Of a DNA stretch of 64,000 nt, positions 1 through 64,000 are shown piece by piece. The position numbers and the translations under genes are program-made. Within the stretch, counting starts at the first letter, position 1, and each line of letters opens with the position of its first letter. The notes under the pieces were generated by a model. It worked only from the letters and a program-made list of their open reading frames with translations. It made no database searches and was not told the origin of the DNA. The stretch comes from Sphingomonas soli NBRC 100801 (GTDB taxonomy: Bacteria > Pseudomonadota > Alphaproteobacteria > Sphingomonadales > Sphingomonadaceae): NCBI RefSeq assembly GCF_001591025.1, contig NZ_BCTZ01000003.1:62001-126000 (forward strand), read 5' to 3'.

Positions 1-1
1 C

Positions 2-100
2 AATTTCGGTCCGATCCGCGTGGATGTGGCTACGCCGATCAAGCGGCAGCGGGGCGAATCCAAAATTTCGCTCTACATCTCGATCGGCCAGGCATTCTGA
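2..100 (+). CDS. tamA: TamA/BamA-family outer-membrane protein, C-terminal end (partial)
   Basis: Only the last 32 codons and the stop are in the window. They read as the final strands of an Omp85 beta-barrel: GPIRVDVATPIKRQ, then SLYISIGQAF, an alternating hydrophobic strand with a terminal phenylalanine, the usual signal for outer-membrane insertion. The stop codon overlaps the next start by one base (TGATG). The next gene is tamB, so TamA, the barrel partner of TamB, is the likely identity. BamA cannot be excluded from this fragment alone. Confidence 0.75.
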   Translation, partial: NFGPIRVDVATPIKRQRGESKISLYISIGQAF

Positions 101-3100
101 TGGTGGAGGATGCACCGGAAACGGCGGTAGTCGTGCGAAAGCCGCTGGGGCGGCGGATCGCATTATGGGCCGCAGCCGGGCTGGGGGCGCTGGTGCTGTT
201 GCTCGTGGCGGCGGTCTTGCTGCTCAACACTCAGCCCGGCCGTGACTTCGTAGTAAAGCAGGTCAATAATTTCACGCTCGCCTCCGGCCTCAATTTCCGG
301 GTGCAGCGCATCGAAGGGTCGCTGTACGGCGCGATGGTGCTGCGCGGGGTAGAAGTGCGCGACACGCAGGGCGTTTTCGCGACGGCGCAGGAATTGCGCG
401 TCGATTGGCGACCGTTCAGCTATCTGCGCAATCACCTGGATGTGCGCAGCCTGGCCAGCCCTGAGATCAAGCTCGCGCGGCTTCCGGCGCTCACCGCTTC
501 GGGCGATCCCAACGCGCCGTTGCTTCCCGATATCGATATCGACATCGGCAAGATCGATGTGGCGCGGATCGACATTGCGCCTGCCGTTGCCGGCCGGCGA
601 CATCTCGCGCGGCTTTCCGGCAGCGCGCATATCGCAGGCGGGCTTGCGCAGATCGTGGCGGATGCAGGGACAATCGCGACACCGGGCATGGCGGGCGGAG
701 ACACGCTGACGCTGCGGCTGGAAGCGGTGCCGGACAAGAACCGGTTCGATCTGGGTCTGAAACTCGACGGCCCGGCCAACGGACTGATCGCTGGGTTGGC
801 GGGCTTCGACGCTCCGCTGGCCGTGAATGTCGACGGGAAGGGCGATTGGGCGAGCTGGCAGGGCAAAGCGGTGGGAACGCTGGGCGGCCAGTCGCTGGCC
901 GACCTGACGATCACCGCGAAGGAAGGACGCTTCCAGGTGCGTGGGCCGACCAATCCGGGGCTATATATGAAGGGGCCGGTAGAGCGGCTGGCTTCGCCCC
1001 GGCTCGACCTGGACCTTGATGCCAAATGGGCGAACCGCGCGGCGGACGGCGTGCTCAAGCTGCGCTCTTCGGCGCTGGCTGTCGAAGCCAAGGGCATCGT
1101 CGATCTGGGACAGAACCGGTTCGGCAATCTGAACGTCGACGCACTGCTGCTGACGCCCGGCGCGATCGCGCCCAATCTGCGCGGTCGATCAGTGCGGGTC
1201 GGCCTCGCGCTCAATGGCCCCTTCAATGCACCGGTAGTGGACTACAAGATTTCCGCCGCCTCGCTTGCATTTGGCGAGACCGGCGTGGAGCAGCTTTACG
1301 CCGAGGGTCGGGCACGTGTGGATGCAAATCGCATCCTGGTGCCGGTAAAGGCCAGGGCAGCCCGGGTGACGGGCCTGAACGCCGCTGCGGGCGGGCTAGT
1401 GACCAATTTGACCGTCAATGGCGACCTGGCGATTTCGGGGAGCCAGATCCTTTCCGACAATCTCAAGCTGCGCTCGGACCGGATCGATGCGACCGCGATC
1501 CTTGCCGCAGACATGAGCACCGGGCGCTATACCGGCGCGCTGAAAGGCCGGGTCAACGACTATCAGATTGACGGCGTTGGCGTGGTCAATCTGCGTACCG
1601 ACGCGCAATTGTTCGCCGCGCCGGGCGGCGGCTGGGGAATTCGCGGGCAGATTGCGGGCGAGACGCGGCGGATATTCAACGACGGCGCGCGCGAGTTCCT
1701 GGGCGGCAATGCCGTGGCGTCGGCGCGCCTGTCGCTCGATCCCCGCGGCATCGTGACCATCACGGACGTGCGGATGAAGGCACCCGAATTGCGCATCACG
1801 CGCGGATCGGGGCGATATGATCCGGCGGGACCGATCCTGCTCGACATGGATGCGGTGTCCAACAGCTATGGCCCGCTGACGGCGCGGGTGACGGGTACGC
1901 TGGACGCGCCCGAGATATTGCTGAAGGCATCGCGGCCCGGGCTGGGCATCGGGCTGGCGGACCTGACGGCGAAGGTGCGCGGCGAGGGCGATGCCTATGC
2001 CGTGACCGCGACGGGCGGCACCGATTACGGACCGTTCAGCGCCGACGTGCTGGTGCAAACCGGCACGCAGATGGCGATCGACGTCCGGAAGGGGCGATTT
2101 GCCGGGATGGATGTGAGCGGTAAGCTGATTCAGACAGCGGCCGGCCCATTCGATGGAACGCTGAGGTTCGAGGGGTCGGGCGTGAACGGTACCGCGATCC
2201 TGTCGGCGCAGGGCAAGCTGCAACGCGCCGATCTGGATGCCAGGGCGCTGAACGCGGCGATCCCGGGGGAAGCGGGGCTGACCATCGGCCGGGCGCTCAT
2301 CACGGCCAGCATCGTGCTGGCCGACACGCCCGAAATCACCGCCGACGCCCAGGTCGCGAACCTGCGCTATGGCACGGCCGTTACGGTCAAGGCCGGGCGG
2401 GTAAAAGTCGACTATCGCGGCGGCAGCGGCTCCGCCCAGATGTTTGCCAATGGCTCGTCGGGCGTGCCCTTCCAGATTGGTGCCAATGCGCGGCTTTCTC
2501 CGGAGCAATGGCTGGTGGCGCTGCAAGGGCGAGCGAGCGGCGTGAACTTCAAGACGGTCGATCCGGCGCGTATCGCGATCCGGGGGGATACCTACACCCT
2601 GCTCCCCGCCAAGCTGGATTTCGACAAGGGCAGCGTGCGGCTGGCGGGCAGCTATGGCGACGGGCTGGTCCTGCGCGCCCGGCTGGACAGCCTGGATCTG
2701 GCGCTGCTCAACCTTCTCATGCCGGGAATCGGCATCGATGGCGCGGCGACCGGCAGCCTCGATTTCGCGCAGGCGACGCCGAGCGCCTTCCCAAGCGCGG
2801 ATGCGCGGCTGGAGCTCAAGAACTTCACCCGCACAGGGCTGGCCAGCGTCTCCACGCCGGTCGATATCAGCGTGGTCGGCAAGCTGCTGCCCGATGGCGG
2901 AGACCTGCGTGCGCTGATCAAGCGCGGCGGCGCTACGATCGGGCGCGTTGTCGCGACGCTGAGCCCGCTGGGGCCCGAGGCGGGGCCGTGGACCACGCGG
3001 ATGCTGGCCGCTCCGCTCGCCGGTGGGATCCGCTACAATGGACCCGCCGCCGTGCCCTTCTCGCTGGCGGGCCTTTCGGACCAGCATCTGGACGGACCCA

Positions 3101-4305
3101 TCGGCATCGCCGCAGACTTTTCCGGGCGGGTGCGCGAGCCGATGCTCAACGGCGTGGTCCGCGCCAATGCGCTCACTTACGAGAATGAGACATATGGCAC
3201 GCGGTTGACCAACATGAAGATCGACGGCCGCTTCTCGAACGACGAGTTCATTCTCGATACGCTGACCGCAACGGCCGGCGAGGGGAGCGTGAGCGCCAGC
3301 GGCAAGGTGGGGCTGTCGCAAGCGGCGGACTATCCGATCTCGCTGAGCGCCGAGCTCAAGAATGCGCGGCTCGCCCGCAGCGATTCGCTGGGGGCGACTG
3401 CGACGGGCAACATCACACTGACCAAGGCCCCGGGCGTAGCCAAGATCGAGGGGCGCCTGACCATCCCCGAGGCGAAATATGAGATTATCCGCCAGGGCGC
3501 TGCCGAGGTGGCGGAGCTGACCGGCGTTCGCCGCAAGAGTGAGCAGAACCCCGACGGCACCCGTCCGCAGCCCAAGCCGGGCTTTGCCGGGATCTTCGAT
3601 TTGTCGCTGAGAATCCGGGCCGACAACCAGCTCTTCGTATCCGGGATGGGGCTGGAATCGGAGTGGCGCGCGAACATCGTGATCGGGGGCACTTCTGCCG
3701 AGCCAGACGTGCGCGGGACGATGGAAATCGTGCGCGGCACCTATAGCTTTGCCAGCCGCCGCTTTGACATCAGCCGGGGCACGATCCGCTTTGCGGGTGG
3801 GAAATACTACAACCCGACGATCGATCTGGTGGCGGACACCACCGCCGAGGGCGTGACCGCGATCCTGAACGTGAGCGGCACCGCGCAGGCTCCGCGCATC
3901 ATCTTCACCTCTACACCGAGCCTGCCGCAGGAAGAGGTGCTGTCGCGGCTGTTCTTCGGGACCAACGTGACCAACCTTTCCGCCACCGAGGCGATCCAGC
4001 TTGCCGCCGCGCTCAACTCGCTGCGCGGGACAGGCGGGGGGCTCAATCCGCTCGGCAAGCTAAAATCGGCGACGGGGATCGACCGGCTGCGGATCCTGGG
4101 CGCGGACGATGTGAGCGGGCGCGGCACCGCGCTGGCGGCGGGCAAGTACATCACCAACAACATCTATATCGAGATCATCACCGACGCGCGCGGCTTCACC
4201 GCGACCCAGCTGGAGATATCGCTCAGCCGTACGCTCTCGATCCTGTCGCAGACGGGCTCCTTTGGTGGTTCGAGCGCTTCCCTCCGCTATTCGAAGGACT
4301 ATTGA
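100..4305 (+). CDS. tamB: Translocation and assembly module protein TamB
   Basis: 1401-residue AsmA/TamB-type protein. TamB spans the periplasm and works with TamA in outer-membrane protein assembly and, in current models, phospholipid transport. A basic N-terminus (RKPLGRR) is followed by one membrane segment at about residues 20-42. Then come long beta-rich repeats of about 900 residues and a C-terminal DUF490/TamB domain from about residue 1000. The end carries typical TamB features: PSLPQEEVLSRLFFG, a GTGGGLNPLGKLK stretch, and a final strand FGGSSASLRYSKDY. Length is within the family range (about 1260-1500). The ATG overlaps the tamA stop by one base, indicating translational coupling. 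Confidence 0.95.
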   Translation: MVEDAPETAVVVRKPLGRRIALWAAAGLGALVLLLVAAVLLLNTQPGRDFVVKQVNNFTLASGLNFRVQRIEGSLYGAMVLRGVEVRDTQGVFATAQELRVDWRPFSYLRNHLDVRSLASPEIKLARLPALTASGDPNAPLLPDIDIDIGKIDVARIDIAPAVAGRRHLARLSGSAHIAGGLAQIVADAGTIATPGMAGGDTLTLRLEAVPDKNRFDLGLKLDGPANGLIAGLAGFDAPLAVNVDGKGDWASWQGKAVGTLGGQSLADLTITAKEGRFQVRGPTNPGLYMKGPVERLASPRLDLDLDAKWANRAADGVLKLRSSALAVEAKGIVDLGQNRFGNLNVDALLLTPGAIAPNLRGRSVRVGLALNGPFNAPVVDYKISAASLAFGETGVEQLYAEGRARVDANRILVPVKARAARVTGLNAAAGGLVTNLTVNGDLAISGSQILSDNLKLRSDRIDATAILAADMSTGRYTGALKGRVNDYQIDGVGVVNLRTDAQLFAAPGGGWGIRGQIAGETRRIFNDGAREFLGGNAVASARLSLDPRGIVTITDVRMKAPELRITRGSGRYDPAGPILLDMDAVSNSYGPLTARVTGTLDAPEILLKASRPGLGIGLADLTAKVRGEGDAYAVTATGGTDYGPFSADVLVQTGTQMAIDVRKGRFAGMDVSGKLIQTAAGPFDGTLRFEGSGVNGTAILSAQGKLQRADLDARALNAAIPGEAGLTIGRALITASIVLADTPEITADAQVANLRYGTAVTVKAGRVKVDYRGGSGSAQMFANGSSGVPFQIGANARLSPEQWLVALQGRASGVNFKTVDPARIAIRGDTYTLLPAKLDFDKGSVRLAGSYGDGLVLRARLDSLDLALLNLLMPGIGIDGAATGSLDFAQATPSAFPSADARLELKNFTRTGLASVSTPVDISVVGKLLPDGGDLRALIKRGGATIGRVVATLSPLGPEAGPWTTRMLAAPLAGGIRYNGPAAVPFSLAGLSDQHLDGPIGIAADFSGRVREPMLNGVVRANALTYENETYGTRLTNMKIDGRFSNDEFILDTLTATAGEGSVSASGKVGLSQAADYPISLSAELKNARLARSDSLGATATGNITLTKAPGVAKIEGRLTIPEAKYEIIRQGAAEVAELTGVRRKSEQNPDGTRPQPKPGFAGIFDLSLRIRADNQLFVSGMGLESEWRANIVIGGTSAEPDVRGTMEIVRGTYSFASRRFDISRGTIRFAGGKYYNPTIDLVADTTAEGVTAILNVSGTAQAPRIIFTSTPSLPQEEVLSRLFFGTNVTNLSATEAIQLAAALNSLRGTGGGLNPLGKLKSATGIDRLRILGADDVSGRGTALAAGKYITNNIYIEIITDARGFTATQLEISLSRTLSILSQTGSFGGSSASLRYSKDY

Positions 4306-4315
4306 GGGCTGGCGG

Positions 4316-4341
4316 CTTTACTTACCGCGATGTAAGTAAAG
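4316..4341. promoter_or_regulatory. Perfect 10-bp inverted repeat, probable TetR-type operator
   Basis: CTTTACTTAC (4316-4325) and GTAAGTAAAG (4332-4341) are exact reverse complements around CGCGAT. The palindrome sits just before the ribosome-binding site (GGAGGGAGG, 4343-4351) of the monooxygenase. Size and position suit a TetR-family repressor. No TetR gene lies nearby, so the regulator would be encoded elsewhere. Confidence 0.55.
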
Positions 4342-4356
4342 TGGAGGGAGGCCGTG

Positions 4357-5820
4357 ATGACCGAGCATTTCGACGTGATCGTGGTGGGCGCCGGTATTTC
4401 CGGCGTGGGTGCGGCGTGGCACCTCCAGGACCGCTCGCCCGACCGCAGCTATCTCGTGCTTGAGGGACGCGAGCGGATGGGGGGAACCTGGGACCTGTTC
4501 CGCTATCCCGGCATCCGATCCGATAGCGACATGTACACGCTTGGCTTCTCGTTCAAGCCATGGACCGAGGCGAAGGCGATCGCGGATGGCCCCTCGATCC
4601 TGCGCTATCTGGAAGAGACGGTGCGTGAGTTCGGCATCGACAAGCATATCCGCTATTCGCACCGGCTGACCCGCGCCGAATGGTCGACCGCCGAGGCGCG
4701 CTGGACGATCACGGTGGACAAAGGCGGTGAGGAAGTGCGCTTCACCTGCGCGTTCCTGTTCATGTGTACCGGCTATTATAATTACGCGCAGGGGTTCGCG
4801 CCGGAATTCGCGGGCGCGGCCGATTTTGGGGGGCGGATCGTCCATCCGCAATTCTGGACGCCCGATATCGACTATGCGGGCAAGCGCGTGGTGGTGATCG
4901 GCAGCGGCGCGACGGCGGTGACTTTGGTGCCCGAAATGGCGAAGGCGGCGGCGCACGTGACGATGCTGCAGCGTTCGCCGACCTATATCGTCTCGCGGCC
5001 CGCCGAAGACCGCTTCGCAAACTGGCTGCGCAAGGTGCTGCCGGCCAAGGCGGCGTACGGCGTGGTGCGCTGGCGCAACGTGCTGCTCCAGCAATTCTTC
5101 TTCCGGATCGCGCGGAAGAAGCCGGAGAAGTTCAAGGAGCGGATCATCAACATGGTCCGCGAGGAGCTGCCCGATCACGATGTGGGCACCCATTTCACGC
5201 CGAGCTATAATCCGTGGGACCAAAGGCTGTGCCTGGTGCCCGATTCCGATCTGTTCGCGGCGCTGCGCAGCGGAAAGGCCGATGTGGAGACCGGCACGAT
5301 CGAGCGTTTCACTCCGGCGGGGATCAAGCTGGCTTCGGGCAAGGAACTGGAAGCCGACATCATCGTCACCGCGACGGGGCTGGAGCTGCAACTGATGAGC
5401 GACGTGCCGTTCGCGGTGGATGGCAAGCCGATCATCTGGGCCGAGCACACCATGTACAAGGGCATGATGTTCTCCGACGTGCCGAATATGGCGATCTCGT
5501 TCGGATATACGAATGCAAGCTGGACGCTGAAATCGGACCTGACCGCAGCCTATGTGACCCGGCTACTCAACGCGATGGGCAAGCGTAGGCTGCGTCAGGT
5601 GACCCCGCGGGTGGCCGCACCGGTGGAGCCGATGCCGTTCCTCGATTTCACCTCTGGCTATGTCCAGCGCGCGATGGCGAAATTCCCGCGACAGGGGACG
5701 CGCAAGCCGTGGCGGCTCAACCAGAACTATACGCGCGACATCATGGCGCTGAAGTTTGGCGGGATCGACGAGGAGATGGAGTTCTCCAATCCCGAGCCGG
5801 GGGCTGTGCGGGCGGCGTGA
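4357..5820 (+). CDS. FAD-containing monooxygenase, Baeyer-Villiger type
   Basis: 487 residues. The N-terminal FAD Rossmann motif is GAGISG (residues 11-16). The Baeyer-Villiger fingerprint FxGxxxHxxxW is intact at residues 157-167 (FGGRIVHPQFW), followed by a second nucleotide-binding motif, VVVIGSGATA. It probably inserts oxygen next to a ketone, or hydroxylates, using NADPH and FAD; the substrate cannot be read from sequence. ATG 4357 is preferred over the GTG three bases earlier because the GGAGGGAGG site is correctly spaced for it. The gene is monocistronic and appears controlled by the palindrome directly upstream. Confidence 0.9.
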   Translation: MTEHFDVIVVGAGISGVGAAWHLQDRSPDRSYLVLEGRERMGGTWDLFRYPGIRSDSDMYTLGFSFKPWTEAKAIADGPSILRYLEETVREFGIDKHIRYSHRLTRAEWSTAEARWTITVDKGGEEVRFTCAFLFMCTGYYNYAQGFAPEFAGAADFGGRIVHPQFWTPDIDYAGKRVVVIGSGATAVTLVPEMAKAAAHVTMLQRSPTYIVSRPAEDRFANWLRKVLPAKAAYGVVRWRNVLLQQFFFRIARKKPEKFKERIINMVREELPDHDVGTHFTPSYNPWDQRLCLVPDSDLFAALRSGKADVETGTIERFTPAGIKLASGKELEADIIVTATGLELQLMSDVPFAVDGKPIIWAEHTMYKGMMFSDVPNMAISFGYTNASWTLKSDLTAAYVTRLLNAMGKRRLRQVTPRVAAPVEPMPFLDFTSGYVQRAMAKFPRQGTRKPWRLNQNYTRDIMALKFGGIDEEMEFSNPEPGAVRAA

Positions 5821-5841
5821 GGGGTAGGTACCTCTGATCGC

Positions 5842-5918
5842 CATCCCCGCGAAAGCGGGGACCCAGAGTTTACTGGCGGTTCGCTGATTGGCTCTGGATC
5901 CCCGCTTTCGCGGGGATG
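5842..5918. repeat. Composite palindromic intergenic repeat (CATCCCCGCGAAAGCGGGG type)
   Basis: Two 27-bp arms (5842-5868 and 5892-5918) are inverted with one mismatch. Each arm contains its own hairpin, CCCCGC-GAAA-GCGGGG. It lies between convergent genes and could act as a bidirectional terminator. Related copies occur at 17191, 18382, 56563 and 57079. Confidence 0.85.
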
Positions 5919-5932
5919 ACGGAAACGGGGGA

Positions 5933-6385
5933 TCAGGCCGGGCCTGATTTTAGGAGGGCCGAGCGGAGGCATTCGCAGACCAGCTCGCCGCGCTGGTTGT
6001 GCATCTGATGGCGCCAGGTGACGATGCCCTGGCCGGGGCGCGACTTGCTGGGGCGCATGTCGAGCACTTCGGTCGAGGCGCGCAGCGTGTCGCCGATGAA
6101 GACCGGGTTGGGCATCACCAATTTGTCATAGCCGAGATTGGCGACGAGCGTGCCCGCAGTGGTGTCTCCCACGGTGATCCCGACCATCAGGCTGAAGGTG
6201 AAGGTGCCGTTGACGAGGATCTGGCCGAACTCGGACGCGCGGGCAGCTTCCGCGTCGATGTGAAGCGGCTGGGCATTGTGGGTCATGGTGCTGAACAGCA
6301 GATTGTCGGTCTCGGTGACCGTGCGGCGCAGGTCATGCTCGATGCGATCGCCGATCTGCCATTCGTCGTAGAATTTCCCGGGCAT
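5933..6385 (-). CDS. MaoC family dehydratase (hotdog fold)
   Basis: 150 residues. MaoC/R-hydratase proteins hydrate or dehydrate acyl-CoA substrates. The catalytic region shows N-A-Q-P-L-H-x-D (about residues 37-44: THNAQPLHID) and then GQILVNGTFTFSLMVG, the usual hydratase-2 arrangement. It lies downstream of mccA on the same strand, so it probably acts in leucine or related branched acyl-CoA breakdown. The exact substrate is not visible. A palindromic repeat separates it from mccA. Confidence 0.88.
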   Translation of the reverse strand: MPGKFYDEWQIGDRIEHDLRRTVTETDNLLFSTMTHNAQPLHIDAEAARASEFGQILVNGTFTFSLMVGITVGDTTAGTLVANLGYDKLVMPNPVFIGDTLRASTEVLDMRPSKSRPGQGIVTWRHQMHNQRGELVCECLRSALLKSGPA

Positions 6386-6403
6386 ATTCTTGTCCTCATT
6401 ACA

Positions 6404-6498
6404 TCACCCTCACCCTTCCGGCGCTTCGCGCCTCCCTCCCTCTCCCGATGGGAGAGGGAAGGGGCCCGCCGCCGCAGGCGGTGGGAAGGGTGAGGGCG
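6404..6498. repeat. Palindromic intergenic repeat (CACCCTCACCCTTCC...GGGAAGGGTGAGGG)
   Basis: Outer arms CACCCTCACCCTTCC and GGGAAGGGTGAGGG enclose a second hairpin, CCCTCTCCCGATGGGAGAGGG. It lies between maoC and mccA. The same family occurs at 13993-14116 and 52340-52490. Confidence 0.8.
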
Positions 6499-6499
6499 C

Positions 6500-8368
6500 T
6501 TAGGGTTCGCGCTTCTCGATCTTTACCAGCAGCGTGCCTTCGGTCACCTGGGTGTCGGCGGTGGCGTTCAGCTCCGCGACCACGCCGTCGAACGGGGCGG
6601 TCATGCCGTGTTCCATCTTCATCGCCTCCAGCGTGACGAGGCGCTGGCCCTTGGTCACCGTATCGCCCGCCGCGACATCGACGGCGGTGACGCGGCCGGG
6701 CATGGGGGCGAGGATCGCGCCGTCGCCGGCGGACGCGCCGGCCTTGCCATCGAAGCGGGCGAAACCGATCGAGAAGGTCTGGCCGTTTTCGGTGACGCGG
6801 ACGCGACCGTCATGGACTTCCATGAACCAGCGCTCGCCATCCTCGGTGAAGTCGACGGGCGCACGGGTGCCATCGACATCGAGCACGGCGGTGCGGCGGA
6901 CGGATGCGTTGAGGCGGAAGCCGGGCAGGTCGGGGCGGCGCTCCGGCGCTTCCTCCATCAGCCGCCATGCGGCACCGCGCAGCGTCTCCTCGGTGGGGAT
7001 GCGCGGGGGCATCAGCGCGTCGCCGCGCCGATCGATCAGCCCGGTATCCATTTTCCCCGCGATGAAGTCCGGATCGGCGAGCAGCTTGACCAGGAAGGCG
7101 CCGTTGGTCTTTACCGGCCAGACCACGCTGCGCAGCAATGCGTCGCTAAGCCGTTCGATCACGGCGTCGCGCTCCGAACCATAGGCGATGAGCTTGGCAA
7201 TCATCGGATCGTAAAAGGGCGAGACTTCGCCGCCTTCCTCGACGCCGGTATCGCAGCGGATCATCGAATCGTTGAGATCGAAGGCGGTGAGCGGGCCGAT
7301 CGAGGGGAGGAAGCCGGCGGCGGGATCCTCGGCATAGAGGCGGGCCTCCATCGCCCAACCCTGAATGCTCAGTTCGTCCTGCGTGCAAGGAAGCGGCTCG
7401 CCCGACGCTACGCGGAGCTGCCATTCGACGAGATCCTGGCCGGTAATCTCTTCGGTGACCGGATGCTCGACCTGCAGCCGGGTGTTCATTTCCATGAACC
7501 AGATGCGATCTGCGCGCAGGCCTTCGCTGGCGTCCGCGATGAACTCGATCGTACCAGCGCCGACATAATCGACTGCCTTTGCTGCGCGAACCGCCGCAGC
7601 ACAGATCGCCTCCCGGGTCGCTTCGTCCATGCCGGGGGCGGGGGCTTCCTCGATCACCTTCTGGTGGCGGCGCTGGAGTGAGCAGTCCCGCTCGAACAGG
7701 TGGACGACATTGCCGTGGGTGTCGCCGAAGACCTGCACTTCGATGTGGCGCGGGGAGAGGATGTATTTCTCCAGCAGCACGCGATCGTCGCCGAACGAGC
7801 TGGCGGCTTCGCGCTGGCAGGATTGCAGCATCTCGCCGAATTGCTGCGCAGCATCGACGCGGCGCATGCCCTTGCCGCCGCCGCCGGCCACCGCCTTGAT
7901 CAGCACGGGATAGCCGATGGCATCGGCTTCGGCCTGGAGCCGTGCGGGCGACTGGTCTTCCCCCAGATAGCCGGGAGTGACGGGCACGCCCGCGGCGATC
8001 ATCCGGGCTTTTGCTGCATCCTTGAGACCCATCGCGCGGATGCTCTCCGGCTTGGGGCCGACCCAGATCAGCCCGGCGTCCAGCACCGCCTGCGCGAAGT
8101 CGGCATTCTCCGAGAGGAAGCCGTAGCCGGGGTGGATTGCTGCCGCGCCGGTGGCTTTTGCTGCGGCGATGATGCGATCGCCGACAAGGTAAGATTCGCG
8201 CGCCGGAGAGGGGCCAATATGCACGGCCTCATCGGCCAGCCGGACGTGGAGCGCTTCTGCGTCGGCATCGGAGAAGACGGCGACCGTACGGACGCCCATC
8301 TCGCGCGCGGTGCGGATGATGCGACAGGCGATCTCGCCGCGATTGGCGATGAGCAGGGACTGGATCAT
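6500..8368 (-). CDS. mccA: Methylcrotonyl-CoA carboxylase, biotin-carboxylase/biotin-carrier (alpha) subunit
   Basis: 622 residues in the usual order: biotin carboxylase N-domain ([20 protein letters not shown] at the start), ATP-grasp with GGGGKGMR, carboxylase C-domain ([18 protein letters not shown]), linker, and a C-terminal biotinyl domain whose EAMKMEHGM carries the biotin lysine, K584. It carboxylates biotin with bicarbonate and ATP for transfer to an acyl-CoA. A second such subunit (62907 onward) belongs to the propionyl-CoA operon. This one shares its cluster with mccB and isovaleryl-CoA dehydrogenase, so 3-methylcrotonyl-CoA in leucine breakdown is the likely substrate. The start overlaps the preceding gene (ATGA). 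Confidence 0.92.
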   Translation of the reverse strand: MIQSLLIANRGEIACRIIRTAREMGVRTVAVFSDADAEALHVRLADEAVHIGPSPARESYLVGDRIIAAAKATGAAAIHPGYGFLSENADFAQAVLDAGLIWVGPKPESIRAMGLKDAAKARMIAAGVPVTPGYLGEDQSPARLQAEADAIGYPVLIKAVAGGGGKGMRRVDAAQQFGEMLQSCQREAASSFGDDRVLLEKYILSPRHIEVQVFGDTHGNVVHLFERDCSLQRRHQKVIEEAPAPGMDEATREAICAAAVRAAKAVDYVGAGTIEFIADASEGLRADRIWFMEMNTRLQVEHPVTEEITGQDLVEWQLRVASGEPLPCTQDELSIQGWAMEARLYAEDPAAGFLPSIGPLTAFDLNDSMIRCDTGVEEGGEVSPFYDPMIAKLIAYGSERDAVIERLSDALLRSVVWPVKTNGAFLVKLLADPDFIAGKMDTGLIDRRGDALMPPRIPTEETLRGAAWRLMEEAPERRPDLPGFRLNASVRRTAVLDVDGTRAPVDFTEDGERWFMEVHDGRVRVTENGQTFSIGFARFDGKAGASAGDGAILAPMPGRVTAVDVAAGDTVTKGQRLVTLEAMKMEHGMTAPFDGVVAELNATADTQVTEGTLLVKIEKREP

Positions 8369-8670
8369 GGATGGCGTTCCGGAAAGCCGTGGCGGGTGTG
8401 GAGCGCGGCAAGCAGCGCTTCGATCTCATTGGCGAACCCGCCTTCTGCGAAGACGAGGCAGGGCAGGTTCTGGTTCTCCTCACCCAGCAGCGCGACAATC
8501 TCGGCGCGGGGGCGGGGATAGGGCAGGCGGATCACCTCTAGATTGGCCGCGCGATCCGGGAAGGCCGCGAGCAGCCCCTCCACGGTGATGCAGTCCTTGC
8601 AATAGAAGGCGCGGCCCGGAAGCGCGGCGTCCGGGAATTCGGAGGCAAGCAGATAGAGGCGATCGCGCAT
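8365..8670 (-). CDS. DUF3088 family protein
   Basis: 101 residues, no signal peptide. The pattern FYCKDCITVEGLLAAFPD followed by RLPYPRPRAEIVALLGEENQNLPCLV matches my recollection of DUF3088, a small protein with a thioredoxin-like outline and a CxxC pair (residues about 20-23). Function is not known. The ATG at 8670 is chosen because it lies two bases after the upstream stop and matches the family start (MRDRLYLL); longer versions would overlap the neighbour. Its stop overlaps the mccA start, so it is translated with the carboxylase operon. Confidence 0.75.
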   Translation of the reverse strand: MRDRLYLLASEFPDAALPGRAFYCKDCITVEGLLAAFPDRAANLEVIRLPYPRPRAEIVALLGEENQNLPCLVFAEGGFANEIEALLAALHTRHGFPERHP

Positions 8671-8672
8671 GC

Positions 8673-9176
8673 TCACTGACCGGGGCAGCCGGTGTAGCGC
8701 ATCGTGTAGGTGGTGTTCAGCACCTTCCACGTGCCGTTTTCGCGGACCAGATCGAAGTGATTGATCCCGCAATTGGTGACCTTGCCCGCGACCGAGACGG
8801 TATAGGGCGCCCAGACCATGGCGATATCGCCATCAACCTCGATCGCGGGGGTGGTGATCTTCTCGACGAAGACGTCCTCGGGCCGGATCGTCCTGGAATA
8901 TTCGGCCCAGCTGAGATGGCGGACCTGCGAGGCCTGTCCGGCAGCGAGCGGGCCGACGCCGGTGGTGCGGCCATGTGGATAGACCACGCGCAGCATCGCC
9001 TCTGCATCGCCGACCGCGAAGGATGCGAGCAGCGCGTTGATCGGCGCAAGCACGGCGGCCGCATCGTCATCCTCATAGGGGAGGGGATTGGCGGGGGGCA
9101 GCTTCTGTGTGGTCGTGGCCTGCGCCACTGCGGGGAGCGGGGCGAAGAGAGCGAGCGGGAGGAGGAGGCGGCGCAT
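8673..9176 (-). CDS. Secreted SnoaL/NTF2-like protein (copy 1 of tandem pair)
   Basis: 167 residues. It starts with a signal peptide (MRRLLLPLALFAPLPAVAQA) and continues as an NTF2/SnoaL-type fold, seen in VLAPINALLASFAVGDAEAML and the strand pair AIEVDGDIAMVWAPYTV / NHFDLVRENGTWKVLNTTYT. A conserved cysteine pair (NCGINH and YTGC) may form a disulfide. The start at 9176 is preferred because AAAGGA lies about 7 bases upstream; the longer reading would translate through the ribosome-binding site. It is clearly related to the adjacent 9202-9687 gene. Function is unknown; probably periplasmic. Confidence 0.8.
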   Translation of the reverse strand: MRRLLLPLALFAPLPAVAQATTTQKLPPANPLPYEDDDAAAVLAPINALLASFAVGDAEAMLRVVYPHGRTTGVGPLAAGQASQVRHLSWAEYSRTIRPEDVFVEKITTPAIEVDGDIAMVWAPYTVSVAGKVTNCGINHFDLVRENGTWKVLNTTYTMRYTGCPGQ

Positions 9177-9201
9177 CGGGGTTCCTTTCAATCGTGCGCG
9201 G

Positions 9202-9687
9202 TCATTGCGCGGTGCAGCCCGTGGTGCGCGACGAGAAGGTGACGTTCATGATCTTCCAACTGCCGCCTTCGCGGATCAGATCGAAATGATCGATGCCGCA
9301 ATTGGCGATCTTGCCGGCGACATGCACGTCATAGGGTGCCCAGACCATCGCGATATCGCCGTCCACCTCGATCGCGGGGTTCCAGATGCGCTCCTTGAAG
9401 GCGCGTTCGGGGCGGACGCCCTCAGCGAACTGGGTAAAGCTGAACTGGCGTACCTTGCCATCGCCCACCGCCGTGACGCGGCCATCGGGATAGACCTGGG
9501 CGAGCAGGGCGGCTTTGTCGCCGGTTTCGAGCGCCGCGAAGATCGCGTTGATCGGGGCGAGCACTGCGGCGGCCTCCGCATCCTCATAGGGGAGCGGATT
9601 GGCGGGCGGGAGCCTCTGCGTCGTTGTGGTTTGCGCGAGCGCGGGGAGCGGGGCGAGCAGGGCGAGGGGGAGGAGGAGATGTCGCAT
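9202..9687 (-). CDS. Secreted SnoaL/NTF2-like protein (copy 2 of tandem pair)
   Basis: 161 residues with a signal peptide (MRHLLLPLALLAPLPALAQT). The mature part parallels copy 1 motif for motif: KLPPANPLPYED against RLPPANPLPYED, EVDGDIAMVWAPY in both, and NCGINHFDLVRE against NCGIDHFDLIRE. The two arose by tandem duplication and have since diverged. They sit between mccB and mccA, so they may be co-expressed with leucine degradation, but nothing in them suggests an acyl-CoA enzyme. The ribosome-binding AAAGG lies just outside the end of the DUF559 element. Confidence 0.8.
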   Translation of the reverse strand: MRHLLLPLALLAPLPALAQTTTTQRLPPANPLPYEDAEAAAVLAPINAIFAALETGDKAALLAQVYPDGRVTAVGDGKVRQFSFTQFAEGVRPERAFKERIWNPAIEVDGDIAMVWAPYDVHVAGKIANCGIDHFDLIREGGSWKIMNVTFSSRTTGCTAQ

Positions 9688-9697
9688 GGGTGGCCTT

Positions 9698-10087
9698 TCA
9701 TTCCTCCCCGGAACGGGGAGGGGGACCGTCCGGAGGACGGTGGAGGGGCTGGTGAGGCAAAGCGAAAGCCACTATTCCGGCAAGTGCGTTTGCCAGATCG
9801 TTCAGGATCGTGCGGGCCGGGATACGCAGTATATGTACATGGCGAGAGGCGAGCCATGCATCCCGGCGGCGATCATGATCCAGCTGGTCGGGCGAGGCAT
9901 GCACCTCGCCGTCGACTTCGACTGCCAGGCGGACGGAGGCGCAATAGAAGTCGAGGATGTAAGGCCCGGCGGGGTGCTGGCGGCGGAACTTCAATCCCGT
10001 CTTGCCGCCTCGAAGTTCGCCCCAGAGCAGAACTTCGGGGAGCGTCATGTCCCGGCGGAGGTGGCGTGCGCGGGTGACGGTCTGCAT
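9698..10087 (-). CDS. DUF559 (Vsr/PD-(D/E)XK-like) endonuclease domain protein
   Basis: 129 residues starting MQTVTRARHLRRDMTLPE. The core pattern is LPEVLLWGELR, GLKFRRQHPAGPYILDFYC, then LAVEVDGEVH and RRRDAWLASRHVHILRIP, which fits DUF559, a small relative of very-short-patch-repair and restriction endonucleases; D and ExD are candidate metal ligands. The reading frame continues upstream to 10510, but that part is antisense to mccB and has no homology, so the ATG at 10087 is used. The last 19 residues (PHQPLHRPPDGPPPRSGEE) and the stop codon come from the flanking repeat arm. Confidence 0.82.
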   Translation of the reverse strand: MQTVTRARHLRRDMTLPEVLLWGELRGGKTGLKFRRQHPAGPYILDFYCASVRLAVEVDGEVHASPDQLDHDRRRDAWLASRHVHILRIPARTILNDLANALAGIVAFALPHQPLHRPPDGPPPRSGEE

Positions 10088-10165
10088 TGGCCCGGTGAGG
10101 GTGCGACCAGCCCCTCCACCACCCGGCTTTGCCGGGCGGTCCCCCTCCCCGTTCCGGGGAGGATT
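9700..10165. mobile_element. Putative 466-bp element: DUF559 gene between inverted-repeat arms
   Basis: The left arm (9700-9753) starts ATTCCTCCCCGGAACGGGGA. The right arm (10106-10165) is its imperfect inverse, ending GTTCCGGGGAGGATT. The DUF559 reading frame fills the space between. The same ATTCCTC...GAGGATT ends occur without a gene at 15638-15768, 53396-53534 and 59488-59622. I infer a gene-carrying unit and smaller derivatives; mobility itself is not shown. Confidence 0.55.
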
Positions 10166-10185
10166 AAGAGGCGCTTCGCCTCCCA

Positions 10186-11787
10186 TCACATCCGGAACAC
10201 GCCGAACGCCGGGCGTTCGGGGATGGGTGCGTTGAGGGTGGCGGCAAGCGCCAGGCCGAGAACATCTCGGGTCTGGGCGGGGTCGATGATGCCGTCGTCC
10301 CAGAGGCGGGCGGTGGCGTGCCAGGGATTGCCTTCGTCCTCGTATTTCTGGCGGATCGGGGCCTTGAAGGCTTCGGCTTCTTGCGCGCTCCATTTGTCGG
10401 CATCGCGGTGGACGGTGGCGAGGACGGAGGCGGCCTGTTCGCCGCCCATCACCGAGATGCGCGAGTTGGGCCAGCTGAACAGGAAGCGCGGGCTGTAGGC
10501 GCGGCCGCACATGCCATAATTGCCGGCGCCGAAGCTGCCGCCCACTAGCACGGTGATCTTGGGCACGGTGGCGGTGGCGACGGCGGTGACGAGCTTGGCG
10601 CCGTGCTTGGCGATGCCCTCTGCCTCATATTTGCCGCCGACCATGAAGCCCGAGATGTTCTGGAGGAACAGCAGGGGCACACGGCGCTGGCAGGCGAGCT
10701 CGATGAAATGCGCGCCTTTCTGGGCGCTTTCGCTGAACAGGATGCCGTTATTGGCGATGATGCCGACGGGCATGCCCCAGATGTGTGCGAAGCCGCACAC
10801 GAGGCTGGTGCCGTAAAGCGCCTTGAACTCGTGAAACTCGCTGCCGTCCACCAGGCGCGCGATGACTTCGTGGACGTCATAGGGGGCGCGGACGTCCTGG
10901 GGGATGATGCCGTACAACTCCTCGGCGGCATATTTGGGGGCGCGGGGATCGAGCAGCTTTACGTCGGGCGTGGCGTCGGCGGGGAGGTGGCTGACGATGT
11001 CGCGGACGATCTGGAGCGCGTGCTCGTCATTCTCGGCGAGGTGATCGACGACGCCCGAGCGGCGGGCGTGGAGATCGCCGCCGCCCAGATCCTCGGCGCT
11101 GATCTCCTCACCGGTCGCGGCTTTGACGAGCGGCGGGCCGGCGAGGAAAATCGTGCCCTGTTCGCGGACGATCACGGTCTCGTCGGACATGGCGGGGACA
11201 TAGGCGCCGCCCGCGGTGCAGCTACCCATGACGCAGGCGATCTGGGGGATGCCCTTGGCGGACATGTTCGCCTGATTGAAGAAGATGCGGCCGAAATGAT
11301 CGCGATCGGGGAAGACTTCGGCCTGATGGGGCAAGTTCGCGCCCCCGCTGTCGACCAAATAGATGCAGGGCAGGCGATTGGCCTCGGCGATCTCCTGCGC
11401 GCGGAGATGCTTCTTGACCGTCATCGGGTAGTAAGTGCCGCCCTTCACCGTCGCATCGTTGCAGACGATCATCACCATGCGGCCCGAGACGCGGCCGATG
11501 CCGGCGATCAGCCCCGCGCCGGGGACTTCGCCGTCATACATATCGCAGGCGGCGAGCTGGCCGATTTCGAGGAAGGGGCTGCCGGGATCGAGCAGGCGCT
11601 CGACGCGATCGCGCGGGAGGAGCTTGCCGCGCGCTTCGTGGCGCTCGCGCGAGGCCTGCGAACCGCCCAGCGCTGCCTGTGCCACATCGGCGCGGAGGCG
11701 ATCGGCCAGCGCGCGATTGTGCGCAGCATTGGCGCGGAAGACCTCGCTATCGGCGGAGACCTTGGTGTCGAGCACCGGGGCGCTCAT
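10186..11787 (-). CDS. mccB: Methylcrotonyl-CoA carboxylase, carboxyltransferase (beta) subunit
   Basis: 533 residues. Carboxyltransferase that moves CO2 from biotin to the gamma carbon of 3-methylcrotonyl-CoA. Family signatures include [75 protein letters not shown] and [11 protein letters not shown]. The first three separate MCC beta from the propionyl-CoA enzyme, which is present at 55029. It is the first gene of a minus-strand cluster running through the DUF559 and SnoaL-like genes to mccA and maoC. The upstream gap to the divergent peptidase gene holds the likely promoter. Confidence 0.95.
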
Positions 11788-11911
11788 AATAGGGCATCCT
11801 TCCTGACCTAGTTTTGCCTTGCCTACACGTGCAGATACACAATTGGAAGGTGCTGGCGCAGGCCAATTTCTGGGTGTAGCAGGGTGCTATCACAGCAAAT
11901 CGGAGTTCCCG

Positions 11912-13984
11912 GTGAAGACGCATTCCATTCTGCTCGCGGCCCTGCTCGCGACCACTGCCTGCACACCCTCCGCGCCGGGTGGCGCAGGGACCACTGCCGC
12001 CGCCGGAACGGGGATCGGCGTCGATCTCGACGGGCTGAACAAGAGCGTGAAGCCGGGCGACGATTTCGATGAATATGCCAATGGCGGGTGGCGCTCGAAG
12101 ACCGAGATTCCGGCGGACCGGTCGAGCGTCGGCGCGTTCCTGGAGATCTTCAACAAGGCAGAGGCGAACAATGCCGCGATCATCGACGCGGCGGTGAAGG
12201 CCAATGCGGCGGCCGGCACCGACACGCGCCGCATCGCCGACTGGTACACCGCCTTTGCCGACACGGCGGGGATCGAAGCGCGAGGGCTGACGCCGCTGGC
12301 CGAAGAGATGAGCCGCTACGCCGCGATTGCCGATGCGAAGGCGCTTTCGACCGTGCTTGGCGGGAATATCCGGGTGGATGTCGACCCGCTCAACGCCACC
12401 AACTACAATACCGAAAACCTGTTCGGCCTGTTCGTCAGCCAGTCGTTCGACAAGCCGGACACAAACGTTCCCTATGTGCTACAGGGCGGGCTGGGCCTGC
12501 CGGACCGAGATTATTACCTCTCGGGCGACGCGCAGATGGCCGGGCTGCGTACCAAGTATCAGGCCTATATCACCCAGATCTTCACGCTCGCGAAGCAGAG
12601 CGATCCGGGGGCGCGGGCGAAGCGCGTGTTCGACCTGGAGACCAAGATCGCGCAGGCGCACACCGACAATGTCACCACCCAGGACTCGCACAAGGCGAAC
12701 AATCCCTGGACCAAGGCCGATTTCGCCAAAAAGGCGCCGGGCATCGATTGGGATGCGTTCTGGAGCGCGGCGGGGCTGGGCAACCAGCGGGACTTCATTG
12801 TCTGGCATCCCGCGACCACGGTGAAGCTGGCGCAGCTCGTGGCCAAGGAACCGATCGAGGCGTGGAAGGACTGGCTGGCGTTTCACAGCATCAACCAGGT
12901 GACCGCGGTGTTGCCCGCGGCATTCGATCAGGCACGGTTCGATTTCTTCTCGAAGGAACTGAGCGGTCAGCAAAAGGCACGTCCGCGCGACAAGCGGGCG
13001 ATCGCCAACGTCAATGCCTGGCTGGGCGACGCAGTGGGCAAGCTTTACGTGAAGGACTATTTCCCGGCGACGTCCAAGACCGATGTGCAGAACATGGTGG
13101 CAGGCATCAGGGCGGCGTTCGACAAGCGCGTAGCGGCGCTCAGCTGGATGTCTGACGGGACGAAGGCCGAAGCGCGCAAGAAGATCGAGACGATGCAGGT
13201 TGGCGTCGGCTATCCCGAGAAATGGCGCGATTATTCGTCACTGGAAGTGAAGGCCGACGATCCCGTGGGCAATCTGCGCCGCGCCGAACAGGCCGAGACC
13301 CGCCACCAGCTCGCCAAACTGGGCAAGGTGCCGGACAAGGGCGAATGGTGGATGACGCCGCAGACGGTGAACGCAGTGAACCTGCCCCTGCAGAACGCGC
13401 TCAACTTCCCGGCGGCGATCCTGCAGGCGCCCTTCTATGACCCGTCTGCGGACGCTGCGTCCAATTACGGCTCGATCGGCGCGGTGATCGGGCATGAGAT
13501 CAGCCACAGCTTCGACGATCTCGGTTCGACCTTCGACAGCGCGGGGCGGCTGCGCAACTGGTGGACCGCCGAGGATCTGGCGCACTTCAAGAAGCAGGGC
13601 GCGGCGCTGATCGCGCAATATGACGCCTATGAAGCGTTGCCGGGGCTGCATCTGAACGGCAAGCTGGAGCTGAGCGAGAATATCGCCGACGTGGCGGGGC
13701 TCGCCGCCGCCTATGACGCGTATCACGCTTCGTTGAATGGCAAGGAAGCGCCGGTGATCGGCGGGCTGACCGGCGACCAGCGCTTCTTCCTCGCCTTTGC
13801 CCAGGCATGGCGAGAGAAGGCGCGCGAACAGCAGCTCCGCGCGCGCGTGGCGACGGACGGCCATGCCCCGGCGCGCTGGCGGGCAATGACGGTACGCAAC
13901 CTGGATGCCTGGTATCCGGCGTTCGGGGTGCAAGCGGGTGAGAAACTGTACCTTGCGCCCGAGAAGCGCGTGAAGATCTGGTGA
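11912..13984 (+). CDS. M13 family zinc metallopeptidase (neprilysin-like), probable lipoprotein
   Basis: 690 residues. The zinc site is VIGHEISHSFDD (HExxH) with the third ligand in LSENIADVAGL, both intact; the C-terminal half also has the M13 pattern NYGSIGAVIGHE. The N-terminus, VKTHSILLAALLATTACTPS, reads as a lipoprotein signal with a cysteine at about residue 17, so the enzyme is probably anchored facing the periplasm. The GTG at 11912 is chosen because CGGAG lies 6-9 bases upstream and the signal peptide begins there; the frame is open further upstream but without any feature. It degrades peptides of unknown identity. Confidence 0.9.
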   Translation: MKTHSILLAALLATTACTPSAPGGAGTTAAAGTGIGVDLDGLNKSVKPGDDFDEYANGGWRSKTEIPADRSSVGAFLEIFNKAEANNAAIIDAAVKANAAAGTDTRRIADWYTAFADTAGIEARGLTPLAEEMSRYAAIADAKALSTVLGGNIRVDVDPLNATNYNTENLFGLFVSQSFDKPDTNVPYVLQGGLGLPDRDYYLSGDAQMAGLRTKYQAYITQIFTLAKQSDPGARAKRVFDLETKIAQAHTDNVTTQDSHKANNPWTKADFAKKAPGIDWDAFWSAAGLGNQRDFIVWHPATTVKLAQLVAKEPIEAWKDWLAFHSINQVTAVLPAAFDQARFDFFSKELSGQQKARPRDKRAIANVNAWLGDAVGKLYVKDYFPATSKTDVQNMVAGIRAAFDKRVAALSWMSDGTKAEARKKIETMQVGVGYPEKWRDYSSLEVKADDPVGNLRRAEQAETRHQLAKLGKVPDKGEWWMTPQTVNAVNLPLQNALNFPAAILQAPFYDPSADAASNYGSIGAVIGHEISHSFDDLGSTFDSAGRLRNWWTAEDLAHFKKQGAALIAQYDAYEALPGLHLNGKLELSENIADVAGLAAAYDAYHASLNGKEAPVIGGLTGDQRFFLAFAQAWREKAREQQLRARVATDGHAPARWRAMTVRNLDAWYPAFGVQAGEKLYLAPEKRVKIW

Positions 13985-13992
13985 TCCTGTTT

Positions 13993-14116
13993 CCCCTCTC
14001 CCGATGGGAGAGGGGAGGAGCCGCAACGCGGCGTAGGGGTGAGGGCGATCGGGCTGTTCACCCTCACCCTTCCGCGCCTTCGGCGCTCCCTCCCTCTCCC
14101 GACGGGGGAGGGAATT
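13993..14116. repeat. Palindromic intergenic repeats between convergent genes
   Basis: Hairpin CCCCTCTCCCGATGGGAGAGG, then GGGGTGAGGGCGATCGGGCT, then the inverse CACCCTCACCCTTCC and CCTCTCCCGACGGGGGAGG. Placed between the convergent M13 peptidase and isovaleryl-CoA dehydrogenase genes, it can act as a two-way terminator. Confidence 0.75.
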
Positions 14117-14117
14117 C

Positions 14118-15266
14118 CTAGCCGCCGATCAGTTCGCGACCGATGAGCATGCGGCGGATTTCGTTGGTTCCCGCGCCGATATCGAGCAGCTTGGCGTCGC
14201 GGGCGAAGCGCTCGACGGGCCAATCCTTGGTATAGCCGGCGCCGCCCAGCGCCTGGATTGCTTCGAGCGAGACGCGGACGGCGTTTTCGGAGGCGAGCAG
14301 GATCGCGCCAGCGGCGTCGAACCGGGTGGTGTTGCCCGCGTCGCAATTCTTGGCGACGGTATAGACATAGGCACGGGCAGAATTGAGCGCGACGTACATG
14401 TCCGCCACCTTGGCCTGCATCAACTGGAAGGTGCCGATCGGCTTTCCGAACTGCTTGCGCTCGCGGATATAGGGCAGGACCACGTCGAGACAGGCCTGCA
14501 TGATGCCGAGCTGGATGCCGGCCAGCACGGTGCGCTCATAATCCAGCCCCGACATCAGCACGCCGACGCCGCCATTGAGCGGGCCCATGACATTCTCTTC
14601 GGGCACTTCGCAATCATTGAAGACCAGCTCCGCCGTGGGCGAGCCGCGCATGCCCATCTTGTCGATCTTCTGGCCGATCGAGAAGCCGGGCATGTCCTTC
14701 TCGATCAGGAAGGTGGTGATCCCGCGCGAGCCTTCGCCGGTCTTGGCATAGACGACGAGCGTGTCGGCATAGGCCGCGTTGGTGATCCAGAATTTCGTGC
14801 CGTTCAGGATGAAGCGGTCGCCCTTATGCTCGGCGCGCAGCTTCATGCTGACAACATCGGAGCCGGCACCGGCTTCGGACATGGCCAGGCTGCCGACATG
14901 CTCGCCCGAGACGAGCTTGGGCAAATACTTCGCCTTTTGCTCCGGCGACGCCCAGCGGCGGATCTGATTGACGCACAGGTTGGAGTGCGCGCCGTAGCTG
15001 AGACCGATCGATGCCGAGGCACGGCTGACTTCCTCGCAGGCGATGACATGCTCGAGATAGCCGAGGCCGAGGCCGCCAAACTCCTCTTCCACGGTGATCC
15101 CGTGCAGGCCCAGCTCGCCCATGGCGGGCCAGAGATCGCGCGGGAACCAGTCCTCGGCGTCGATCTTCGCGGCGAGCGGCTCGATCCGCTCCTTGGCGAA
15201 GCGGGCAGTGGTGTCGCGGATCATCTCCGCGGTTTCGCCGATGCCGAAATCCAGAGTGCCGTCCAT
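14118..15266 (-). CDS. ivd: Isovaleryl-CoA dehydrogenase
   Basis: 382-residue FAD acyl-CoA dehydrogenase. It oxidises isovaleryl-CoA to 3-methylcrotonyl-CoA, the substrate of MCC, and passes electrons to ETF. Diagnostic features are the catalytic glutamate of the IVD type in GLDYERTVLAGIQLG, the substrate-loop text SIGLSYGAHSNLCVNQI, the flavin motif AMSEAGAGSDVVSM, and the C-terminal QALGGAGYTKDWPVERFARDAK. There are two adjacent ATGs (15269 and 15266); the AGAGGA site is better spaced for the second. It follows the Rieske gene closely and is convergent with the peptidase. Confidence 0.94.
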   Translation of the reverse strand: MDGTLDFGIGETAEMIRDTTARFAKERIEPLAAKIDAEDWFPRDLWPAMGELGLHGITVEEEFGGLGLGYLEHVIACEEVSRASASIGLSYGAHSNLCVNQIRRWASPEQKAKYLPKLVSGEHVGSLAMSEAGAGSDVVSMKLRAEHKGDRFILNGTKFWITNAAYADTLVVYAKTGEGSRGITTFLIEKDMPGFSIGQKIDKMGMRGSPTAELVFNDCEVPEENVMGPLNGGVGVLMSGLDYERTVLAGIQLGIMQACLDVVLPYIRERKQFGKPIGTFQLMQAKVADMYVALNSARAYVYTVAKNCDAGNTTRFDAAGAILLASENAVRVSLEAIQALGGAGYTKDWPVERFARDAKLLDIGAGTNEIRRMLIGRELIGG

Positions 15267-15277
15267 CATAGTTCCTC

Positions 15278-15634
15278 TCAAGCGGTGACGATCATGCCGT
15301 CGATCACCGCGACTGGCCAAGGGGTTAGTTTCGCGCCGACGCACGGGCCGCCGACACAGGCACCGTCGTCGATCCGATAGAGCGCACCGTGCCAGCTGCA
15401 CTGGATGAGGGCGCCATCGGGGGTGAGATAGTCGTCGAGCGTCTGGGTGAGCGGCAGCGCCATATGCGCGCAGCGATCGACATAGCCGTGGACGGTTTCG
15501 CCCTTGCGCACGACGAAGCCGTGGAAGCGACCGGCGCGCATTTCGAGGACGAAGTTGCGGGCGGCGTTGTCCGGGATGAGCATGAAGGGGCCGAGGGTGA
15601 CGCCGGGGGGCGTGGCGGTGAGGCGTTCCGACAT
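15278..15634 (-). CDS. Rieske [2Fe-2S] domain protein
   Basis: 118 residues. The cluster-binding pairs are CAHMALPL (CxH) and CSWHGALYRI (CxxH), with a following GPC. It is a stand-alone ferredoxin-like Rieske domain with no catalytic dioxygenase domain, so it likely serves as an electron carrier. The reading frame extends upstream into a palindromic repeat; the real start is the ATG at 15634 (MSERLTATPPG). It lies 12 bases before ivd on the same strand, so co-transcription is likely. Its redox partner cannot be named. Confidence 0.85.
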   Translation of the reverse strand: MSERLTATPPGVTLGPFMLIPDNAARNFVLEMRAGRFHGFVVRKGETVHGYVDRCAHMALPLTQTLDDYLTPDGALIQCSWHGALYRIDDGACVGGPCVGAKLTPWPVAVIDGMIVTA

Positions 15635-15637
15635 CAA

Positions 15638-15768
15638 ATTCCTCCCCCGGAGGGGGAGGGGGACCGCGAAGCGGTGGAGGGGTAGTTGCCACGAATACGG
15701 GACCATCGTTCGTGGAGAATACCTCTCCACCAGCTGCGCTGGTCCCCCTCTCCCTCCGGGAGAGGATT
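15638..15768. repeat. 131-bp palindromic element with ATTCCTC...GAGGATT ends
   Basis: Left arm ATTCCTCCCCCGGAGGGGGA, core CACGAATACGGGACCATCGT followed by GTGGAGAATACC, right arm ending CTCCGGGAGAGGATTG. It matches the intragenic copy at 59488-59622 along its whole length, including the CGAATACGG...GTGGAGAATACC core. It lies between the Rieske gene and hmgA. Confidence 0.9.
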
Positions 15769-15776
15769 GCTGGGTT

Positions 15777-17054
15777 TCATGGGAGCTTTGCCTTCGGGAA
15801 TCCGCTCCATGCCGCGTCGTAATCGGGCTGGGCGTGGTCGAGCGCGTAGGCGGTGGGGCGGTAGGGCCAGCAGGTCTCCACCATGAAGGCCATGGTGCCG
15901 TCGAGCTTGTGGGGCTTCAGATCCGCGTTGGACGCGGCTTCCCAGCTTGCGACGTCAGGGCCGTGGCCGGCCATCAAATTGTGCAAGCTGAGCCCGCCAG
16001 GGGCGAAGCCTTCTGCCTTGGCATCATAGGCACCGGTGATGAGTCCCATCGCTTCCGACATGATGTTGCGGTGGAACCAGGGCGGGCGGAACGTGTCTTC
16101 GGCGACCATCCAGCGCGGGGGGAAGATCACGAAATCGGCATTGGCGCGGCCCGGCACGTCGCTGGGCGAGGTCAGGACGGTGAAGATCGAGGGATCGGGA
16201 TGATCGAAGCTGACCGTGTTGATCGCGTTGAAGCGGGCAAGATCATAGCGCCAGGGGCCAAGATTGCCGTGCCAGGCGACGACATCGAGCGGGCTGTGAT
16301 CGAGCATGGTGGTCCACAGCGAGCCGAGATATTTCTGGACGAGCTCGAAGGGTTCGTCGCGATCTTCGAACCATGCGGCGGGGGTCTCGAAATCGCGGGG
16401 ATTGGCGAGGCCGTTGGCGCCGATCGGGCCGAGATCGGGGAGGCGGAACAGACTGCCATGGTTTTCGGCGAGATAGCCGCGCGCTTCGCCATCGGGGAGG
16501 ATCGCGCGGAATTTGACGCCGCGCGGGACCAGCGCGATCTGGCCCGGGGCGATCTCGATCCGGCCCATTTCGGTGAGCAGGGTCAGGCGGCCCTGCTGCG
16601 GGATGAAGAGCAGTTCGCCATCGGCGTTGACGAAGGCGCGGGCCTCCATGTTCGCATTGGCGGCATAGAGATGAACGGCGACGCCCTCCAGATCGGCGGG
16701 GTCGCGATTGGCGAGCATCGTCGTGATGCCGTCGATCAGATCGGTGCCGGGGGCGGGGGCCGCGATCGGATCCCAGCGCAGGCGATTGGGGGGCAGGGGT
16801 GCCTGCACCGTGCCGGGGGCGAACCGCCCTGCGCCTTCGTAGCGGGTGAACGGAGGATGCTCTGCGCTGGGCCGCAGGCGATAGAGCCAGGAACGGCGAT
16901 TCTCGTGCCGCGGCGCGGTGAAGGCGGTGCCGGAGAGTTGCTCGGCATAGAGGCCGAAGGCGGGGCGCTGGGGGGAATTGCGGCCGATCGGGAGTGCGCC
17001 CGCAACTGCCTCGGTCGAGACGTGATTGCCGAAGCCGGGGAAATAATCGGTCAT
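15777..17054 (-). CDS. hmgA: Homogentisate 1,2-dioxygenase
   Basis: 425 residues. It opens the homogentisate ring to maleylacetoacetate in tyrosine and phenylalanine breakdown. The iron ligands of the family can be placed: histidine and glutamate in [12 protein letters not shown] and histidine in NLMAGHGPD. The N-terminus [19 protein letters not shown] and the FAQQLSG-like [10 protein letters not shown] are typical. Length is near the usual 430-445. The ATG at 17054 is preferred over an earlier one because AGGAAG lies 7-9 bases upstream. hpd, the preceding enzyme of the pathway, is just upstream, separated by a palindromic repeat. Confidence 0.96.
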
Positions 17055-17190
17055 CTGGCGCTTCCTGCTCCCCATGTCTGTGCGGGGAAAGTTGGATGAG
17101 GAGGCGCGCTGTGAAGCTGCATCCCCCTCATCCCCCTACGGTTTGGGCCGGGTTTATTCCCGGCTCCCCTCTCCAACTCGTATTCCCAAT

Positions 17191-17272
17191 CGTCATCCCG
17201 GCGGAAGCCGGGATCTCCCGTTGCGGAGCGCGCGGCTAGCCTCACGAGATCCCGGCTTTCGCCGGGATGACG
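17191..17272. repeat. Composite palindromic repeat between hpd and hmgA
   Basis: 27-bp arms (17191-17217 and 17246-17272), CGTCATCCCGGCGGAAGCCG... and its inverse, with one mismatch. It ends one base before the hpd stop codon. It is the same family as the copies at 5842, 18382 and 56563. Confidence 0.85.
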
Positions 17273-17273
17273 G

Positions 17274-18311
17274 CTAGGCGTCGACCTTGATGACACCCCT
17301 ACGGATTTGATCGAGCTCGATCGACTCAAAAAGTGCCTGGAAATTGCCGTTGCCGAAACCTTCATTGCCCTTGCGCTGAATGATCTCGAAAAAGATCGGG
17401 CCGAACATGTTTTCGGTGAAGATCTGGAGCAGGATGCCTTCGTCGCCGACATTGCCGTCGATCAGGATGCGGTTCTTGCGCAGGCGCTCAAGATCCTCGC
17501 CATGGCCGGGGACGCGCTTGTCCACCAGTTCATAATAGGTCTCGATCGTATCCTGCAGCTTCACGCCGCGCGCGCGCAGCCGCTCGACCGTGTCGTAGAT
17601 ATCGGCGGTGGTCAGCGCGAGGTGCTGGATGCCCTCGCCATGATATTCGCGGATGAATTCCTCGATCTGGCTCTTGTCGTCCTGGCTCTCGTTCAGCGGG
17701 ATGCGGATCGCCTTGTCGGGGGCGATCATCGCCTGGCTGAACAGCCCGGTCGCCTGGCCCTTGATGTCGAAATACTTCTGCTCCTCGAAGCCGAACAGCT
17801 CCTTGTAGAAGGCGCTCCACACCCGCATCTGGCCGCGGCGGACATTGTGGGTGAGGTGGTCGAGCAGGTCGAGCCCGACATTGTTGGCGGCTTCGGCTTC
17901 GCGCCAGCCGGGGAATTGGGCCCAATCCTTGTAGAGATCGTCGCCGTCCTGGATGAAATACAGGTACGAGCCGCCAATGCCCATGATGACGGTGTCGTCT
18001 TCCTCGGTGCGCTCGGCACCGTGGGCGAGGGCCCATTCCATCGCCTTGGCAGGATCGGCGACGCGGAACGCCATCGCGCTGGCCGAGGGGCCATGCTCGC
18101 CGCGGAACTTGGCCACGCGGCCCGCATCGTCGCGGTTGAGCATCAGGTTGATGCGCCCCTGCTTGTAGCGGGTGATGTTCTTTTTCGGATGCCGGTGCGT
18201 GGGGACGAAGCCCATCTGCTCGAACTGCGCGGCCATCGCCTGCGGATCGGGCGATGTGAATTCGACGAACTCGAAGCCGTTTAGGCCGAGGGGATTTGCC
18301 GGATCGGTCAT
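17274..18311 (-). CDS. hpd: 4-Hydroxyphenylpyruvate dioxygenase
   Basis: 345 residues, two VOC-fold halves. It converts 4-hydroxyphenylpyruvate to homogentisate. Iron ligands: histidine in LLDHLTHNV, histidine in GIQHLALTTADIY, and glutamate in FFEIIQRKGNEGFGNGNF, which is also the family's C-terminal signature. The ATG at 18311 (MTDPANPLG) is used; an in-frame TTG 15 bases upstream has no better ribosome site. It is followed by hmgA on the same strand, so two consecutive tyrosine-degradation steps are encoded together. The stop lies directly beside the palindromic repeat. Confidence 0.96.
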   Translation of the reverse strand: MTDPANPLGLNGFEFVEFTSPDPQAMAAQFEQMGFVPTHRHPKKNITRYKQGRINLMLNRDDAGRVAKFRGEHGPSASAMAFRVADPAKAMEWALAHGAERTEEDDTVIMGIGGSYLYFIQDGDDLYKDWAQFPGWREAEAANNVGLDLLDHLTHNVRRGQMRVWSAFYKELFGFEEQKYFDIKGQATGLFSQAMIAPDKAIRIPLNESQDDKSQIEEFIREYHGEGIQHLALTTADIYDTVERLRARGVKLQDTIETYYELVDKRVPGHGEDLERLRKNRILIDGNVGDEGILLQIFTENMFGPIFFEIIQRKGNEGFGNGNFQALFESIELDQIRRGVIKVDA

Positions 18312-18381
18312 GGGTGCACGCTCCAAGATTGTGGAGGCCGGCTAGAGCTTTGGAGATGTAGTGTCAAATGATACCATATTC

Positions 18382-18410
18382 CGTCATCCCGGCTTTCGTC
18401 GGGATGACGG
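18382..18410. terminator. Hairpin repeat, possible terminator/boundary
   Basis: CGTCATCCCGGC and GTCGGGATGACG pair around TTTC. It is a single-hairpin member of the GTCATCCC repeat family, lying between the stop of nothing downstream on the plus side and the hpd upstream region; on the minus strand it follows the FAD/NAD(P)-binding gene, whose stop is at 18415. No T-run is seen, so intrinsic termination is uncertain. Confidence 0.5.
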
Positions 18411-18414
18411 ACTG

Positions 18415-19761
18415 TCAAAGCCCTTCGCCGCCCACCCAATGCGCGTTGGAGAGCCGGCGGGCGACGCTCCAGGTCTGGTTGCGGATGTCGGGCACCGCGA
18501 CGATTTCCCAGAATGCGCCGCGGGTCATCGGGCCGAGTGCGTAGAGGTTGCCGTTGGGCGATCCGTCCGCGGCGATGGTCTGGCCCTGATTGTCGACATC
18601 GATGCCCAGATGCGCCGCGTCGGGGCGGATCACGCCGCGCGCGGCGAGCTTCTGGAGCAGGGGTTCCTCGGTGCGGGCGAGGTCGCCGAGCGGGCCGGTG
18701 CAGTTGACGATGCGCTGGGCGACCATGGTTTCGCTCGCGTCCGAACCGCGGCGGCGAAAGGCGACGTGGATGCCGTCTGCCTGCTCGTCGAAGCCCATGG
18801 TCTTGCCGGCGATCACCTCAAGCTGGCCGCGCTCGACAACTGCCATCAGGCGGGCATGGACTTCGGGCGCGAGCCGGTGGCGGTGGACGTCCCACCAGGG
18901 GCGCAGATGGCGCAGGAAGCGGCCGCGTTCTGCTTCGGTCGCGTTGCCCCACATCGCCTGGGTAAAGGGACGCAGCTCATCGACCGCGTTGCGCCAGCCG
19001 ATTGCGGCGCTCCGGGCGCGGACGCTGCCTAATAGACGGGAGGCCGTGCTTCCCGGGCGCTCGCCAATCCTTTCCCACGCGCTGGCAGGCGCATGGCTGC
19101 GGGGCAGGAGGCCTCGGCGGGAGAGGGCGATGATCTTCCCCTTGAACCCGCGCGCATCGAGCAGAAGAACGACATCGACCATCGTGAGCCCGGTGCCGAT
19201 GATGAGAACGGTATCCTTATCGCCGAGGCCTTCGGGCACGCTCCTATCCCAGGGATCGCCCTTGTAGCGCGTGGCGGAGAGCGTTTCCGGATCGAGGCCG
19301 GGGGGATCGTGCGGAGGGAGATTGCCCACCGCGAGCACGGCGGCGTCGGCATGGATCGACCTGTCGGTGAGTCTCACATGCACGCCGTCTGCGAATTCGA
19401 GATCCTCTACCTCACCGCGCACCAGATTGAGCCGTCCTGAAGGATCGCGGAGGGCCGCATCCAGCAATTCGCGCAGATATTCGCCATAGGTAACGCGCGG
19501 GATGAAAGCGGTGGCTGCGTCCGCCACGCCGCGGCTCTCGAGCCAGCGCACGAAATGCGACGGATCGTCCGGGAACGCGCTCATGTTTGCCGCGCGGACA
19601 TTGAGCACATGGCTGGGATGCGCCGCGCCGTAAGCAAGCCCCAGCCCCGCGACCGGCGCGCGCTCGATCAGCGTGGCGCGGGGGCCATCGTGGCGGAGCA
19701 GGTTGATCGCCTGCAGCGTCCCCGAAAAGCCCGCGCCGATAATGGCGACGTGCTCGATCAC
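18415..19761 (-). CDS. FAD/NAD(P)-binding protein (NAD_binding_9 type)
   Basis: 448 residues. The N-terminal dinucleotide motif is AIIGAGFSGTLQAINLL. Then come PVAGLGLAYGAAHPSHVLNVRAANMSAFP, characteristic of the FAD-NAD(P)-binding (PF13454-like) group, and a second motif LIIGTGLTMVDVVLLL. The C-terminus has the flavin-contact pattern NLYALGPMTRGAFWEI. The reaction is unknown; relatives are annotated only as hydroxyacylglutathione-hydrolase-associated or putative oxidoreductases. It starts with GTG at 19761, four bases beyond the stop of the small DUF6356-like gene, so the two are co-transcribed. Confidence 0.85.
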   Translation of the reverse strand: MIEHVAIIGAGFSGTLQAINLLRHDGPRATLIERAPVAGLGLAYGAAHPSHVLNVRAANMSAFPDDPSHFVRWLESRGVADAATAFIPRVTYGEYLRELLDAALRDPSGRLNLVRGEVEDLEFADGVHVRLTDRSIHADAAVLAVGNLPPHDPPGLDPETLSATRYKGDPWDRSVPEGLGDKDTVLIIGTGLTMVDVVLLLDARGFKGKIIALSRRGLLPRSHAPASAWERIGERPGSTASRLLGSVRARSAAIGWRNAVDELRPFTQAMWGNATEAERGRFLRHLRPWWDVHRHRLAPEVHARLMAVVERGQLEVIAGKTMGFDEQADGIHVAFRRRGSDASETMVAQRIVNCTGPLGDLARTEEPLLQKLAARGVIRPDAAHLGIDVDNQGQTIAADGSPNGNLYALGPMTRGAFWEIVAVPDIRNQTWSVARRLSNAHWVGGEGL

Positions 19762-19765
19762 CCTA

Positions 19766-20032
19766 TCAGATCTCGTACTCGATCTGCCATTCCGGCTGCT
19801 GAAACGCCGGACGTTCCTGCGAGAAATTGGGCTGGCGCGCCTTCATCTGCCCGTAGAGCTTTTTGACCGTGTCGCTCGCGGTGCGGACGAACAAGGCCGG
19901 GAAAACCGCATGGACTACGCATGCTGCGCCGCCCAGGATCATCGAAAATCCGAATCGGGACGCGGTGGTGGCATGCTCGGCATAGCTTTCGCCGACGCTG
20001 CGCGGGTGGGAGAGGAAGAAGCGATCGATCAT
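19766..20032 (-). CDS. DUF6356-like small membrane protein
   Basis: 88 residues. MIDRFFLSHPRSVGESYAEHATTASRFGFSMI is the recognisable part of this small family, which I recall from sphingomonads and relatives. A single hydrophobic segment (about residues 28-50, FGFSMILGGAACVVHAVFPALF) suggests one membrane helix, followed by a cytoplasmic-looking tail ending in WQIEYEI. Function is unknown. It is transcribed just before the FAD/NAD(P)-binding gene. Confidence 0.7.
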   Translation of the reverse strand: MIDRFFLSHPRSVGESYAEHATTASRFGFSMILGGAACVVHAVFPALFVRTASDTVKKLYGQMKARQPNFSQERPAFQQPEWQIEYEI

Positions 20033-20103
20033 AGCCCGGCTTTAGGCCCCTAAAGCTCAGATTGAAAGCATTGGGGCTTTCTCGATCGGGGTGCCTGTGC
20101 TTG

Positions 20104-20115
20104 GTTAGCGCTAAC
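20104..20115. promoter_or_regulatory. GTTAGCGCTAAC palindrome, probable LacI-family operator
   Basis: A perfect 12-bp palindrome centred on GC, with the TTAGCGCTAA core that many LacI/GalR-family repressors bind. It lies 23 bases before the transporter start, overlapping where the promoter or leader should be. No LacI-type gene is in the window. Confidence 0.6.
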
Positions 20116-20137
20116 AATGATAAGGGGGACCGAGAGG

Positions 20138-21796
20138 ATGGCCGAAGAGGCGGAACTGCCGAAGCACCACCGTGCGACGCGCAACGAGAAGCTGGTGATA
20201 GCGGCGTCTTCGCTCGGCACCGTGTTCGAATGGTATGATTTTTACCTGTACGGCCTGCTCGTCGCGTACATCACGTCGCATTTCCTCTCGGGCGTGAACG
20301 AGACCACCGGCTTCATCTTCGCGCTGGCCGTGTTCGCGGCAGGCTTTGCGGTACGGCCGTTCGGCGCGCTCGTCTTCGGGCGGATCGGGGATCTGGTCGG
20401 TCGGAAGAACACTTTCCTCGTCACCATGGCGATCATGGGCCTTTCCACCTTCTGCGTCGGGCTGCTGCCGAGCTATGCCCAGATCGGCATCGCCGCGCCG
20501 ATGATCCTGATCGGGCTGCGGCTGCTCCAGGGCCTCGCGCTGGGCGGCGAATATGGCGGCGCGGCGACCTATGTCGCGGAACATGCGCCGCAGGGGAAGC
20601 GCGGCCTTTATACAAGCTGGATCCAGACGACCGCGACGCTGGGCCTGTTCGCGGCGCTGCTGGTGGTGATCGCCACGCGCACGCTGATGGGCGAGGCGGC
20701 CTTTGCCGATTGGGGCTGGCGCGTGCCGTTCCTCATCTCGATCGTGCTGCTGGGGGTGTCGCTGTGGATCCGCATGCAGCTCAACGAAAGCCCGGTATTC
20801 CTCAAGATGAAGGAAGAGGGTTCGACGTCCAAGGCGCCGCTGACCGAAGCGTTCCTGCGCTGGGGCAATCTCAAGCTGGTGCTTATCGTGCTGTTCGGCG
20901 CCGTGGTCGGCCAGGCGGTGGTCTGGTACACGGGGCAATTCTATGCGCTTTTCTTCCTGGAGAAGACGCTCAAGGTCGATGGCGCGACGACCAACATCCT
21001 GATCGCGATCGCGCTGGCGCTGGGCACGCCTTTCTTCCTCGTATTCGGCTGGCTCTCTGACAAGATCGGGCGCAAGCCGATCATCATGAGTGGCTGCGCG
21101 CTCGCGGCGCTCAGCTATTTCTCGCTGTTCGGCATGCTGACCGAGGCCGCGAATCCCCGGCTCGCGCACGCGCTGCGCGACGCGCCGGTGGCGGTGATGG
21201 CCGATCCGGGCGAATGCTCGTTCCAGTTCGATCCGGTGGGCAAGAACAAGTTCGATTCGACGAGTTGCGACATCGCCAAGGCGCTGCTGGCCAAGCAGGG
21301 TATCGGCTATAAGAGCGTGGAAGCGGTGCCCGGCGGGACGGCGACGATCCATGTCGGCAACATGCTGCTGCCCGCGCCCAACCCGCGCGAGGGGCCGATC
21401 GATGCCAAGGCGATCGGCGATTATCAGGCGCGGGTGAAAGATGCCCTGTTGGCGGCTGGCTATCCGGCAAAGGCGGACCCGGCGGAGATCAACAAGCCGG
21501 CGGTGATCGCCATCCTGTTCGTGCTCGTGCTGCTGGTGACGATGGTCTACGGGCCGATCGCCGCGCTGCTGGTCGAGTTCTTCCCCAGCCGGATCCGCTA
21601 CACGTCGATGTCGCTGCCCTATCATATCGGCAATGGCTGGTTCGGCGGCTTCCTGCCCGCCACGGCCTTTGCAATGGTCGCTGCCACCGGCGACATTTAC
21701 TACGGGCTCTGGTATCCCGTCGTAGCGGCGGGTGTGACCCTAGTCATCGGCTTGTTCCTGCTGCCCGAGACAAGAAAACGACGAATCGAGGATTGA
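20138..21796 (+). CDS. MFS transporter, metabolite:H+ symporter (MHS) type
   Basis: 552 residues from the ATG at 20138, chosen because AGGGGG lies 8 bases upstream. About 12 membrane helices. The MHS signature is present: GTVFEWYDFYLYG at the first helix, RPFGALVFGRIGDLVGRKNTFL in loop 2-3 and GLALGGEYGGAATYVAEHAP in helix 4-5. A large, probably periplasmic insertion of about 110 residues (about 335-450) with two cysteines (GECSFQF and SCDIAKA) splits the later helices, making it longer than typical 430-residue members. The substrate is unknown, likely a small organic acid or osmolyte. The upstream palindrome suggests LacI-type control. Its stop overlaps the next gene (TGATG). Confidence 0.9.
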   Translation: MAEEAELPKHHRATRNEKLVIAASSLGTVFEWYDFYLYGLLVAYITSHFLSGVNETTGFIFALAVFAAGFAVRPFGALVFGRIGDLVGRKNTFLVTMAIMGLSTFCVGLLPSYAQIGIAAPMILIGLRLLQGLALGGEYGGAATYVAEHAPQGKRGLYTSWIQTTATLGLFAALLVVIATRTLMGEAAFADWGWRVPFLISIVLLGVSLWIRMQLNESPVFLKMKEEGSTSKAPLTEAFLRWGNLKLVLIVLFGAVVGQAVVWYTGQFYALFFLEKTLKVDGATTNILIAIALALGTPFFLVFGWLSDKIGRKPIIMSGCALAALSYFSLFGMLTEAANPRLAHALRDAPVAVMADPGECSFQFDPVGKNKFDSTSCDIAKALLAKQGIGYKSVEAVPGGTATIHVGNMLLPAPNPREGPIDAKAIGDYQARVKDALLAAGYPAKADPAEINKPAVIAILFVLVLLVTMVYGPIAALLVEFFPSRIRYTSMSLPYHIGNGWFGGFLPATAFAMVAATGDIYYGLWYPVVAAGVTLVIGLFLLPETRKRRIED

Positions 21797-22263
21797 TGAG
21801 CGCAGAATCCGCGCGCACCTGGCTTGCGGCGCACGCGCCCGAATTGCGGCTGATCGAAGGTACGGCGAGCACGGCGACTGTGGCGGATGCAGCCGCCGCG
21901 CTGGGCGTGGAACCCGCGCGGATCGCGAAGACGCTGGCGCTGCGGGTGGGCGACACGGTGCTGCTCGTCGTCGCGCGCGGCGATGCGCGACTCGATAACC
22001 AGAAGTGCAAGGCCGAGTTTGGCGGGCGGCCCAAGATGCTGGATGCCGAAACGGCGGAGGCGCTGACCGGGCATCCGGTGGGCGGCGTGTGCCCCTTTGG
22101 GCTCAAGACCGATCTGCCGGTCTATTGCGACGTATCGATCCGCGCGTTCGAGACGGTGTTTCCAGCTGGAGGATCGCGCACTGCATCTGTGGAAGTTGCG
22201 CCCGAGCGGCTGGCGGCGCTGGTTTCGCTGCGCTGGGTGGACGTGTGCAAATTGCCCGAATGA
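21796..22263 (+). CDS. YbaK/ProX-type aminoacyl-tRNA deacylase
   Basis: 155 residues. The YbaK/EbsC family hydrolyses mischarged aminoacyl-tRNAs in trans. Visible features are KTLALRVGDTVLLVVARGDARLDNQKCKAEFG with the conserved lysine, then GHPVGGVCPFGL, the family's glycine-rich substrate loop. Length is typical (150-165). The ATG overlaps the transporter stop by one base. Which tRNA it edits (Cys-tRNAPro, Ala-tRNAPro or other) is not readable from sequence. Confidence 0.9.
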   Translation: MSAESARTWLAAHAPELRLIEGTASTATVADAAAALGVEPARIAKTLALRVGDTVLLVVARGDARLDNQKCKAEFGGRPKMLDAETAEALTGHPVGGVCPFGLKTDLPVYCDVSIRAFETVFPAGGSRTASVEVAPERLAALVSLRWVDVCKLPE

Positions 22264-22330
22264 AGCGATTTTGCGTTTGGAGCGCTTGACCCGAAGCCGA
22301 TCCTTCCCTAACCGGCGCTTCCACCCGGAC

Positions 22331-22405
22331 GGCCCCTTCGTCTAGCGGTTAGGACGCGGCCCTTTCACGGCTGAAACACGGGTTCGATTCCCGTAGGGGT
22401 CACCA
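22331..22405 (+). tRNA. tRNA-Glu (anticodon UUC), CCA encoded
   Basis: A 75-base cloverleaf. The acceptor stem GGCCCCT pairs with AGGGGTC. The D-arm region is TCTAGCGGTTAGGA. The anticodon stem CGGCC/GGCTG has the loop CTTTCAC, giving anticodon UUC. The T-arm is ACGGG-TTCGATT-CCCGT, followed by A and CCA. Its 3' end is repeated at 38218-38234, marking it as the integration site of the following island. Confidence 0.97.
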
Positions 22406-22407
22406 TC
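22391..22407. other. attL: island attachment repeat in tRNA-Glu
   Basis: CCGTAGGGGTCACCATC, covering the T-arm end, acceptor strand and CCA of the tRNA plus two bases. Identical to 38218-38234. Insertion here leaves the tRNA intact. Confidence 0.92.
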
Positions 22408-22461
22408 GTCAAGCGGGAAATGGCGGAGCAGCGCCGTTTTGGACGATGTGCGCAGATTGCA

Positions 22462-22480
22462 TCCCACATTTCGTCCCACA
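22462..22480. repeat. TCCCACAT..CGTCCCAC motif near the left island end
   Basis: TCCCACATTTCGTCCCACA lies 55 bases inside attL. TCCCACATCGCGTCCCAC occurs at 38081-38098 near attR, and an inverted CTGTGGGACGAG at 38125-38136. Paired copies near both ends suit arm-type binding sites for the integrase or its helper; this is inferred from position only. Confidence 0.5.
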
Positions 22481-22604
22481 GAATTTTGAAGCTCTTCTGG
22501 CTCGCGATGAGATGTCTTGAGCGGCCATAATGATGCCCAGGCGAAACTTACTCTGAACTGCTTGCCTGACGGCGGCTCGTAGGTTGCGTTAGAGCCCGAA
22601 CTGT

Positions 22605-23636
22605 ATGGACAGTGAATCAAGAATCCCGCCCTTCATCCGCACACTGAAGCTTCGCTTCAGTGCCGAAGATCTTGCTTACGCCCATGATGATTCGCGATTG
22701 CGCATGTCGTTGCGCGCTGCAATAAATCTTTCAGGGGGGATCATGAAGGTCGAGGAAAGCGGAGATGCGCTCCTGCGGGCTGGCGCCGGTGCGATTGCGC
22801 AATGGCGCAACGAAAATATGGGAATGGTCATTGAGGCGCGATCGGCCATTATTTCCGATTTGCTCCTATCCGGTGCTGACCTGTCGGGGGCCGATCTCCG
22901 AAAATCCCATTTTCTCCGATGCAACATGAGTCATGTGCAGTTTGCAAACTGCAATCTTGATGATGCCACTTTCGAAGACTGCCAACTCGATAATGCTGAT
23001 TTTCGGACGGCCTCGACACGGCGAACACGGATCATGGCTCGCAGCATCGACGGGGCCCGGTTCGGAGCGAGCCCAACGCTTGCTCGCCTCGCTCACCTGG
23101 CCGTTTCTGATCCGGGGCGGCAATCGGTCACAGTCGATCGGAACGCGGTGCGCTGGGTGGATCGTTGGCTAAGCTGGGACCGGCTACGGGTCTTGGCTGC
23201 CATCAGGATCTTCGTACCAGCCTATGTGTCTCTGACGCTAACCGTTCTCTATCTGAACGTGATCGCGTGGTACAATTCAGCGATTGATGTCATCGGCGCA
23301 GCGCTCGTGCATATCGGGGGGATCAGCGCGACGACAACTCTTCCTCATGCGAATCCCAGCTGGACGCAAATGCTCGTCCTTCTGAATTTCGTTTTCCTGG
23401 CGATCGCCGCTACCAGCTTTCTAGGTTGTCCAGCACGGATCGTTGAATTCAGCCGCGAGAGGTGGTGCCATGAACTTAACAAGACTGAACTCTTTTACGA
23501 TATTGCAAGCTGGCATAGCCCTGTCCTTCGCGTAGTGTGTTCGTTTTCGCTCCTGATCGGCGGCGCGCTTAGCAGCTTCCTTCTCATACGCGCTGTAATC
23601 CAACAAACAGCATTCATTGTTCAGCACCTTGGCTGA
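22605..23636 (+). CDS. Pentapeptide-repeat protein with C-terminal membrane helices
   Basis: 343 residues. Residues about 80-140 hold pentapeptide repeats of the A(D/N)LxX type (LLLSGADLSGADLRKSHF, NCNLDDATFEDCQLDNADF), which fold into a right-handed quadrilateral helix. The second half has about four hydrophobic segments (about 195-225, 228-245, 255-280 and 312-335). It stops 12 bases before the NACHT gene and is surely co-expressed with it. I infer a membrane effector or anchor for the NACHT protein; pentapeptide-membrane proteins are also seen alone. Codon use is A+T-richer than the host. No catalytic motif is visible. Confidence 0.8.
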   Translation: MDSESRIPPFIRTLKLRFSAEDLAYAHDDSRLRMSLRAAINLSGGIMKVEESGDALLRAGAGAIAQWRNENMGMVIEARSAIISDLLLSGADLSGADLRKSHFLRCNMSHVQFANCNLDDATFEDCQLDNADFRTASTRRTRIMARSIDGARFGASPTLARLAHLAVSDPGRQSVTVDRNAVRWVDRWLSWDRLRVLAAIRIFVPAYVSLTLTVLYLNVIAWYNSAIDVIGAALVHIGGISATTTLPHANPSWTQMLVLLNFVFLAIAATSFLGCPARIVEFSRERWCHELNKTELFYDIASWHSPVLRVVCSFSLLIGGALSSFLLIRAVIQQTAFIVQHLG

Positions 23637-23648
23637 CGGAAGGTTCCC

Positions 23649-26600
23649 ATGCCATTACGGATCAACGCGACGTCGATCGCCGGCATTGTCGACGACAAAC
23701 TGCCGAGAAACGACTTTTCGGTCGATATCCATCGTCTTGTCGATGTTCTTCGGAACATCATAAAGATTGATCCAAGTACAAGCGCGCTTGAATTCCAGCG
23801 ACGGATGTCGGGGGAGATTGCAGTAGGAATATCCGCCGCCGAACGACTTCTCGACGATTCTTCCGGCTCGGCAATCCACGTCTCCGCGATCAACTCGTTA
23901 GAGCGATTTGCAATTCTCCATTATGTGTCTGTCCAGCGCGCATTCCTGAAAGGACTCGAGGAAGCGGTAGTCGCGATCAAGTTCGACCCTGAGGTTCGAG
24001 ACGCACCTATTCGTCCCGAGAAGGCGCGATTGCCACATCAAGATCTTAACCGAGTCGCCGAGCATTGTCTTAGCCTTGACGTTCCATATACTTTGACCAT
24101 CAACCCGGTCTCGCAACTCGGCGACTATTACTTGGAACAGTATCGAAGCGTGGCGACCATGCTCGGGCACATTCTCACTGGCTGGAAAGGCCCAAGGGAA
24201 TTCAGTCCGTCGACCGAGGTCGCTATCACTGAATACAAAAACTGGCTCACTAGCGGTTTGCTCGCGGTCCGGTCCGTGACATCCTATCTCAATTACGAAC
24301 AACAAAGTGCGCCCCGCACCGTCGTCAACGACGATGTCCACGGCATCTCGGTGGCGCTCAGAGACTGGCTTCGCGCAAACACCGAAATGAGCCAGCGCAA
24401 GAAGGACATGTGGCAAACATATCGGCGAACACTGTCGGAACTGCCCGACGGCAAGGACACCATGTTCGCGGAGAATTTTGGCGTCCGCAAGGTGTTCGTT
24501 CAGCCGCTCGCGTCGTATCAGGTCGCCGGCGTTAAGCAGAAATCTGAGCCGCCGATCATCACCGACGTCGCGGGCTTGGTCGGAACGCTCATAAGCGATC
24601 GCACTGAGGGGGACGATCTGATCCTGTTGGCGGGCGGTCCAGGGTCCGGCAAGTCAACATTGTGTCGGATTCTCGCCAGCGAACTTGCCGCAAATGACAA
24701 TGTCCACCCTGTCTTCCTGAGGCTTCGTCGGCTCCAGGAGAGCGGTGACATACGGGGCTTCATCGAGTCTCAGCTACAAGCGCTTGGACTAATCGACAAG
24801 GTTGCCGATCTCGCCTCAGTACCAAATCTTGTACTAATTCTTGATGGTTTCGACGAGCTCGTCATGGCGAGCCGGGCGAAGCTCCGCGAATTCTTCAATG
24901 CTCTGAAGGAGGATCTGTCAACGGGGCCTTTGCGGCATGCCAAAGCCATAGTTTCGGGTCGTGACACGCTGTTTCCTAACGGCAACGGCCTTCCGATGGG
25001 CGCCCATCTGATTTCGCTGCAGCCATTTGATCGCGCTCGGATTGCAGCGTGGAGTAAAAAGTGGCGCGACCAACATGAGCTAGACACGGTTCAGAATTTC
25101 TTCCCTGAGACGCTGGTCGCCGAACAGGGCGGTCGTGGACACAATAGTTCGCCTCTTGAGCATCTCGTGTCGTGGCCTCTCACCCTTCACCTCGTCGCTC
25201 GCGCCCACACGTCTGGATCGATCGACCTAGACCCCAAAAAAGCCAACCAAGTCGAGAAGGCTGTTCTCTACAGGTCGATCGTTGCCGACACCGCACTTCG
25301 CCAGGACGACCAGACGGGCGGGCGCAATCGCCTTTCTCCTGATCAGATGCGCCGTTTTGTCCGCGCCATAGCATGGGAGATGTACAGCACGGGCCGTGAG
25401 GCGCTTGACGTCACTGAAGGTCTGCCGATCCTCCGCTCAATTCTCCCCGAGGCGACAGAATCCGACCTGTCAGAGCTGGCGGACGTCACCATCGTCAACC
25501 AGCCTGAACTCACGAAGGGAGAGGAGACGGGCTTCGAATTCGTGCACAAAAGCTTTTCAGAGTATTTCGCGGCAGAGACTATCGCGACACGAATCGAAGA
25601 GGCTTGCTTTAAGGTTACTGAATGGGGCGGCACTGAGAAGTCGTGGCGGATGAGCGTCAAGGAAGCGACTTCCGCTCTCTCTGCCCTGTTCTCGATGCGG
25701 CTTCTGACCGCTGAGGTTCAAGAGATGCTCGAGCCGATGCTCGACAGTTTTCAAGCCTTCCTTAGCAACATTAATAAAGCAGGCGACTTTGACCCGGATG
25801 AGATGCCCGGAAGTTTGCTCGCCAAGCTCGAGCGAATGGAGGAGTTGCTTCACGCGTTTTCCGCAGGCGGCTTACTGGGGGAGGTTTCCGGCAGCCCACA
25901 GCAGCGCCGCTCTACTACAAGCGACTTAGAAAGCTTCGCGAATTACGCGTCGGGCCTCCTCTTCGTAGCGGTAGCGCTAACGCGCCGGCTGGAGGTTCAT
26001 GCCGCGCCAATCGCCCGCCCAGTGAGATTAGCGTCCGCGACCTTGCTGCGTACGCTCCACATCGTCCTTGCCGGAGACGTCGTTATCGACTGGGCATATG
26101 CTCGTCGCGGGCTCTCAAGGCTCGACGTTCGGCGGGACGACAAGGAAGGAACAGAGATAGGGTACCCGCCCATCGCGCCCATTCTTTTAAGTGACGTTCG
26201 CGGCCTAAGCACGCATTTGGAAGAGGCGCTACTGGCTCTCGATAGCCAGGTTACGGCGCTAGAACTCGAGAATATCATCCTTACGGCCATGATAGGCCTG
26301 AATGGCGCCCATGCTAATCCATCAATCGGCTTTAGACATATGCGCTATGATCACCGGGTTCGGTATGGAAACGGGCCCATGGATTATCTCGAACGTGTAG
26401 TCACGCTTCGTGACCGTGATCGCTACGACATGGCGCATAGGATGGAGCGCAATCTCTACGAGATGGTAGACCGCTTCCGCGGCAACTACGGTGGAAGTAT
26501 GCCTCCTTCCTCGGCAGTCGGCGACGCTATTGGTTATCTTCGAGAGGCTAGCTTGGACGCTCGCCACCGGGGCATGCATCGGGGTGAATTATACGACCTC

Positions 26601-26687
26601 GCGGAAAGGATCCTGAGATCGCTTATTGGGGTTGAACCGCCGCGCCCGCGCCGACCGAAGAAATCGAAGCCCGCCGCCAGTCAGTGA
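23649..26687 (+). CDS. NACHT-domain STAND NTPase
   Basis: 1012 residues. An N-terminal region of about 300 residues has no recognisable motif. The NACHT module follows: Walker A GGPGSGKST at 329-337, Walker B LVLILDGFDEL with D399 and the paired D402-E403, and the C-terminal NACHT/winged-helix pattern HKSFSEYFAAE beginning at 633. The remaining C-terminal 350 residues are helical and would form the sensor. Such proteins include bacterial NLR-like anti-phage ATPases (bNACHT/Avs types). The ribosome site GGAAGG lies 6 bases before ATG 23649. No fused effector is visible, so the upstream membrane protein is the obvious candidate partner. Confidence 0.88.
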   Translation: MPLRINATSIAGIVDDKLPRNDFSVDIHRLVDVLRNIIKIDPSTSALEFQRRMSGEIAVGISAAERLLDDSSGSAIHVSAINSLERFAILHYVSVQRAFLKGLEEAVVAIKFDPEVRDAPIRPEKARLPHQDLNRVAEHCLSLDVPYTLTINPVSQLGDYYLEQYRSVATMLGHILTGWKGPREFSPSTEVAITEYKNWLTSGLLAVRSVTSYLNYEQQSAPRTVVNDDVHGISVALRDWLRANTEMSQRKKDMWQTYRRTLSELPDGKDTMFAENFGVRKVFVQPLASYQVAGVKQKSEPPIITDVAGLVGTLISDRTEGDDLILLAGGPGSGKSTLCRILASELAANDNVHPVFLRLRRLQESGDIRGFIESQLQALGLIDKVADLASVPNLVLILDGFDELVMASRAKLREFFNALKEDLSTGPLRHAKAIVSGRDTLFPNGNGLPMGAHLISLQPFDRARIAAWSKKWRDQHELDTVQNFFPETLVAEQGGRGHNSSPLEHLVSWPLTLHLVARAHTSGSIDLDPKKANQVEKAVLYRSIVADTALRQDDQTGGRNRLSPDQMRRFVRAIAWEMYSTGREALDVTEGLPILRSILPEATESDLSELADVTIVNQPELTKGEETGFEFVHKSFSEYFAAETIATRIEEACFKVTEWGGTEKSWRMSVKEATSALSALFSMRLLTAEVQEMLEPMLDSFQAFLSNINKAGDFDPDEMPGSLLAKLERMEELLHAFSAGGLLGEVSGSPQQRRSTTSDLESFANYASGLLFVAVALTRRLEVHAAPIARPVRLASATLLRTLHIVLAGDVVIDWAYARRGLSRLDVRRDDKEGTEIGYPPIAPILLSDVRGLSTHLEEALLALDSQVTALELENIILTAMIGLNGAHANPSIGFRHMRYDHRVRYGNGPMDYLERVVTLRDRDRYDMAHRMERNLYEMVDRFRGNYGGSMPPSSAVGDAIGYLREASLDARHRGMHRGELYDLAERILRSLIGVEPPRPRRPKKSKPAASQ

Positions 26688-26817
26688 TTATCAAGCGCAT
26701 TGGCGTGATGGGCGACAGGCATCGGAGGCTTTCGCTCGCAATGCTCTCGCCATCCGGTGGCGAATAGTGAACCGCCACCTCGTCTGCTTTTGCTTCCCAA
26801 GGAAATTACGGCGCGGC

Positions 26818-27315
26818 CGACGGCCGGTAGTTTAGAGCGCGTTGCAAATCTGCGTTGAAAGCCAAGCATATTCAAACCAGTCGATGGCGCTGCATTATCT
26901 CGCCGTCCTCCAATCAGCCGTTTCAGCAACAAAGGCAGCGTACAATCGGCGGTACTGCCAGCGCTAAGGTTGTTGATTTTACTTGCGAATTCACCGGAGG
27001 CGACGGCGCGCCCCGCGCGGAGACGGCCTAAATTCGCCAATCTCCACCACCATTTGCACACCAGCAGACGGCGGTGCTTTTATCTCGCCGTCCTCTAACC
27101 GGCCTCTCACCAAGAAACGGCAGCGTACAATCGGCGGTCCTGCCAGCGCGAAAAGTGTTGGAAATTCTCGCAAATTTGCGCGTAGCGACGGCGCCCTGCA
27201 CCCGGAGGCGGCGGATATTCTGCAAGTTATACAACCATATGCGCCCAGACCGACGGCGGCGCTTTTATCTTGCCGTCCACCCAGACCGCCCTCTCCAGGG
27301 ACGACCCGAGGCCAA
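26818..27315. repeat. Tandem repeat, about 185-bp unit, two and a half copies; no gene 26688-27392
   Basis: The landmarks TATCTCGCCGTCC recur at 26896, 27081 and 27266 (the last with one change), exactly 185 bases apart. TACAATCGGCGG recurs at 26941 and 27126. CGACGGC recurs near 26818, 27001 and 27186. Units run 26818-27000, 27001-27185 and a partial from 27186. No convincing reading frame runs through them on either strand. The 705-base gap between the NACHT gene and the next small gene is otherwise without a feature I can name. Confidence 0.85.
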
Positions 27316-27392
27316 ATTCCCGCGATCCTGGATCACTACCGCGAGACGCTGGTTTCTGATTTGATCGCCCGAGGTCAGCTGCAGGATGGTCG

Positions 27393-27569
27393 ATGGAAGA
27401 ACAAGCTTTCATGGTTTGGGCGCAGGACAACAACGGGGATCACCACCTGTTCGCGGCCAATGATCTTGAGCGCGCAGTCATCGACTTCCACAGCATGAAA
27501 GAGCGCTATGGTAACGCACTGCCGAATGAAGAGCTCGGGGATGCGATCGGATTGGTCGCGACCGCGTGA
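27393..27569 (+). CDS. Small hypothetical protein (58 residues)
   Basis: Begins MEEQAFMVWAQDNNGDHHLF and ends DAIGLVATA. AGGA lies about 7 bases before the ATG. Composition is balanced and acidic, with a plausible helix (NDLERAVIDFHSMKERYG), which is unlike the random frames around it. I do not recognise a family. It follows the 185-bp repeats and is convergent with the MNT-HEPN gene. Confidence 0.5.
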   Translation: MEEQAFMVWAQDNNGDHHLFAANDLERAVIDFHSMKERYGNALPNEELGDAIGLVATA

Positions 27570-27623
27570 CGCAAAACCGCTACGAGGACGATCAGACTCT
27601 TCGTGAAATCGAGTGCGCGAGGC

Positions 27624-28520
27624 TTACGCTGACAAGCGGCGTTCGCACACCTGACCGACCAGTCCTTGCAAAGCCGTGACGCGTTCGGCCAGCCAGCGCA
27701 ATTCCTCCTCGGTGATCTCGTAATGTGGCGAGTAGCGCGCATTCACGTAGGCCTGCCGCAACAACTCGAAACAGCGGCGGCTGAATTTGTCCGCGCGAGG
27801 CCACGCCGCGATCAACTCGGGGGCGATTTCCTCGGCATGCGAGCGGAGGAAATTCAGCTTGTGGGATTTGGGGCTGTAGAGCGTCAAAACGAGTAACGCG
27901 CAATGATAGAAGCGCTCCGCTGATTGGTGGAGATTGAAAGCTGCCTCATTCCTATCGCCACGCTCCGTCAGGAAGCGAGCCGATGCAAGGAAGGCATCTG
28001 CGCTGGGAAACCACTTGTCGAAGTGCTGCTGAGCCTCGATGCGCGCTTGCTCGGGCGGCAGGTCGCGGGGCTGCGCGAAGGGGAACCCCTCGGCCTCGCA
28101 GAGCGCGATACCCTGGCTCACGATATCGGCGAAGAACGGTCGCCCTTTCTCAAGCTGCGCGTTCACATCGGTGAGCGAATGCACGATAAAATTGACAGGG
28201 GCGCTGAGTGCCTTGGTGATGGTCGTATCACGCATCAGCCGGTCCTCGGCGGCGGACCAAAATTCGAACTCGGTCAGGCGCTCGTCATTGACGACAATGA
28301 GTATGTCGTAATCGGACTGGTAGCCGCCGATAGGGTCGTCAACCCAGTCGCCGCGCGCGAATGAGCCGTACAGGACGATCTTGAAGATGCGACGGGCCTT
28401 CTTCCAGTCCTTGGTGCCGATCGCGTGCGCGGCTTCGAACTCCTCGACCAGTACGCGCGCGACATGGGCAAGTTCGCGCTGCCGCGAGGCTGGAAGATGG
28501 TCGAGAGAGGTCCGCAACAT
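27624..28520 (-). CDS. MNT-HEPN fusion protein (nucleotidyltransferase + HEPN)
   Basis: 298 residues. The N-terminal minimal nucleotidyltransferase has the GS...DxD signature, YGSFARGDW at 51-59 and SDYDILIVV with D70 and D72. The C-terminal half (about 165-290) is helical and HEPN-like (RGDRNEAAFNLHQSAERFYHCALLVLTLYSPKSHKL, later NARYSPHYEI). In stand-alone pairs MntA AMPylates or polyadenylates the HEPN toxin to silence it. Here both are in one chain, as in many sphingomonad islands I recall. It is followed on the minus strand by nothing; the sigma-like gene lies just upstream. Confidence 0.85.
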   Translation of the reverse strand: MLRTSLDHLPASRQRELAHVARVLVEEFEAAHAIGTKDWKKARRIFKIVLYGSFARGDWVDDPIGGYQSDYDILIVVNDERLTEFEFWSAAEDRLMRDTTITKALSAPVNFIVHSLTDVNAQLEKGRPFFADIVSQGIALCEAEGFPFAQPRDLPPEQARIEAQQHFDKWFPSADAFLASARFLTERGDRNEAAFNLHQSAERFYHCALLVLTLYSPKSHKLNFLRSHAEEIAPELIAAWPRADKFSRRCFELLRQAYVNARYSPHYEITEEELRWLAERVTALQGLVGQVCERRLSA

Positions 28521-28580
28521 TGTACCTGAACCTGTGGCATGCGCGGACGCGAAGGCAAGGCCTATCGCGTCCGCGTGGGT

Positions 28581-28811
28581 TTAGCCTTCGGCGCTGGCCT
28601 GCATCAGACAGCACATGGCATCGGCGATCCGCCGCTCTACCTCGGGCAGGTCGATTGCCAGCCGTTCACCGATCTCGCGATAGCCGAGGCTATTGAGCCG
28701 ATGCAGCAAGAATACCTCGCGCGTGACGGGGTCCATTTGCAGCACGGTGCGCTCCATCCGGGCCAGCTCGGGGCTGATGCGCGGAGCCCGACGCCAGAAC
28801 CTCCACCTCAT
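28581..28811 (-). CDS. Sigma-70 region 4-like small protein
   Basis: 76 residues from ATG 28811, with a strong GGAGG site 7 bases upstream. A basic start (MRWRFWRRAPR) is followed by PVTREVFLLHRLNSLGYREIGERLAIDLPEVERRIADAM, which matches the helix-turn-helix of ECF sigma region 4 (LxxLPxxxRxVFLLHRxxGxSYxEIAxxLxxSxxxVxxxL). Region 2 is missing, so it is not a full sigma factor. It may be an island transcription regulator. It is upstream of MNT-HEPN on the same strand, with a 60-base gap. Confidence 0.75.
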   Translation of the reverse strand: MRWRFWRRAPRISPELARMERTVLQMDPVTREVFLLHRLNSLGYREIGERLAIDLPEVERRIADAMCCLMQASAEG

Positions 28812-28880
28812 CTTCCTTCCTCCTTCCTTCAAACCGACACGGCCCCGGAAAAGGGGGTGGGCAAGGAGCGAACCGGCAGT

Positions 28881-29120
28881 CCCGCCGGCAGAGGCGGGCC
28901 GCACCCGCAGGGCCGCAGCGAAGCGGAGGACCCGGCGCAGCCGGGTTGCGGCACGCCGCGGCGGGACTAGAGGGTAGCGGCGCCCACCCCCTTGGCCGCG
29001 GCCGCAACGGGCGCCATCGCGCAGCGATGTCCGCATGCCGGATCGAAGATCCGGCGCCGCGTCAGTGATCGTTACCCGAACGGGCCGAGACGCGCAGCGA
29101 CTCGGCGGCGCGCAGCGCCG
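28881..29120. other. GC-rich chain of stem-loops with GCA/GAA loops; no gene 28812-29285
   Basis: Perfect or near-perfect hairpins: CCCGCC/GGCGGG (28881-28898), CCCGGC-GCA-GCCGGG (28931-28945), CATCGC-GCA-GCGATG (29015-29029), GCCGGATC-GAA-GATCCGGC (29037-29055), CGAGACGC-GCA-GCGACTCG (29086-29104, one A/A mismatch) and CGGCGC-GCA-GCGCCG (29106-29120). The divergent gap between the sigma-like and AlpA-like genes carries them. No protein-like frame is convincing. It could be a structured RNA, a transfer or replication site, or a protein-binding array. Confidence 0.7.
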
Positions 29121-29285
29121 TAGAGCGCGGCCGTGCGCCAGCGCGGGACGCCATGACCCTGAGTGCGCGCCCAAGGAAGCTACGCCACGGCTTGTTCCTC
29201 TAACCCACAGTTCGACGGTCAACTGTTTTGCTTGTGTGACTACGGCGACGTGAGATGCAGGAGCCGTCAAACCAAGAGGCGTTTT

Positions 29286-29495
29286 ATGACCGACAGTATC
29301 GACCGCATCTTGCGACTTGACGCGGTTCTCGAACGCACGGGTCTCAGCCGATCGACGCTCTACCGGCGGATTGCAGACGGTCGCTTCCCGAAACAGATCG
29401 CCATCAGCACCCGGTGCGCGGGATGGCGTGAGTCAGCGATTGCCGCCTGGTTGCGAAATCCGATGTCCTACGAGGCCTTTCGCGACGACAGGTAA
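29286..29495 (+). CDS. AlpA-family (MerR-like HTH) regulator
   Basis: 69 residues. ILRLDAVLERTGLSRSTLYRRIADGRFPKQIAIS is the typical AlpA/excisionase-like DNA-binding helix-turn-helix with the wing, then GWRESAIAAWL. AlpA-type proteins act as prophage or island excision regulators, so it probably controls the integrase or excision. AAGAGG lies about 7 bases upstream of the ATG. It is divergent from the sigma-like gene across the hairpin chain. Confidence 0.88.
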   Translation: MTDSIDRILRLDAVLERTGLSRSTLYRRIADGRFPKQIAISTRCAGWRESAIAAWLRNPMSYEAFRDDR

Positions 29496-29796
29496 GCGCC
29501 CCAATTTTAGCCGATCAGGTCGGCCAAGCGCGATCCTCAAACCCGCCATTCGTTCATCGCTTCGGGCAGGAGTTGGAGAGGCCGACGATGGGGACATTGC
29601 GACTGTCCTCTTTCGGAGTGTCATTGTGTCGATAGCGGACGTCAGGAACCAAGCCTAAACCTGTCATCAACGCGATGACCATCCAATCTGACCGCAATAT
29701 CCACAATCACCCTTCTCGCCCGATATCGAGAATGGAGCTAACATACGGGCCTGTTGTCGGCTTGCGTGAAGCGTCGGCAAGACGCGAACGCGGGGG
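29496..29796. other. 301-base gap with no recognisable feature
   Basis: Between the AlpA-like regulator and the OLD nuclease. I see no protein-like frame, clear hairpin or terminator. It must hold the promoter of the nuclease/helicase pair, but no confident -35/-10 can be assigned. Confidence 0.6.
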
Positions 29797-32154
29797 ATGA
29801 GGATGCATTTGAAGAAGCTGGCTGTCCGCAACTTTCGTAGGTTGCAGGATGTCGTCATCGATCTCGCTTCCGATATTTCGATTTTCGTCGGCGCCAACAA
29901 CAGTGGAAAGACCTCGGTGGGGCACGCGCTTCAGCTTTTCACCGGGCATGGTCGCTTCAACATCCACGATTTTAGCGCGGAGTTGTGGCCGAGTATCGTC
30001 GCGTTCGGCGCCGGTGAGGAAGGCGCTGCGCTGCCGACCGTGGAAGTCGATGTCTGGCTGGAGATCGGCGCTGAGGACGTCCATCGCGCGATCGATTTGC
30101 TGCCGAGCCTCGCGTGGGAAAGCACGCTTGTCGGGATGCGAGTCGCCTATGCTCCGATCGATCCCGAGGCCACCCGCGCGAGATATACCGAAGCCCGCGA
30201 ACGCGCCCTCGCCGCAGTTGATAAGGACGAGCACGATGTGCCGGTGTTCGACCCGGCGCCACGCCACCTACGCGATTACCTGCGCAATCATCTGAACGAC
30301 GAATATGAGCTACGCTACTTCGTGCTCGATCCGGCGAAGTTCGACGCCAATATGGTCGCCGAAGCGGAATATGTTCCGGCATCGCTCGCTGGACGAGATC
30401 AAAGCGGACGCGAGATTTTGAACAGCATTCTCCGGATCGATTTCCTCAATGCCCAGCGTCACTTGTCGGATAGTCCCGGAGGCGCCCGGGCGGAGGACCT
30501 GTCGCGCGTGCTCAGTCGCTTCTACGGCCGCAATCTTGAGCAAAGGGGTGAGGATCTCGACGCCCTCCGGGCGCTCGCCGCGTCCGAGGTTTCGCTCAAT
30601 GAGCATCTCGAGCGCGTGTTCGAGCCTACTCTCAGGAGCCTCGCCAAGCTCGGCTATCCAGGACTGTCGAACCCGCGGATGATGATACGATCGGCGCTCG
30701 ATCCCGCGCAAATTATGAGCAGCCGCGACGGCGCGCTGGTCCACTACGCGCTGGGTCCAGATGATGGCGCGCCCGATCCACCGACGCTGCCCGACCGCTA
30801 CAATGGGCTGGGATTTAAGAACCTCATTTTCATGGTGGTCGAGCTTCTCGACTTGCACGCCCAGTGGCTGGCAATCGAGGAGGACCGCCCGCCGGTCCAT
30901 CTGATCTTCATCGAGGAGCCCGAGGCGCATCTCCACGCCCAGTTACAGCAGGCCTTCATCCGCAAGGTCATGGACATCCTTGCGCTCAAGGGCGCTGAAC
31001 GCACCGCCTATACGAGCCAGGTCGTCGTCACCACGCATTCGACTCATATTCTCTATGAGCGCGGCTTTCGTCCAATCCGCTATTTCCGGCGCGGCCGGAC
31101 AGAAGCGACCTCGACTTCGGACGTGCTCAATCTCTCCGTCTTCTATGACAGCACCGATCCCGACGTTCGCACCTTCCTCGAACGCTACCTCAAGCTCGCG
31201 CATTGCGATCTCTTCTTCGCCGATGCCGCCGTCCTCGTTGAAGGCAATGTCGAGCGATTGCTATTGCCACAGATGATCGAAACCGCCGCGCCGCGGCTCC
31301 AGTCGACCTATCTGACGATCCTCGAGATCGGGGGCGCGTTCGGCTATCGCTTCAAGGCGCTGATCGAATTCCTCGGTCTCACCACTCTCATCATCACAGA
31401 TCTCGACAGTGTCTTCGGCCCGCCGGCTGAGCCGGAGGCAGGTGTCGAGGCGCCTGCACCCGCAGGAGGCGGCGCTGTGCAGGGCGCTGAGGACGCCGCC
31501 GTGGCGGACGCAGATGAAGACGAGGACGAAGACGGGGAAGCGGCCGGTCAGCTACCGGCTGAAAAGCCGGGCAAGGCGTGCATCGCCGGTCATCCGGGAG
31601 CGGCGACCTCCAATCAGACGCTTCTGCAATGGCTCCCGAAATGCGGCACCATCGCAGCGCTGTGGGAGGCGACTGCCGACGACAAGACGCAGGCGCGTGC
31701 CAACGACAACGATGCCCTTGTGCGCGTTGCCTATCAATGCCGCACCGATGTGACTTGGGGTGGCGACACACTCTCGTTGGCAGGCCGCACGCTCGAGGAA
31801 GCGTTCGCGCTCGAGAATCTCGACTGGTGCCAGCACAAGGATCGAAAGCCGCTCCAGCTCCGCATCGCCAAGAATGATGAGAAGGATCTCGGCGAGCTGG
31901 CTCGCCGCATTCACAAGCGCGTTCAGGCGAAAAGCTTCAGCAAGACCGACTTCGCCCTCGCGTTGCTCGCCGAAGACCCAACAACTTGGGTTGTGCCGGA
32001 ATACATCGCTGACGGCCTTCGCTGGCTCGAAGCGGAAATCGCACCCCCGGACCCCGAGCCCGAGCCCGACGACGAGGCGGACGCGGAAGAGGTGGCTGGC
32101 GCCGGGGCCGACGCCCTTGCCGCGCCTGAGCCGGATGGCGAGGTTGCCGCGTGA
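29797..32154 (+). CDS. OLD-family ATPase/TOPRIM nuclease (GajA-like)
   Basis: 785 residues. ABC-type ATPase: Walker A GANNSGKT at 32-39, signature-like NGLGFKNLIFM near 336-346, Walker B LIFIEEPEAHLH from 369. The C-terminal TOPRIM metal site is E482 (AVLVEGNVERLLLP) and D535/D537 (LIITDLDSV). An unusual acidic, Pro/Ala-rich insertion (about 540-590, with EDEDED) follows the DxD, and there is an acidic tail (PEPEPDDEADAEE). In Gabija, GajA nicks DNA when nucleotide levels fall. Length exceeds the roughly 580 of Bacillus GajA. The stop overlaps the helicase start (GTGA), which marks a class 2 OLD pair. Confidence 0.86.
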   Translation: MRMHLKKLAVRNFRRLQDVVIDLASDISIFVGANNSGKTSVGHALQLFTGHGRFNIHDFSAELWPSIVAFGAGEEGAALPTVEVDVWLEIGAEDVHRAIDLLPSLAWESTLVGMRVAYAPIDPEATRARYTEARERALAAVDKDEHDVPVFDPAPRHLRDYLRNHLNDEYELRYFVLDPAKFDANMVAEAEYVPASLAGRDQSGREILNSILRIDFLNAQRHLSDSPGGARAEDLSRVLSRFYGRNLEQRGEDLDALRALAASEVSLNEHLERVFEPTLRSLAKLGYPGLSNPRMMIRSALDPAQIMSSRDGALVHYALGPDDGAPDPPTLPDRYNGLGFKNLIFMVVELLDLHAQWLAIEEDRPPVHLIFIEEPEAHLHAQLQQAFIRKVMDILALKGAERTAYTSQVVVTTHSTHILYERGFRPIRYFRRGRTEATSTSDVLNLSVFYDSTDPDVRTFLERYLKLAHCDLFFADAAVLVEGNVERLLLPQMIETAAPRLQSTYLTILEIGGAFGYRFKALIEFLGLTTLIITDLDSVFGPPAEPEAGVEAPAPAGGGAVQGAEDAAVADADEDEDEDGEAAGQLPAEKPGKACIAGHPGAATSNQTLLQWLPKCGTIAALWEATADDKTQARANDNDALVRVAYQCRTDVTWGGDTLSLAGRTLEEAFALENLDWCQHKDRKPLQLRIAKNDEKDLGELARRIHKRVQAKSFSKTDFALALLAEDPTTWVVPEYIADGLRWLEAEIAPPDPEPEPDDEADAEEVAGAGADALAAPEPDGEVAA

Positions 32155-34028
32155 CCAGCCGCATCGGCAGCCCCGACACGCCGGCGGACATCGAGGTCCG
32201 CGCCTGCCTCGACCGCAAAATCCCGCGCTCGTTCGTGATGGTTGCGGGCGCCGGCTCGGGCAAGACAACTTCGTTGATCAAGGCGCTCGATCACCTTGCC
32301 CGGACCCGAGGTCCGGCGCTGCGCCGCGCGGGGCAGCAAATTGCCTGCATCACGTATACCGAGGTCGCAGTCGGCGAGATCTCCGATGATGTCGGCGTCT
32401 CGCCGCTGTTCCACATCTCCACGATCCACAGCTTCCTGTGGTCGGTGATCCGGCCATTCCAGAGCGATATCGCAACCTGGGTCGGCATCCGCATTGAGGA
32501 GAAGATCGCTGAGCGCCGCGAACATTACGATAGGCCGCGCACGCAGGCGCGAACCAAGGCACGGCTGGAGGTCGAGATCGCCGAGCTCGAAGGCCAGCTC
32601 GCCGCGATCGGCGCCGTCGAAAAGTTCATCTACGGCACCGGCAGCAGCTATGCCGAAGGTATTCTTGGCCATGACGATGTGTTGAAGCTGACGCCCTATT
32701 GCGTTGGCGCCCATCCGCTGCTGCGACGTGTCTTCGCCAGCCGCTTTCCGTTCATTTTTGTCGACGAAAGCCAGGACACCAATCCCGAAGTCGTCGAAGC
32801 GCTGCGCGCGATCGAGGCCGAGCAGCCGCGCCTGTGTGTCGGCTTCTTCGGCGACCCCATGCAGAAGATCTACATGAGCGGCACCGGTGCCGTCGCGCTC
32901 GGCGCTGGCTGGGCTGAGATCAGCAAGCCTGAGAACTTTCGCTGCCCAACCTCTGTCCTCGGTGTGGTCAATGCGATCCGGGCCGCGGGCGACGGCCTAG
33001 TTCAGACCCGCGGCCGCCGGATCAAGGTCGGCGATGTCGAGCAGCCCATCGTCGGCACCGCAAATCTCTTCGTTCTCCCGGCCGACGATCAGCGCAGTGC
33101 CCGCCTCGCTGCGGTCCGAACATGGCTCGCCGGAGAGACCGACGACGCGCTCTGGCTGAGCGACGCACCCGAGGGCGATGTTCGGCTGCTGGTGCTGGTG
33201 CATCGCATGGCGGCAACGCGGCTTGGATTTCCAAACCTCTATTCCGCGCTCAACGACCGTGCGCCGATGAGCCTCAGCGAAGGGATCGCCGATGGCTCCG
33301 CTTGGCCGCTACGACCGGTCGCGCAGCATATTCTGCCTTTGGTCATGGCCGCTCGCGGGGGTGACCGCTTCACCGTCATGTCGATCCTGCGCAGCGAAAG
33401 CCCAAGGCTCGAACCGGAGCGTCTGCGCGGATTGCCGGCGGCTCCGATCCTGACCGGTCTTCAAAAGGCGCTCGACGCTTTGGTCGAGATGCTCGCGGAT
33501 GGGTCACAAGCCACGGTGCGACAGCTGATGCGGCATGTCCGCGACACCCAATTGCTGCGCCTCGACGACCGGTTTGGGCCGCATCTGGTGGACGAGCCGG
33601 TTGATGACGGCAGCAGCGGCTTCTCCAACATACAGGCTTTCCTCGCCTGCCAGATCGATGAGCTCTGGGCCTATCGGCGCTATTTCACCGAAGAATCGCC
33701 GTTCGCGACCCATCACGGCGTGAAGGGTGCGCAGTTTGAGCGCGTTCTGGTCGTCGTTGACGACGAAGAAGCGGCTTTTCACCAATACTCCTACGGCAAG
33801 TACTTCGGTTATGCGCCGCTGTCGGACAGTGACCAGGCGAAGATCGATGCGGGCGAGGAGACGGTGCTCGATCGCACGCGGCGTCTCTTCTACGTCTGCT
33901 GTTCGCGCGCGATGAAGGATTTGGCGGTCGTGCTTTTCGTGCCCGACGTGGCCGCGGCGAGCGCTGCGATCGCCGCGAAGAACCTGTTCCCGCAGGCGTC
34001 AATACATGGCCTCGACGTGCTGGCCTAA
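32151..34028 (+). CDS. UvrD/Rep-type superfamily 1 helicase (GajB-like)
   Basis: 625 residues from a GTG that overlaps the nuclease stop by four bases. Helicase motifs are complete: Walker A AGAGSGKTT at 32-40, motif II FVDESQDTN with D205, motif III-like GFFGDPMQKIY, and motifs V/VI in THHGVKGAQFERVLVVVDDEE and RTRRLFYVCCSRAMKDLAVV. Partner of the OLD nuclease; in Gabija the GajB helicase senses DNA ends and works with GajA. A role in defence is inferred from pairing and island location. Confidence 0.88.
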   Translation: MTSRIGSPDTPADIEVRACLDRKIPRSFVMVAGAGSGKTTSLIKALDHLARTRGPALRRAGQQIACITYTEVAVGEISDDVGVSPLFHISTIHSFLWSVIRPFQSDIATWVGIRIEEKIAERREHYDRPRTQARTKARLEVEIAELEGQLAAIGAVEKFIYGTGSSYAEGILGHDDVLKLTPYCVGAHPLLRRVFASRFPFIFVDESQDTNPEVVEALRAIEAEQPRLCVGFFGDPMQKIYMSGTGAVALGAGWAEISKPENFRCPTSVLGVVNAIRAAGDGLVQTRGRRIKVGDVEQPIVGTANLFVLPADDQRSARLAAVRTWLAGETDDALWLSDAPEGDVRLLVLVHRMAATRLGFPNLYSALNDRAPMSLSEGIADGSAWPLRPVAQHILPLVMAARGGDRFTVMSILRSESPRLEPERLRGLPAAPILTGLQKALDALVEMLADGSQATVRQLMRHVRDTQLLRLDDRFGPHLVDEPVDDGSSGFSNIQAFLACQIDELWAYRRYFTEESPFATHHGVKGAQFERVLVVVDDEEAAFHQYSYGKYFGYAPLSDSDQAKIDAGEETVLDRTRRLFYVCCSRAMKDLAVVLFVPDVAAASAAIAAKNLFPQASIHGLDVLA

Positions 34029-34083
34029 TCGTAGCAAAAAATGGCCGCTTTCAGTAAGATGAAAATCACCCCGAGCGGCCGAG

Positions 34084-34121
34084 ATTGGGTCGGAAGCTGT
34101 CGGTCTGCTTCGCGACCCAAT
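34084..34121. other. Strong stem-loop; 34029-34476 otherwise without a gene
   Basis: ATTGGGTCGGAAGC (34084-34097) pairs with GCTTCGCGACCCAAT (34107-34121) with one bulged base around a nine-base loop. It follows the helicase stop by 56 bases and may end that transcript, although no T-run follows. The rest of the 448-base gap shows no convincing frame; it must contain the promoter of the cupin/TIR/Nudix operon. Confidence 0.55.
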
Positions 34122-34476
34122 TCGGGCCATTCGCGGCAACCGTCGGCGATCCCGAAGGCAGCCATTCTTTCATCTTGCCACCCGAACCCCAGCCGGGTCG
34201 GCAGCGAGGCACTGGACTTGAGGATCGAGTCAATCGTGACGTTAGGTGCGCCCGCATCTTGGAAGCAGAGCGCGGTGGGGACTGCGAGAACGCTGATTTA
34301 GCGGCAGATCCGGGCGAGCCCAGATGATGGCCAGGATCGATTGAGAAACGGGCGCGGGGGCAGTGGTTAACTGTTCACGCCGAGTACAGGATTTGGCGCG
34401 CCTATATTGCATCTCCGCTCGCAATCACCATGTTGAATGATGCGAGCGCATGTGCTCGCGCAAGACGAGGGCCGAA

Positions 34477-34959
34477 ATGGCGCTTCGCGGACCGAAGTTT
34501 AAGATCATCACCAAGCAGGGGAAGGTCTTTCTCTATCGGCTTAGTATTCCCCTTTGGCGCGGCTCGCTCAAGATACACTTGATCGTGAATGACGATGTGG
34601 GCGATCCGCACATCCATCCTTGGGAATTTTCCACCTTCCTGCTGCTCGGCGCCTACAAAGAATGGGTCGATAGCGCGATCGTGAGGCATTGGCCGTTCGC
34701 GCTGGTCCGCTATGGCCGCGCCAAACGTCACAAGGTGATACTGTATCGGCTGTTCGGGGTAAAGCTGCCGTGCCTTACCGTCGGCCGCTACTCGGAAAAG
34801 GTGCAGCCCTGGTGCCAGCAGACCCAGCTCTGCGATCTCTGTGCGCCGCATGGGGAGTGTCTCGATAAGATATATTGGCGCGAGCGCGGCCTGGCTAATG
34901 CGTTGGACAAGGGGACAGAAGTTGAGCCGGCAGAGCCGGTGACGGTCGAGAAGGTTTAG
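34477..34959 (+). CDS. Cupin-like protein of unknown function (first gene of TIR operon)
   Basis: 160 residues. The segment NDDVGDPHIHPWEFSTFLLLGAYKEW (H45, H47) followed by RYGRAKRHKVIL resembles a cupin-like family with an HDHPWDF metal motif and a second histidine near the middle, which I recall only as phage and bacterial hypothetical proteins. Two cysteine pairs (WCQQTQLCDLC, ECLD) near the C-terminus are unusual. The ATG at 34477 is chosen because GAGG lies 7-10 bases upstream. It precedes the toroid-TIR gene by 27 bases. A metal-dependent enzyme or nucleotide binder is possible, not shown. Confidence 0.65.
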   Translation: MALRGPKFKIITKQGKVFLYRLSIPLWRGSLKIHLIVNDDVGDPHIHPWEFSTFLLLGAYKEWVDSAIVRHWPFALVRYGRAKRHKVILYRLFGVKLPCLTVGRYSEKVQPWCQQTQLCDLCAPHGECLDKIYWRERGLANALDKGTEVEPAEPVTVEKV

Positions 34960-34986
34960 CGCGACGATGGGCGTGGGGGCAACTTG

Positions 34987-36390
34987 ATGCGGACCGATGC
35001 GGCGGGGATTCTCGGCGAGCTCGGTGTCGATTTCAAGCGCGCGGTCCAGTTCCTCAAGGTCGATTGCCGGCTCCCTCAGGGCTTTGAGTCCCAGACCGTC
35101 GGGCTTGGCGTGCGCAGCGCCACCACTTCGGGCATCGTTTCCTATGTCCTAGCTTCGCTTGGCGTGCTGTCGGAGAGCGAAAAGGCGCAGCTAATCGATG
35201 AATTGCTCGCCTTTCGCATTGAGGACGGCCGACCGCATTCCTACGGCCACCTGCGTCCCAATTCTTGGGCGACCTGGCAGCTGGTCGCCGGCCTGCTCGC
35301 GCTCGGTGCCGACATTCGCTCGGTGACGCCGATCGTCGACGCCGCGATCGAGCGCTACCAGACTGGCGTCGGCGGCTGGTGCTTCAGCAGCTCGCTCGAC
35401 GAGCGGCTGCCTTATGCGATCTATCCGGTCGTCTGCATGAGCAGGCTGATCCGGATGGGCAGGGTCGAATATGTCGCGCCTCTGGAGCTAACGGCTTCGT
35501 ATCTGCGCAACTATGTATCCCCGACTGCCACCGAGCGGCTGATCTGCGCGGGCCTACTCGGTTTGGCGAGCGAGGCACCGGGCGGGCGCTATGCTGCGGA
35601 TTTGGGGGAGATCGATTTGTCGCGGATCATCTCGAGCGAGTTCGGGCACTATGGCACGATCGAGTTCACCACCGCGCCGTTCAGCATGCGGGTCTACACG
35701 CCTGCGCTCTATTTGATCACCCGGCGTCTGCTCGGGGTCGAGCATCCGCTTTCGCGCTACTTCCTCGCCTATCTGTCGCGCAGCGTCCTCGACGGCAGGG
35801 CGTGGACGCATGTCGTGACCGGCAGCCCAACCGAGCCGAGTTCCTTTTGCAGCGCGCTGGCGCTGCTCAGCATCTGCCGTGGCGCGTCAGACCTCGCCGC
35901 GAGAGGCCGCTCCGCCGATTTTGTCAACCCGCCTCTGGAGGATTTGCGCATGATGGTGGCCAATGCCAGTCCGCCGGCCAAGATCTTCGTCTCCTATTCC
36001 TCGCGCGACGAGGCGACCGCCAGCCGGATCGTCGAGCGCTTGAAGGCGCTGGGCTTTGCGGTGATCTACGCCGAGACCGATCTCCTGGTCGGGGATTCGA
36101 TCCCAGGCTATATCAACGACGCCCTGACCAACATGGACTATCTCGTCCTGCTGATGTCGCCGGCCTCGGTCGCCTCAGTGTTCGTCCGCGATGAGTTCGA
36201 AGGCGCCAAGTCGCTCGAATGGGCAAGGCGCCGGGTGACGATCTTGCCAGCGCTGATCGAGGAATGCCAGATCCCGGCGATCCTGGCGCCCAAGAAATAT
36301 GCAGATTTCCGTGGGTCATTCGATCTCGGCATGCAACAGTTACTCAAGTCCCTGGGAGCGCGACATGACCAGAGAAGACGGGATCCATAG
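34987..36390 (+). CDS. Alpha/alpha-toroid (prenyltransferase/squalene-cyclase-like) - TIR fusion protein
   Basis: 467 residues. The N-terminal 320 residues are helical repeats with a QW-type motif, YQTGVGGWCF near residue 125 (QxxxGGW), and LRPNSWATWQLVAGLLAL, as in terpene-cyclase and prenyltransferase toroids; no DxDD cyclase motif is seen, so it may be a ligand sensor. The TIR domain spans about 331-455: KIFVSYSSRDEATA, FAVIYAETDLLVG, then SVASVFVRDEFEGAKSLEWA. E403 fits the TIR NADase catalytic glutamate (S-x-W-V-x-x-E, with F for W). I infer a stress- or phage-triggered NAD-consuming or signal-making enzyme. The C-terminus overlaps the Nudix gene by 26 bases. Confidence 0.85.
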   Translation: MRTDAAGILGELGVDFKRAVQFLKVDCRLPQGFESQTVGLGVRSATTSGIVSYVLASLGVLSESEKAQLIDELLAFRIEDGRPHSYGHLRPNSWATWQLVAGLLALGADIRSVTPIVDAAIERYQTGVGGWCFSSSLDERLPYAIYPVVCMSRLIRMGRVEYVAPLELTASYLRNYVSPTATERLICAGLLGLASEAPGGRYAADLGEIDLSRIISSEFGHYGTIEFTTAPFSMRVYTPALYLITRRLLGVEHPLSRYFLAYLSRSVLDGRAWTHVVTGSPTEPSSFCSALALLSICRGASDLAARGRSADFVNPPLEDLRMMVANASPPAKIFVSYSSRDEATASRIVERLKALGFAVIYAETDLLVGDSIPGYINDALTNMDYLVLLMSPASVASVFVRDEFEGAKSLEWARRRVTILPALIEECQIPAILAPKKYADFRGSFDLGMQQLLKSLGARHDQRRRDP

Positions 36391-36820
36391 AATCGAGGCC
36401 CATGTATCCGGAGTGTGCATCTCGTCTGAGGGGCACGACCGGGTGTTGCTAGGCAAGCGTGCCGACTGGCGCCAGCTCTTCCCCAGCCATTGGGAATGCG
36501 GCGGCGGTCAAGTGCTGCTCAACCAGAGTTTCGATGAAGCGGTTCGTGCGCATCTGCATGACGAGTTTGGACTGACTATCGGCACAGTGCAGCCATTCTG
36601 CACCTACGCGATCCAACTAAGCGATGGTGGGGTCATTCCGGGCTTGCGTTTCGTTTGCCCGATCTCGCCGGAGGCGCAGGTGACCATCGATAATCGGCAG
36701 ATCGTCGAATTCGCGTGGGTGCCGCTTGAGAAGCTCCCAGACTATAGGACAATCCCCGGGCTCGCCGAGGAGATTCTAGAAGGCGCGCGTGTGCTCCGGG
36801 CGAGCGGCAGTCGGGTGTAG
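36365..36820 (+). CDS. Nudix-fold protein with a degenerate Nudix box
   Basis: 151 residues. The fold is Nudix (GVCISSEGHDRVLLGKR, then HWECGGGQ), but the box at residues 46-70 is changed. Against GX5EX7REUXEEXGU, the first E is Q, R-E is A-H, and the E-E pair is D-E (EAVRAHLHDEFGL). Most metal-binding residues are lost, so a hydrolase is doubtful and a nucleotide-binding sensor is possible. The start lies inside the TIR gene, so translation is coupled. In TIR immunity, NAD-derived nucleotides are messengers, and a dead Nudix next to a TIR protein could bind such a product; this is inference. Confidence 0.78.
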   Translation: MTREDGIHRIEAHVSGVCISSEGHDRVLLGKRADWRQLFPSHWECGGGQVLLNQSFDEAVRAHLHDEFGLTIGTVQPFCTYAIQLSDGGVIPGLRFVCPISPEAQVTIDNRQIVEFAWVPLEKLPDYRTIPGLAEEILEGARVLRASGSRV

Positions 36821-36903
36821 GATCTGCGTCTTGCACGGGCGATGCCGTGTGTACACGGGGTTGCCGACTATGCACTGGATGCCATGCAGAGCTTTGGCCA
36901 ACG

Positions 36904-38061
36904 TCAAGCGAGCAAGAAGTTTGCCCAATCGCTCATCAATGCTCGCCGCCGCTCGAAAAAGTCGGTTCGTCTGTAAGCCGCTTCGACCGCATTGGTGATC
37001 CGGTGCGCAAGCGCTTTGTCGGCAACCTCTTTCGGGACGTTCGTGCACTCGGCAACCCAGTCGGTGAACGTGCTGCGAAAGCCATGCACGGTGGCATTCT
37101 CGACCTTCATGTCTCGCAGTACCTTGAGCATGGTCATATCGCTGATCGGTTTGTCGCCTCCGAAACTGAACAACAGGCTTTCCGGCGTCACTTTCCCATG
37201 GAGTTCCTGGTGACGCTGCCGGAGCGACCGCAGCAGCTTCACGGCGGCCGGTGCGAGCGGAATGACGTGCGCTTCCTTCATCTTCATCCTAGCCGCCGGG
37301 ATCGACCAGACCGCCCTTTCGAGATCAAACTCTCCCCAAGTTGCCTTGCGCGTCTCGTTCGAGCGGACGGCAGTGAGAATCGTCAGCCGAAGTGCGTCGC
37401 GCCCCAGCGTCGATGGGAGAGCCGAAAGCGTCCGTATGAAGGCTGGTGCATCCTCATGCGGCATCGCCGCCCTGTGCGTTACTTGGTGGGTCTGGCGGGG
37501 CAGCCCGCGCGTCACCGAGCGCAGCGACACCTCTTCCGGCACCAATCCTTTGATGTGAGCATAGTCCAGCACGGTGCCGATCCGTTGCAGCACGCGCTTG
37601 GCGGTATCTGGAATTGTCAGCCAGATCGGCTCCAGCACGGTCAGGACGGCGGCGCTATCGATCGCGGTTACGGCCTTGCTGCCGATAAGCGGGAAGACGT
37701 GGCGTTCAAAGCTCGACATCCACGAAGCATGCCGCTGGTCCTTCCAGCCACCCTTCATCGCGTCATAGCAATCGCGCGCGACCTTCTCGAAAGTCGGCGC
37801 GGATTTGCGGGTCGCTCGGCGCTTCGATGCGGGATCGAGGCCCGCACGGATCGTCTTCCGCATGTTCGCGGCGAGAATGCGCGCATCGGAAAGAGATACG
37901 TCGTGTGCAGGCCCCAATCCGAAGTCTCGGCGCCGCCCCGCATGCTGCATCCGCAGCACCCAGGATCGTGTTCCGCTTTCGCGAACGAGCAGGTATAATC
38001 CGTGTGCGTCTGCATGCCTTCCGGGTCCGGCATGCTTGACCCTCAAGCTGGTCAACGCCAT
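36904..38061 (-). CDS. Tyrosine recombinase/integrase (P4-type, DUF4102)
   Basis: 385 residues. The N-terminal DUF4102-like arm-binding region is VKHAGPGRHADAHGLYLLVRESG. The catalytic residues are all present: R233 (TAVRSNETRK), H326-x-x-R329 (VHGFRST), H353 (ALAHRI) and nucleophile Y363 (EAAYRRTDFF). It integrates the island into the tRNA-Glu 3' end. ATG 38061 is preferred, with GGAG 7-10 bases upstream. The gene lies 157 bases from attR and reads inward. Confidence 0.95.
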   Translation of the reverse strand: MALTSLRVKHAGPGRHADAHGLYLLVRESGTRSWVLRMQHAGRRRDFGLGPAHDVSLSDARILAANMRKTIRAGLDPASKRRATRKSAPTFEKVARDCYDAMKGGWKDQRHASWMSSFERHVFPLIGSKAVTAIDSAAVLTVLEPIWLTIPDTAKRVLQRIGTVLDYAHIKGLVPEEVSLRSVTRGLPRQTHQVTHRAAMPHEDAPAFIRTLSALPSTLGRDALRLTILTAVRSNETRKATWGEFDLERAVWSIPAARMKMKEAHVIPLAPAAVKLLRSLRQRHQELHGKVTPESLLFSFGGDKPISDMTMLKVLRDMKVENATVHGFRSTFTDWVAECTNVPKEVADKALAHRITNAVEAAYRRTDFFERRRALMSDWANFLLA

Positions 38062-38080
38062 CTGAAACTCCGTTCTGAAG

Positions 38081-38098
38081 TCCCACATCGCGTCCCAC
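38081..38098. repeat. TCCCACATCGCGTCCCAC motif near attR
   Basis: Counterpart of 22462-22480 at the other end of the island, just upstream of the integrase start. The two differ by two bases in the TT/CG centre. A reverse-orientation relative is at 38125-38136. Possible integrase arm sites. Confidence 0.5.
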
Positions 38099-38217
38099 GT
38101 TTTGACCCGGATTTAGCGAGAAACTGTGGGACGAGCTGGCCCGACAGTTTTCAACTAATTCATTTCAGATCAATAGGTTGAGCCGTCCTGAGGGTTCCTG
38201 GAATTTCAGAACGCTAT

Positions 38218-38234
38218 CCGTAGGGGTCACCATC
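38218..38234. other. attR: copy of the tRNA-Glu 3' end
   Basis: CCGTAGGGGTCACCATC, identical to 22391-22407, but preceded by GCTAT rather than a tRNA body. It marks the right end of the integrated island; host sequence resumes after it. Confidence 0.92.
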
Positions 38235-38379
38235 TCACTAAAACCAACGACGTAAGCTCGAAATCGAGGCGTTTGCATCGCAACGTCGGCTTACAGTTTT
38301 TGGCAGAGCGCCCGCGGTGAAGCGAAGGCATGGACCTTCCGCAGCTCATCGTTTTAGCACGCGCGAAGGATGGCGGCTG

Positions 38380-41031
38380 TCATCCGCCTTCACCTTCCGG
38401 CATCTTTAGAAGCGTTTCATCGAACCTTAAAGTGAATGAGGCGCCGCCCGCGTCGTTATTCGACGCGGAAACGCCAATTCCCATCGCATCGGCAAAGCCC
38501 TTCACGATCGCCAGCCCCAAGCCGCTCCCGCCCCGGCGGTCGTCGCCGCGACCCTGGGCGAAGGTTTCGAAGACCCGCTTTTCGCTGCCATGCGGAAGGC
38601 CCGCGCCTTGGTCGCGGATCGAGAGGAGGACGGCGTTGGGCTCGCGGCTCCCGATGATGGTGATGGTGCCGGCCTCGCTGCCATGCTGGGCTGCGTTGGC
38701 AAGCAGGTTGATCAGGATATGGTGGAGGAGCGTCGGATCAGCGGTGACGAGCGGCAAAGTTGGCTGCACGTCGAACGCGATGGCGTGCGCGCGCAGCAGA
38801 TCTTTCAGGTCATGCACCGCGCTGGCAATCGCGTCCGTGAGGTCGATGGGCTCAGGAGACAATTTCAGCGCCCCGGAATCGATGCGGACCATATCGACTA
38901 GATTGTCGAGGAAGCGCCGGAGCCGTGCGACTTCGGTCTTGGCGAGAGATGCTTCCGGCGATGTCGGACTCTCGGCGGCGATGGCGTCGATCGCGGTGGC
39001 GACCGAGGTGAGGGGCGTGCGCAGGTCGTGGCCGATCGAAGACAGCAGCGCCGCGCGCAGCCGGTCGCGCTCCTTGAGCATGGTGACTTCGCGCAACTGG
39101 TCTTCCAGCCGCAGCCGCTCATGCGCGAGCGCAGCCTGGCCGAGCAGCGTCGAGAGCAGCACCGCGCGATCCGCGGTGACCGGCTCGCGACCGTCCTCGC
39201 GCGACAGGCCGATCACCGCGAGTACGCCGATCGAGGTCTTTAGCGGATGGAACTGCCAATCGGCGGCGTTGAGCGTGGTTGTCCCCGCGCCGGCAGGCTC
39301 GCCGCGGCCCCAAGTCCATTCGGCGGCGGCTTCGTTGACCGGACCGAGCGTCGCTGCATCGGGGCAGGATGCAACCGGCACCAACTTCCCGTCGCGGCGA
39401 TTGAGCAGGATCGCCTGCACACCCAGAAGTCCCGAGAACTCCTCGCATACGATCCGGCTGGTCTCGTCCCAGTCGGAGACCCGGGCCAGCGTCTGGCCGA
39501 AGGAGGCGACGGCCGCATTCTCCTGCGCGCTGCGTGCGCCAAGCGTCGCGCGCGTCTTGAGGCGATCGGCAAGGTTCGCGGTGAACGCGGCGATCGCGAT
39601 CAGCACGAACATCGTCAGCACGCTCTGTGGATCGGCTATGGTGAAGGTGTAGAGCGGGAGCAGGAAGAAGAAATTATAGGCCAATGCGGAAGCGATTCCG
39701 GCCAAAAGCCCCGGTCGCAGCCCATAGCGGCCCGATACGAAGATCACCGGCAAGAGATAGATCAGATCGACGCCGCCTGCGCCTATCCACGGCTCGAGGA
39801 GCTTGCCGAGCAAGGTCGTCATGCCAACGCTGGCCGCGATGACCGCATAGCCGGCGGGATTGCCCCAGACAGCGGCGCGTCGTGGCGCGGTTGCGGCGGG
39901 GGCGGCCTCGCCGCTGGCCGGGATGACATGTACTGCCAGCCCGTCGCTTGCGCGCAGCATCGCGCTGACGACCGAACCGTGGCGCAGCTCAAACCACCAG
40001 CTGCGCACCGATTTTCCGATGACCAGCTGGGTCGCGCGCATACCATTGATATGGGTGGCCAGACCTTCGATCACGCTTTCGGCGGGCAGGGTGGCGATGG
40101 TCGCGCCGAGGCTGGCGGCGAGGCGCAGCGTGTCTGCGATCCGGCGCTTCTGGTTCTCGTCGAAACCCTGCGAACGCGGCGTTTCTATGTAGACGGCCTG
40201 CCAAGGCGCGCGCAGCGCATCGGCCAGCCGCTTGGCGGCGCGGACGATGGCATCGGAGCCGGGCAGTTCGCTGACCGCGACCAGCACACGCTCGCCGCCG
40301 GCATAGGTGCCGGGCAGGGCTCCGGCGGCGAGATCGTCAAGTAGCGCCTGATCAACGCTGAGCGCAGCGCGGCGAAGCGCCATTTCGCGCAGCGCGGAGA
40401 GATTGGGCTTGGAAAAGAAATGGCCGAGCGCGCGGCTGGCTTCGGCGGGGATATAGACCTTGCCCTGCTTCAGCCGCTCGATCAGCTCGTCGGGCGGCAG
40501 ATCGACGACTTCGATCTCGGCCCCGTCGAACACGCTGTCGGGCACGGTCTCGCGCACGCGGACCTTGGTGAAGCTTCCCACCACATCGTTGAGGCTTTCG
40601 ACATGCTGGACGTTGAGCGTGGTATAGACGTCCACGCCCGCGTCGAGCAGTTCCATCACGTCCTGCCAGCGCTTCGGATGGCGGCTGCCCGGAACATTGG
40701 TGTGGGCGAACTCGTCGACCAGCGCGAGGGCCGGGCGCCGCGCCAGAACGGCGTCCAGGTCCATCTCGTCCAGCGTGTGACCCAGATATTCGATCGCGCG
40801 TCGCGGGACGATTTCGAACGGCTCGGTCAGCGCCTGGGTCTCGGCGCGACCGTGCGTCTCGACCACCGCGACGACGACATCCAGGCCTGCCCGCATCCGT
40901 TCGGTGCCCTCACGCAGCATCTCGAAAGTCTTGCCGACACCGGGCGCTGCCCCGAGGAAGATTTTGAGCTTGCCGCGTGCCTCGCGCTGCGCCGCACGCA
41001 ACAGGGCTTCGGGTGAGGGCCGACTTTCCAT
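38380..41031 (-). CDS. kdpD: Osmosensitive K+ channel sensor histidine kinase KdpD
   Basis: 883 residues. The N-terminal KdpD domain has Walker A GAAPGVGKT (27-35) and LALVDEFAHTNVPGSRH; a USP-like domain follows. Then come four membrane helices (from about residue 405), a GAF region, an H-box SSIGHDLRTPLTSVATAID and an ATPase domain with GSGLGLAIVKGFADAMG. It senses low K+ or osmotic change and phosphorylates KdpE. ATG 41031 (MESRPSPEALL) is chosen to match the family N-terminus; the frame stays open further upstream. The gene is divergent from kdpF-A-B-C-E across a 150-base promoter region. Length is near the usual 890-900. Confidence 0.94.
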   Translation of the reverse strand: MESRPSPEALLRAAQREARGKLKIFLGAAPGVGKTFEMLREGTERMRAGLDVVVAVVETHGRAETQALTEPFEIVPRRAIEYLGHTLDEMDLDAVLARRPALALVDEFAHTNVPGSRHPKRWQDVMELLDAGVDVYTTLNVQHVESLNDVVGSFTKVRVRETVPDSVFDGAEIEVVDLPPDELIERLKQGKVYIPAEASRALGHFFSKPNLSALREMALRRAALSVDQALLDDLAAGALPGTYAGGERVLVAVSELPGSDAIVRAAKRLADALRAPWQAVYIETPRSQGFDENQKRRIADTLRLAASLGATIATLPAESVIEGLATHINGMRATQLVIGKSVRSWWFELRHGSVVSAMLRASDGLAVHVIPASGEAAPAATAPRRAAVWGNPAGYAVIAASVGMTTLLGKLLEPWIGAGGVDLIYLLPVIFVSGRYGLRPGLLAGIASALAYNFFFLLPLYTFTIADPQSVLTMFVLIAIAAFTANLADRLKTRATLGARSAQENAAVASFGQTLARVSDWDETSRIVCEEFSGLLGVQAILLNRRDGKLVPVASCPDAATLGPVNEAAAEWTWGRGEPAGAGTTTLNAADWQFHPLKTSIGVLAVIGLSREDGREPVTADRAVLLSTLLGQAALAHERLRLEDQLREVTMLKERDRLRAALLSSIGHDLRTPLTSVATAIDAIAAESPTSPEASLAKTEVARLRRFLDNLVDMVRIDSGALKLSPEPIDLTDAIASAVHDLKDLLRAHAIAFDVQPTLPLVTADPTLLHHILINLLANAAQHGSEAGTITIIGSREPNAVLLSIRDQGAGLPHGSEKRVFETFAQGRGDDRRGGSGLGLAIVKGFADAMGIGVSASNNDAGGASFTLRFDETLLKMPEGEGG

Positions 41032-41181
41032 TGCCAACGCAGATACGCGCGTGCGCGCCCGGACGCCATTCGAAGTGCGCGATCTATATGGAATCTTAAT
41101 GCCCGCGGGCAGCATTCGCCGTCGAACCTTAATGGCCATCGCGCCTAATTGCCCTCCCGATCATCCTCGGGAGTCCTCCCC

Positions 41182-41265
41182 ATGCAAGACCTTATCTGGC
41201 TCGCGACCCTCGCGGGCCTGTTCGTGGCGACGCTCGCCTATGTCCGTTTGTGCGACGAGGCATGA
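41182..41265 (+). CDS. 27-residue single-helix membrane peptide upstream of kdpF
   Basis: Reads MQDLIWLATLAGLFVATLAY then VRLCDEA. A GGGAG site lies 8 bases upstream and the stop is two bases before kdpF's ATG, so it is genuine-looking and co-translated. One hydrophobic helix suggests a second KdpF-like accessory subunit of the pump. I have seen such an ORF before kdpF in other alphaproteobacteria but know of no assigned function. Confidence 0.7.
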   Translation: MQDLIWLATLAGLFVATLAYVRLCDEA

Positions 41266-41266
41266 G

Positions 41267-41356
41267 ATGGGCATTCACCTGATCCTCGCCGGGCTCACCG
41301 CGCTCGCCCTTCTTCTTTACCTCGTCGCCGTGCTGATCCGGCCCGAGAAATTCTAA
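41267..41356 (+). CDS. kdpF: K+-transporting ATPase subunit KdpF
   Basis: 29 residues, one hydrophobic helix, ending LIRPEKF, the typical KdpF C-terminus (RPERF). It stabilises the KdpFABC complex in the inner membrane. It begins MGIHLILAGLTALALL, two bases after the preceding peptide's stop. Too short for usual ORF cut-offs. Confidence 0.92.
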   Translation: MGIHLILAGLTALALLLYLVAVLIRPEKF

Positions 41357-41371
41357 GCCGGAGCACAGACC

Positions 41372-43074
41372 ATGACCATTCAGGGCTGGGCTTTGATCCT
41401 GGCATTCGTCGCCATCCTCGTCGCGCTGGCCAAGCCGGTGGGGGGATGGCTGTTCGCACTCTAGGAGGGCCGCCGCACGCCGCTCCACGCGGTGCTGGGC
41501 CCGGTCGAGCGCGGCTTCTACCGGCTCGCCGGGATCGACCCCGAGGCCGAGATGGGCTGGCGGCGCTATGCGCTCCACATGCTCGCCTTCCAGCTGGCGA
41601 CCTTGCTGTTCACCTATGCGATCCTGCGCCTGCAGGGCGTGCTGCCTATGAACCCGCGCGGGCTTGCGGGGCTCGGTGCGGACGGCGCGATGAACACCGC
41701 GATCAGCTTCACCACCAACACCAACTGGCAATGGTATTCGGGGGAGGCCGCGATCTCCAACCTCAGCCAGATGCTGGGGCTGACGATCCATAATTTCCTG
41801 AGCGGCGCGACCGGCATCGCCATCGCGTTCGCGCTGTTCCGCGGCTTCGCCCGGCGCCAGGCGAGCGGGATCGGCAACTTCTGGGCGGATATGACGCGGG
41901 TGACGCTCTATCTGCTGCTGCCGATCTGCGTGGTCTATGCGCTCTACCTGATCGCCAGCGGGGTGCCGCAGACCTTTGTGTCGAGCATCGACGCCACCAC
42001 GCTGGAGGGCGCGAAGCAGACGCTGGTGATGGGGCCGATCGCCTCGCAGGAAGCGATCAAGATGCTCGGCACCAATGGCGGCGGCTTCGTCAACGCCAAT
42101 TCGGCGCACCCGTTCGAGAATCCGGGCGCGCTGACCAACTTCGTCCAGATGCTCTCGATCTTTCTGATCGGCGTGGGCCTCACCAACACATTCGGCCGCG
42201 CGGTGGGCAAACAGCGCCAGGGCTGGGCGATCCTGTCGGCGATGCTGGTGCTGTTCGTCGCGGGCACCGCGGTGATCTATTGGCAGGAAGCCGCGGGCAC
42301 TCCGGTGCTCCACAATCTCGGCGTGGCCGGGGGCAATATGGAGGGCAAGGAGGTCCGCTTCGGCATCGCCGCCTCCTCGCTGTTCGCCGCGGTCACCACC
42401 GCCGCCTCGTGCGGCGCTGTCAACGCGATGCATGACAGCTTCACCGCGCTGGGCGGAATGATCCCGCTGTTCAACATGCAGCTGGGCGAGGTCGTGATCG
42501 GCGGCGTTGGTGCGGGAATCTATGGCTTCCTGCTCTTCGCGATCCTCGCGGTGTTCGTTGCCGGGCTGATGGTGGGGCGCACGCCCGAATATGTCGGCAA
42601 GAAGATCGAGAGCCGCGAAGTGAAGTTCGCGGTGCTGGCGATCGCGGTGCTGCCGCTGTGCATCCTCGGCTTCACTGCGCTCGCCTCTGTATTGCCGCAG
42701 GGGCTGGCCGGGCCGCTCAACAAGGGGCCGCACCGCTTCAGCGAGATCCTCTACGCCTTCACCTCCGCGACCGCGAACAACGGATCGGCGTTTGGCGGCA
42801 TCACATCGGGCACGCCCTTCTACAATGGCCTGCTGGGTGCCGCGATGTGGCTGGGGCGGTTCTTTGTGATCGTGCCGACGCTGGCCATCGCCGGAAGCCT
42901 GGCGGCCAAGAAATACACGCCTGAATCGGCGGGCTCGTTCCCGACCACCGGCCTGCTGTGGTCGGGCTGCTGATCGGCATCGTCCTGATCGTCGGCGGGA
43001 TCACTTTCCTCCCGAGCCTCGCGCTCGGTCCGATCGCCGATCATCTCGCCATGATCTCCGGCCAGCTCTTCTAA
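41372..43074 (+). pseudogene. kdpA: K+-transporting ATPase subunit KdpA, disrupted by a nonsense and a frameshift
   Basis: The translation is a standard 567-residue KdpA, with MTIQGWALILAFVAILVALA at the start and selectivity-filter repeats such as [18 protein letters not shown] and [10 protein letters not shown]. Codon 31 is TAG (41462-41464), where family members have a tyrosine ([14 protein letters not shown]). Near 42959-42962 one base is missing: reading CTG CTG TGG then TCG GGC gives a stop, but one added G restores [20 protein letters not shown] to the end at 43074. Outside these two sites the protein is well conserved. Either the pump is inactive or the sequence has two errors; kdpB, kdpC and kdpE are intact. 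Confidence 0.88.
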
Positions 43075-43085
43075 AGGCGCACAAG

Positions 43086-45113
<2,028 letters not shown>

Positions 45114-45123
45114 GGACAGACAG

Positions 45124-45693
45124 ATGCTCAACGATTTCAAGACCGCGCTGCGCCCCGCGCTGGTGTTCACCCTGATCTTCGCCGCGCTGCTCGGGCTCGC
45201 CTATCCGGCGCTGCTCACCGGGATCGGCCAGGCGCTGTTCCCGCACCAGGCGAATGGCAGCCTGATCCGCGAGGATGGCAAGGTGATCGGCTCCGAGCTG
45301 ATCGGCCAGAAATTCGCCGGCGCGCGCTATTTCCACGGCCGCCCCTCCGCCGCCGGCAGCGACGGGTACGACGCCGCCTCGGCCGGATCGAACCTCGGCC
45401 CCGCGAGCCGGGCGCTCGCCGACCGGGTCAAGGCCGATGCCGAGGCGCTTCGCCAAACACCAGGAAGTTCGGTTCCCGCCGATCTGGTGACCACCTCCGC
45501 CTCGGGGCTTGACCCCCATATCAGCCCCGAGGCGGCCCTTTCGCAGGTGGATCGCGTCGCCAAGACGCGGGGGCAAAGCCCGCAGGCGCTGCGCGATCTG
45601 GTCGCCCGGCATGTCGAGGGGGCGCTGCTCGGCTTCCTTGGCGAGCCGCGCGTCAATGTCCTCGCCTTGAACCGGGCGCTCGACCGGCTCTAG
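45124..45693 (+). CDS. kdpC: K+-transporting ATPase subunit KdpC
   Basis: 189 residues. One N-terminal membrane helix ([21 protein letters not shown]), then the periplasmic KdpC domain with [31 protein letters not shown] and [15 protein letters not shown]. Typical length. It assembles with KdpA/KdpB and is thought to aid K+ affinity or ATP binding. It follows kdpB by 10 bases and precedes kdpE by 8. Confidence 0.95.
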
Positions 45694-45701
45694 ACAGGCG
45701 C

Positions 45702-46391
45702 ATGGCCCAGCCGACCAAGGCCCTGATCGTCGAGGACGATACCCATATCCGCCGCCTGCTCCGCGCCGCGCTAACCCGCGCCGGGCATGCGGTGGTCGAG
45801 GCCTCGACGGCGCGGGAGGGGCTGTCGCTGCTCGACATCGACAAGCCCGATGCGGTGCTGCTCGATCTCGGCCTGCCCGATCGCGACGGGCTCGAACCGA
45901 TCCAGCCGATCAAGGCGCGCTCGGACGCGACGCTGCTGGTGGTATCGGCGCGCGAGGATGTGAGCGAAAAGGTCGCGGCGCTCGATCTGGGGGCGGACGA
46001 TTACCTGACCAAGCCGTTCGACACCGAAGAGCTGCTCGCCCGGCTCAGAACTACCCTGCGTCACCGGCTGCGTGACAGCACCGACCAAGCGCAGGTCGTG
46101 ATCGGAGACGTCGAGATTGATCTTGCGCATCGGCGAGTTCGTCGCGCCGGGAAAGAAGTGCACCTATCTCCCAAGGAGTATGAGGTGCTCGCCGAACTGA
46201 CGAAGCGTCCCGATCGCGTTATCAGCCACGCCCACCTCCTTAGCGCGGTCTGGGGGCGCGCGTATGAGGTTCGCGTCGATTACCTGAGAATCGTGGTGCG
46301 CAATCTGCGCCAGAAGCTGGAGGTTGACCCGGCGCGACCAAGCCTGATCAGGAACGAGCCAGGCGTAGGCTATCGAATAACGATCGGTTGA
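45702..46391 (+). CDS. kdpE: OmpR-family response regulator KdpE
   Basis: 229 residues. Receiver domain: acidic pair ED at 11-12, phospho-acceptor in DAVLLDLGLPDRDG, lysine in DYLTKPF. C-terminal winged helix with LSPKEYEVLAELTKRPDRVISHAHLLSAVWG and the KdpE-type YLRIVVRNLRQKLE ending PGVGYRI. Partner of KdpD, it activates kdp transcription. The split order (kdpD divergent, kdpE last) differs from the kdpFABCDE of enterics. Convergent with recJ. Confidence 0.94.
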   Translation: MAQPTKALIVEDDTHIRRLLRAALTRAGHAVVEASTAREGLSLLDIDKPDAVLLDLGLPDRDGLEPIQPIKARSDATLLVVSAREDVSEKVAALDLGADDYLTKPFDTEELLARLRTTLRHRLRDSTDQAQVVIGDVEIDLAHRRVRRAGKEVHLSPKEYEVLAELTKRPDRVISHAHLLSAVWGRAYEVRVDYLRIVVRNLRQKLEVDPARPSLIRNEPGVGYRITIG

Positions 46392-46436
46392 TTCCGTTCG
46401 CCGACGATCGAGCTGACGCCGGGACGGAAGGGCCGG

Positions 46437-48200
46437 TCAATCCGCCCAGGCGGCGTCGTCGATGTGCAGTTCGGCGGCGGGGCGGGCACCCCAATCGTCG
46501 ATCTTTGCGCGGCCGACGAGCCATAGCTTGCGGTGGCGGGGGGCGGAGAGGAGGGCCTGACCCAGTTCGGTATCGGCCTGGCGGAACGCGACCACCTTCA
46601 GGCTGCGGCCATCCTCGCCAGCGACGATCGCTCGGACGTGGCCGCCGCTTCCGACAATATCGGCCTTGATCACCGAGACCGGCCCGGCGACGACACGAGG
46701 GCCGGGCCAGCCCATGCCATAGGGGCCGCCTTCGTCCATCGCATTGACCAGTTCGGGGCAGACGCCGCCCGGGGCAAGCACGGCATCGACGAGCAGCGCG
46801 CGTTCGCCCATTGCCTGAGTCACGCGCTCGGACAGGCGCTCTTCGAGGAAATCGGCAAAGGCTTCGAGATTATCTTCGGCGATGGTGACGCCGCATGCCA
46901 TCGCATGGCCGCCGCCCGCGTGGAGCAGGCCCGCGTCACGGGCGGCCATCACCGCCGCGCCCAGATCGACGCCGGGGATAGAGCGGCCCGATCCCTTGCC
47001 GATTCCGTTTTCATCGAGCGCGATGATGATCGCCGGGCGATTGAGCTTTTCCTTGATCCGGCCCGCGACGATGCCGATGACACCGGCATGCCAGCCGCGC
47101 GCGGCGATCACAGCTACGGCGCGGTTCCCCTTGGTGAGACTCAGTTCCTCAGCCTCGCGCTGGACCTCGCTTTCGATCGCGCGGCGCTCTTCGTTGAGGA
47201 GGTTGAGCTCCTCGGCGATGATGCGTGCCTCTTCCGGATCGCGCGTGGTTAGCAGGCGCACGCCGAGATCGGAGCGGCCGACGCGACCGCCGGCGTTGAT
47301 GCGTGGCCCCAGCGCGAAGCCCAGATCGGTGCAAGTGGGTGCGCGGGTCAGGCGCGATGCCTGGATCAGCGCGTTGAGCCCGATGTTGCGGCGCCGGCCC
47401 ATCACCTTGAGCCCCTGCGCCACGAAGGCGCGGTTGAGCCCCTTGAGCGAAGCGACGTCGGCGACGGTGCCCAAGGCGACGATATCGAGCAGATCGAGCA
47501 GCTTTGGCTCGGATCGATCCTTGAAATAGCCGCGCCCGCGCAGCGTGCGCACCAGCGCCGCGCCGAGCAGCCATGCCATGCCGACCGCCGCCAGATGGCC
47601 GTGCGCCGCGCCCTCTGTCTCGTCGAGCCGGTTCGGGTTCACCAGCGAATGCGCGACGGGCAACTCGGGCGAGCATTTGTGATGATCGACGACAATCACT
47701 TCGGCTTGCGCCGCGCGGGCCATTTCCAGCGCCTCGAACGCCTGTGCGCCGCAATCCACCGTCACGATCAGGCTCGCGCCTTCCTGCTTGAGACGGACCA
47801 GAGCCTCGCCCGAGGGGCCGTAACCCTCCATCAGGCGATCGGGGATATAGGGCCGTGCCTCCAGCCCGAGATCGCGCAGGAGCAGGATCAGCAGCGCGGC
47901 GGAGGTGGCCCCGTCCACATCGTAATCGCCGAAGATCGCGACCTGTTCGCGCGCCATCACGGCATCGGCGAGGCGATCGGCGGCGCGATCCATATCGTTG
48001 AAGATCGAGGGATCGGGCATGAAGCCGCGGATGCTGGGATTGCGGTGCCGCTCAATATCCTCGCGCTCGACGCCGCGGGTGAGCAGCAATTGCGTCACCA
48101 GATCATCCGGCACCAGCCCCCCACGCGAATCACTGGCAAGCCCGCGCCAGCGCCATGGCTGGCCGAGGATCGAGCGATGAATGTTGAGCACCGATGACAT
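46437..48200 (-). CDS. recJ: Single-stranded-DNA-specific exonuclease RecJ
   Basis: 587 residues. DHH phosphoesterase motifs: FGDYDVDGATSAALL, VTVDCGA and VVDHHKC. The C-terminal DHHA1 domain shows GHAMACGVTIAEDNLEAF, and an OB-fold follows. It degrades single-stranded DNA 5' to 3' in recombination and repair. ATG 48200 (MSSVLNIHRSILGQPW) is the family start; the longer frame has no match. No strong ribosome site is visible. Confidence 0.95.
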   Translation of the reverse strand: MSSVLNIHRSILGQPWRWRGLASDSRGGLVPDDLVTQLLLTRGVEREDIERHRNPSIRGFMPDPSIFNDMDRAADRLADAVMAREQVAIFGDYDVDGATSAALLILLLRDLGLEARPYIPDRLMEGYGPSGEALVRLKQEGASLIVTVDCGAQAFEALEMARAAQAEVIVVDHHKCSPELPVAHSLVNPNRLDETEGAAHGHLAAVGMAWLLGAALVRTLRGRGYFKDRSEPKLLDLLDIVALGTVADVASLKGLNRAFVAQGLKVMGRRRNIGLNALIQASRLTRAPTCTDLGFALGPRINAGGRVGRSDLGVRLLTTRDPEEARIIAEELNLLNEERRAIESEVQREAEELSLTKGNRAVAVIAARGWHAGVIGIVAGRIKEKLNRPAIIIALDENGIGKGSGRSIPGVDLGAAVMAARDAGLLHAGGGHAMACGVTIAEDNLEAFADFLEERLSERVTQAMGERALLVDAVLAPGGVCPELVNAMDEGGPYGMGWPGPRVVAGPVSVIKADIVGSGGHVRAIVAGEDGRSLKVVAFRQADTELGQALLSAPRHRKLWLVGRAKIDDWGARPAAELHIDDAAWAD

Positions 48201-48240
48201 TGGAACAGGCAATGAACGCAGCGCGCGTTCGTGTCGAGCC

Positions 48241-48957
48241 TCAGCGCTGCGTGCCGTCACTCGTATAGGTGGGGATATGGCCGCGAACCCAGGCATTCTC
48301 TCGGAACCATTTGGTGATGACGTACTTCTGCCCCTCGATCACGCGCATGCCTTCGTGGATCGTATCGTAGTTCGGGCTGCCGTCGGGCAGCATGTTGTTC
48401 CAGATCACCATCATCCGCTTCTTCGGCTTGAAGCGGACCCCGGCGCGCGGGAACCAGGTCGCGCCGCCTTCCTCGACATCGTTGAGGTAGATCATCGCGG
48501 TCCAGGTGCGCTGGCCGCCATATTCGAGCATCTTTTGCCAGTAAGGCGCGCTCTCATGGAAATAATCGCAGTGCGCCCGGAATTGCTGGCCGGGAGCGTA
48601 GCGCTGGCCCTGCATCGTCTCGGCATTTTCCGGCGGGATGCCGAGCAAATTGGCGATGCGATCGTCGATCGGCCAGACGGTATCAGACCAGCGATCAAGA
48701 TCGGTCGAGCTGCTGGTGCGGAACTCGGGATCGTCATGCGTGGCGAGCAGGGTCGACGGGCGGGCGGCGGCGTCGATCAGGTCGATCAGCGTCGCGCATT
48801 CCTCGTCCGTCAGGAAATCGGGATAGGTGTACATCTGCGCCGCTTCGGTCTTGGCGCGCGCGATATGGGGATCGGCTTCGAGCCGGGCGGAAACCTCACG
48901 GCCGATACGGGCCCGGGCGGGCGACGGGGAGCCCTGGATCTTTGCGGCAATCTTCAC
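48241..48957 (-). CDS. 2OG-Fe(II) oxygenase, prolyl-4-hydroxylase alpha-like (copy 1)
   Basis: 238 residues. Iron ligands of the HxD...H type: FRAHCDYF (H and D), later histidine in TIHEGMRVIEGQKYVITKWFRE with the 2-oxoglutarate-binding lysine in KYVITKW. A double-stranded beta-helix core (GGQRTWTAMIYLNDVEEGGATWFP) is clear. No signal peptide, so cytoplasmic. It may hydroxylate proline in a protein or peptide; target unknown. It is a tandem paralogue of 48989-49663, with the same residue order throughout. Confidence 0.9.
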   Translation of the reverse strand: MKIAAKIQGSPSPARARIGREVSARLEADPHIARAKTEAAQMYTYPDFLTDEECATLIDLIDAAARPSTLLATHDDPEFRTSSSTDLDRWSDTVWPIDDRIANLLGIPPENAETMQGQRYAPGQQFRAHCDYFHESAPYWQKMLEYGGQRTWTAMIYLNDVEEGGATWFPRAGVRFKPKKRMMVIWNNMLPDGSPNYDTIHEGMRVIEGQKYVITKWFRENAWVRGHIPTYTSDGTQR

Positions 48958-48988
48958 GCGCGCCAGATCGCCTTTGATGGGTGCCGGG

Positions 48989-49663
48989 TCAAGTGGGCGA
49001 CCCCGCCCACGCGCGTTCGCGGAACCATTTCGTGACGATATACTTGCTGCCGGCCTGCACAGGCAGCGCTTCGTGGAGCGTCGCGGGATTGGGTGCGCCG
49101 TCCGCCAGCATGTTGTTCCACGCGAGAAGGAGGCCGGGCGCTGCGGTGAAGCGTATCCCGGCGGCGGGGAAAGCTGTCTCGCCGCCCTGGGCGACGGCGT
49201 TCAGGTAGATCATTACCGTCCAGGTACGCTGGCCACCCTCCGCATCCACTTCCGGCCAGTAACGCTGATCGTCCCGGAAGAAATCGCAGTGCATCCGGTA
49301 ATGCTGCCCGGACAAATAGCGCTGGCCGTGCAGCGGTTCGCCATAGCCACCGTCGATGCCGAGCAGATCCGCGATCCGCGCGTTCAATTGCCGAACCAGG
49401 CCCTCACCGGGATCGAGATGGCAGGTTTCGCTGGTCCGGACGCCGGTTGCGTCGCCGTCGGCCAGCACTTCCGAAGGTCTTGCGCCGGCGTCGATCATGG
49501 CGATCAGGGCGTCGCACTCGCTGCGTTCGATGAAGTCGAATGCGTAATAAAGCGCAGTGGTTTCGATGGGGCAGGGGTGTACATGCGGGCTGGCGGCGAG
49601 CCGGGTGGCGACGCGATGGCCGATCGCGGCGCGATTGGGATCAGGTTCGAGAGCGCTGCCCAT
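48989..49663 (-). CDS. 2OG-Fe(II) oxygenase, prolyl-4-hydroxylase alpha-like (copy 2)
   Basis: 224 residues from ATG 49663. The iron site is YRMHCDFF and the histidine in TLHEALPVQAGSKYIVTKWFRERAW. The core GGQRTWTVMIYLNAVAQGGETAFP parallels copy 1. The two copies are transcribed in the same direction 31 bases apart. The reading frame runs on upstream through the RcnB-like gene in antisense, but nothing there is homologous, so the shorter start is used. The ribosome site is weak. Substrate unknown. Confidence 0.88.
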   Translation of the reverse strand: MGSALEPDPNRAAIGHRVATRLAASPHVHPCPIETTALYYAFDFIERSECDALIAMIDAGARPSEVLADGDATGVRTSETCHLDPGEGLVRQLNARIADLLGIDGGYGEPLHGQRYLSGQHYRMHCDFFRDDQRYWPEVDAEGGQRTWTVMIYLNAVAQGGETAFPAAGIRFTAAPGLLLAWNNMLADGAPNPATLHEALPVQAGSKYIVTKWFRERAWAGSPT

Positions 49664-49754
49664 GGGCCGAGGATGAAGCTGTGATCGCCAAATGCCAAGA
49701 GGCCCGGACGTTGCCGTCCGGACCTCAGGATTTCTGGTGAGATTGCGGGCTCTC

Positions 49755-50672
49755 TTACCAGAAGATGTCGTAAACCACGTCGACCACTTCGCCGGTGTAG
49801 ATATCGACCAGGAGCGCATCGTTATAATAGCGCACCCAGCGATACGGCCCGTAGGCTTCCGGCAGGCGATATGACCACGGATCGTTGATCCAGTATTGCG
49901 AGGCGAACAGGATCGAGCTGAGCGTATAGCCGATCGAGAAGCGGCTATAGCCATAGCCCCAGCCCGACGGCGCATAGTAACGCGGCAGGCGGTAATGGCT
50001 GCGATTGGTGTTGCGATAGCCGCGCCAGTCGTAGCGATTATTGTTGCGCCAGCCATTGTTCCAGCGACCGCCACGATTGTCGTTGCGATTCCAGCCGCCG
50101 CGATTGTCGTTGCGGTTGGAGTTCCAGCCGCCACGGTTGTCGTTGCGGTTCCAGCCGCCGCGATCCTGCTGGGGGCGCTGGCCGTTCCATTGGCCGCGAT
50201 CCTGTTGCGGGCGCTGGCCACCATTCCACTGGCCGCGATCCTGCTGCGGGCGCTGGCCGCCATTCCACTGGCCACGATTGCCGCGCCATTCACCCGGCTG
50301 GGTCTGGGCGGGACGTGCAGGCTGCGCCTGAACCTGAGCCGGCTGCTGCTGACGCCAATTGCCGCGCTGGCCGCCATTGTTGCCATCGTTGTTCCACGTA
50401 CGCGCCGGACGCGTCTGCTGGGGCTGCGGTTGCGACTGTGCCTGGGGGCGGGCCTGTGGCTGCGACCAATTCTGCCGGGGCTGCGCCTGCGGGCGCTGGC
50501 CGCCTTCGCTCCGCCAGCCGCCGCGGCTTTCGCTGCGCTGGCCACCGCCGCTGTCGGCACCCTGGCTCTGATCGCCACCACGATTGCCCCAGCGACCGCG
50601 ATCCTGCGCGAGCGCAGCCGGCGGGACCAGAGCAGTTGCGGCGATGATCGCCGCTAGCAAGGTCTTCTTCAT
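49755..50672 (-). CDS. RcnB-like secreted protein with a disordered Arg/Asn/Gln/Gly-rich repeat region
   Basis: 305 residues. Signal peptide MKKTLLAAIIAATALVPPAALAQ. Residues about 25-215 are low-complexity: tandem RGQWNGGQRPQQD units, then RGGWNRNDN units. The folded C-terminus (about 220-305) ends in YRWVRYYNDALLVDIYTGEVVDVVYDIFW, the RcnB/DUF motif of periplasmic proteins linked in E. coli to nickel/cobalt efflux. The long repeat tract between is unusual for RcnB. Location is periplasmic; metal binding is inferred from the family only. Confidence 0.85.
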   Translation of the reverse strand: MKKTLLAAIIAATALVPPAALAQDRGRWGNRGGDQSQGADSGGGQRSESRGGWRSEGGQRPQAQPRQNWSQPQARPQAQSQPQPQQTRPARTWNNDGNNGGQRGNWRQQQPAQVQAQPARPAQTQPGEWRGNRGQWNGGQRPQQDRGQWNGGQRPQQDRGQWNGQRPQQDRGGWNRNDNRGGWNSNRNDNRGGWNRNDNRGGRWNNGWRNNNRYDWRGYRNTNRSHYRLPRYYAPSGWGYGYSRFSIGYTLSSILFASQYWINDPWSYRLPEAYGPYRWVRYYNDALLVDIYTGEVVDVVYDIFW

Positions 50673-50803
50673 TCTCTCATCCTCCGCTCGGCCGGCACGG
50701 TGCCTTTCCGAGATGAACGCATATCTACGCAGCGGTCACTGTCGCCATTCTGAATTCCGCTGTCAGCAGATTGAAAGGAATCTTAACGTCGCCGGGGCAG
50801 CGC

Positions 50804-51310
50804 TTATGCTGGCGTTTGAGGGGGTTGCGCGGCTTCTATCGCGTCCAACGCTTCATCGCCGCGTGCGATCCGCGCCGCCTGCTCGATCGCGCCGACTAGC
50901 CGCGGATAGATGCCGCAGCGGCAGATATTGGGGATCGCCTCCTTGATATCGCCTTCCGACGGGTTGCGATTCGTGCGCAGCAGAACAGACGCCGCCATGA
51001 CGATGCCGGGAATGCAGAAACCGCATTGCGGCACATTTGCAGCGATCAGCGCCTGCTGGACCGGATGCCCTCGATCCCGGGATAATCCCTCGATCGTCGT
51101 GACGAAGGTCCCCTCCAGTGCGCCGATCGTTTCCTGGCAGGCGAGCCGCGCCGTGCCGTCCACATCGACGGTGCACGCGCCGCAATCGCCGGTGCCGCAG
51201 CCATATTTGGTACCGGTGAGATTGGAGGCGTCGCGCAGCGCCCACAGGAGGGGGGTGCGCGGGTCCATCCTGTATTCGACCGGCTGATTGTTGACGGTGA
51301 AGCGAGTCAT
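50804..51310 (-). CDS. [2Fe-2S] subunit of a xanthine-oxidase-family dehydrogenase (isoquinoline 1-oxidoreductase alpha-like)
   Basis: 168 residues. N-terminal plant-type ferredoxin ligands: GTKYGCGTGDCGACTV and a later cysteine in ARLACQETI. Second cluster: QCGFCIPG and ICRCGIYPRL. This is the small subunit of molybdenum hydroxylases such as isoquinoline oxidoreductase. No large (molybdopterin) subunit gene is adjacent, so the partner is elsewhere or this is an orphan. ATG 51310 is chosen to match the family start (MTRFTVNNQPVEY). Confidence 0.88.
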   Translation of the reverse strand: MTRFTVNNQPVEYRMDPRTPLLWALRDASNLTGTKYGCGTGDCGACTVDVDGTARLACQETIGALEGTFVTTIEGLSRDRGHPVQQALIAANVPQCGFCIPGIVMAASVLLRTNRNPSEGDIKEAIPNICRCGIYPRLVGAIEQAARIARGDEALDAIEAAQPPQTPA

Positions 51311-51536
51311 TGCGCGCGGTGTAGCGGGAAACGACGCGTTTCCGAAAGCGGCATTGTTTGCTCCATGCCCGGTGCCGATGTTGAGGGTCGACAGCTTGGC
51401 TTCACACTTTTTCCGCGAATCGTAAAAGTAAATCGCCTGACGGAGCAAGGTTCGTTCGCAGGCACTTATCTGGATCTCGACGGTTCAAAGAGCGGCAGGT
51501 GAGACTAGCAGGCCACAGGTTTTGTAGGACAGATAA

Positions 51537-52337
51537 ATGACGCTTCCCTCGCTCTTCATCCCCCATGGCGGTGGCCCGTGCTTCTTCATGGATCCCAATG
51601 GCGGCCCGCCTGATCCGATGTGGCAGCCGATGGAGCGCTACCTGGCGAGCCGGATCGCGACGCTGCCCGAGCGCCCCAAGGCGATCCTGCTGATCTCCGG
51701 CCATTGGGAAGAGGATCAGGTGACCGTCCATGCAGGCGACGGCCAGCCGCTGCTGTTCGATTATTATGGCTTTCCCGAGCACACCTATCATCTGCGATGG
51801 GACGCACCGGGCGCGCCCGATGTGGCGATGCGCGCTAAGGCGCTGATCGAGGGCGCGGGCTTTCCGGTCGGCGTGGAGCGCGAGCGCGGATGGGACCATG
51901 GCGTGTTCATCCCGCTGAAGGTGATGGTGCCGGGCGCGGACATTCCGCTGGTGCAGTTGTCACTGCGCAAGGATCTGGATCCGGCGGACCATATTGCGAT
52001 CGGTCGCGCGCTAGCGCCGCTGCGCGACGAGGGGGTGCTGATCGTGGGAAGCGGCATGAGCTTCCACAATCTGCGCGTGCGTGGACCGCAGGCGGTGGCG
52101 CCTTCCGAGGAATGGGACGCGGCGCTGGTGGACGCGGTGACGGATGCGGACCCGGCGCGGCGAGCCGATCGCGTTGCCGCGTGGGACAGCCTGCCGCACG
52201 CGCACTTCGCGCATCCGCGTGAGGAGCATTTGTTGCCGTTGATGGTTGCGTTGGGCGCTGGCGGTGATGATGCGGCGGTGTGTGATTACCGGGATCAGGT
52301 GATGGGTTGGGCGGTGAGCGGGTTTAGGTTTGGGTGA
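51537..52337 (+). CDS. Extradiol dioxygenase, 4,5-DOPA dioxygenase (LigB/DODA) type
   Basis: 266 residues. Metal ligands: His in SLFIPHGGGPCFF, LISGHWEED and the third pattern GWDHGVFIPLKVM; a later HNLR in GSGMSFHNLR. This is the class III extradiol family (YgiD-like). It cleaves catechol-type rings; the natural substrate in bacteria is often unknown. AGGACA lies about 7 bases before the ATG. Divergent from the [2Fe-2S] gene across 226 bases that contain the promoters but no other feature I can name. Confidence 0.88.
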   Translation: MTLPSLFIPHGGGPCFFMDPNGGPPDPMWQPMERYLASRIATLPERPKAILLISGHWEEDQVTVHAGDGQPLLFDYYGFPEHTYHLRWDAPGAPDVAMRAKALIEGAGFPVGVERERGWDHGVFIPLKVMVPGADIPLVQLSLRKDLDPADHIAIGRALAPLRDEGVLIVGSGMSFHNLRVRGPQAVAPSEEWDAALVDAVTDADPARRADRVAAWDSLPHAHFAHPREEHLLPLMVALGAGGDDAAVCDYRDQVMGWAVSGFRFG

Positions 52338-52339
52338 AA

Positions 52340-52570
52340 GCTCCCTCTCCCGGCGGGAGAGGGAATGGGGCCCGCCGCGTAGCGGTGGGAAGGGTGAGGG
52401 CGATGGCTCTTGCTGGATCACCCTCACCCTTCCGCCGACTTTGTCGGCTCCCTCCCTCTCCCGAAGGGGAGAGGGAATTTAGGGGCGGTCTTTCGCCACA
52501 TCGGGTGTCCCCCCTATCCTTCCCACGCCTTTGGCGTGGTCCCCTTCCTTCTCCCACGAGGGAAGAAGGA
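52340..52570. repeat. Cluster of palindromic repeats between convergent genes
   Basis: CTCCCTCTCCCGGCGGGAGAGGG, then GTGGGAAGGGTGAGGG, then inverse CACCCTCACCCTTCC with GCTCCCTCCCTCTCCCGAAG, and a further TCCTTCCCACGCC...GGCGTGGTCCCC region. Several related hairpins are packed in 230 bases between the dioxygenase and the aldolase. Same families as 6404 and 13993. Confidence 0.75.
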
Positions 52571-52578
52571 GTAAGGTC

Positions 52579-53337
52579 TTACTCCCGCCAGCCCTTGTCC
52601 ACGCGGTCCACCAGCCGCACCATTGCGGCGAAGTCGGCGGCGCCGGGGCCGCCGGGGACCTGGGCCATGTGGAGATCGCGCTGGTGGACGGCGACGACTT
52701 CGTCGGGGACGACCAGAGGCTCGCCCATCGAGAGCGTGGCGAGCTGGATCTCGCAGGCGCGCTGAAGTGCCCAGTGCTTGACGAAGGTTTCGGGGACCGT
52801 CTTGCCCATCACGAGGATGCCGTGGTTCTTGAGGAGCATGATCCGCTTGTCGCCGAGGTTTGACAGCAGGCGTTCGCCTTCCTCGTCGCGGACCGTGACG
52901 CCCTCAAAATCGTGATAGGCGATCTGGCCGGGGAAGTTGCAGGCATAGAAATTGACCGGGCGGAGACCGCCCTGGAGGCTCGCCACCGCCATGCCCGCAG
53001 TGGTGTGCGTATGCGCGATGCAGTGGGCGTCGGGCAAATGCCGGTGGAACAGCGAATGCTGGACGAAGCCGGCACGGTTGACGGGATAGGGGCTCTCATC
53101 GAGCTTGTTGCCCTCGATATCGATCTTGACGAGGTTCGATGCCTTAACCTCGCTGAAATGCAGGCCGAAGGGATTGATCAGGAACGCGCCGTCCTCGCCC
53201 GGCACCTTCAGCGTGATGTGGTTATAGATCATCTCCGACCAGCCCATGTGATCGAAGACGCGGTAGCAAGCTGCGAGCTGCTGGCGGGCTTCCCATTCGG
53301 CGTCGGTCATCTGGCTGGATTTGAGCGCGGTGGCCAT
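52579..53337 (-). CDS. Class II aldolase/adducin family protein
   Basis: 252 residues. Zinc-site histidines: CIAHTHTTAGMAV and LLKNHGILVMG; early NHITLKVPGEDGAFLINPFGLHF is the family N-terminus. The enzyme could cleave or epimerise a sugar phosphate, or be a non-catalytic relative. AAGGAGAG lies about 6 bases upstream of the ATG. It is on the same strand as, and downstream of, the ScfR-like regulator gene, with an intervening palindromic element. Confidence 0.9.
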   Translation of the reverse strand: MATALKSSQMTDAEWEARQQLAACYRVFDHMGWSEMIYNHITLKVPGEDGAFLINPFGLHFSEVKASNLVKIDIEGNKLDESPYPVNRAGFVQHSLFHRHLPDAHCIAHTHTTAGMAVASLQGGLRPVNFYACNFPGQIAYHDFEGVTVRDEEGERLLSNLGDKRIMLLKNHGILVMGKTVPETFVKHWALQRACEIQLATLSMGEPLVVPDEVVAVHQRDLHMAQVPGGPGAADFAAMVRLVDRVDKGWRE

Positions 53338-53395
53338 GGCGGTCTCTCCTTATGTACTTTGGTTGCAATATGCCACGGGTTTGGGGGGCGGATCA

Positions 53396-53534
53396 ATTCC
53401 TCCCCCAGCTCGCTGGGGGAGGTGGCACGCGAAGCGTGAAGGAGGGGCTTGGAGCGCATTGCCGGTGCAGCGCCAGGACAGCCCCTCCACCAGCTTCGCT
53501 GGTCCCCCTCCCCGAGCGAGCTCGGGGAGGAATT
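53396..53534. repeat. Palindromic element with ATTCCTC...GAGGAATT ends
   Basis: Left part ATTCCTCCCCCAGCTCGCTG, right part CTCCCCGAGCGAGCTCGGGG ending GAGGAATT. Inner GGTGGCACGCGAAGCG... and GACAGCCCCTCCACCAGC match the arms of the DUF559 element. It overlaps the stop codon of the regulator gene (53533-53535). Confidence 0.8.
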
Positions 53535-54927
53535 AGGAAAAGGCGTAGGGCACCACGCTCCTGCGATCCGGATCGATCGCGATGGCGGAGCCGGCGGGCG
53601 GGAAGGCGCGCTGATCGCAATCGGTGCGGGGGCAGATGCGGCAGGAGGCGCCGATCGGCATGGCGAGGCCGCCCGGGCGAAGATCGTCGGCATAGACGAA
53701 GTCTGCCGCGTGGCTCTCTTCGCAGCCAAGGGCGACGGCATAGCGGCGGGGCGGGCGGGCATAGCTGCCCGAGGGCTTCACGAGCCCCTTGGCCATCGAG
53801 ACGTAGCGGGTGCCGTCGGGCATTTCTGCCAGTTGCACGAGAATGCGATCGGGGATCGCAACGGCTTCGTGGACGATCCACAACGGGCATGCGCCGCCCA
53901 GCGCCGCGAATTGCAGGCGTGTGGCTGAATGCCGCTTGGTGATATTGCCCGCCATATCGACGCGGCAGAAATAGAAGGGCAGCCCCGCCGCGCCGGGGCG
54001 CTGGAGCGTCGAGAGGCGGTGGCACGCCTGCTCGAAGCTGACCCCGAAGCGCTGGCGCAGGCGATCGATATCGTGGCGAAATTCGCGCGCTGCATCACGG
54101 AAGGCGGTGTAGGGCATGAGCAGCGCGCCCGCCGCGTAATTGGCGAGGCCGACACTGAGCAATTCGCGCGCAGCGGGCGAGGCGAGGCCCGCCTGCGCGA
54201 CCACTGCGCGCATCTCGTTGGCGAATTCATAGCGGACGAGGCGGTAGGCGAGGAGGAAGGCGCGGCTTTCCGGCGGAAGAGCGGTGTTCAGCGACAGCGT
54301 GCGGCTGGCTTCGTCGAAGCTGCTGAGTTCGCTTCCATCGCCGTCCCGGCTGGAGATGCGGATCTGGTGCCAGGCGCGCAGGCGATCCTCGAGCCCGCGC
54401 ACGCCCGGTTCGATGGCGTCGGCCAGCGTCTCCGCCGAACGATCGATCGCGTCGATATAGTTGCCCTCGGCCTGAAACCAGTCGCGCACTTCCTCCCAGG
54501 GGAGCGGAGCGGCGTCGCCGGAGCCGGTATCGAAGCGATCGTCGAGGACGCGGAGCTGCTCCTGGCTGCGGCGCCATGCGTCGTGGAGCGCGACCATGCG
54601 GCGGGCGAGCAGGGGCTGCTGCTCAATGCCGCGGCGGACTTCGGTTTCGGCGAGGCGGTCGGCGGGGACGCTGGAGTCTGTCGCGGCGTCGATTGCGCGG
54701 AGCAGGGCGGAGGTTTCTCCGACCTCGCCAAAGGCTTCGAGCGGAAATTCGCGGGCGAGGGCGATGAGCACGATATCGGTGATCGGGCGGTCGTTATTCT
54801 CGATCTGCGAGAGATAGGAGACCGAGATGCCGAGGCGCTGTGCCATCGCGGCCTGCGATATCGCGGCGCGGCGGCGGAGGTCCTTTAGGCGAAAACCTTC
54901 GAAGAGGCGGCGGCGGGGATTGGCCAT
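53533..54927 (-). CDS. Short-chain fatty-acyl transcriptional regulator (ScfR/PccR/RamB type)
   Basis: 464 residues. N-terminal XRE helix-turn-helix ([32 protein letters not shown]). A central ImmA/IrrE-like region follows ([20 protein letters not shown]). A C-terminal cysteine cluster, [16 protein letters not shown], is typical of this family. Relatives (PccR in Rhodobacter, RamB in Corynebacterium) sense acyl-CoA and control propionate genes; here it is divergent from pccB, so it is likely the operon's regulator. ATG 54927 ([12 protein letters not shown]) is used. The stop codon lies inside the end of a palindromic element. Confidence 0.88.
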
Positions 54928-55028
54928 GCGGCCATCATATCTGCAAACTCTGGGCACGCAACTTCGCAACATTGCATTTGCGCTTGCATGCGCGCCCTGT
55001 GCAGAAGGCGCCGCCTGCAGGAGAGCCT
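54928..55028. promoter_or_regulatory. Divergent regulator/pccB promoter region
   Basis: Contains TGCAAAC near 54950 and TTCGCAACATTGCATTTGCG (54964-54983), with TTCGCAA and TTTGCG as half-sites. PccR-type regulators bind TTTGCAAA-like sequences, so these are candidate operators. The match is partial and no -35/-10 is assigned. Confidence 0.4.
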
Positions 55029-56555
55029 ATGTCTTCGACGATTGCCGAACTCGAACGCCGCCGCGCCGGAGCACGTCTTGGCGGCGGGCAGAAGCGCATC
55101 GATGCGCAGCACGCCAAGGGCAAGCTGACCGCGCGCGAGCGATTGGACGTGCTGCTCGATCCGGGATCGTTCGAAGAGCTCGACATGTATGTCGAGCATA
55201 ATTGCGTCGATTTCGGCATGCCCGAACAGACCGTGCCGGGCGACGGCGTGGTCACCGGCAGCGGCACGATCAACGGGCGACTGGTCTATGTGTTCAGCCA
55301 GGACTTCACCGTTTTCGGTGGCTCACTGAGCGAGCGGCATGCCGAGAAGATCTGCAAGGTGATGGACAACGCCATGAAGGTCGGCGCGCCGGTGATCGGG
55401 CTGAACGACAGCGGCGGCGCGCGGATCCAGGAAGGCGTGGCTTCGCTTGCCGGCTATGCCGAGGTATTCCAGCGCAACGTGCTTGCCAGCGGCGTGGTGC
55501 CGCAGATTTCGCTTATCATGGGGCCGTGCGCGGGCGGCGCCGTGTATAGCCCCGCAATGACCGACTTCATCTTCATGGTGAAGGATAGCTCATACATGTT
55601 CGTCACCGGCCCGGATGTAGTGAAGACCGTTACCAACGAGATCGTCACGCAGGAGGAGCTGGGTGGAGCGGTGACGCATACCACGAAGTCGGGGGTCGCT
55701 GATGTGGCGTTCGATAATGATATCGAGGCGCTGCTCGCGGCCCGCGACTTCGTGGACTTTCTTCCCGCATCGAACCGTGAGGATGTGCCCGAGCGGCCTT
55801 GCAGCGACCCGTGGGACCGTGTCGAGGACAGCCTCGACACGCTGATTCCGCCAAGCGCGAATCAACCCTATGACATGCACGAACTGATCCGGAAGACACT
55901 CGACGAGGGCGAATTCTTCGAGCTGCAACCGAGCCACGCGGGCAACATCCTGATCGGCTTTGGCCGGATCGAGGGCCGTACGGTGGGCGTGGTGGCGAAC
56001 CAGCCGATGGTGCTGGCGGGGTGCCTCGACATCAATTCGAGCAAGAAGGCGGCGCGGTTCGTGCGCTTCTGCGATGCGTTCGAGATCCCGATCGTCACCT
56101 TCGTCGACGTGCCGGGCTTCCTGCCGGGTGTCGGCCAGGAGCATTCGGGCATCATCAAGCATGGCGCCAAGTTGCTGTTCGCCTATGCCGAAGCGACCGT
56201 GCCGAAGATCACCGTCATCACGCGCAAGGCCTATGGCGGCGCTTATGACGTGATGGCGTCCAAGCATTTGCGCGGCGATTTGAACTATGCCTGGCCGACC
56301 GCCGAGATCGCGGTGATGGGCGCGAAGGGCGCGGTGGAGATCATTTTCCGGGGCAAAACACCGGAGGAGATCGCTGAGCGGACTGCGGAGTACGAAGCGC
56401 GCTTCGCCAATCCGTTCGTGGCGGCGAGCAAGGGATTCATCGACGAGGTGATCATGCCGCATTCGACGCGGCGGCGGATCGCGCTGGGATTGCGCAAGCT
56501 GCGAAACAAGCAGTTGGAGAATCCGTGGAAGAAGCATGACAATATTCCGCTATGA
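55029..56555 (+). CDS. pccB: Propionyl-CoA carboxylase, carboxyltransferase (beta) subunit
   Basis: 508 residues. [20 protein letters not shown] is the family start; [64 protein letters not shown] and [14 protein letters not shown] mark the PCC/ACC beta type. With biotinylated PccA it makes methylmalonyl-CoA from propionyl-CoA. AGGAG lies about 6 bases before the ATG. It opens an operon with epimerase, mutase, BioB and PccA; the frame open upstream to 54840 is not used. Confidence 0.96.
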
Positions 56556-56562
56556 GCCACGC

Positions 56563-56644
56563 CGTCATCCCAGCGAAAGCTGGGATCGCATGCGGCCGGG
56601 CGCTTGCTTGCGGATTGAGACCCCAGCTTTCGCTGGGGTAACGG
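56563..56644. repeat. Composite palindromic repeat between pccB and the epimerase gene
   Basis: CGTCATCCCAGCGAAAGCTG and its inverse CAGCTTTCGCTGGGGTAACG around a 28-base spacer. It is the CATCCC-family repeat inside an operon, so full termination is unlikely. Confidence 0.85.
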
Positions 56645-56651
56645 AGGCAGG

Positions 56652-57071
56652 ATGAAACTCGGCCGCCTCAATCATGTCGGCGTGGCGACGCCTTCGATCG
56701 AAGCCTCGATCGCGCTGTATCGCGATACGCTGGGCGCGGAGGTGATCCGGGAGCCGTTCGACCTGCCCGCGCAGGGCGTGAAGGTGTGCTTCGTCGATAC
56801 GCCGAACAGCCAGATCGAGCTGATCGAGCCGCTGGGCGAGAATTCGCCGATCCATGGATTTCTCGCGAAAAACCCCGCCGGGGGGCAGCATCATCTTTGC
56901 TATGAGGTGCCCGATATCCATGAAGCCAAGGCGTGGTTTGAGACCAAGGGCGCCAAGGTGCTGGGCGAGCCGCGGATCGGCGCGCATGGCACGCTGATTT
57001 TCTTCGTCCATCCCAAGGACATGGGCGGCGTGCTTACCGAGATTATGGAGACGCCGCGTGATGGGCATTGA
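56652..57071 (+). CDS. mce: Methylmalonyl-CoA epimerase
   Basis: 139 residues, vicinal oxygen chelate fold. LNHVGVATPSIEASIALYRDTLGAEV opens with the first metal histidine (H8); HHLCYEVPDIHEAK and LIFFVHPKDMGGVLTEIME carry the others, including the glutamate near the end. It converts (S)- to (R)-methylmalonyl-CoA between PccAB and the mutase. Length is typical (135-145). Confidence 0.93.
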   Translation: MKLGRLNHVGVATPSIEASIALYRDTLGAEVIREPFDLPAQGVKVCFVDTPNSQIELIEPLGENSPIHGFLAKNPAGGQHHLCYEVPDIHEAKAWFETKGAKVLGEPRIGAHGTLIFFVHPKDMGGVLTEIMETPRDGH

Positions 57072-57078
57072 TGCTGCT

Positions 57079-57186
57079 CGTCACCCCAGACTTGTTCCGG
57101 GGCCCACCGGGCGACACGCGCAGCCGCTTGGGGTGATGGCATCGTTCGCGGCGCAGTGGTCCCCGGCACAAGGCCGGGGTGACGAA
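57079..57186. repeat. Palindromic repeat between mce and the hydratase gene
   Basis: Left CGTCACCCCAGACTTGTTCC, right inverse GGCACAAGGCCGGGGTGACG, around a 57-base spacer. It differs from the GAAAG type in its loop (ACTTGTTCC), so it is a sister family. Confidence 0.75.
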
Positions 57187-57196
57187 GGGATTTTGG

Positions 57197-57973
57197 ATGG
57201 CTGACGACTCTATTCTCTACACCCGCGACGGCGATGTCGCGGTGGTGCGGCTTAACCGGCCGGACGAGCTCAACGCGCTTACGCTCGACATGCTCGATGC
57301 GCTGCGGGCTACGTTCCGGCAGGCGGTGGCCGACGGCGCTCGGGCGGTGTTGCTGACGGGCGAGGGCCGGGCATTTTGTTCGGGCGCGTCGCTCAAGGGC
57401 ATGGACAGCCGCGGAGGCGATGCGGGCGACCGGCTTCGCAATCACTATAATCCGCTCCAGCAGACCATGGCGGACCTGCCCATCCCGATCGTATCGGCGG
57501 TCAACGGCGCGGCAGCGGGCGCGGGCGCATCGCTGGCGCTGGGCGCGGACATCGTTATCGCTGGGAGCAATTCCTACCTGCTGCTCGCGTTCGCCAATAT
57601 AGGACTGGTCCCCGATGCCGGCGCGACCTGGCTGATCGCCAAGGCGGCAGGGCGTGCCAAGGTGCTGGAGATGGCGCTGTTGGGAGACCGGCTGAGCGCG
57701 CATGACGCCAAGGAAGCGGGGCTGGTGACGCATGTGGTGGACGAAAGCGCGCTGTTCGAGACCGCGATGGGATATGCGCGCCGGCTCGCCGCCATGCCCA
57801 CGGTCGCGCTGGGGATGATCCGCAAGCAGGTGAAGGCCGCGCTTAGCGGAACGCTGGAGGAGGCGCTGGCGCTAGAGGCCGAGCAGCAATCCGCCGCTGC
57901 CCGCAGCCAGGATTTTCAGGAGGGCGTTGCGGCGTTCCTTCAGAAGCGCAAGCCGGAGTTCAAGGGTAAGTGA
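57197..57973 (+). CDS. Enoyl-CoA hydratase/isomerase (crotonase) family protein
   Basis: 258 residues. Crotonase core: [16 protein letters not shown] for the first oxyanion element, and [24 protein letters not shown] for the second, then [24 protein letters not shown]. The glutamate pair typical of hydratases is not clearly kept (the second site reads PDAGATW, with D in place of E), so it may be a PaaG-like isomerase. It overlaps the mutase start by four bases. ATG 57197 is used: AAGGGA lies 7 bases upstream. Confidence 0.88.
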
Positions 57974-60246
57974 CCGACAAGCCGACGCTCGATCAATGGT
58001 CCGCCGCCGCCTCGAAAGAGGTGAAGGGGCGTGATCTGACCTGGCACACGCCCGAAGGTATTGCAGTCAAGCCACTTTACACACAGGAAGATGTGGCTGG
58101 AATCGATCCCGGCCTGCCCGGCTTTGCGCCGTTCACGCGCGGCGTGCGCGCTTCCATGTATGCCGGGCGGCCCTGGACGATTCGGCAATATGCCGGCTTC
58201 TCGACCGCCGAGGAATCGAACGCTTTCTATCGCCGCAACCTCGCGGCGGGGCAGAAGGGGCTGAGCGTTGCGTTCGATCTCGCGACGCACCGTGGCTATG
58301 ATAGCGATCATCCGCGCGTCACCGGCGATGTCGGGAAGGCGGGCGTCGCGATCGACAGCGTCGAGGACATGAAGATCCTGTTCGACGGGATTCCGCTCAA
58401 TCAGATGAGCGTGTCGATGACGATGAACGGCGCGGTGATCCCGATCCTCGCCTTCTTCATCGTCGCGGGCGAGGAGCAGGGCGTCGACAAGAGCCAGCTC
58501 GACGGGACCATTCAGAATGACATCCTGAAGGAGTTCATGGTCCGCAACACCTATATCTACCCGCCCGAACCGAGCATGCGGATCATCTCGGATATTTTTG
58601 CATATACGTCGGCTAATATGCCGAAATTCAACAGCATTTCTATTTCCGGCTATCACATGCAGGAAGCCGGCGCGACGCAGGTGCAGGAGCTCGCCTTCAC
58701 GATCGCTGACGGCATGGAATATGTGAAATACGGCGTCGCCAGCGGGCTCGACATCGACAAGTTCGCAGGCCGGCTGAGCTTCTTCTTCGCGATCGGCATG
58801 AACTTCTTCATGGAAATCGCCAAGCTGCGCGCGGCGCGCGTGTTGTGGCACCGGGTGATGACCCAATTGGGCGCGAAGGACGAGCGCTCGAAGATGCTGC
58901 GCACGCATTGCCAGACCAGCGGCGTCTCGCTGACCGAGCAGGATCCGTACAACAATGTGATGCGCACCACGATCGAGGCGATGGCCGCGATGCTGGGCGG
59001 CACGCAAAGTCTGCATACGAACGCCCTCGACGAAGCCATTGCCTTGCCGACGGATTTCTCCGCCCGAATTGCGCGCAACACCCAGATCGTCATCCAGGAA
59101 GAAACCGGGATGACCAAGGTCGTCGATCCGCTCGGCGGCTCTTATTATGTCGAGGCGCTGACCAAGGAACTGGTCGACAAGGCGTGGGAGATCATCGAGC
59201 GCGTCGAGGCCGAAGGCGGCATGGCGAAGGCGGTGGCGGCGGGCTGGCCGAAGCAGATGATCGAGGAGGCCGCGGCGGCAAGCGCTGCGCGCATCGATCG
59301 CGGCGAGCAGGTGATCGTTGGCGTCAACAAGTACCGCAAGGCCGATGAGGATGCGATCGAAACGCTCGATATCGACAATCACGCGGTGCGCGATGCTCAG
59401 ATTGCGCGGATCAACCGCGTGAAGGCGAGCCGCGACGAGGCTGCATGCCAGGCGGCGCTGGAGGCGTTGAAGGCTGGAGCTGCCAATATTCCTCTCCCGG
59501 CGGGAGAGGGGGACCAGCCGCAGGCTGGTGGAGAGGTGGTCTCCGCGAATACGGACCTTGGCGTTGGTGGAGAATACCCCTCCACCGCTTCGCTGTCCCC
59601 CTCTTCCGCCGCGAGAGGATTGAAGAACAACCTGCTCGAGCTGGCCGTTACTGCTGCCCGGGCCCGCGCGACGCTGGGCGAAATCAGTTCGGCAATGGAG
59701 GCGGGCTTTGGCCGCTATGGCACCCAGCCGACGCCGGTGCAGGGCGTTTATGGCGGCGCCTATGCCGAGGATAAGCGCTGGGAGCGGCTGAAGCAGGGCG
59801 TTTCCGCGACCGAGCGTCGCCTTGGCCGCAAGCCGCGCATGCTTGTCGCGAAGATGGGCCAGGACGGGCATGATCGCGGTGCGAACCTTGTCTCGTCCGC
59901 CTTTGGGGATCTTGGGTTCGAGGTGGTGCCGGGTTCGCTCTTCCAGACGCCGACCGAGAGCGCCGCGCTGGCGATCGAGAAGGACGTCGATATCGTCGGC
60001 GCGTCCAGCCTTGCTGCCGGTCACAAGACGCTGATCCCGGAGCTGATCAAGGAGCTTCAGGCCGCCGGCCGGGCGGACATCAAGGTGATCGCGGGCGGGG
60101 TCATCCCTGCGCGGGACTATGAGTTCCTGCGCGATGCCGGGGTGCAGGCTATCTTTGGACCGGGCACGAATTTGCTCCTTGCGGCGGAGGAGGTCCTGCG
60201 CTTGCTGGGCCACAACATGCCCCCCGCAGAGGAAACAGCAGAATGA
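57970..60246 (+). CDS. scpA: Methylmalonyl-CoA mutase, with an in-frame palindromic element insertion
   Basis: 758 residues from a GTG overlapping the previous stop. N-terminal TIM-barrel catalytic domain with [28 protein letters not shown] and [15 protein letters not shown]. The C-terminal cobalamin domain has DxHxxG at D632, H634, G637 (GQDGHDRG) and later SSLAAGH. It converts (R)-methylmalonyl-CoA to succinyl-CoA using B12. The E. coli enzyme has 714 residues; here residues 507-551 are an extra 45, encoded by a palindromic repeat (59488-59622) at the linker between domains. The frame is not broken, so the enzyme is probably made with an extra flexible loop. Confidence 0.95.
59488..59622. 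repeat. 135-bp palindromic element inside the mutase gene, in frame
   Basis: Starts ATTCCTCTCCCGGCGGGAGA, has the core CCGCGAATACGGACCTTGGC then GTGGAGAATACC, and ends TCCGCCGCGAGAGGATTG. It parallels the intergenic copy at 15638-15768 from end to end. At 135 bases it adds exactly 45 codons without stop (residues 507-551 of the mutase). Confidence 0.92.
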
Positions 60247-61517
60247 GCGATTTCAAGCCCGAAACCCTATCGATCCATGCAGGTACTGCGCCCGATCCGA
60301 CCACCAAGGCGCGGATTACGCCGATCTATCAGACCGCGTCCTACCTGTTCGACGATGTCGATCACGCCTCGCGCCTGTTCAGCCTGCAGGAATTCGGGAA
60401 CATCTACACCCGGATCATGAACCCCACCAACGGTGCGCTGGAAGGCAAGATCGCCGCGCTGGAGGGCGGTCAGGCGGCGCTGGCCGTGGCATCGGGCCAT
60501 GCCGCGCAGTTCCTGGCGTTCCACACCATCATGGAGCCCGGCTGCGAGCTCGTGGCGGCGAAGAAGCTCTATGGCGGCTCGCTCAATCAGCTAGGCCAGA
60601 GCTTCCGCAAGATGGCGTGGACCACGCATTTCGTGGATGCCGACAATGCCGATAACGTCGCCGCCGCGATCAACGAGAATAGCCGCGCGGTGTTCATCGA
60701 AAGCCTCGCCAACCCGGGCGGCGTGGTTCAGGACATCGAGGCGATCGCCAAGGTGGCGCATGCAGCCGGCATCCCGCTGATCGTCGACAACACGATGGCG
60801 ACGCCGATCCTGTGCCGCCCGATCGAGCATGGTGCCGACGTGGTCGTACATTCGACCACCAAGTTCCTGAACGGGCACGGCAATTCGATCGGCGGCGTGA
60901 TCGTCGACGCCGGCAATTTCGATTGGGCGAAGGGCGGCAAGTTCCCCGCGCTCAGCGAGCCCAACGCCTCCTATCACGGCACGACCTTTACCGAGGCGTT
61001 CGGCAACCTTGCCTTCATTCTGGCGACCCGCACGCTGGGTCTGCGTGATCTGGGCCCGGCCATGGCGCCGATGAACGCCTTCCTGACGCTCACCGGCATG
61101 GAAACGCTGGCGTTGCGCATGGAGCGGCATTGCGACAATGCGAAGAAGCTTGCCGAGTGGCTGAAGGCGCATCCGGAGGTGAGCGGCGTTTCCTATGCCG
61201 GGCTGCCCGACGATCCCTATCACGGTCTTGCCCAGCGCTATCTGGGTGGCAAGGGCGGCGCGGTTTTCACCTTCCGTCTGAAGGGCGGCTATGACGCGGG
61301 CGTAAAGCTCGTCTCGAACGTCAAGCTGTTCAGTCACCTCGCCAATCTGGGCGACACGCGCTCGCTGATTATCCATCCGGCATCGACCACGCACAGCCAA
61401 CTGAGCGCCGAAGAGCTGGTGCAGGCCGGGGCAGGGCCGGACGTGGTTCGCGTGTCCGTGGGCATCGAGCATATCGACGATCTCATCGCCGATTTGACGC
61501 AGGCGCTGGCTGCGTGA
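60243..61517 (+). CDS. O-acetyl/O-succinylhomoserine sulfhydrylase family, PLP-dependent (MetZ/MetY-like)
   Basis: 424 residues. The PLP lysine is K207 in [13 protein letters not shown]; other Cys/Met-metabolism signatures are [42 protein letters not shown] and [20 protein letters not shown]. It forms homocysteine (or methionine precursor) from an activated homoserine and sulfide. The long length and QTASYLFDD start favour the O-acetylhomoserine MetY group. It overlaps the mutase stop by four bases, an odd neighbour that may link methionine and B12 metabolism. Confidence 0.88.
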
Positions 61518-62512
61518 GCGCGGTCCGCACCGACTGGAGCCGCGAAGAGATCGCGGCCCTGTTCGACCTACCTTTTGGCGAGCTGATGTTCCGCGCGCAG
61601 TGCGTGCACCGCGAATATCATGCGCCGGATGAAGTGCAGCTGTGTACTTTGCTGTCGATCAAGACGGGCGGCTGCCCGGAGGATTGCGGCTATTGCTCGC
61701 AGAGCGCCTATGCCGAGAGTGACGTCAAGGCCGAGAAGTTGATGGACGTCGAGGCGGTGCTCGCCTCGGCGCGTGAGGCCAAGGCGGCGGGGTCGCAGCG
61801 TTTCTGCATGGGGGCTGCTTGGCGCAACCCCAAGGAGCGCGACATGCCCAAGGTCGCGGCGATGGTCGCGGGCGTGCGCGCGATGGGGATGGAAACCTGC
61901 ATGACGCTCGGCATGCTCACCTTCGAGCAGGCGCTGCAGCTCAAGGATGCGGGCCTCGATTACTACAACCACAATATCGATACCTCGCCTGAGAAATATG
62001 GCGAGATCATCACCACGCGCACCTTTGGCGATCGGCTGGAAACGCTGGAGAATGTCCGCGAGGCGGGCATCAACGTGTGCTGCGGCGGGATTGTGGGAAT
62101 GGGTGAGACGCGCGGCGACCGGGTGGGCTTTGTCCACGCGCTTGCTACGCTGCCGCGCCATCCCGAGAGCGTGCCGGTCAACGCGCTGGTGCCGGTGAAG
62201 GGCACGGTGCTGGGTGATATGCTGGCGGGTACGCCCCTGGCACAGATCGACGATATCGAGTTTGTCCGGACGGTCGCGGTGGCGCGCATCACCATGCCCA
62301 AATCCATGGTGCGGCTGAGCGCGGGGCGCGAGAGCATGTCCGAGGCGACACAGGCTTTGTGCTTCATGGCCGGAGCGAATTCGATCTTCACCGGCGACAA
62401 GCTGCTCACCACCGGCAATCGGGGTGGCAGCGCGGATGCCGCGTTGTTCGCCAAACTTGGATTGACACCGTTGGTGGGCGAAGAGCCTGCCCGCATGGAG
62501 GCCGCAGAGTGA
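61514..62512 (+). CDS. bioB: Biotin synthase
   Basis: 332 residues. Radical SAM cluster C54-x3-C58-x2-C61 ([13 protein letters not shown]); the family also shows [22 protein letters not shown] and the C-terminal [33 protein letters not shown]. It inserts sulfur into dethiobiotin. The GTG start overlaps the preceding stop by four bases. Placement in a carboxylase operon makes sense, since PccA needs biotin; bioA, bioD and bioF are not in the window. Confidence 0.96.
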
Positions 62513-62906
62513 TTTTTGGTTCGTTGTTATTGCTGGCAGCGGTGCAGGACCCGTCGTTCGACTGCGACAAGGATGAGACGCAGCTCGCGCTCAACTTCTG
62601 CGCCCGCAAGGATTTTGAAGAGACCGATGCCGCGCTCAACGTGCAGTGGAAAAAGACCTATGCCGGGATGAAGGCGCAGGACGGGGAATATGACATGGAT
62701 CGCCGCCCGAGCGACAAAAGCCTGAACGCCGCGCCCCAGCTGCTCGAATCTCAGCGCGCGTGGCTGAAGTTCCGCGACGCCACCTGCGAGGCTGAGGGTG
62801 CGGGCTATCGCGGCGGATCGATGCAGCCGCTCGTCATTTTCCAGTGCCGTACGAAGATCACCAAGGAGCGCATCGCGCATCTGGAGCAGCTGATCGAGGA
62901 ATACTG

Positions 62907-62907
<1 letters not shown>
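62509..62907 (+). CDS. LprI/DUF1311-like secreted lysozyme-inhibitor-type protein
   Basis: 132 residues from a GTG overlapping the bioB stop by four bases. A short hydrophobic start ([16 protein letters not shown]) resembles a signal peptide. Then [39 protein letters not shown] and later [20 protein letters not shown], the LprI/DUF1311 pattern with conserved cysteines. Members can inhibit lysozyme, but most are uncharacterised. It overlaps the pccA start by one base. Confidence 0.82.

Positions 62908-64000
<1,093 letters not shown>

Follow-up and report, generated by a model that had tools for sequence, protein, structure and literature searches.

A three-gene locus in Sphingomonas soli NBRC 100801, which encodes a putative cupin-like protein, a protein with a C-terminal TIR domain and a Nudix-fold protein, raises the question of whether these genes work together as an undescribed immune system, as a sequence-only reading of this DNA had proposed. 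We addressed this using a 64,000-nt stretch of contig NZ_BCTZ01000003.1 (positions 62,001–126,000; hereafter the window, to which all coordinates refer). Our analysis supports the parts of this proposal that concern the defense setting, the operon layout, the TIR glutamate and a Nudix domain without its catalytic core, but not those that concern the fold of the N-terminal region of the TIR protein or the conservation of the three genes as a set. We consider a TIR NADase defense effector with accessory ligand-handling proteins to be the most likely function of this locus.

The three genes sit in a defense setting, i.e., directly downstream of a Gabija system and inside a 15.8-kb integrative element. 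The left end of this element, and its attachment site, is a tRNA-Glu (TTC) gene identified by ARAGORN (22331–22405, forward strand), and a k-mer scan showed that a 17-bp exact repeat which forms the 3′ end of this tRNA (22391–22407, forward strand) recurs at 38218–38234 (forward strand), beyond a tyrosine integrase gene on the reverse strand (36904–38088; PF22022, PF13356 and PF00589), and so marks the right limit of the element. This confirmed the tRNA island of the sequence-only reading, and the neighbors it had taken to be of defense type include a Gabija pair, with the OLD-type nuclease GajA (29797–32154, forward strand; PADLOC PDLC00095, E 1.4e-255) and the UvrD-type helicase GajB (32151–34028, forward strand; PDLC00143, E 6.6e-231) encoded by overlapping genes upstream of the three-gene set. 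When we looked for an empty site in relatives, none of the 7 loci scanned (7 of the 11 loci other than the window's own) carried a tRNA.

All three genes are encoded on the forward strand in an operon-like layout. Gene 1 (34450–34959) encodes a 169-aa cupin-like protein, with an alternative ATG start at 34477 that was the one used previously, and is separated by 24–27 bases from gene 2 (34984–36390), which encodes a 468-aa protein from a TTG start or a 467-aa protein from the ATG at 34987. Gene 3 (36365–36820; 151 aa, with a longer start at 36299 also existing) encodes the Nudix-fold protein and overlaps gene 2 by 26 bases, as had been described, with the sequence GGGAG a little 5′ of its ATG at 36365. 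Co-expression is suggested by the close spacing of genes 1 and 2 and by the overlap of genes 2 and 3, and this overlap also suggests translational coupling of genes 2 and 3 at a fixed ratio; the three genes may be co-transcribed. All three frames are open, with a GC3 of 0.70–0.79 compared to 0.73–0.80 for neighboring genes. A promoter scan of positions 34000–37000 found no sigma-70-like site upstream of gene 1 on the forward strand.

The TIR domain of gene 2 is clearly recognized, with TIR_2 (PF13676) covering residues 334–454 at E 8.5e-22, above the cut-off, and with alignment by sequence to solved TIR structures, i.e., 7uxr (E 1.8e-6) and the NAD+ hydrolase AbTIR (8g83, E 5e-4). The glutamate that had been singled out as catalytic (E403 from the ATG at 34987, E404 in TTG numbering) lies within the motif FVRDEFEGA and is aligned opposite a glutamate of 7uxr, and we take this position to be the catalytic site of TIR domains; the identification of a TIR domain that retains this glutamate is upheld. 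Several TIR proteins of known defense systems match the same part of gene 2, including PDC-S66 (E 5.1e-10), SAVED_TIR (E 9.5e-10) and Aga_TIR (E 1.7e-7) in PADLOC, and the retron TIR in NCBIfam (E 9.7e-8; score 31 bits, cut-off 600). These matches, which represent PDC-S66, SAVED-TIR, TIR-Argonaute partner and retron TIR proteins, are confined to the TIR region, and Pfam-type, PADLOC and NCBIfam models detected neither SAVED nor Argonaute nor reverse transcriptase elsewhere in the three proteins. The locus shares with Thoeris a TIR domain with a catalytic glutamate and a location in a defense island, but it contains no ThsA-type SIR2/SLOG protein or other described partner; the matches of Thoeris ThsB models to gene 2 are weak, with a best E of 6.9e-4, and limited to the surroundings of the TIR part, and that of the Thoeris III protein ThcB4 is far under its cut-off (score 23 bits, cut-off 220).

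The region preceding the TIR domain (approximately residues 1–325, forward strand) had been described as a terpene-cyclase-like alpha/alpha toroid, on the basis of repeated helix pairs read by eye, and this assignment could not be confirmed. No significant match to this region was found in Pfam, in the PDB or by hhalign; against squalene-hopene cyclases, hhalign gave P 0.089 for the real sequence, 0.027 for a reversed-sequence control, which therefore scored better, and 6.6e-5 for the positive control. An AF2 model of gene 2 made without an alignment has a pLDDT of 36.5, and a Foldseek search with this model returned no matches at E <= 0.001. We also rejected an isoprenoid reading of the locus, with an isomerase-like Nudix protein and a terpene-cyclase-like toroid, since the isomerase match of gene 3 is far under its cut-off, the toroid is unproven and several Nudix relatives are cyclase-type fusions.

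Gene 3 was correctly described as retaining a Nudix fold while having lost most residues of the Nudix box. It matches Nudix PF00293 (E 3e-5, above the cut-off) and Nudix proteins in the PDB by sequence, and its box reads GX5QX7AHLHDEFGL against the canonical GX5EX7REUXEEXGU, so that the core is AHLHDE in place of RExxEE, with one of four core residues left. The best of the weak NCBIfam matches is to isopentenyl-diphosphate isomerase, itself a Nudix-fold enzyme (E 5.2e-7; score 29.5 bits, cut-off 127). A match to the PADLOC model PDC-S07 was set aside as evidence of defense, as this is a general MutT-type model which reaches E <= 1e-9 in 317 of 367 class genomes and also has matches in 12 of 14 control genomes.

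A single tree of six group members and 21 canonical Nudix rows places gene 3 in a small group with support of 100/99, where the group is one side of a branch in an unrooted tree, with a long-branch warning that includes the window sequence and L133, and with odd letter make-up flagged in L098, L103, L134 and L099. RExxEE is kept in none of these six members, and is also absent from a seventh, L147, which was found after the tree was made and so lies outside it. Fourteen of the 21 comparison rows were chosen for matching the Nudix box; the other seven (L050–L055 and L099) were not selected in this way, and all seven keep RExxEE. The group comes from phages and other mobile elements, and a cyclase or cyclase-like domain is joined to the Nudix domain in four of its seven distinct members, with an N-terminal cyclase domain in L034 (PF00211, E 8.4e-7) and an N-terminal cyclase-like domain in L098, L103 and L134, although the Nudix domain of L134 itself was undetected by Pfam. 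Three of these four fusions lie behind an ImmA/IrrE peptidase gene, an arrangement seen in phiCD27, the IMG/VR contig L103, where the peptidase matches CapP, and the genome G258. These phiCD27, L103 and G258 genes thus belong to the same Nudix group as gene 3 and are also carried by mobile elements, but have a cyclase-like domain fused to the Nudix domain where the window has a TIR domain in a separate protein, and an ImmA/IrrE peptidase where the window has a cupin-like protein. The nearest relatives of gene 3 (34–38% identity) are stand-alone genes in viral contigs, i.e., L133/L132 and L147, with L132 identical to L133 over 1,501 aligned bases. Their boxes are nearly intact (RQxxEE, with EE retained), and no TIR or cupin partner was found near them in the stretch fetched; the phage nature of L133 rests on its source collection, since three neighboring genes have no Pfam match.

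The loss of the core across this group, together with the cyclase fusions, which point to nucleotide ligands, favors a putative role for gene 3 in nucleotide binding over hydrolysis, and strengthens the earlier suggestion that this Nudix fold binds a nucleotide-type molecule. Similarity to Pycsar is partial: a TIR effector is shared and the relatives of the Nudix domain include fusions with class III cyclase or cyclase-like domains, but the class III pyrimidine cyclase PycC was not found in this locus and no cyclase match was obtained for any of the three proteins, while a Methylobacterium cyclase-Nudix protein matches PycC models weakly (E 0.0018). Nudix domains that act as ADP-ribose sensors, or that form part of conflict systems linked to NAD+, are described in passages of PMC9503650 and PMC7159879. 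With these systems and with NrtR-type sensors gene 3 shares the Nudix fold, which there is proposed or known to sense ADP-ribose-type ligands, but no match to a DNA-binding domain was found here.

The description of gene 1 as cupin-like is weakly supported, in that it matches phrog_4786, annotated as cysteine dioxygenase, at E 4e-7, while a cupin fold is backed weakly, with all six PDB matches of its profile being cupins, mostly of the TM1459-like or Cupin_2 kind, at E 0.36–0.76. Candidate metal-binding residues H54, H56 and H94 (HxH…H) are kept in all three aligned sequences, and the C-terminal stretch carries C122, C128, C131 and C137; an AF2 model made without an alignment has a pLDDT of 34.5. 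This family is found in 28 loci in viral contigs, and is also seen in plasmids, which would be compatible with gene 1 being a passenger.

Our searches identified no second copy of the three-gene set. No credible relative of the gene 2 N-terminal region was found in 121 genus genomes (E <= 1e-6), 249 family genomes (E <= 1e-3) or 398 phylum genomes (E <= 0.01), which are overlapping draws, nor in 72,556 plasmids or 50,697 phage records, and none emerged when IMG/VR and the GTDB genome set were scanned with sequence patterns, an approach that detects close relatives only. Genome-wide pattern scans gave chance matches only (42 stretches for the N-terminal part and 51 for the Nudix domain). Three weak matches were rejected as toroid relatives and taken as noise once all three frames had been read on the matching strand of each: the frame in G188 contains two TGA and one TAA and differs from the coding frame there, that in G387 is 78 aa long and spans residues 254–318 only, and that in G428 differs from the frame of the genes there, which by eye resemble FtsW and MurG. 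Among 140 fetched loci, 87 of which are shorter than 4.7 kb and reach approximately 1.5 kb on each side, none contained two of the four domain families together, and the two N-terminal-region matches (L022 and L048) are a single G387 place fetched twice. Conservation of the three genes together, on which the sequence-only reading had made its proposal depend, was therefore not observed in genomes, plasmids, phages or these 140 loci. This gene set was also not described in the open-access titles, openings of abstracts and passages covered, which include parts of PMC7159879, PMC9503650 and PMC7824862. The three genes resemble a TIR-based defense unit, and because the set did not turn up a second time in these searches their status stays that of a candidate.

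We favor, with a probability of roughly 0.45, the reading that the three genes form one co-transcribed, horizontally carried, defense-type unit. Here an infection cue would be detected by the N-terminal region of gene 2, or this region would keep the protein in an inactive assembly, and the activated TIR domain would cleave NAD+, so that the cell is starved or a product of the ADP-ribose type is made. Gene 3, whose Nudix-like protein has lost its canonical hydrolysis residues, would bind a nucleotide, i.e., the TIR product or one derived from infection, and through this binding may set the threshold of, or restrain, the TIR protein, to which translational coupling would tie it. Gene 1 would provide an accessory metal protein of the cupin-like kind, and the earlier idea that it modifies or hydrolyzes the product is speculative. 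Several observations weigh against this reading, namely the absence of a second occurrence of the set in our searches, the unconfirmed toroid, the stand-alone and nearly intact closest Nudix relatives, the long-branch warning, the Pfam result for L134, the viral cupin loci and the promoter scan upstream of gene 1.

The closest competitor, although a doubtful one, is that gene 2 alone is functional, as a single-gene TIR effector with its own sensor, and that genes 1 and 3 are phage-derived passengers; the stand-alone position of the closest gene 3 relatives in viral contigs, the presence of the gene 1 family in viral contigs and plasmids, and the failure of the families to co-occur in the 140 mostly short loci are all consistent with this, but the gene overlap and short intergenic gap suggest co-expression, and the three open frames have a GC3 like that of their neighbors. 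Two further explanations are both improbable, and concern gene 3. It may act in a toxin-antitoxin-like pair, where its target is the TIR protein itself rather than a ligand, and where the TIR protein is silenced until infection disturbs the complex, which would suit the fixed ratio suggested by translational coupling and the loss of the catalytic core; the Nudix domains of its relatives are, however, cyclase-fused or stand-alone and unpaired with a TIR domain, and ligand binding fits better. Equally improbable is that gene 3 is still an enzyme with an altered site, having a histidine for the catalytic glutamate, which clears the TIR product or another nucleotide. The RQxxEE of its closest relatives makes an enzymatic role possible, and the weak isomerase match points the same way, but AHLHDE leaves gene 3 itself with a single box-core residue.

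We suggest, speculatively, that the core-less Nudix group may be a reusable nucleotide-receptor module of mobile immune or counter-immune systems. This module would occur in two arrangements, i.e., as a cyclase-like fusion behind an ImmA/IrrE (CapP-like) peptidase, and, in the window, as a protein of its own, which would read what is produced by a TIR domain attached to a new sensor region. This operon would then be an undescribed TIR signaling system in which a dead Nudix protein is the receptor and a cupin the accessory. Should the three genes be mere neighbors, the locus adds another orphan TIR protein in a Gabija-bearing island. If they do work together as proposed, they would represent a new arrangement of TIR immunity, in which a catalytically dead Nudix protein reads or buffers the signal; this would tie the Nudix fold to the cyclase-like genes of prophages, and make the ligands of broken Nudix domains directly testable.

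Three ORFs on the same strand make up the operon, which lies on contig C3 of a 3.5 Mb genome: gene 1, encoding a cupin-like protein (34450-34959), gene 2, encoding an N-terminal region followed by a TIR domain (34984-36390), and gene 3, encoding a Nudix-like protein (36365-36820). The sequence-only reading placed the start of gene 1 at 34477, which is indeed an ATG, the tenth codon of this ORF, and the 26-base overlap that it described between genes 2 and 3 agrees with our reading of the ORFs. Gene 2 can start at either TTG 34984 or ATG 34987, and a GGGAG is located just 5′ of the gene 3 ATG. The GC3 of the three genes (0.70-0.79) is similar to that of gajA, gajB and a nearby kdpD-like gene (0.73-0.80), and they therefore look like real coding sequence. 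A consensus scan of the ~420 bases between gajB and gene 1 found no promoter-like site on the + strand.

Directly upstream is a Gabija pair (29797-34028; PADLOC matches GajA, E = 1.4e-255, and GajB, E = 6.6e-231), with gajB and gajA overlapping by 4 bases. A 17-bp exact repeat is present at 22391-22407, comprising the last 15 bases of a tRNA-Glu (end 22405) and the next two, and again at 38218-38234, beyond a minus-strand integrase; the operon is therefore located inside an element of ~15.8 kb. The element also carries a pentapeptide-repeat protein and a 1012-aa NACHT protein, encoded in that order right after the tRNA-Glu attachment site (22605-26687) and a possible second defence pair, and a nucleotidyltransferase and HEPN domain fused in a single minus-strand ORF (27624-28520). 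Two ~163-nt tandem copies with 73% identity occupy the gap 3′ of the NACHT gene (26895-27278).

The TIR domain of gene 2 spans residues 334-454 (PF13676, E = 8.5e-22) and can be aligned to TIR proteins of solved structure (7uxr, E = 1.8e-6; AbTIR, an NAD+ hydrolase, E = 5e-4). The proposed catalytic glutamate, E403, is present in FVRDEFEGA, as residue 404, or 403 if counted from ATG 34987. No second TIR_2 match was found in the genome at E <= 1e-3, and the best PADLOC/NCBIfam matches of gene 2 are confined to the TIR region (PDC-S66, 5.1e-10; SAVED_TIR, 9.5e-10; retron TIR, 9.7e-8). For the N-terminal 325 residues, Pfam gave chance-level matches only and PDB no match. Toroids consist of helix pairs with GGW- or GxxW-like motif ends, and to the eye this region reads as such pairs. 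The terpene-cyclase-like toroid suggested previously nevertheless gained no significant support from Pfam, PDB or squalene-hopene cyclases, where the real sequence (P = 0.089) scored worse than its reverse (P = 0.027) and a control toroid-type ORF gave P = 6.6e-5. The structure model of gene 2 was too poor for use (pLDDT 36.5), its best Foldseek match being a designed repeat protein (E = 0.03).

No credible relative of this N-terminal region was found in overlapping draws of 249 family, 398 phylum and 121 genus genomes, where the remaining matches inspected covered the TIR alone or were noise, nor in 72,556 plasmid records (E <= 1) or 50,697 phage records (E <= 0.01), nor by scanning viral and genome contigs with patterns, which can detect close relatives only. 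Of the 140 loci fetched in addition to the window's own, 2 were counted with the N-terminal region, 25 with the TIR, 34 with the cupin and 27 with the Nudix; both N-terminal-region loci were one place fetched twice and judged to be noise. None of the 140, 87 of them under 4.7 kb, contained two of these four families. As far as these collections show, the set is therefore not conserved together elsewhere, one of the outcomes that the sequence-only reading named as refuting it; such rarity weakens the claim of a system and does not disprove it.

The predicted Nudix fold of gene 3 is supported by PF00293 (E = 3e-5) and by matches to PDB Nudix proteins, and its Nudix box reads GX5QX7AHLHDEFGL. The PADLOC label PDC-S07 was dropped as uninformative, since this model matches 317 of 367 class genomes. 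Stepwise searches collected relatives of several architectures. In a Methylobacterium aquaticum plasmid protein (L034, 5392-6462), a class III nucleotide cyclase (PF00211, E = 8.4e-7; the only cyclase match above cut-off) is fused to a Nudix domain that has no catalytic core. Fusions to a cyclase-like region occur in a 489-aa protein of genome G258 (L098), a 481-aa protein of an IMG/VR contig (L103) and phiCD27 gp37 (L134), whose Nudix part has no Pfam match and was assigned by alignment with the group and by PDC-S07 (E = 1.4e-5). The closest relatives are Nudix genes that stand alone on the viral contigs L133/L132 (5953-6453 of L133) and L147 (5923-6480), with RQxxEE where the canonical motif is RExxEE. 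When placed in a tree alongside 21 canonical Nudix rows, gene 3, L034, L098, L103, L133 and L134 formed one group at 100/99; the tree carried long-branch warnings. Their core hexamers are AHLHDE, RHYRSE, KEYQAD, ESYKQD, RQMFEE and DEYEKD, respectively, and that of L147 is RQIFEE; RExxEE is present in 0 of these 7.

The N-terminal region common to L098, L103 and phiCD27 gp37 is shared with a Leptospira and a Sphingomonas plasmid protein, neither of which shows a Nudix part. No Pfam cyclase model reaches this region, and against PDB its profile gave a single match at E <= 1, to the diguanylate cyclase DosC (0.033); "cyclase-like" is thus our reading of its SxDLVNST...WKxxGDE motifs. An ImmA/IrrE-type peptidase gene precedes the cyclase-like gene in L098, L103, phiCD27 and the Leptospira plasmid, and the L103 peptidase, the one scanned against PADLOC, matches CapP (E = 5.6e-30). 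The pairing of this peptidase with a downstream cyclase-like protein that ends in a core-less Nudix domain is a recurrent two-gene module of mobile elements (L103, 4461-6459; L098, 6097-8104; L134, 2875-4958), and the Leptospira pair is similar without the Nudix part.

Gene 1 has a match in a phage protein family annotated as cysteine dioxygenase (E = 4e-7), and relatives in 3 mycobacterial plasmid records, 28 IMG/VR contigs and, weakly, 4 phage records (E = 0.04-0.08). H54, H56 and H94 are conserved in all three aligned sequences; among the cysteines of the C-terminal stretch, only C131 is common, and C122, C128 and C137 are not. Its profile matched cupins exclusively in PDB, in six of six weak matches (E = 0.36-0.76).

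As the most probable reading, we give a probability of about 0.45 to a co-expressed set in which gene 2 would be a TIR NADase effector whose N-terminal region serves in sensing or assembly, gene 3 a Nudix-type nucleotide-binding protein and gene 1 a cupin-type accessory. The main new argument that gene 3 handles a nucleotide ligand is that related Nudix domains are fused to a cyclase or a cyclase-like domain. That genes 1 and 3 are passengers is less likely. Still less probable, and about equally so, are a gene 3 product acting as an antitoxin-like partner and one that is an altered enzyme; these readings partly overlap, so their probabilities need not sum to one.

The operon differs from Thoeris, having no partner and only weak matches, and from Pycsar, as no cyclase is among the three genes, and no description of this gene set was found in the open-access literature searched. 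Judged by its parts, the operon looks like a candidate TIR defence effector.
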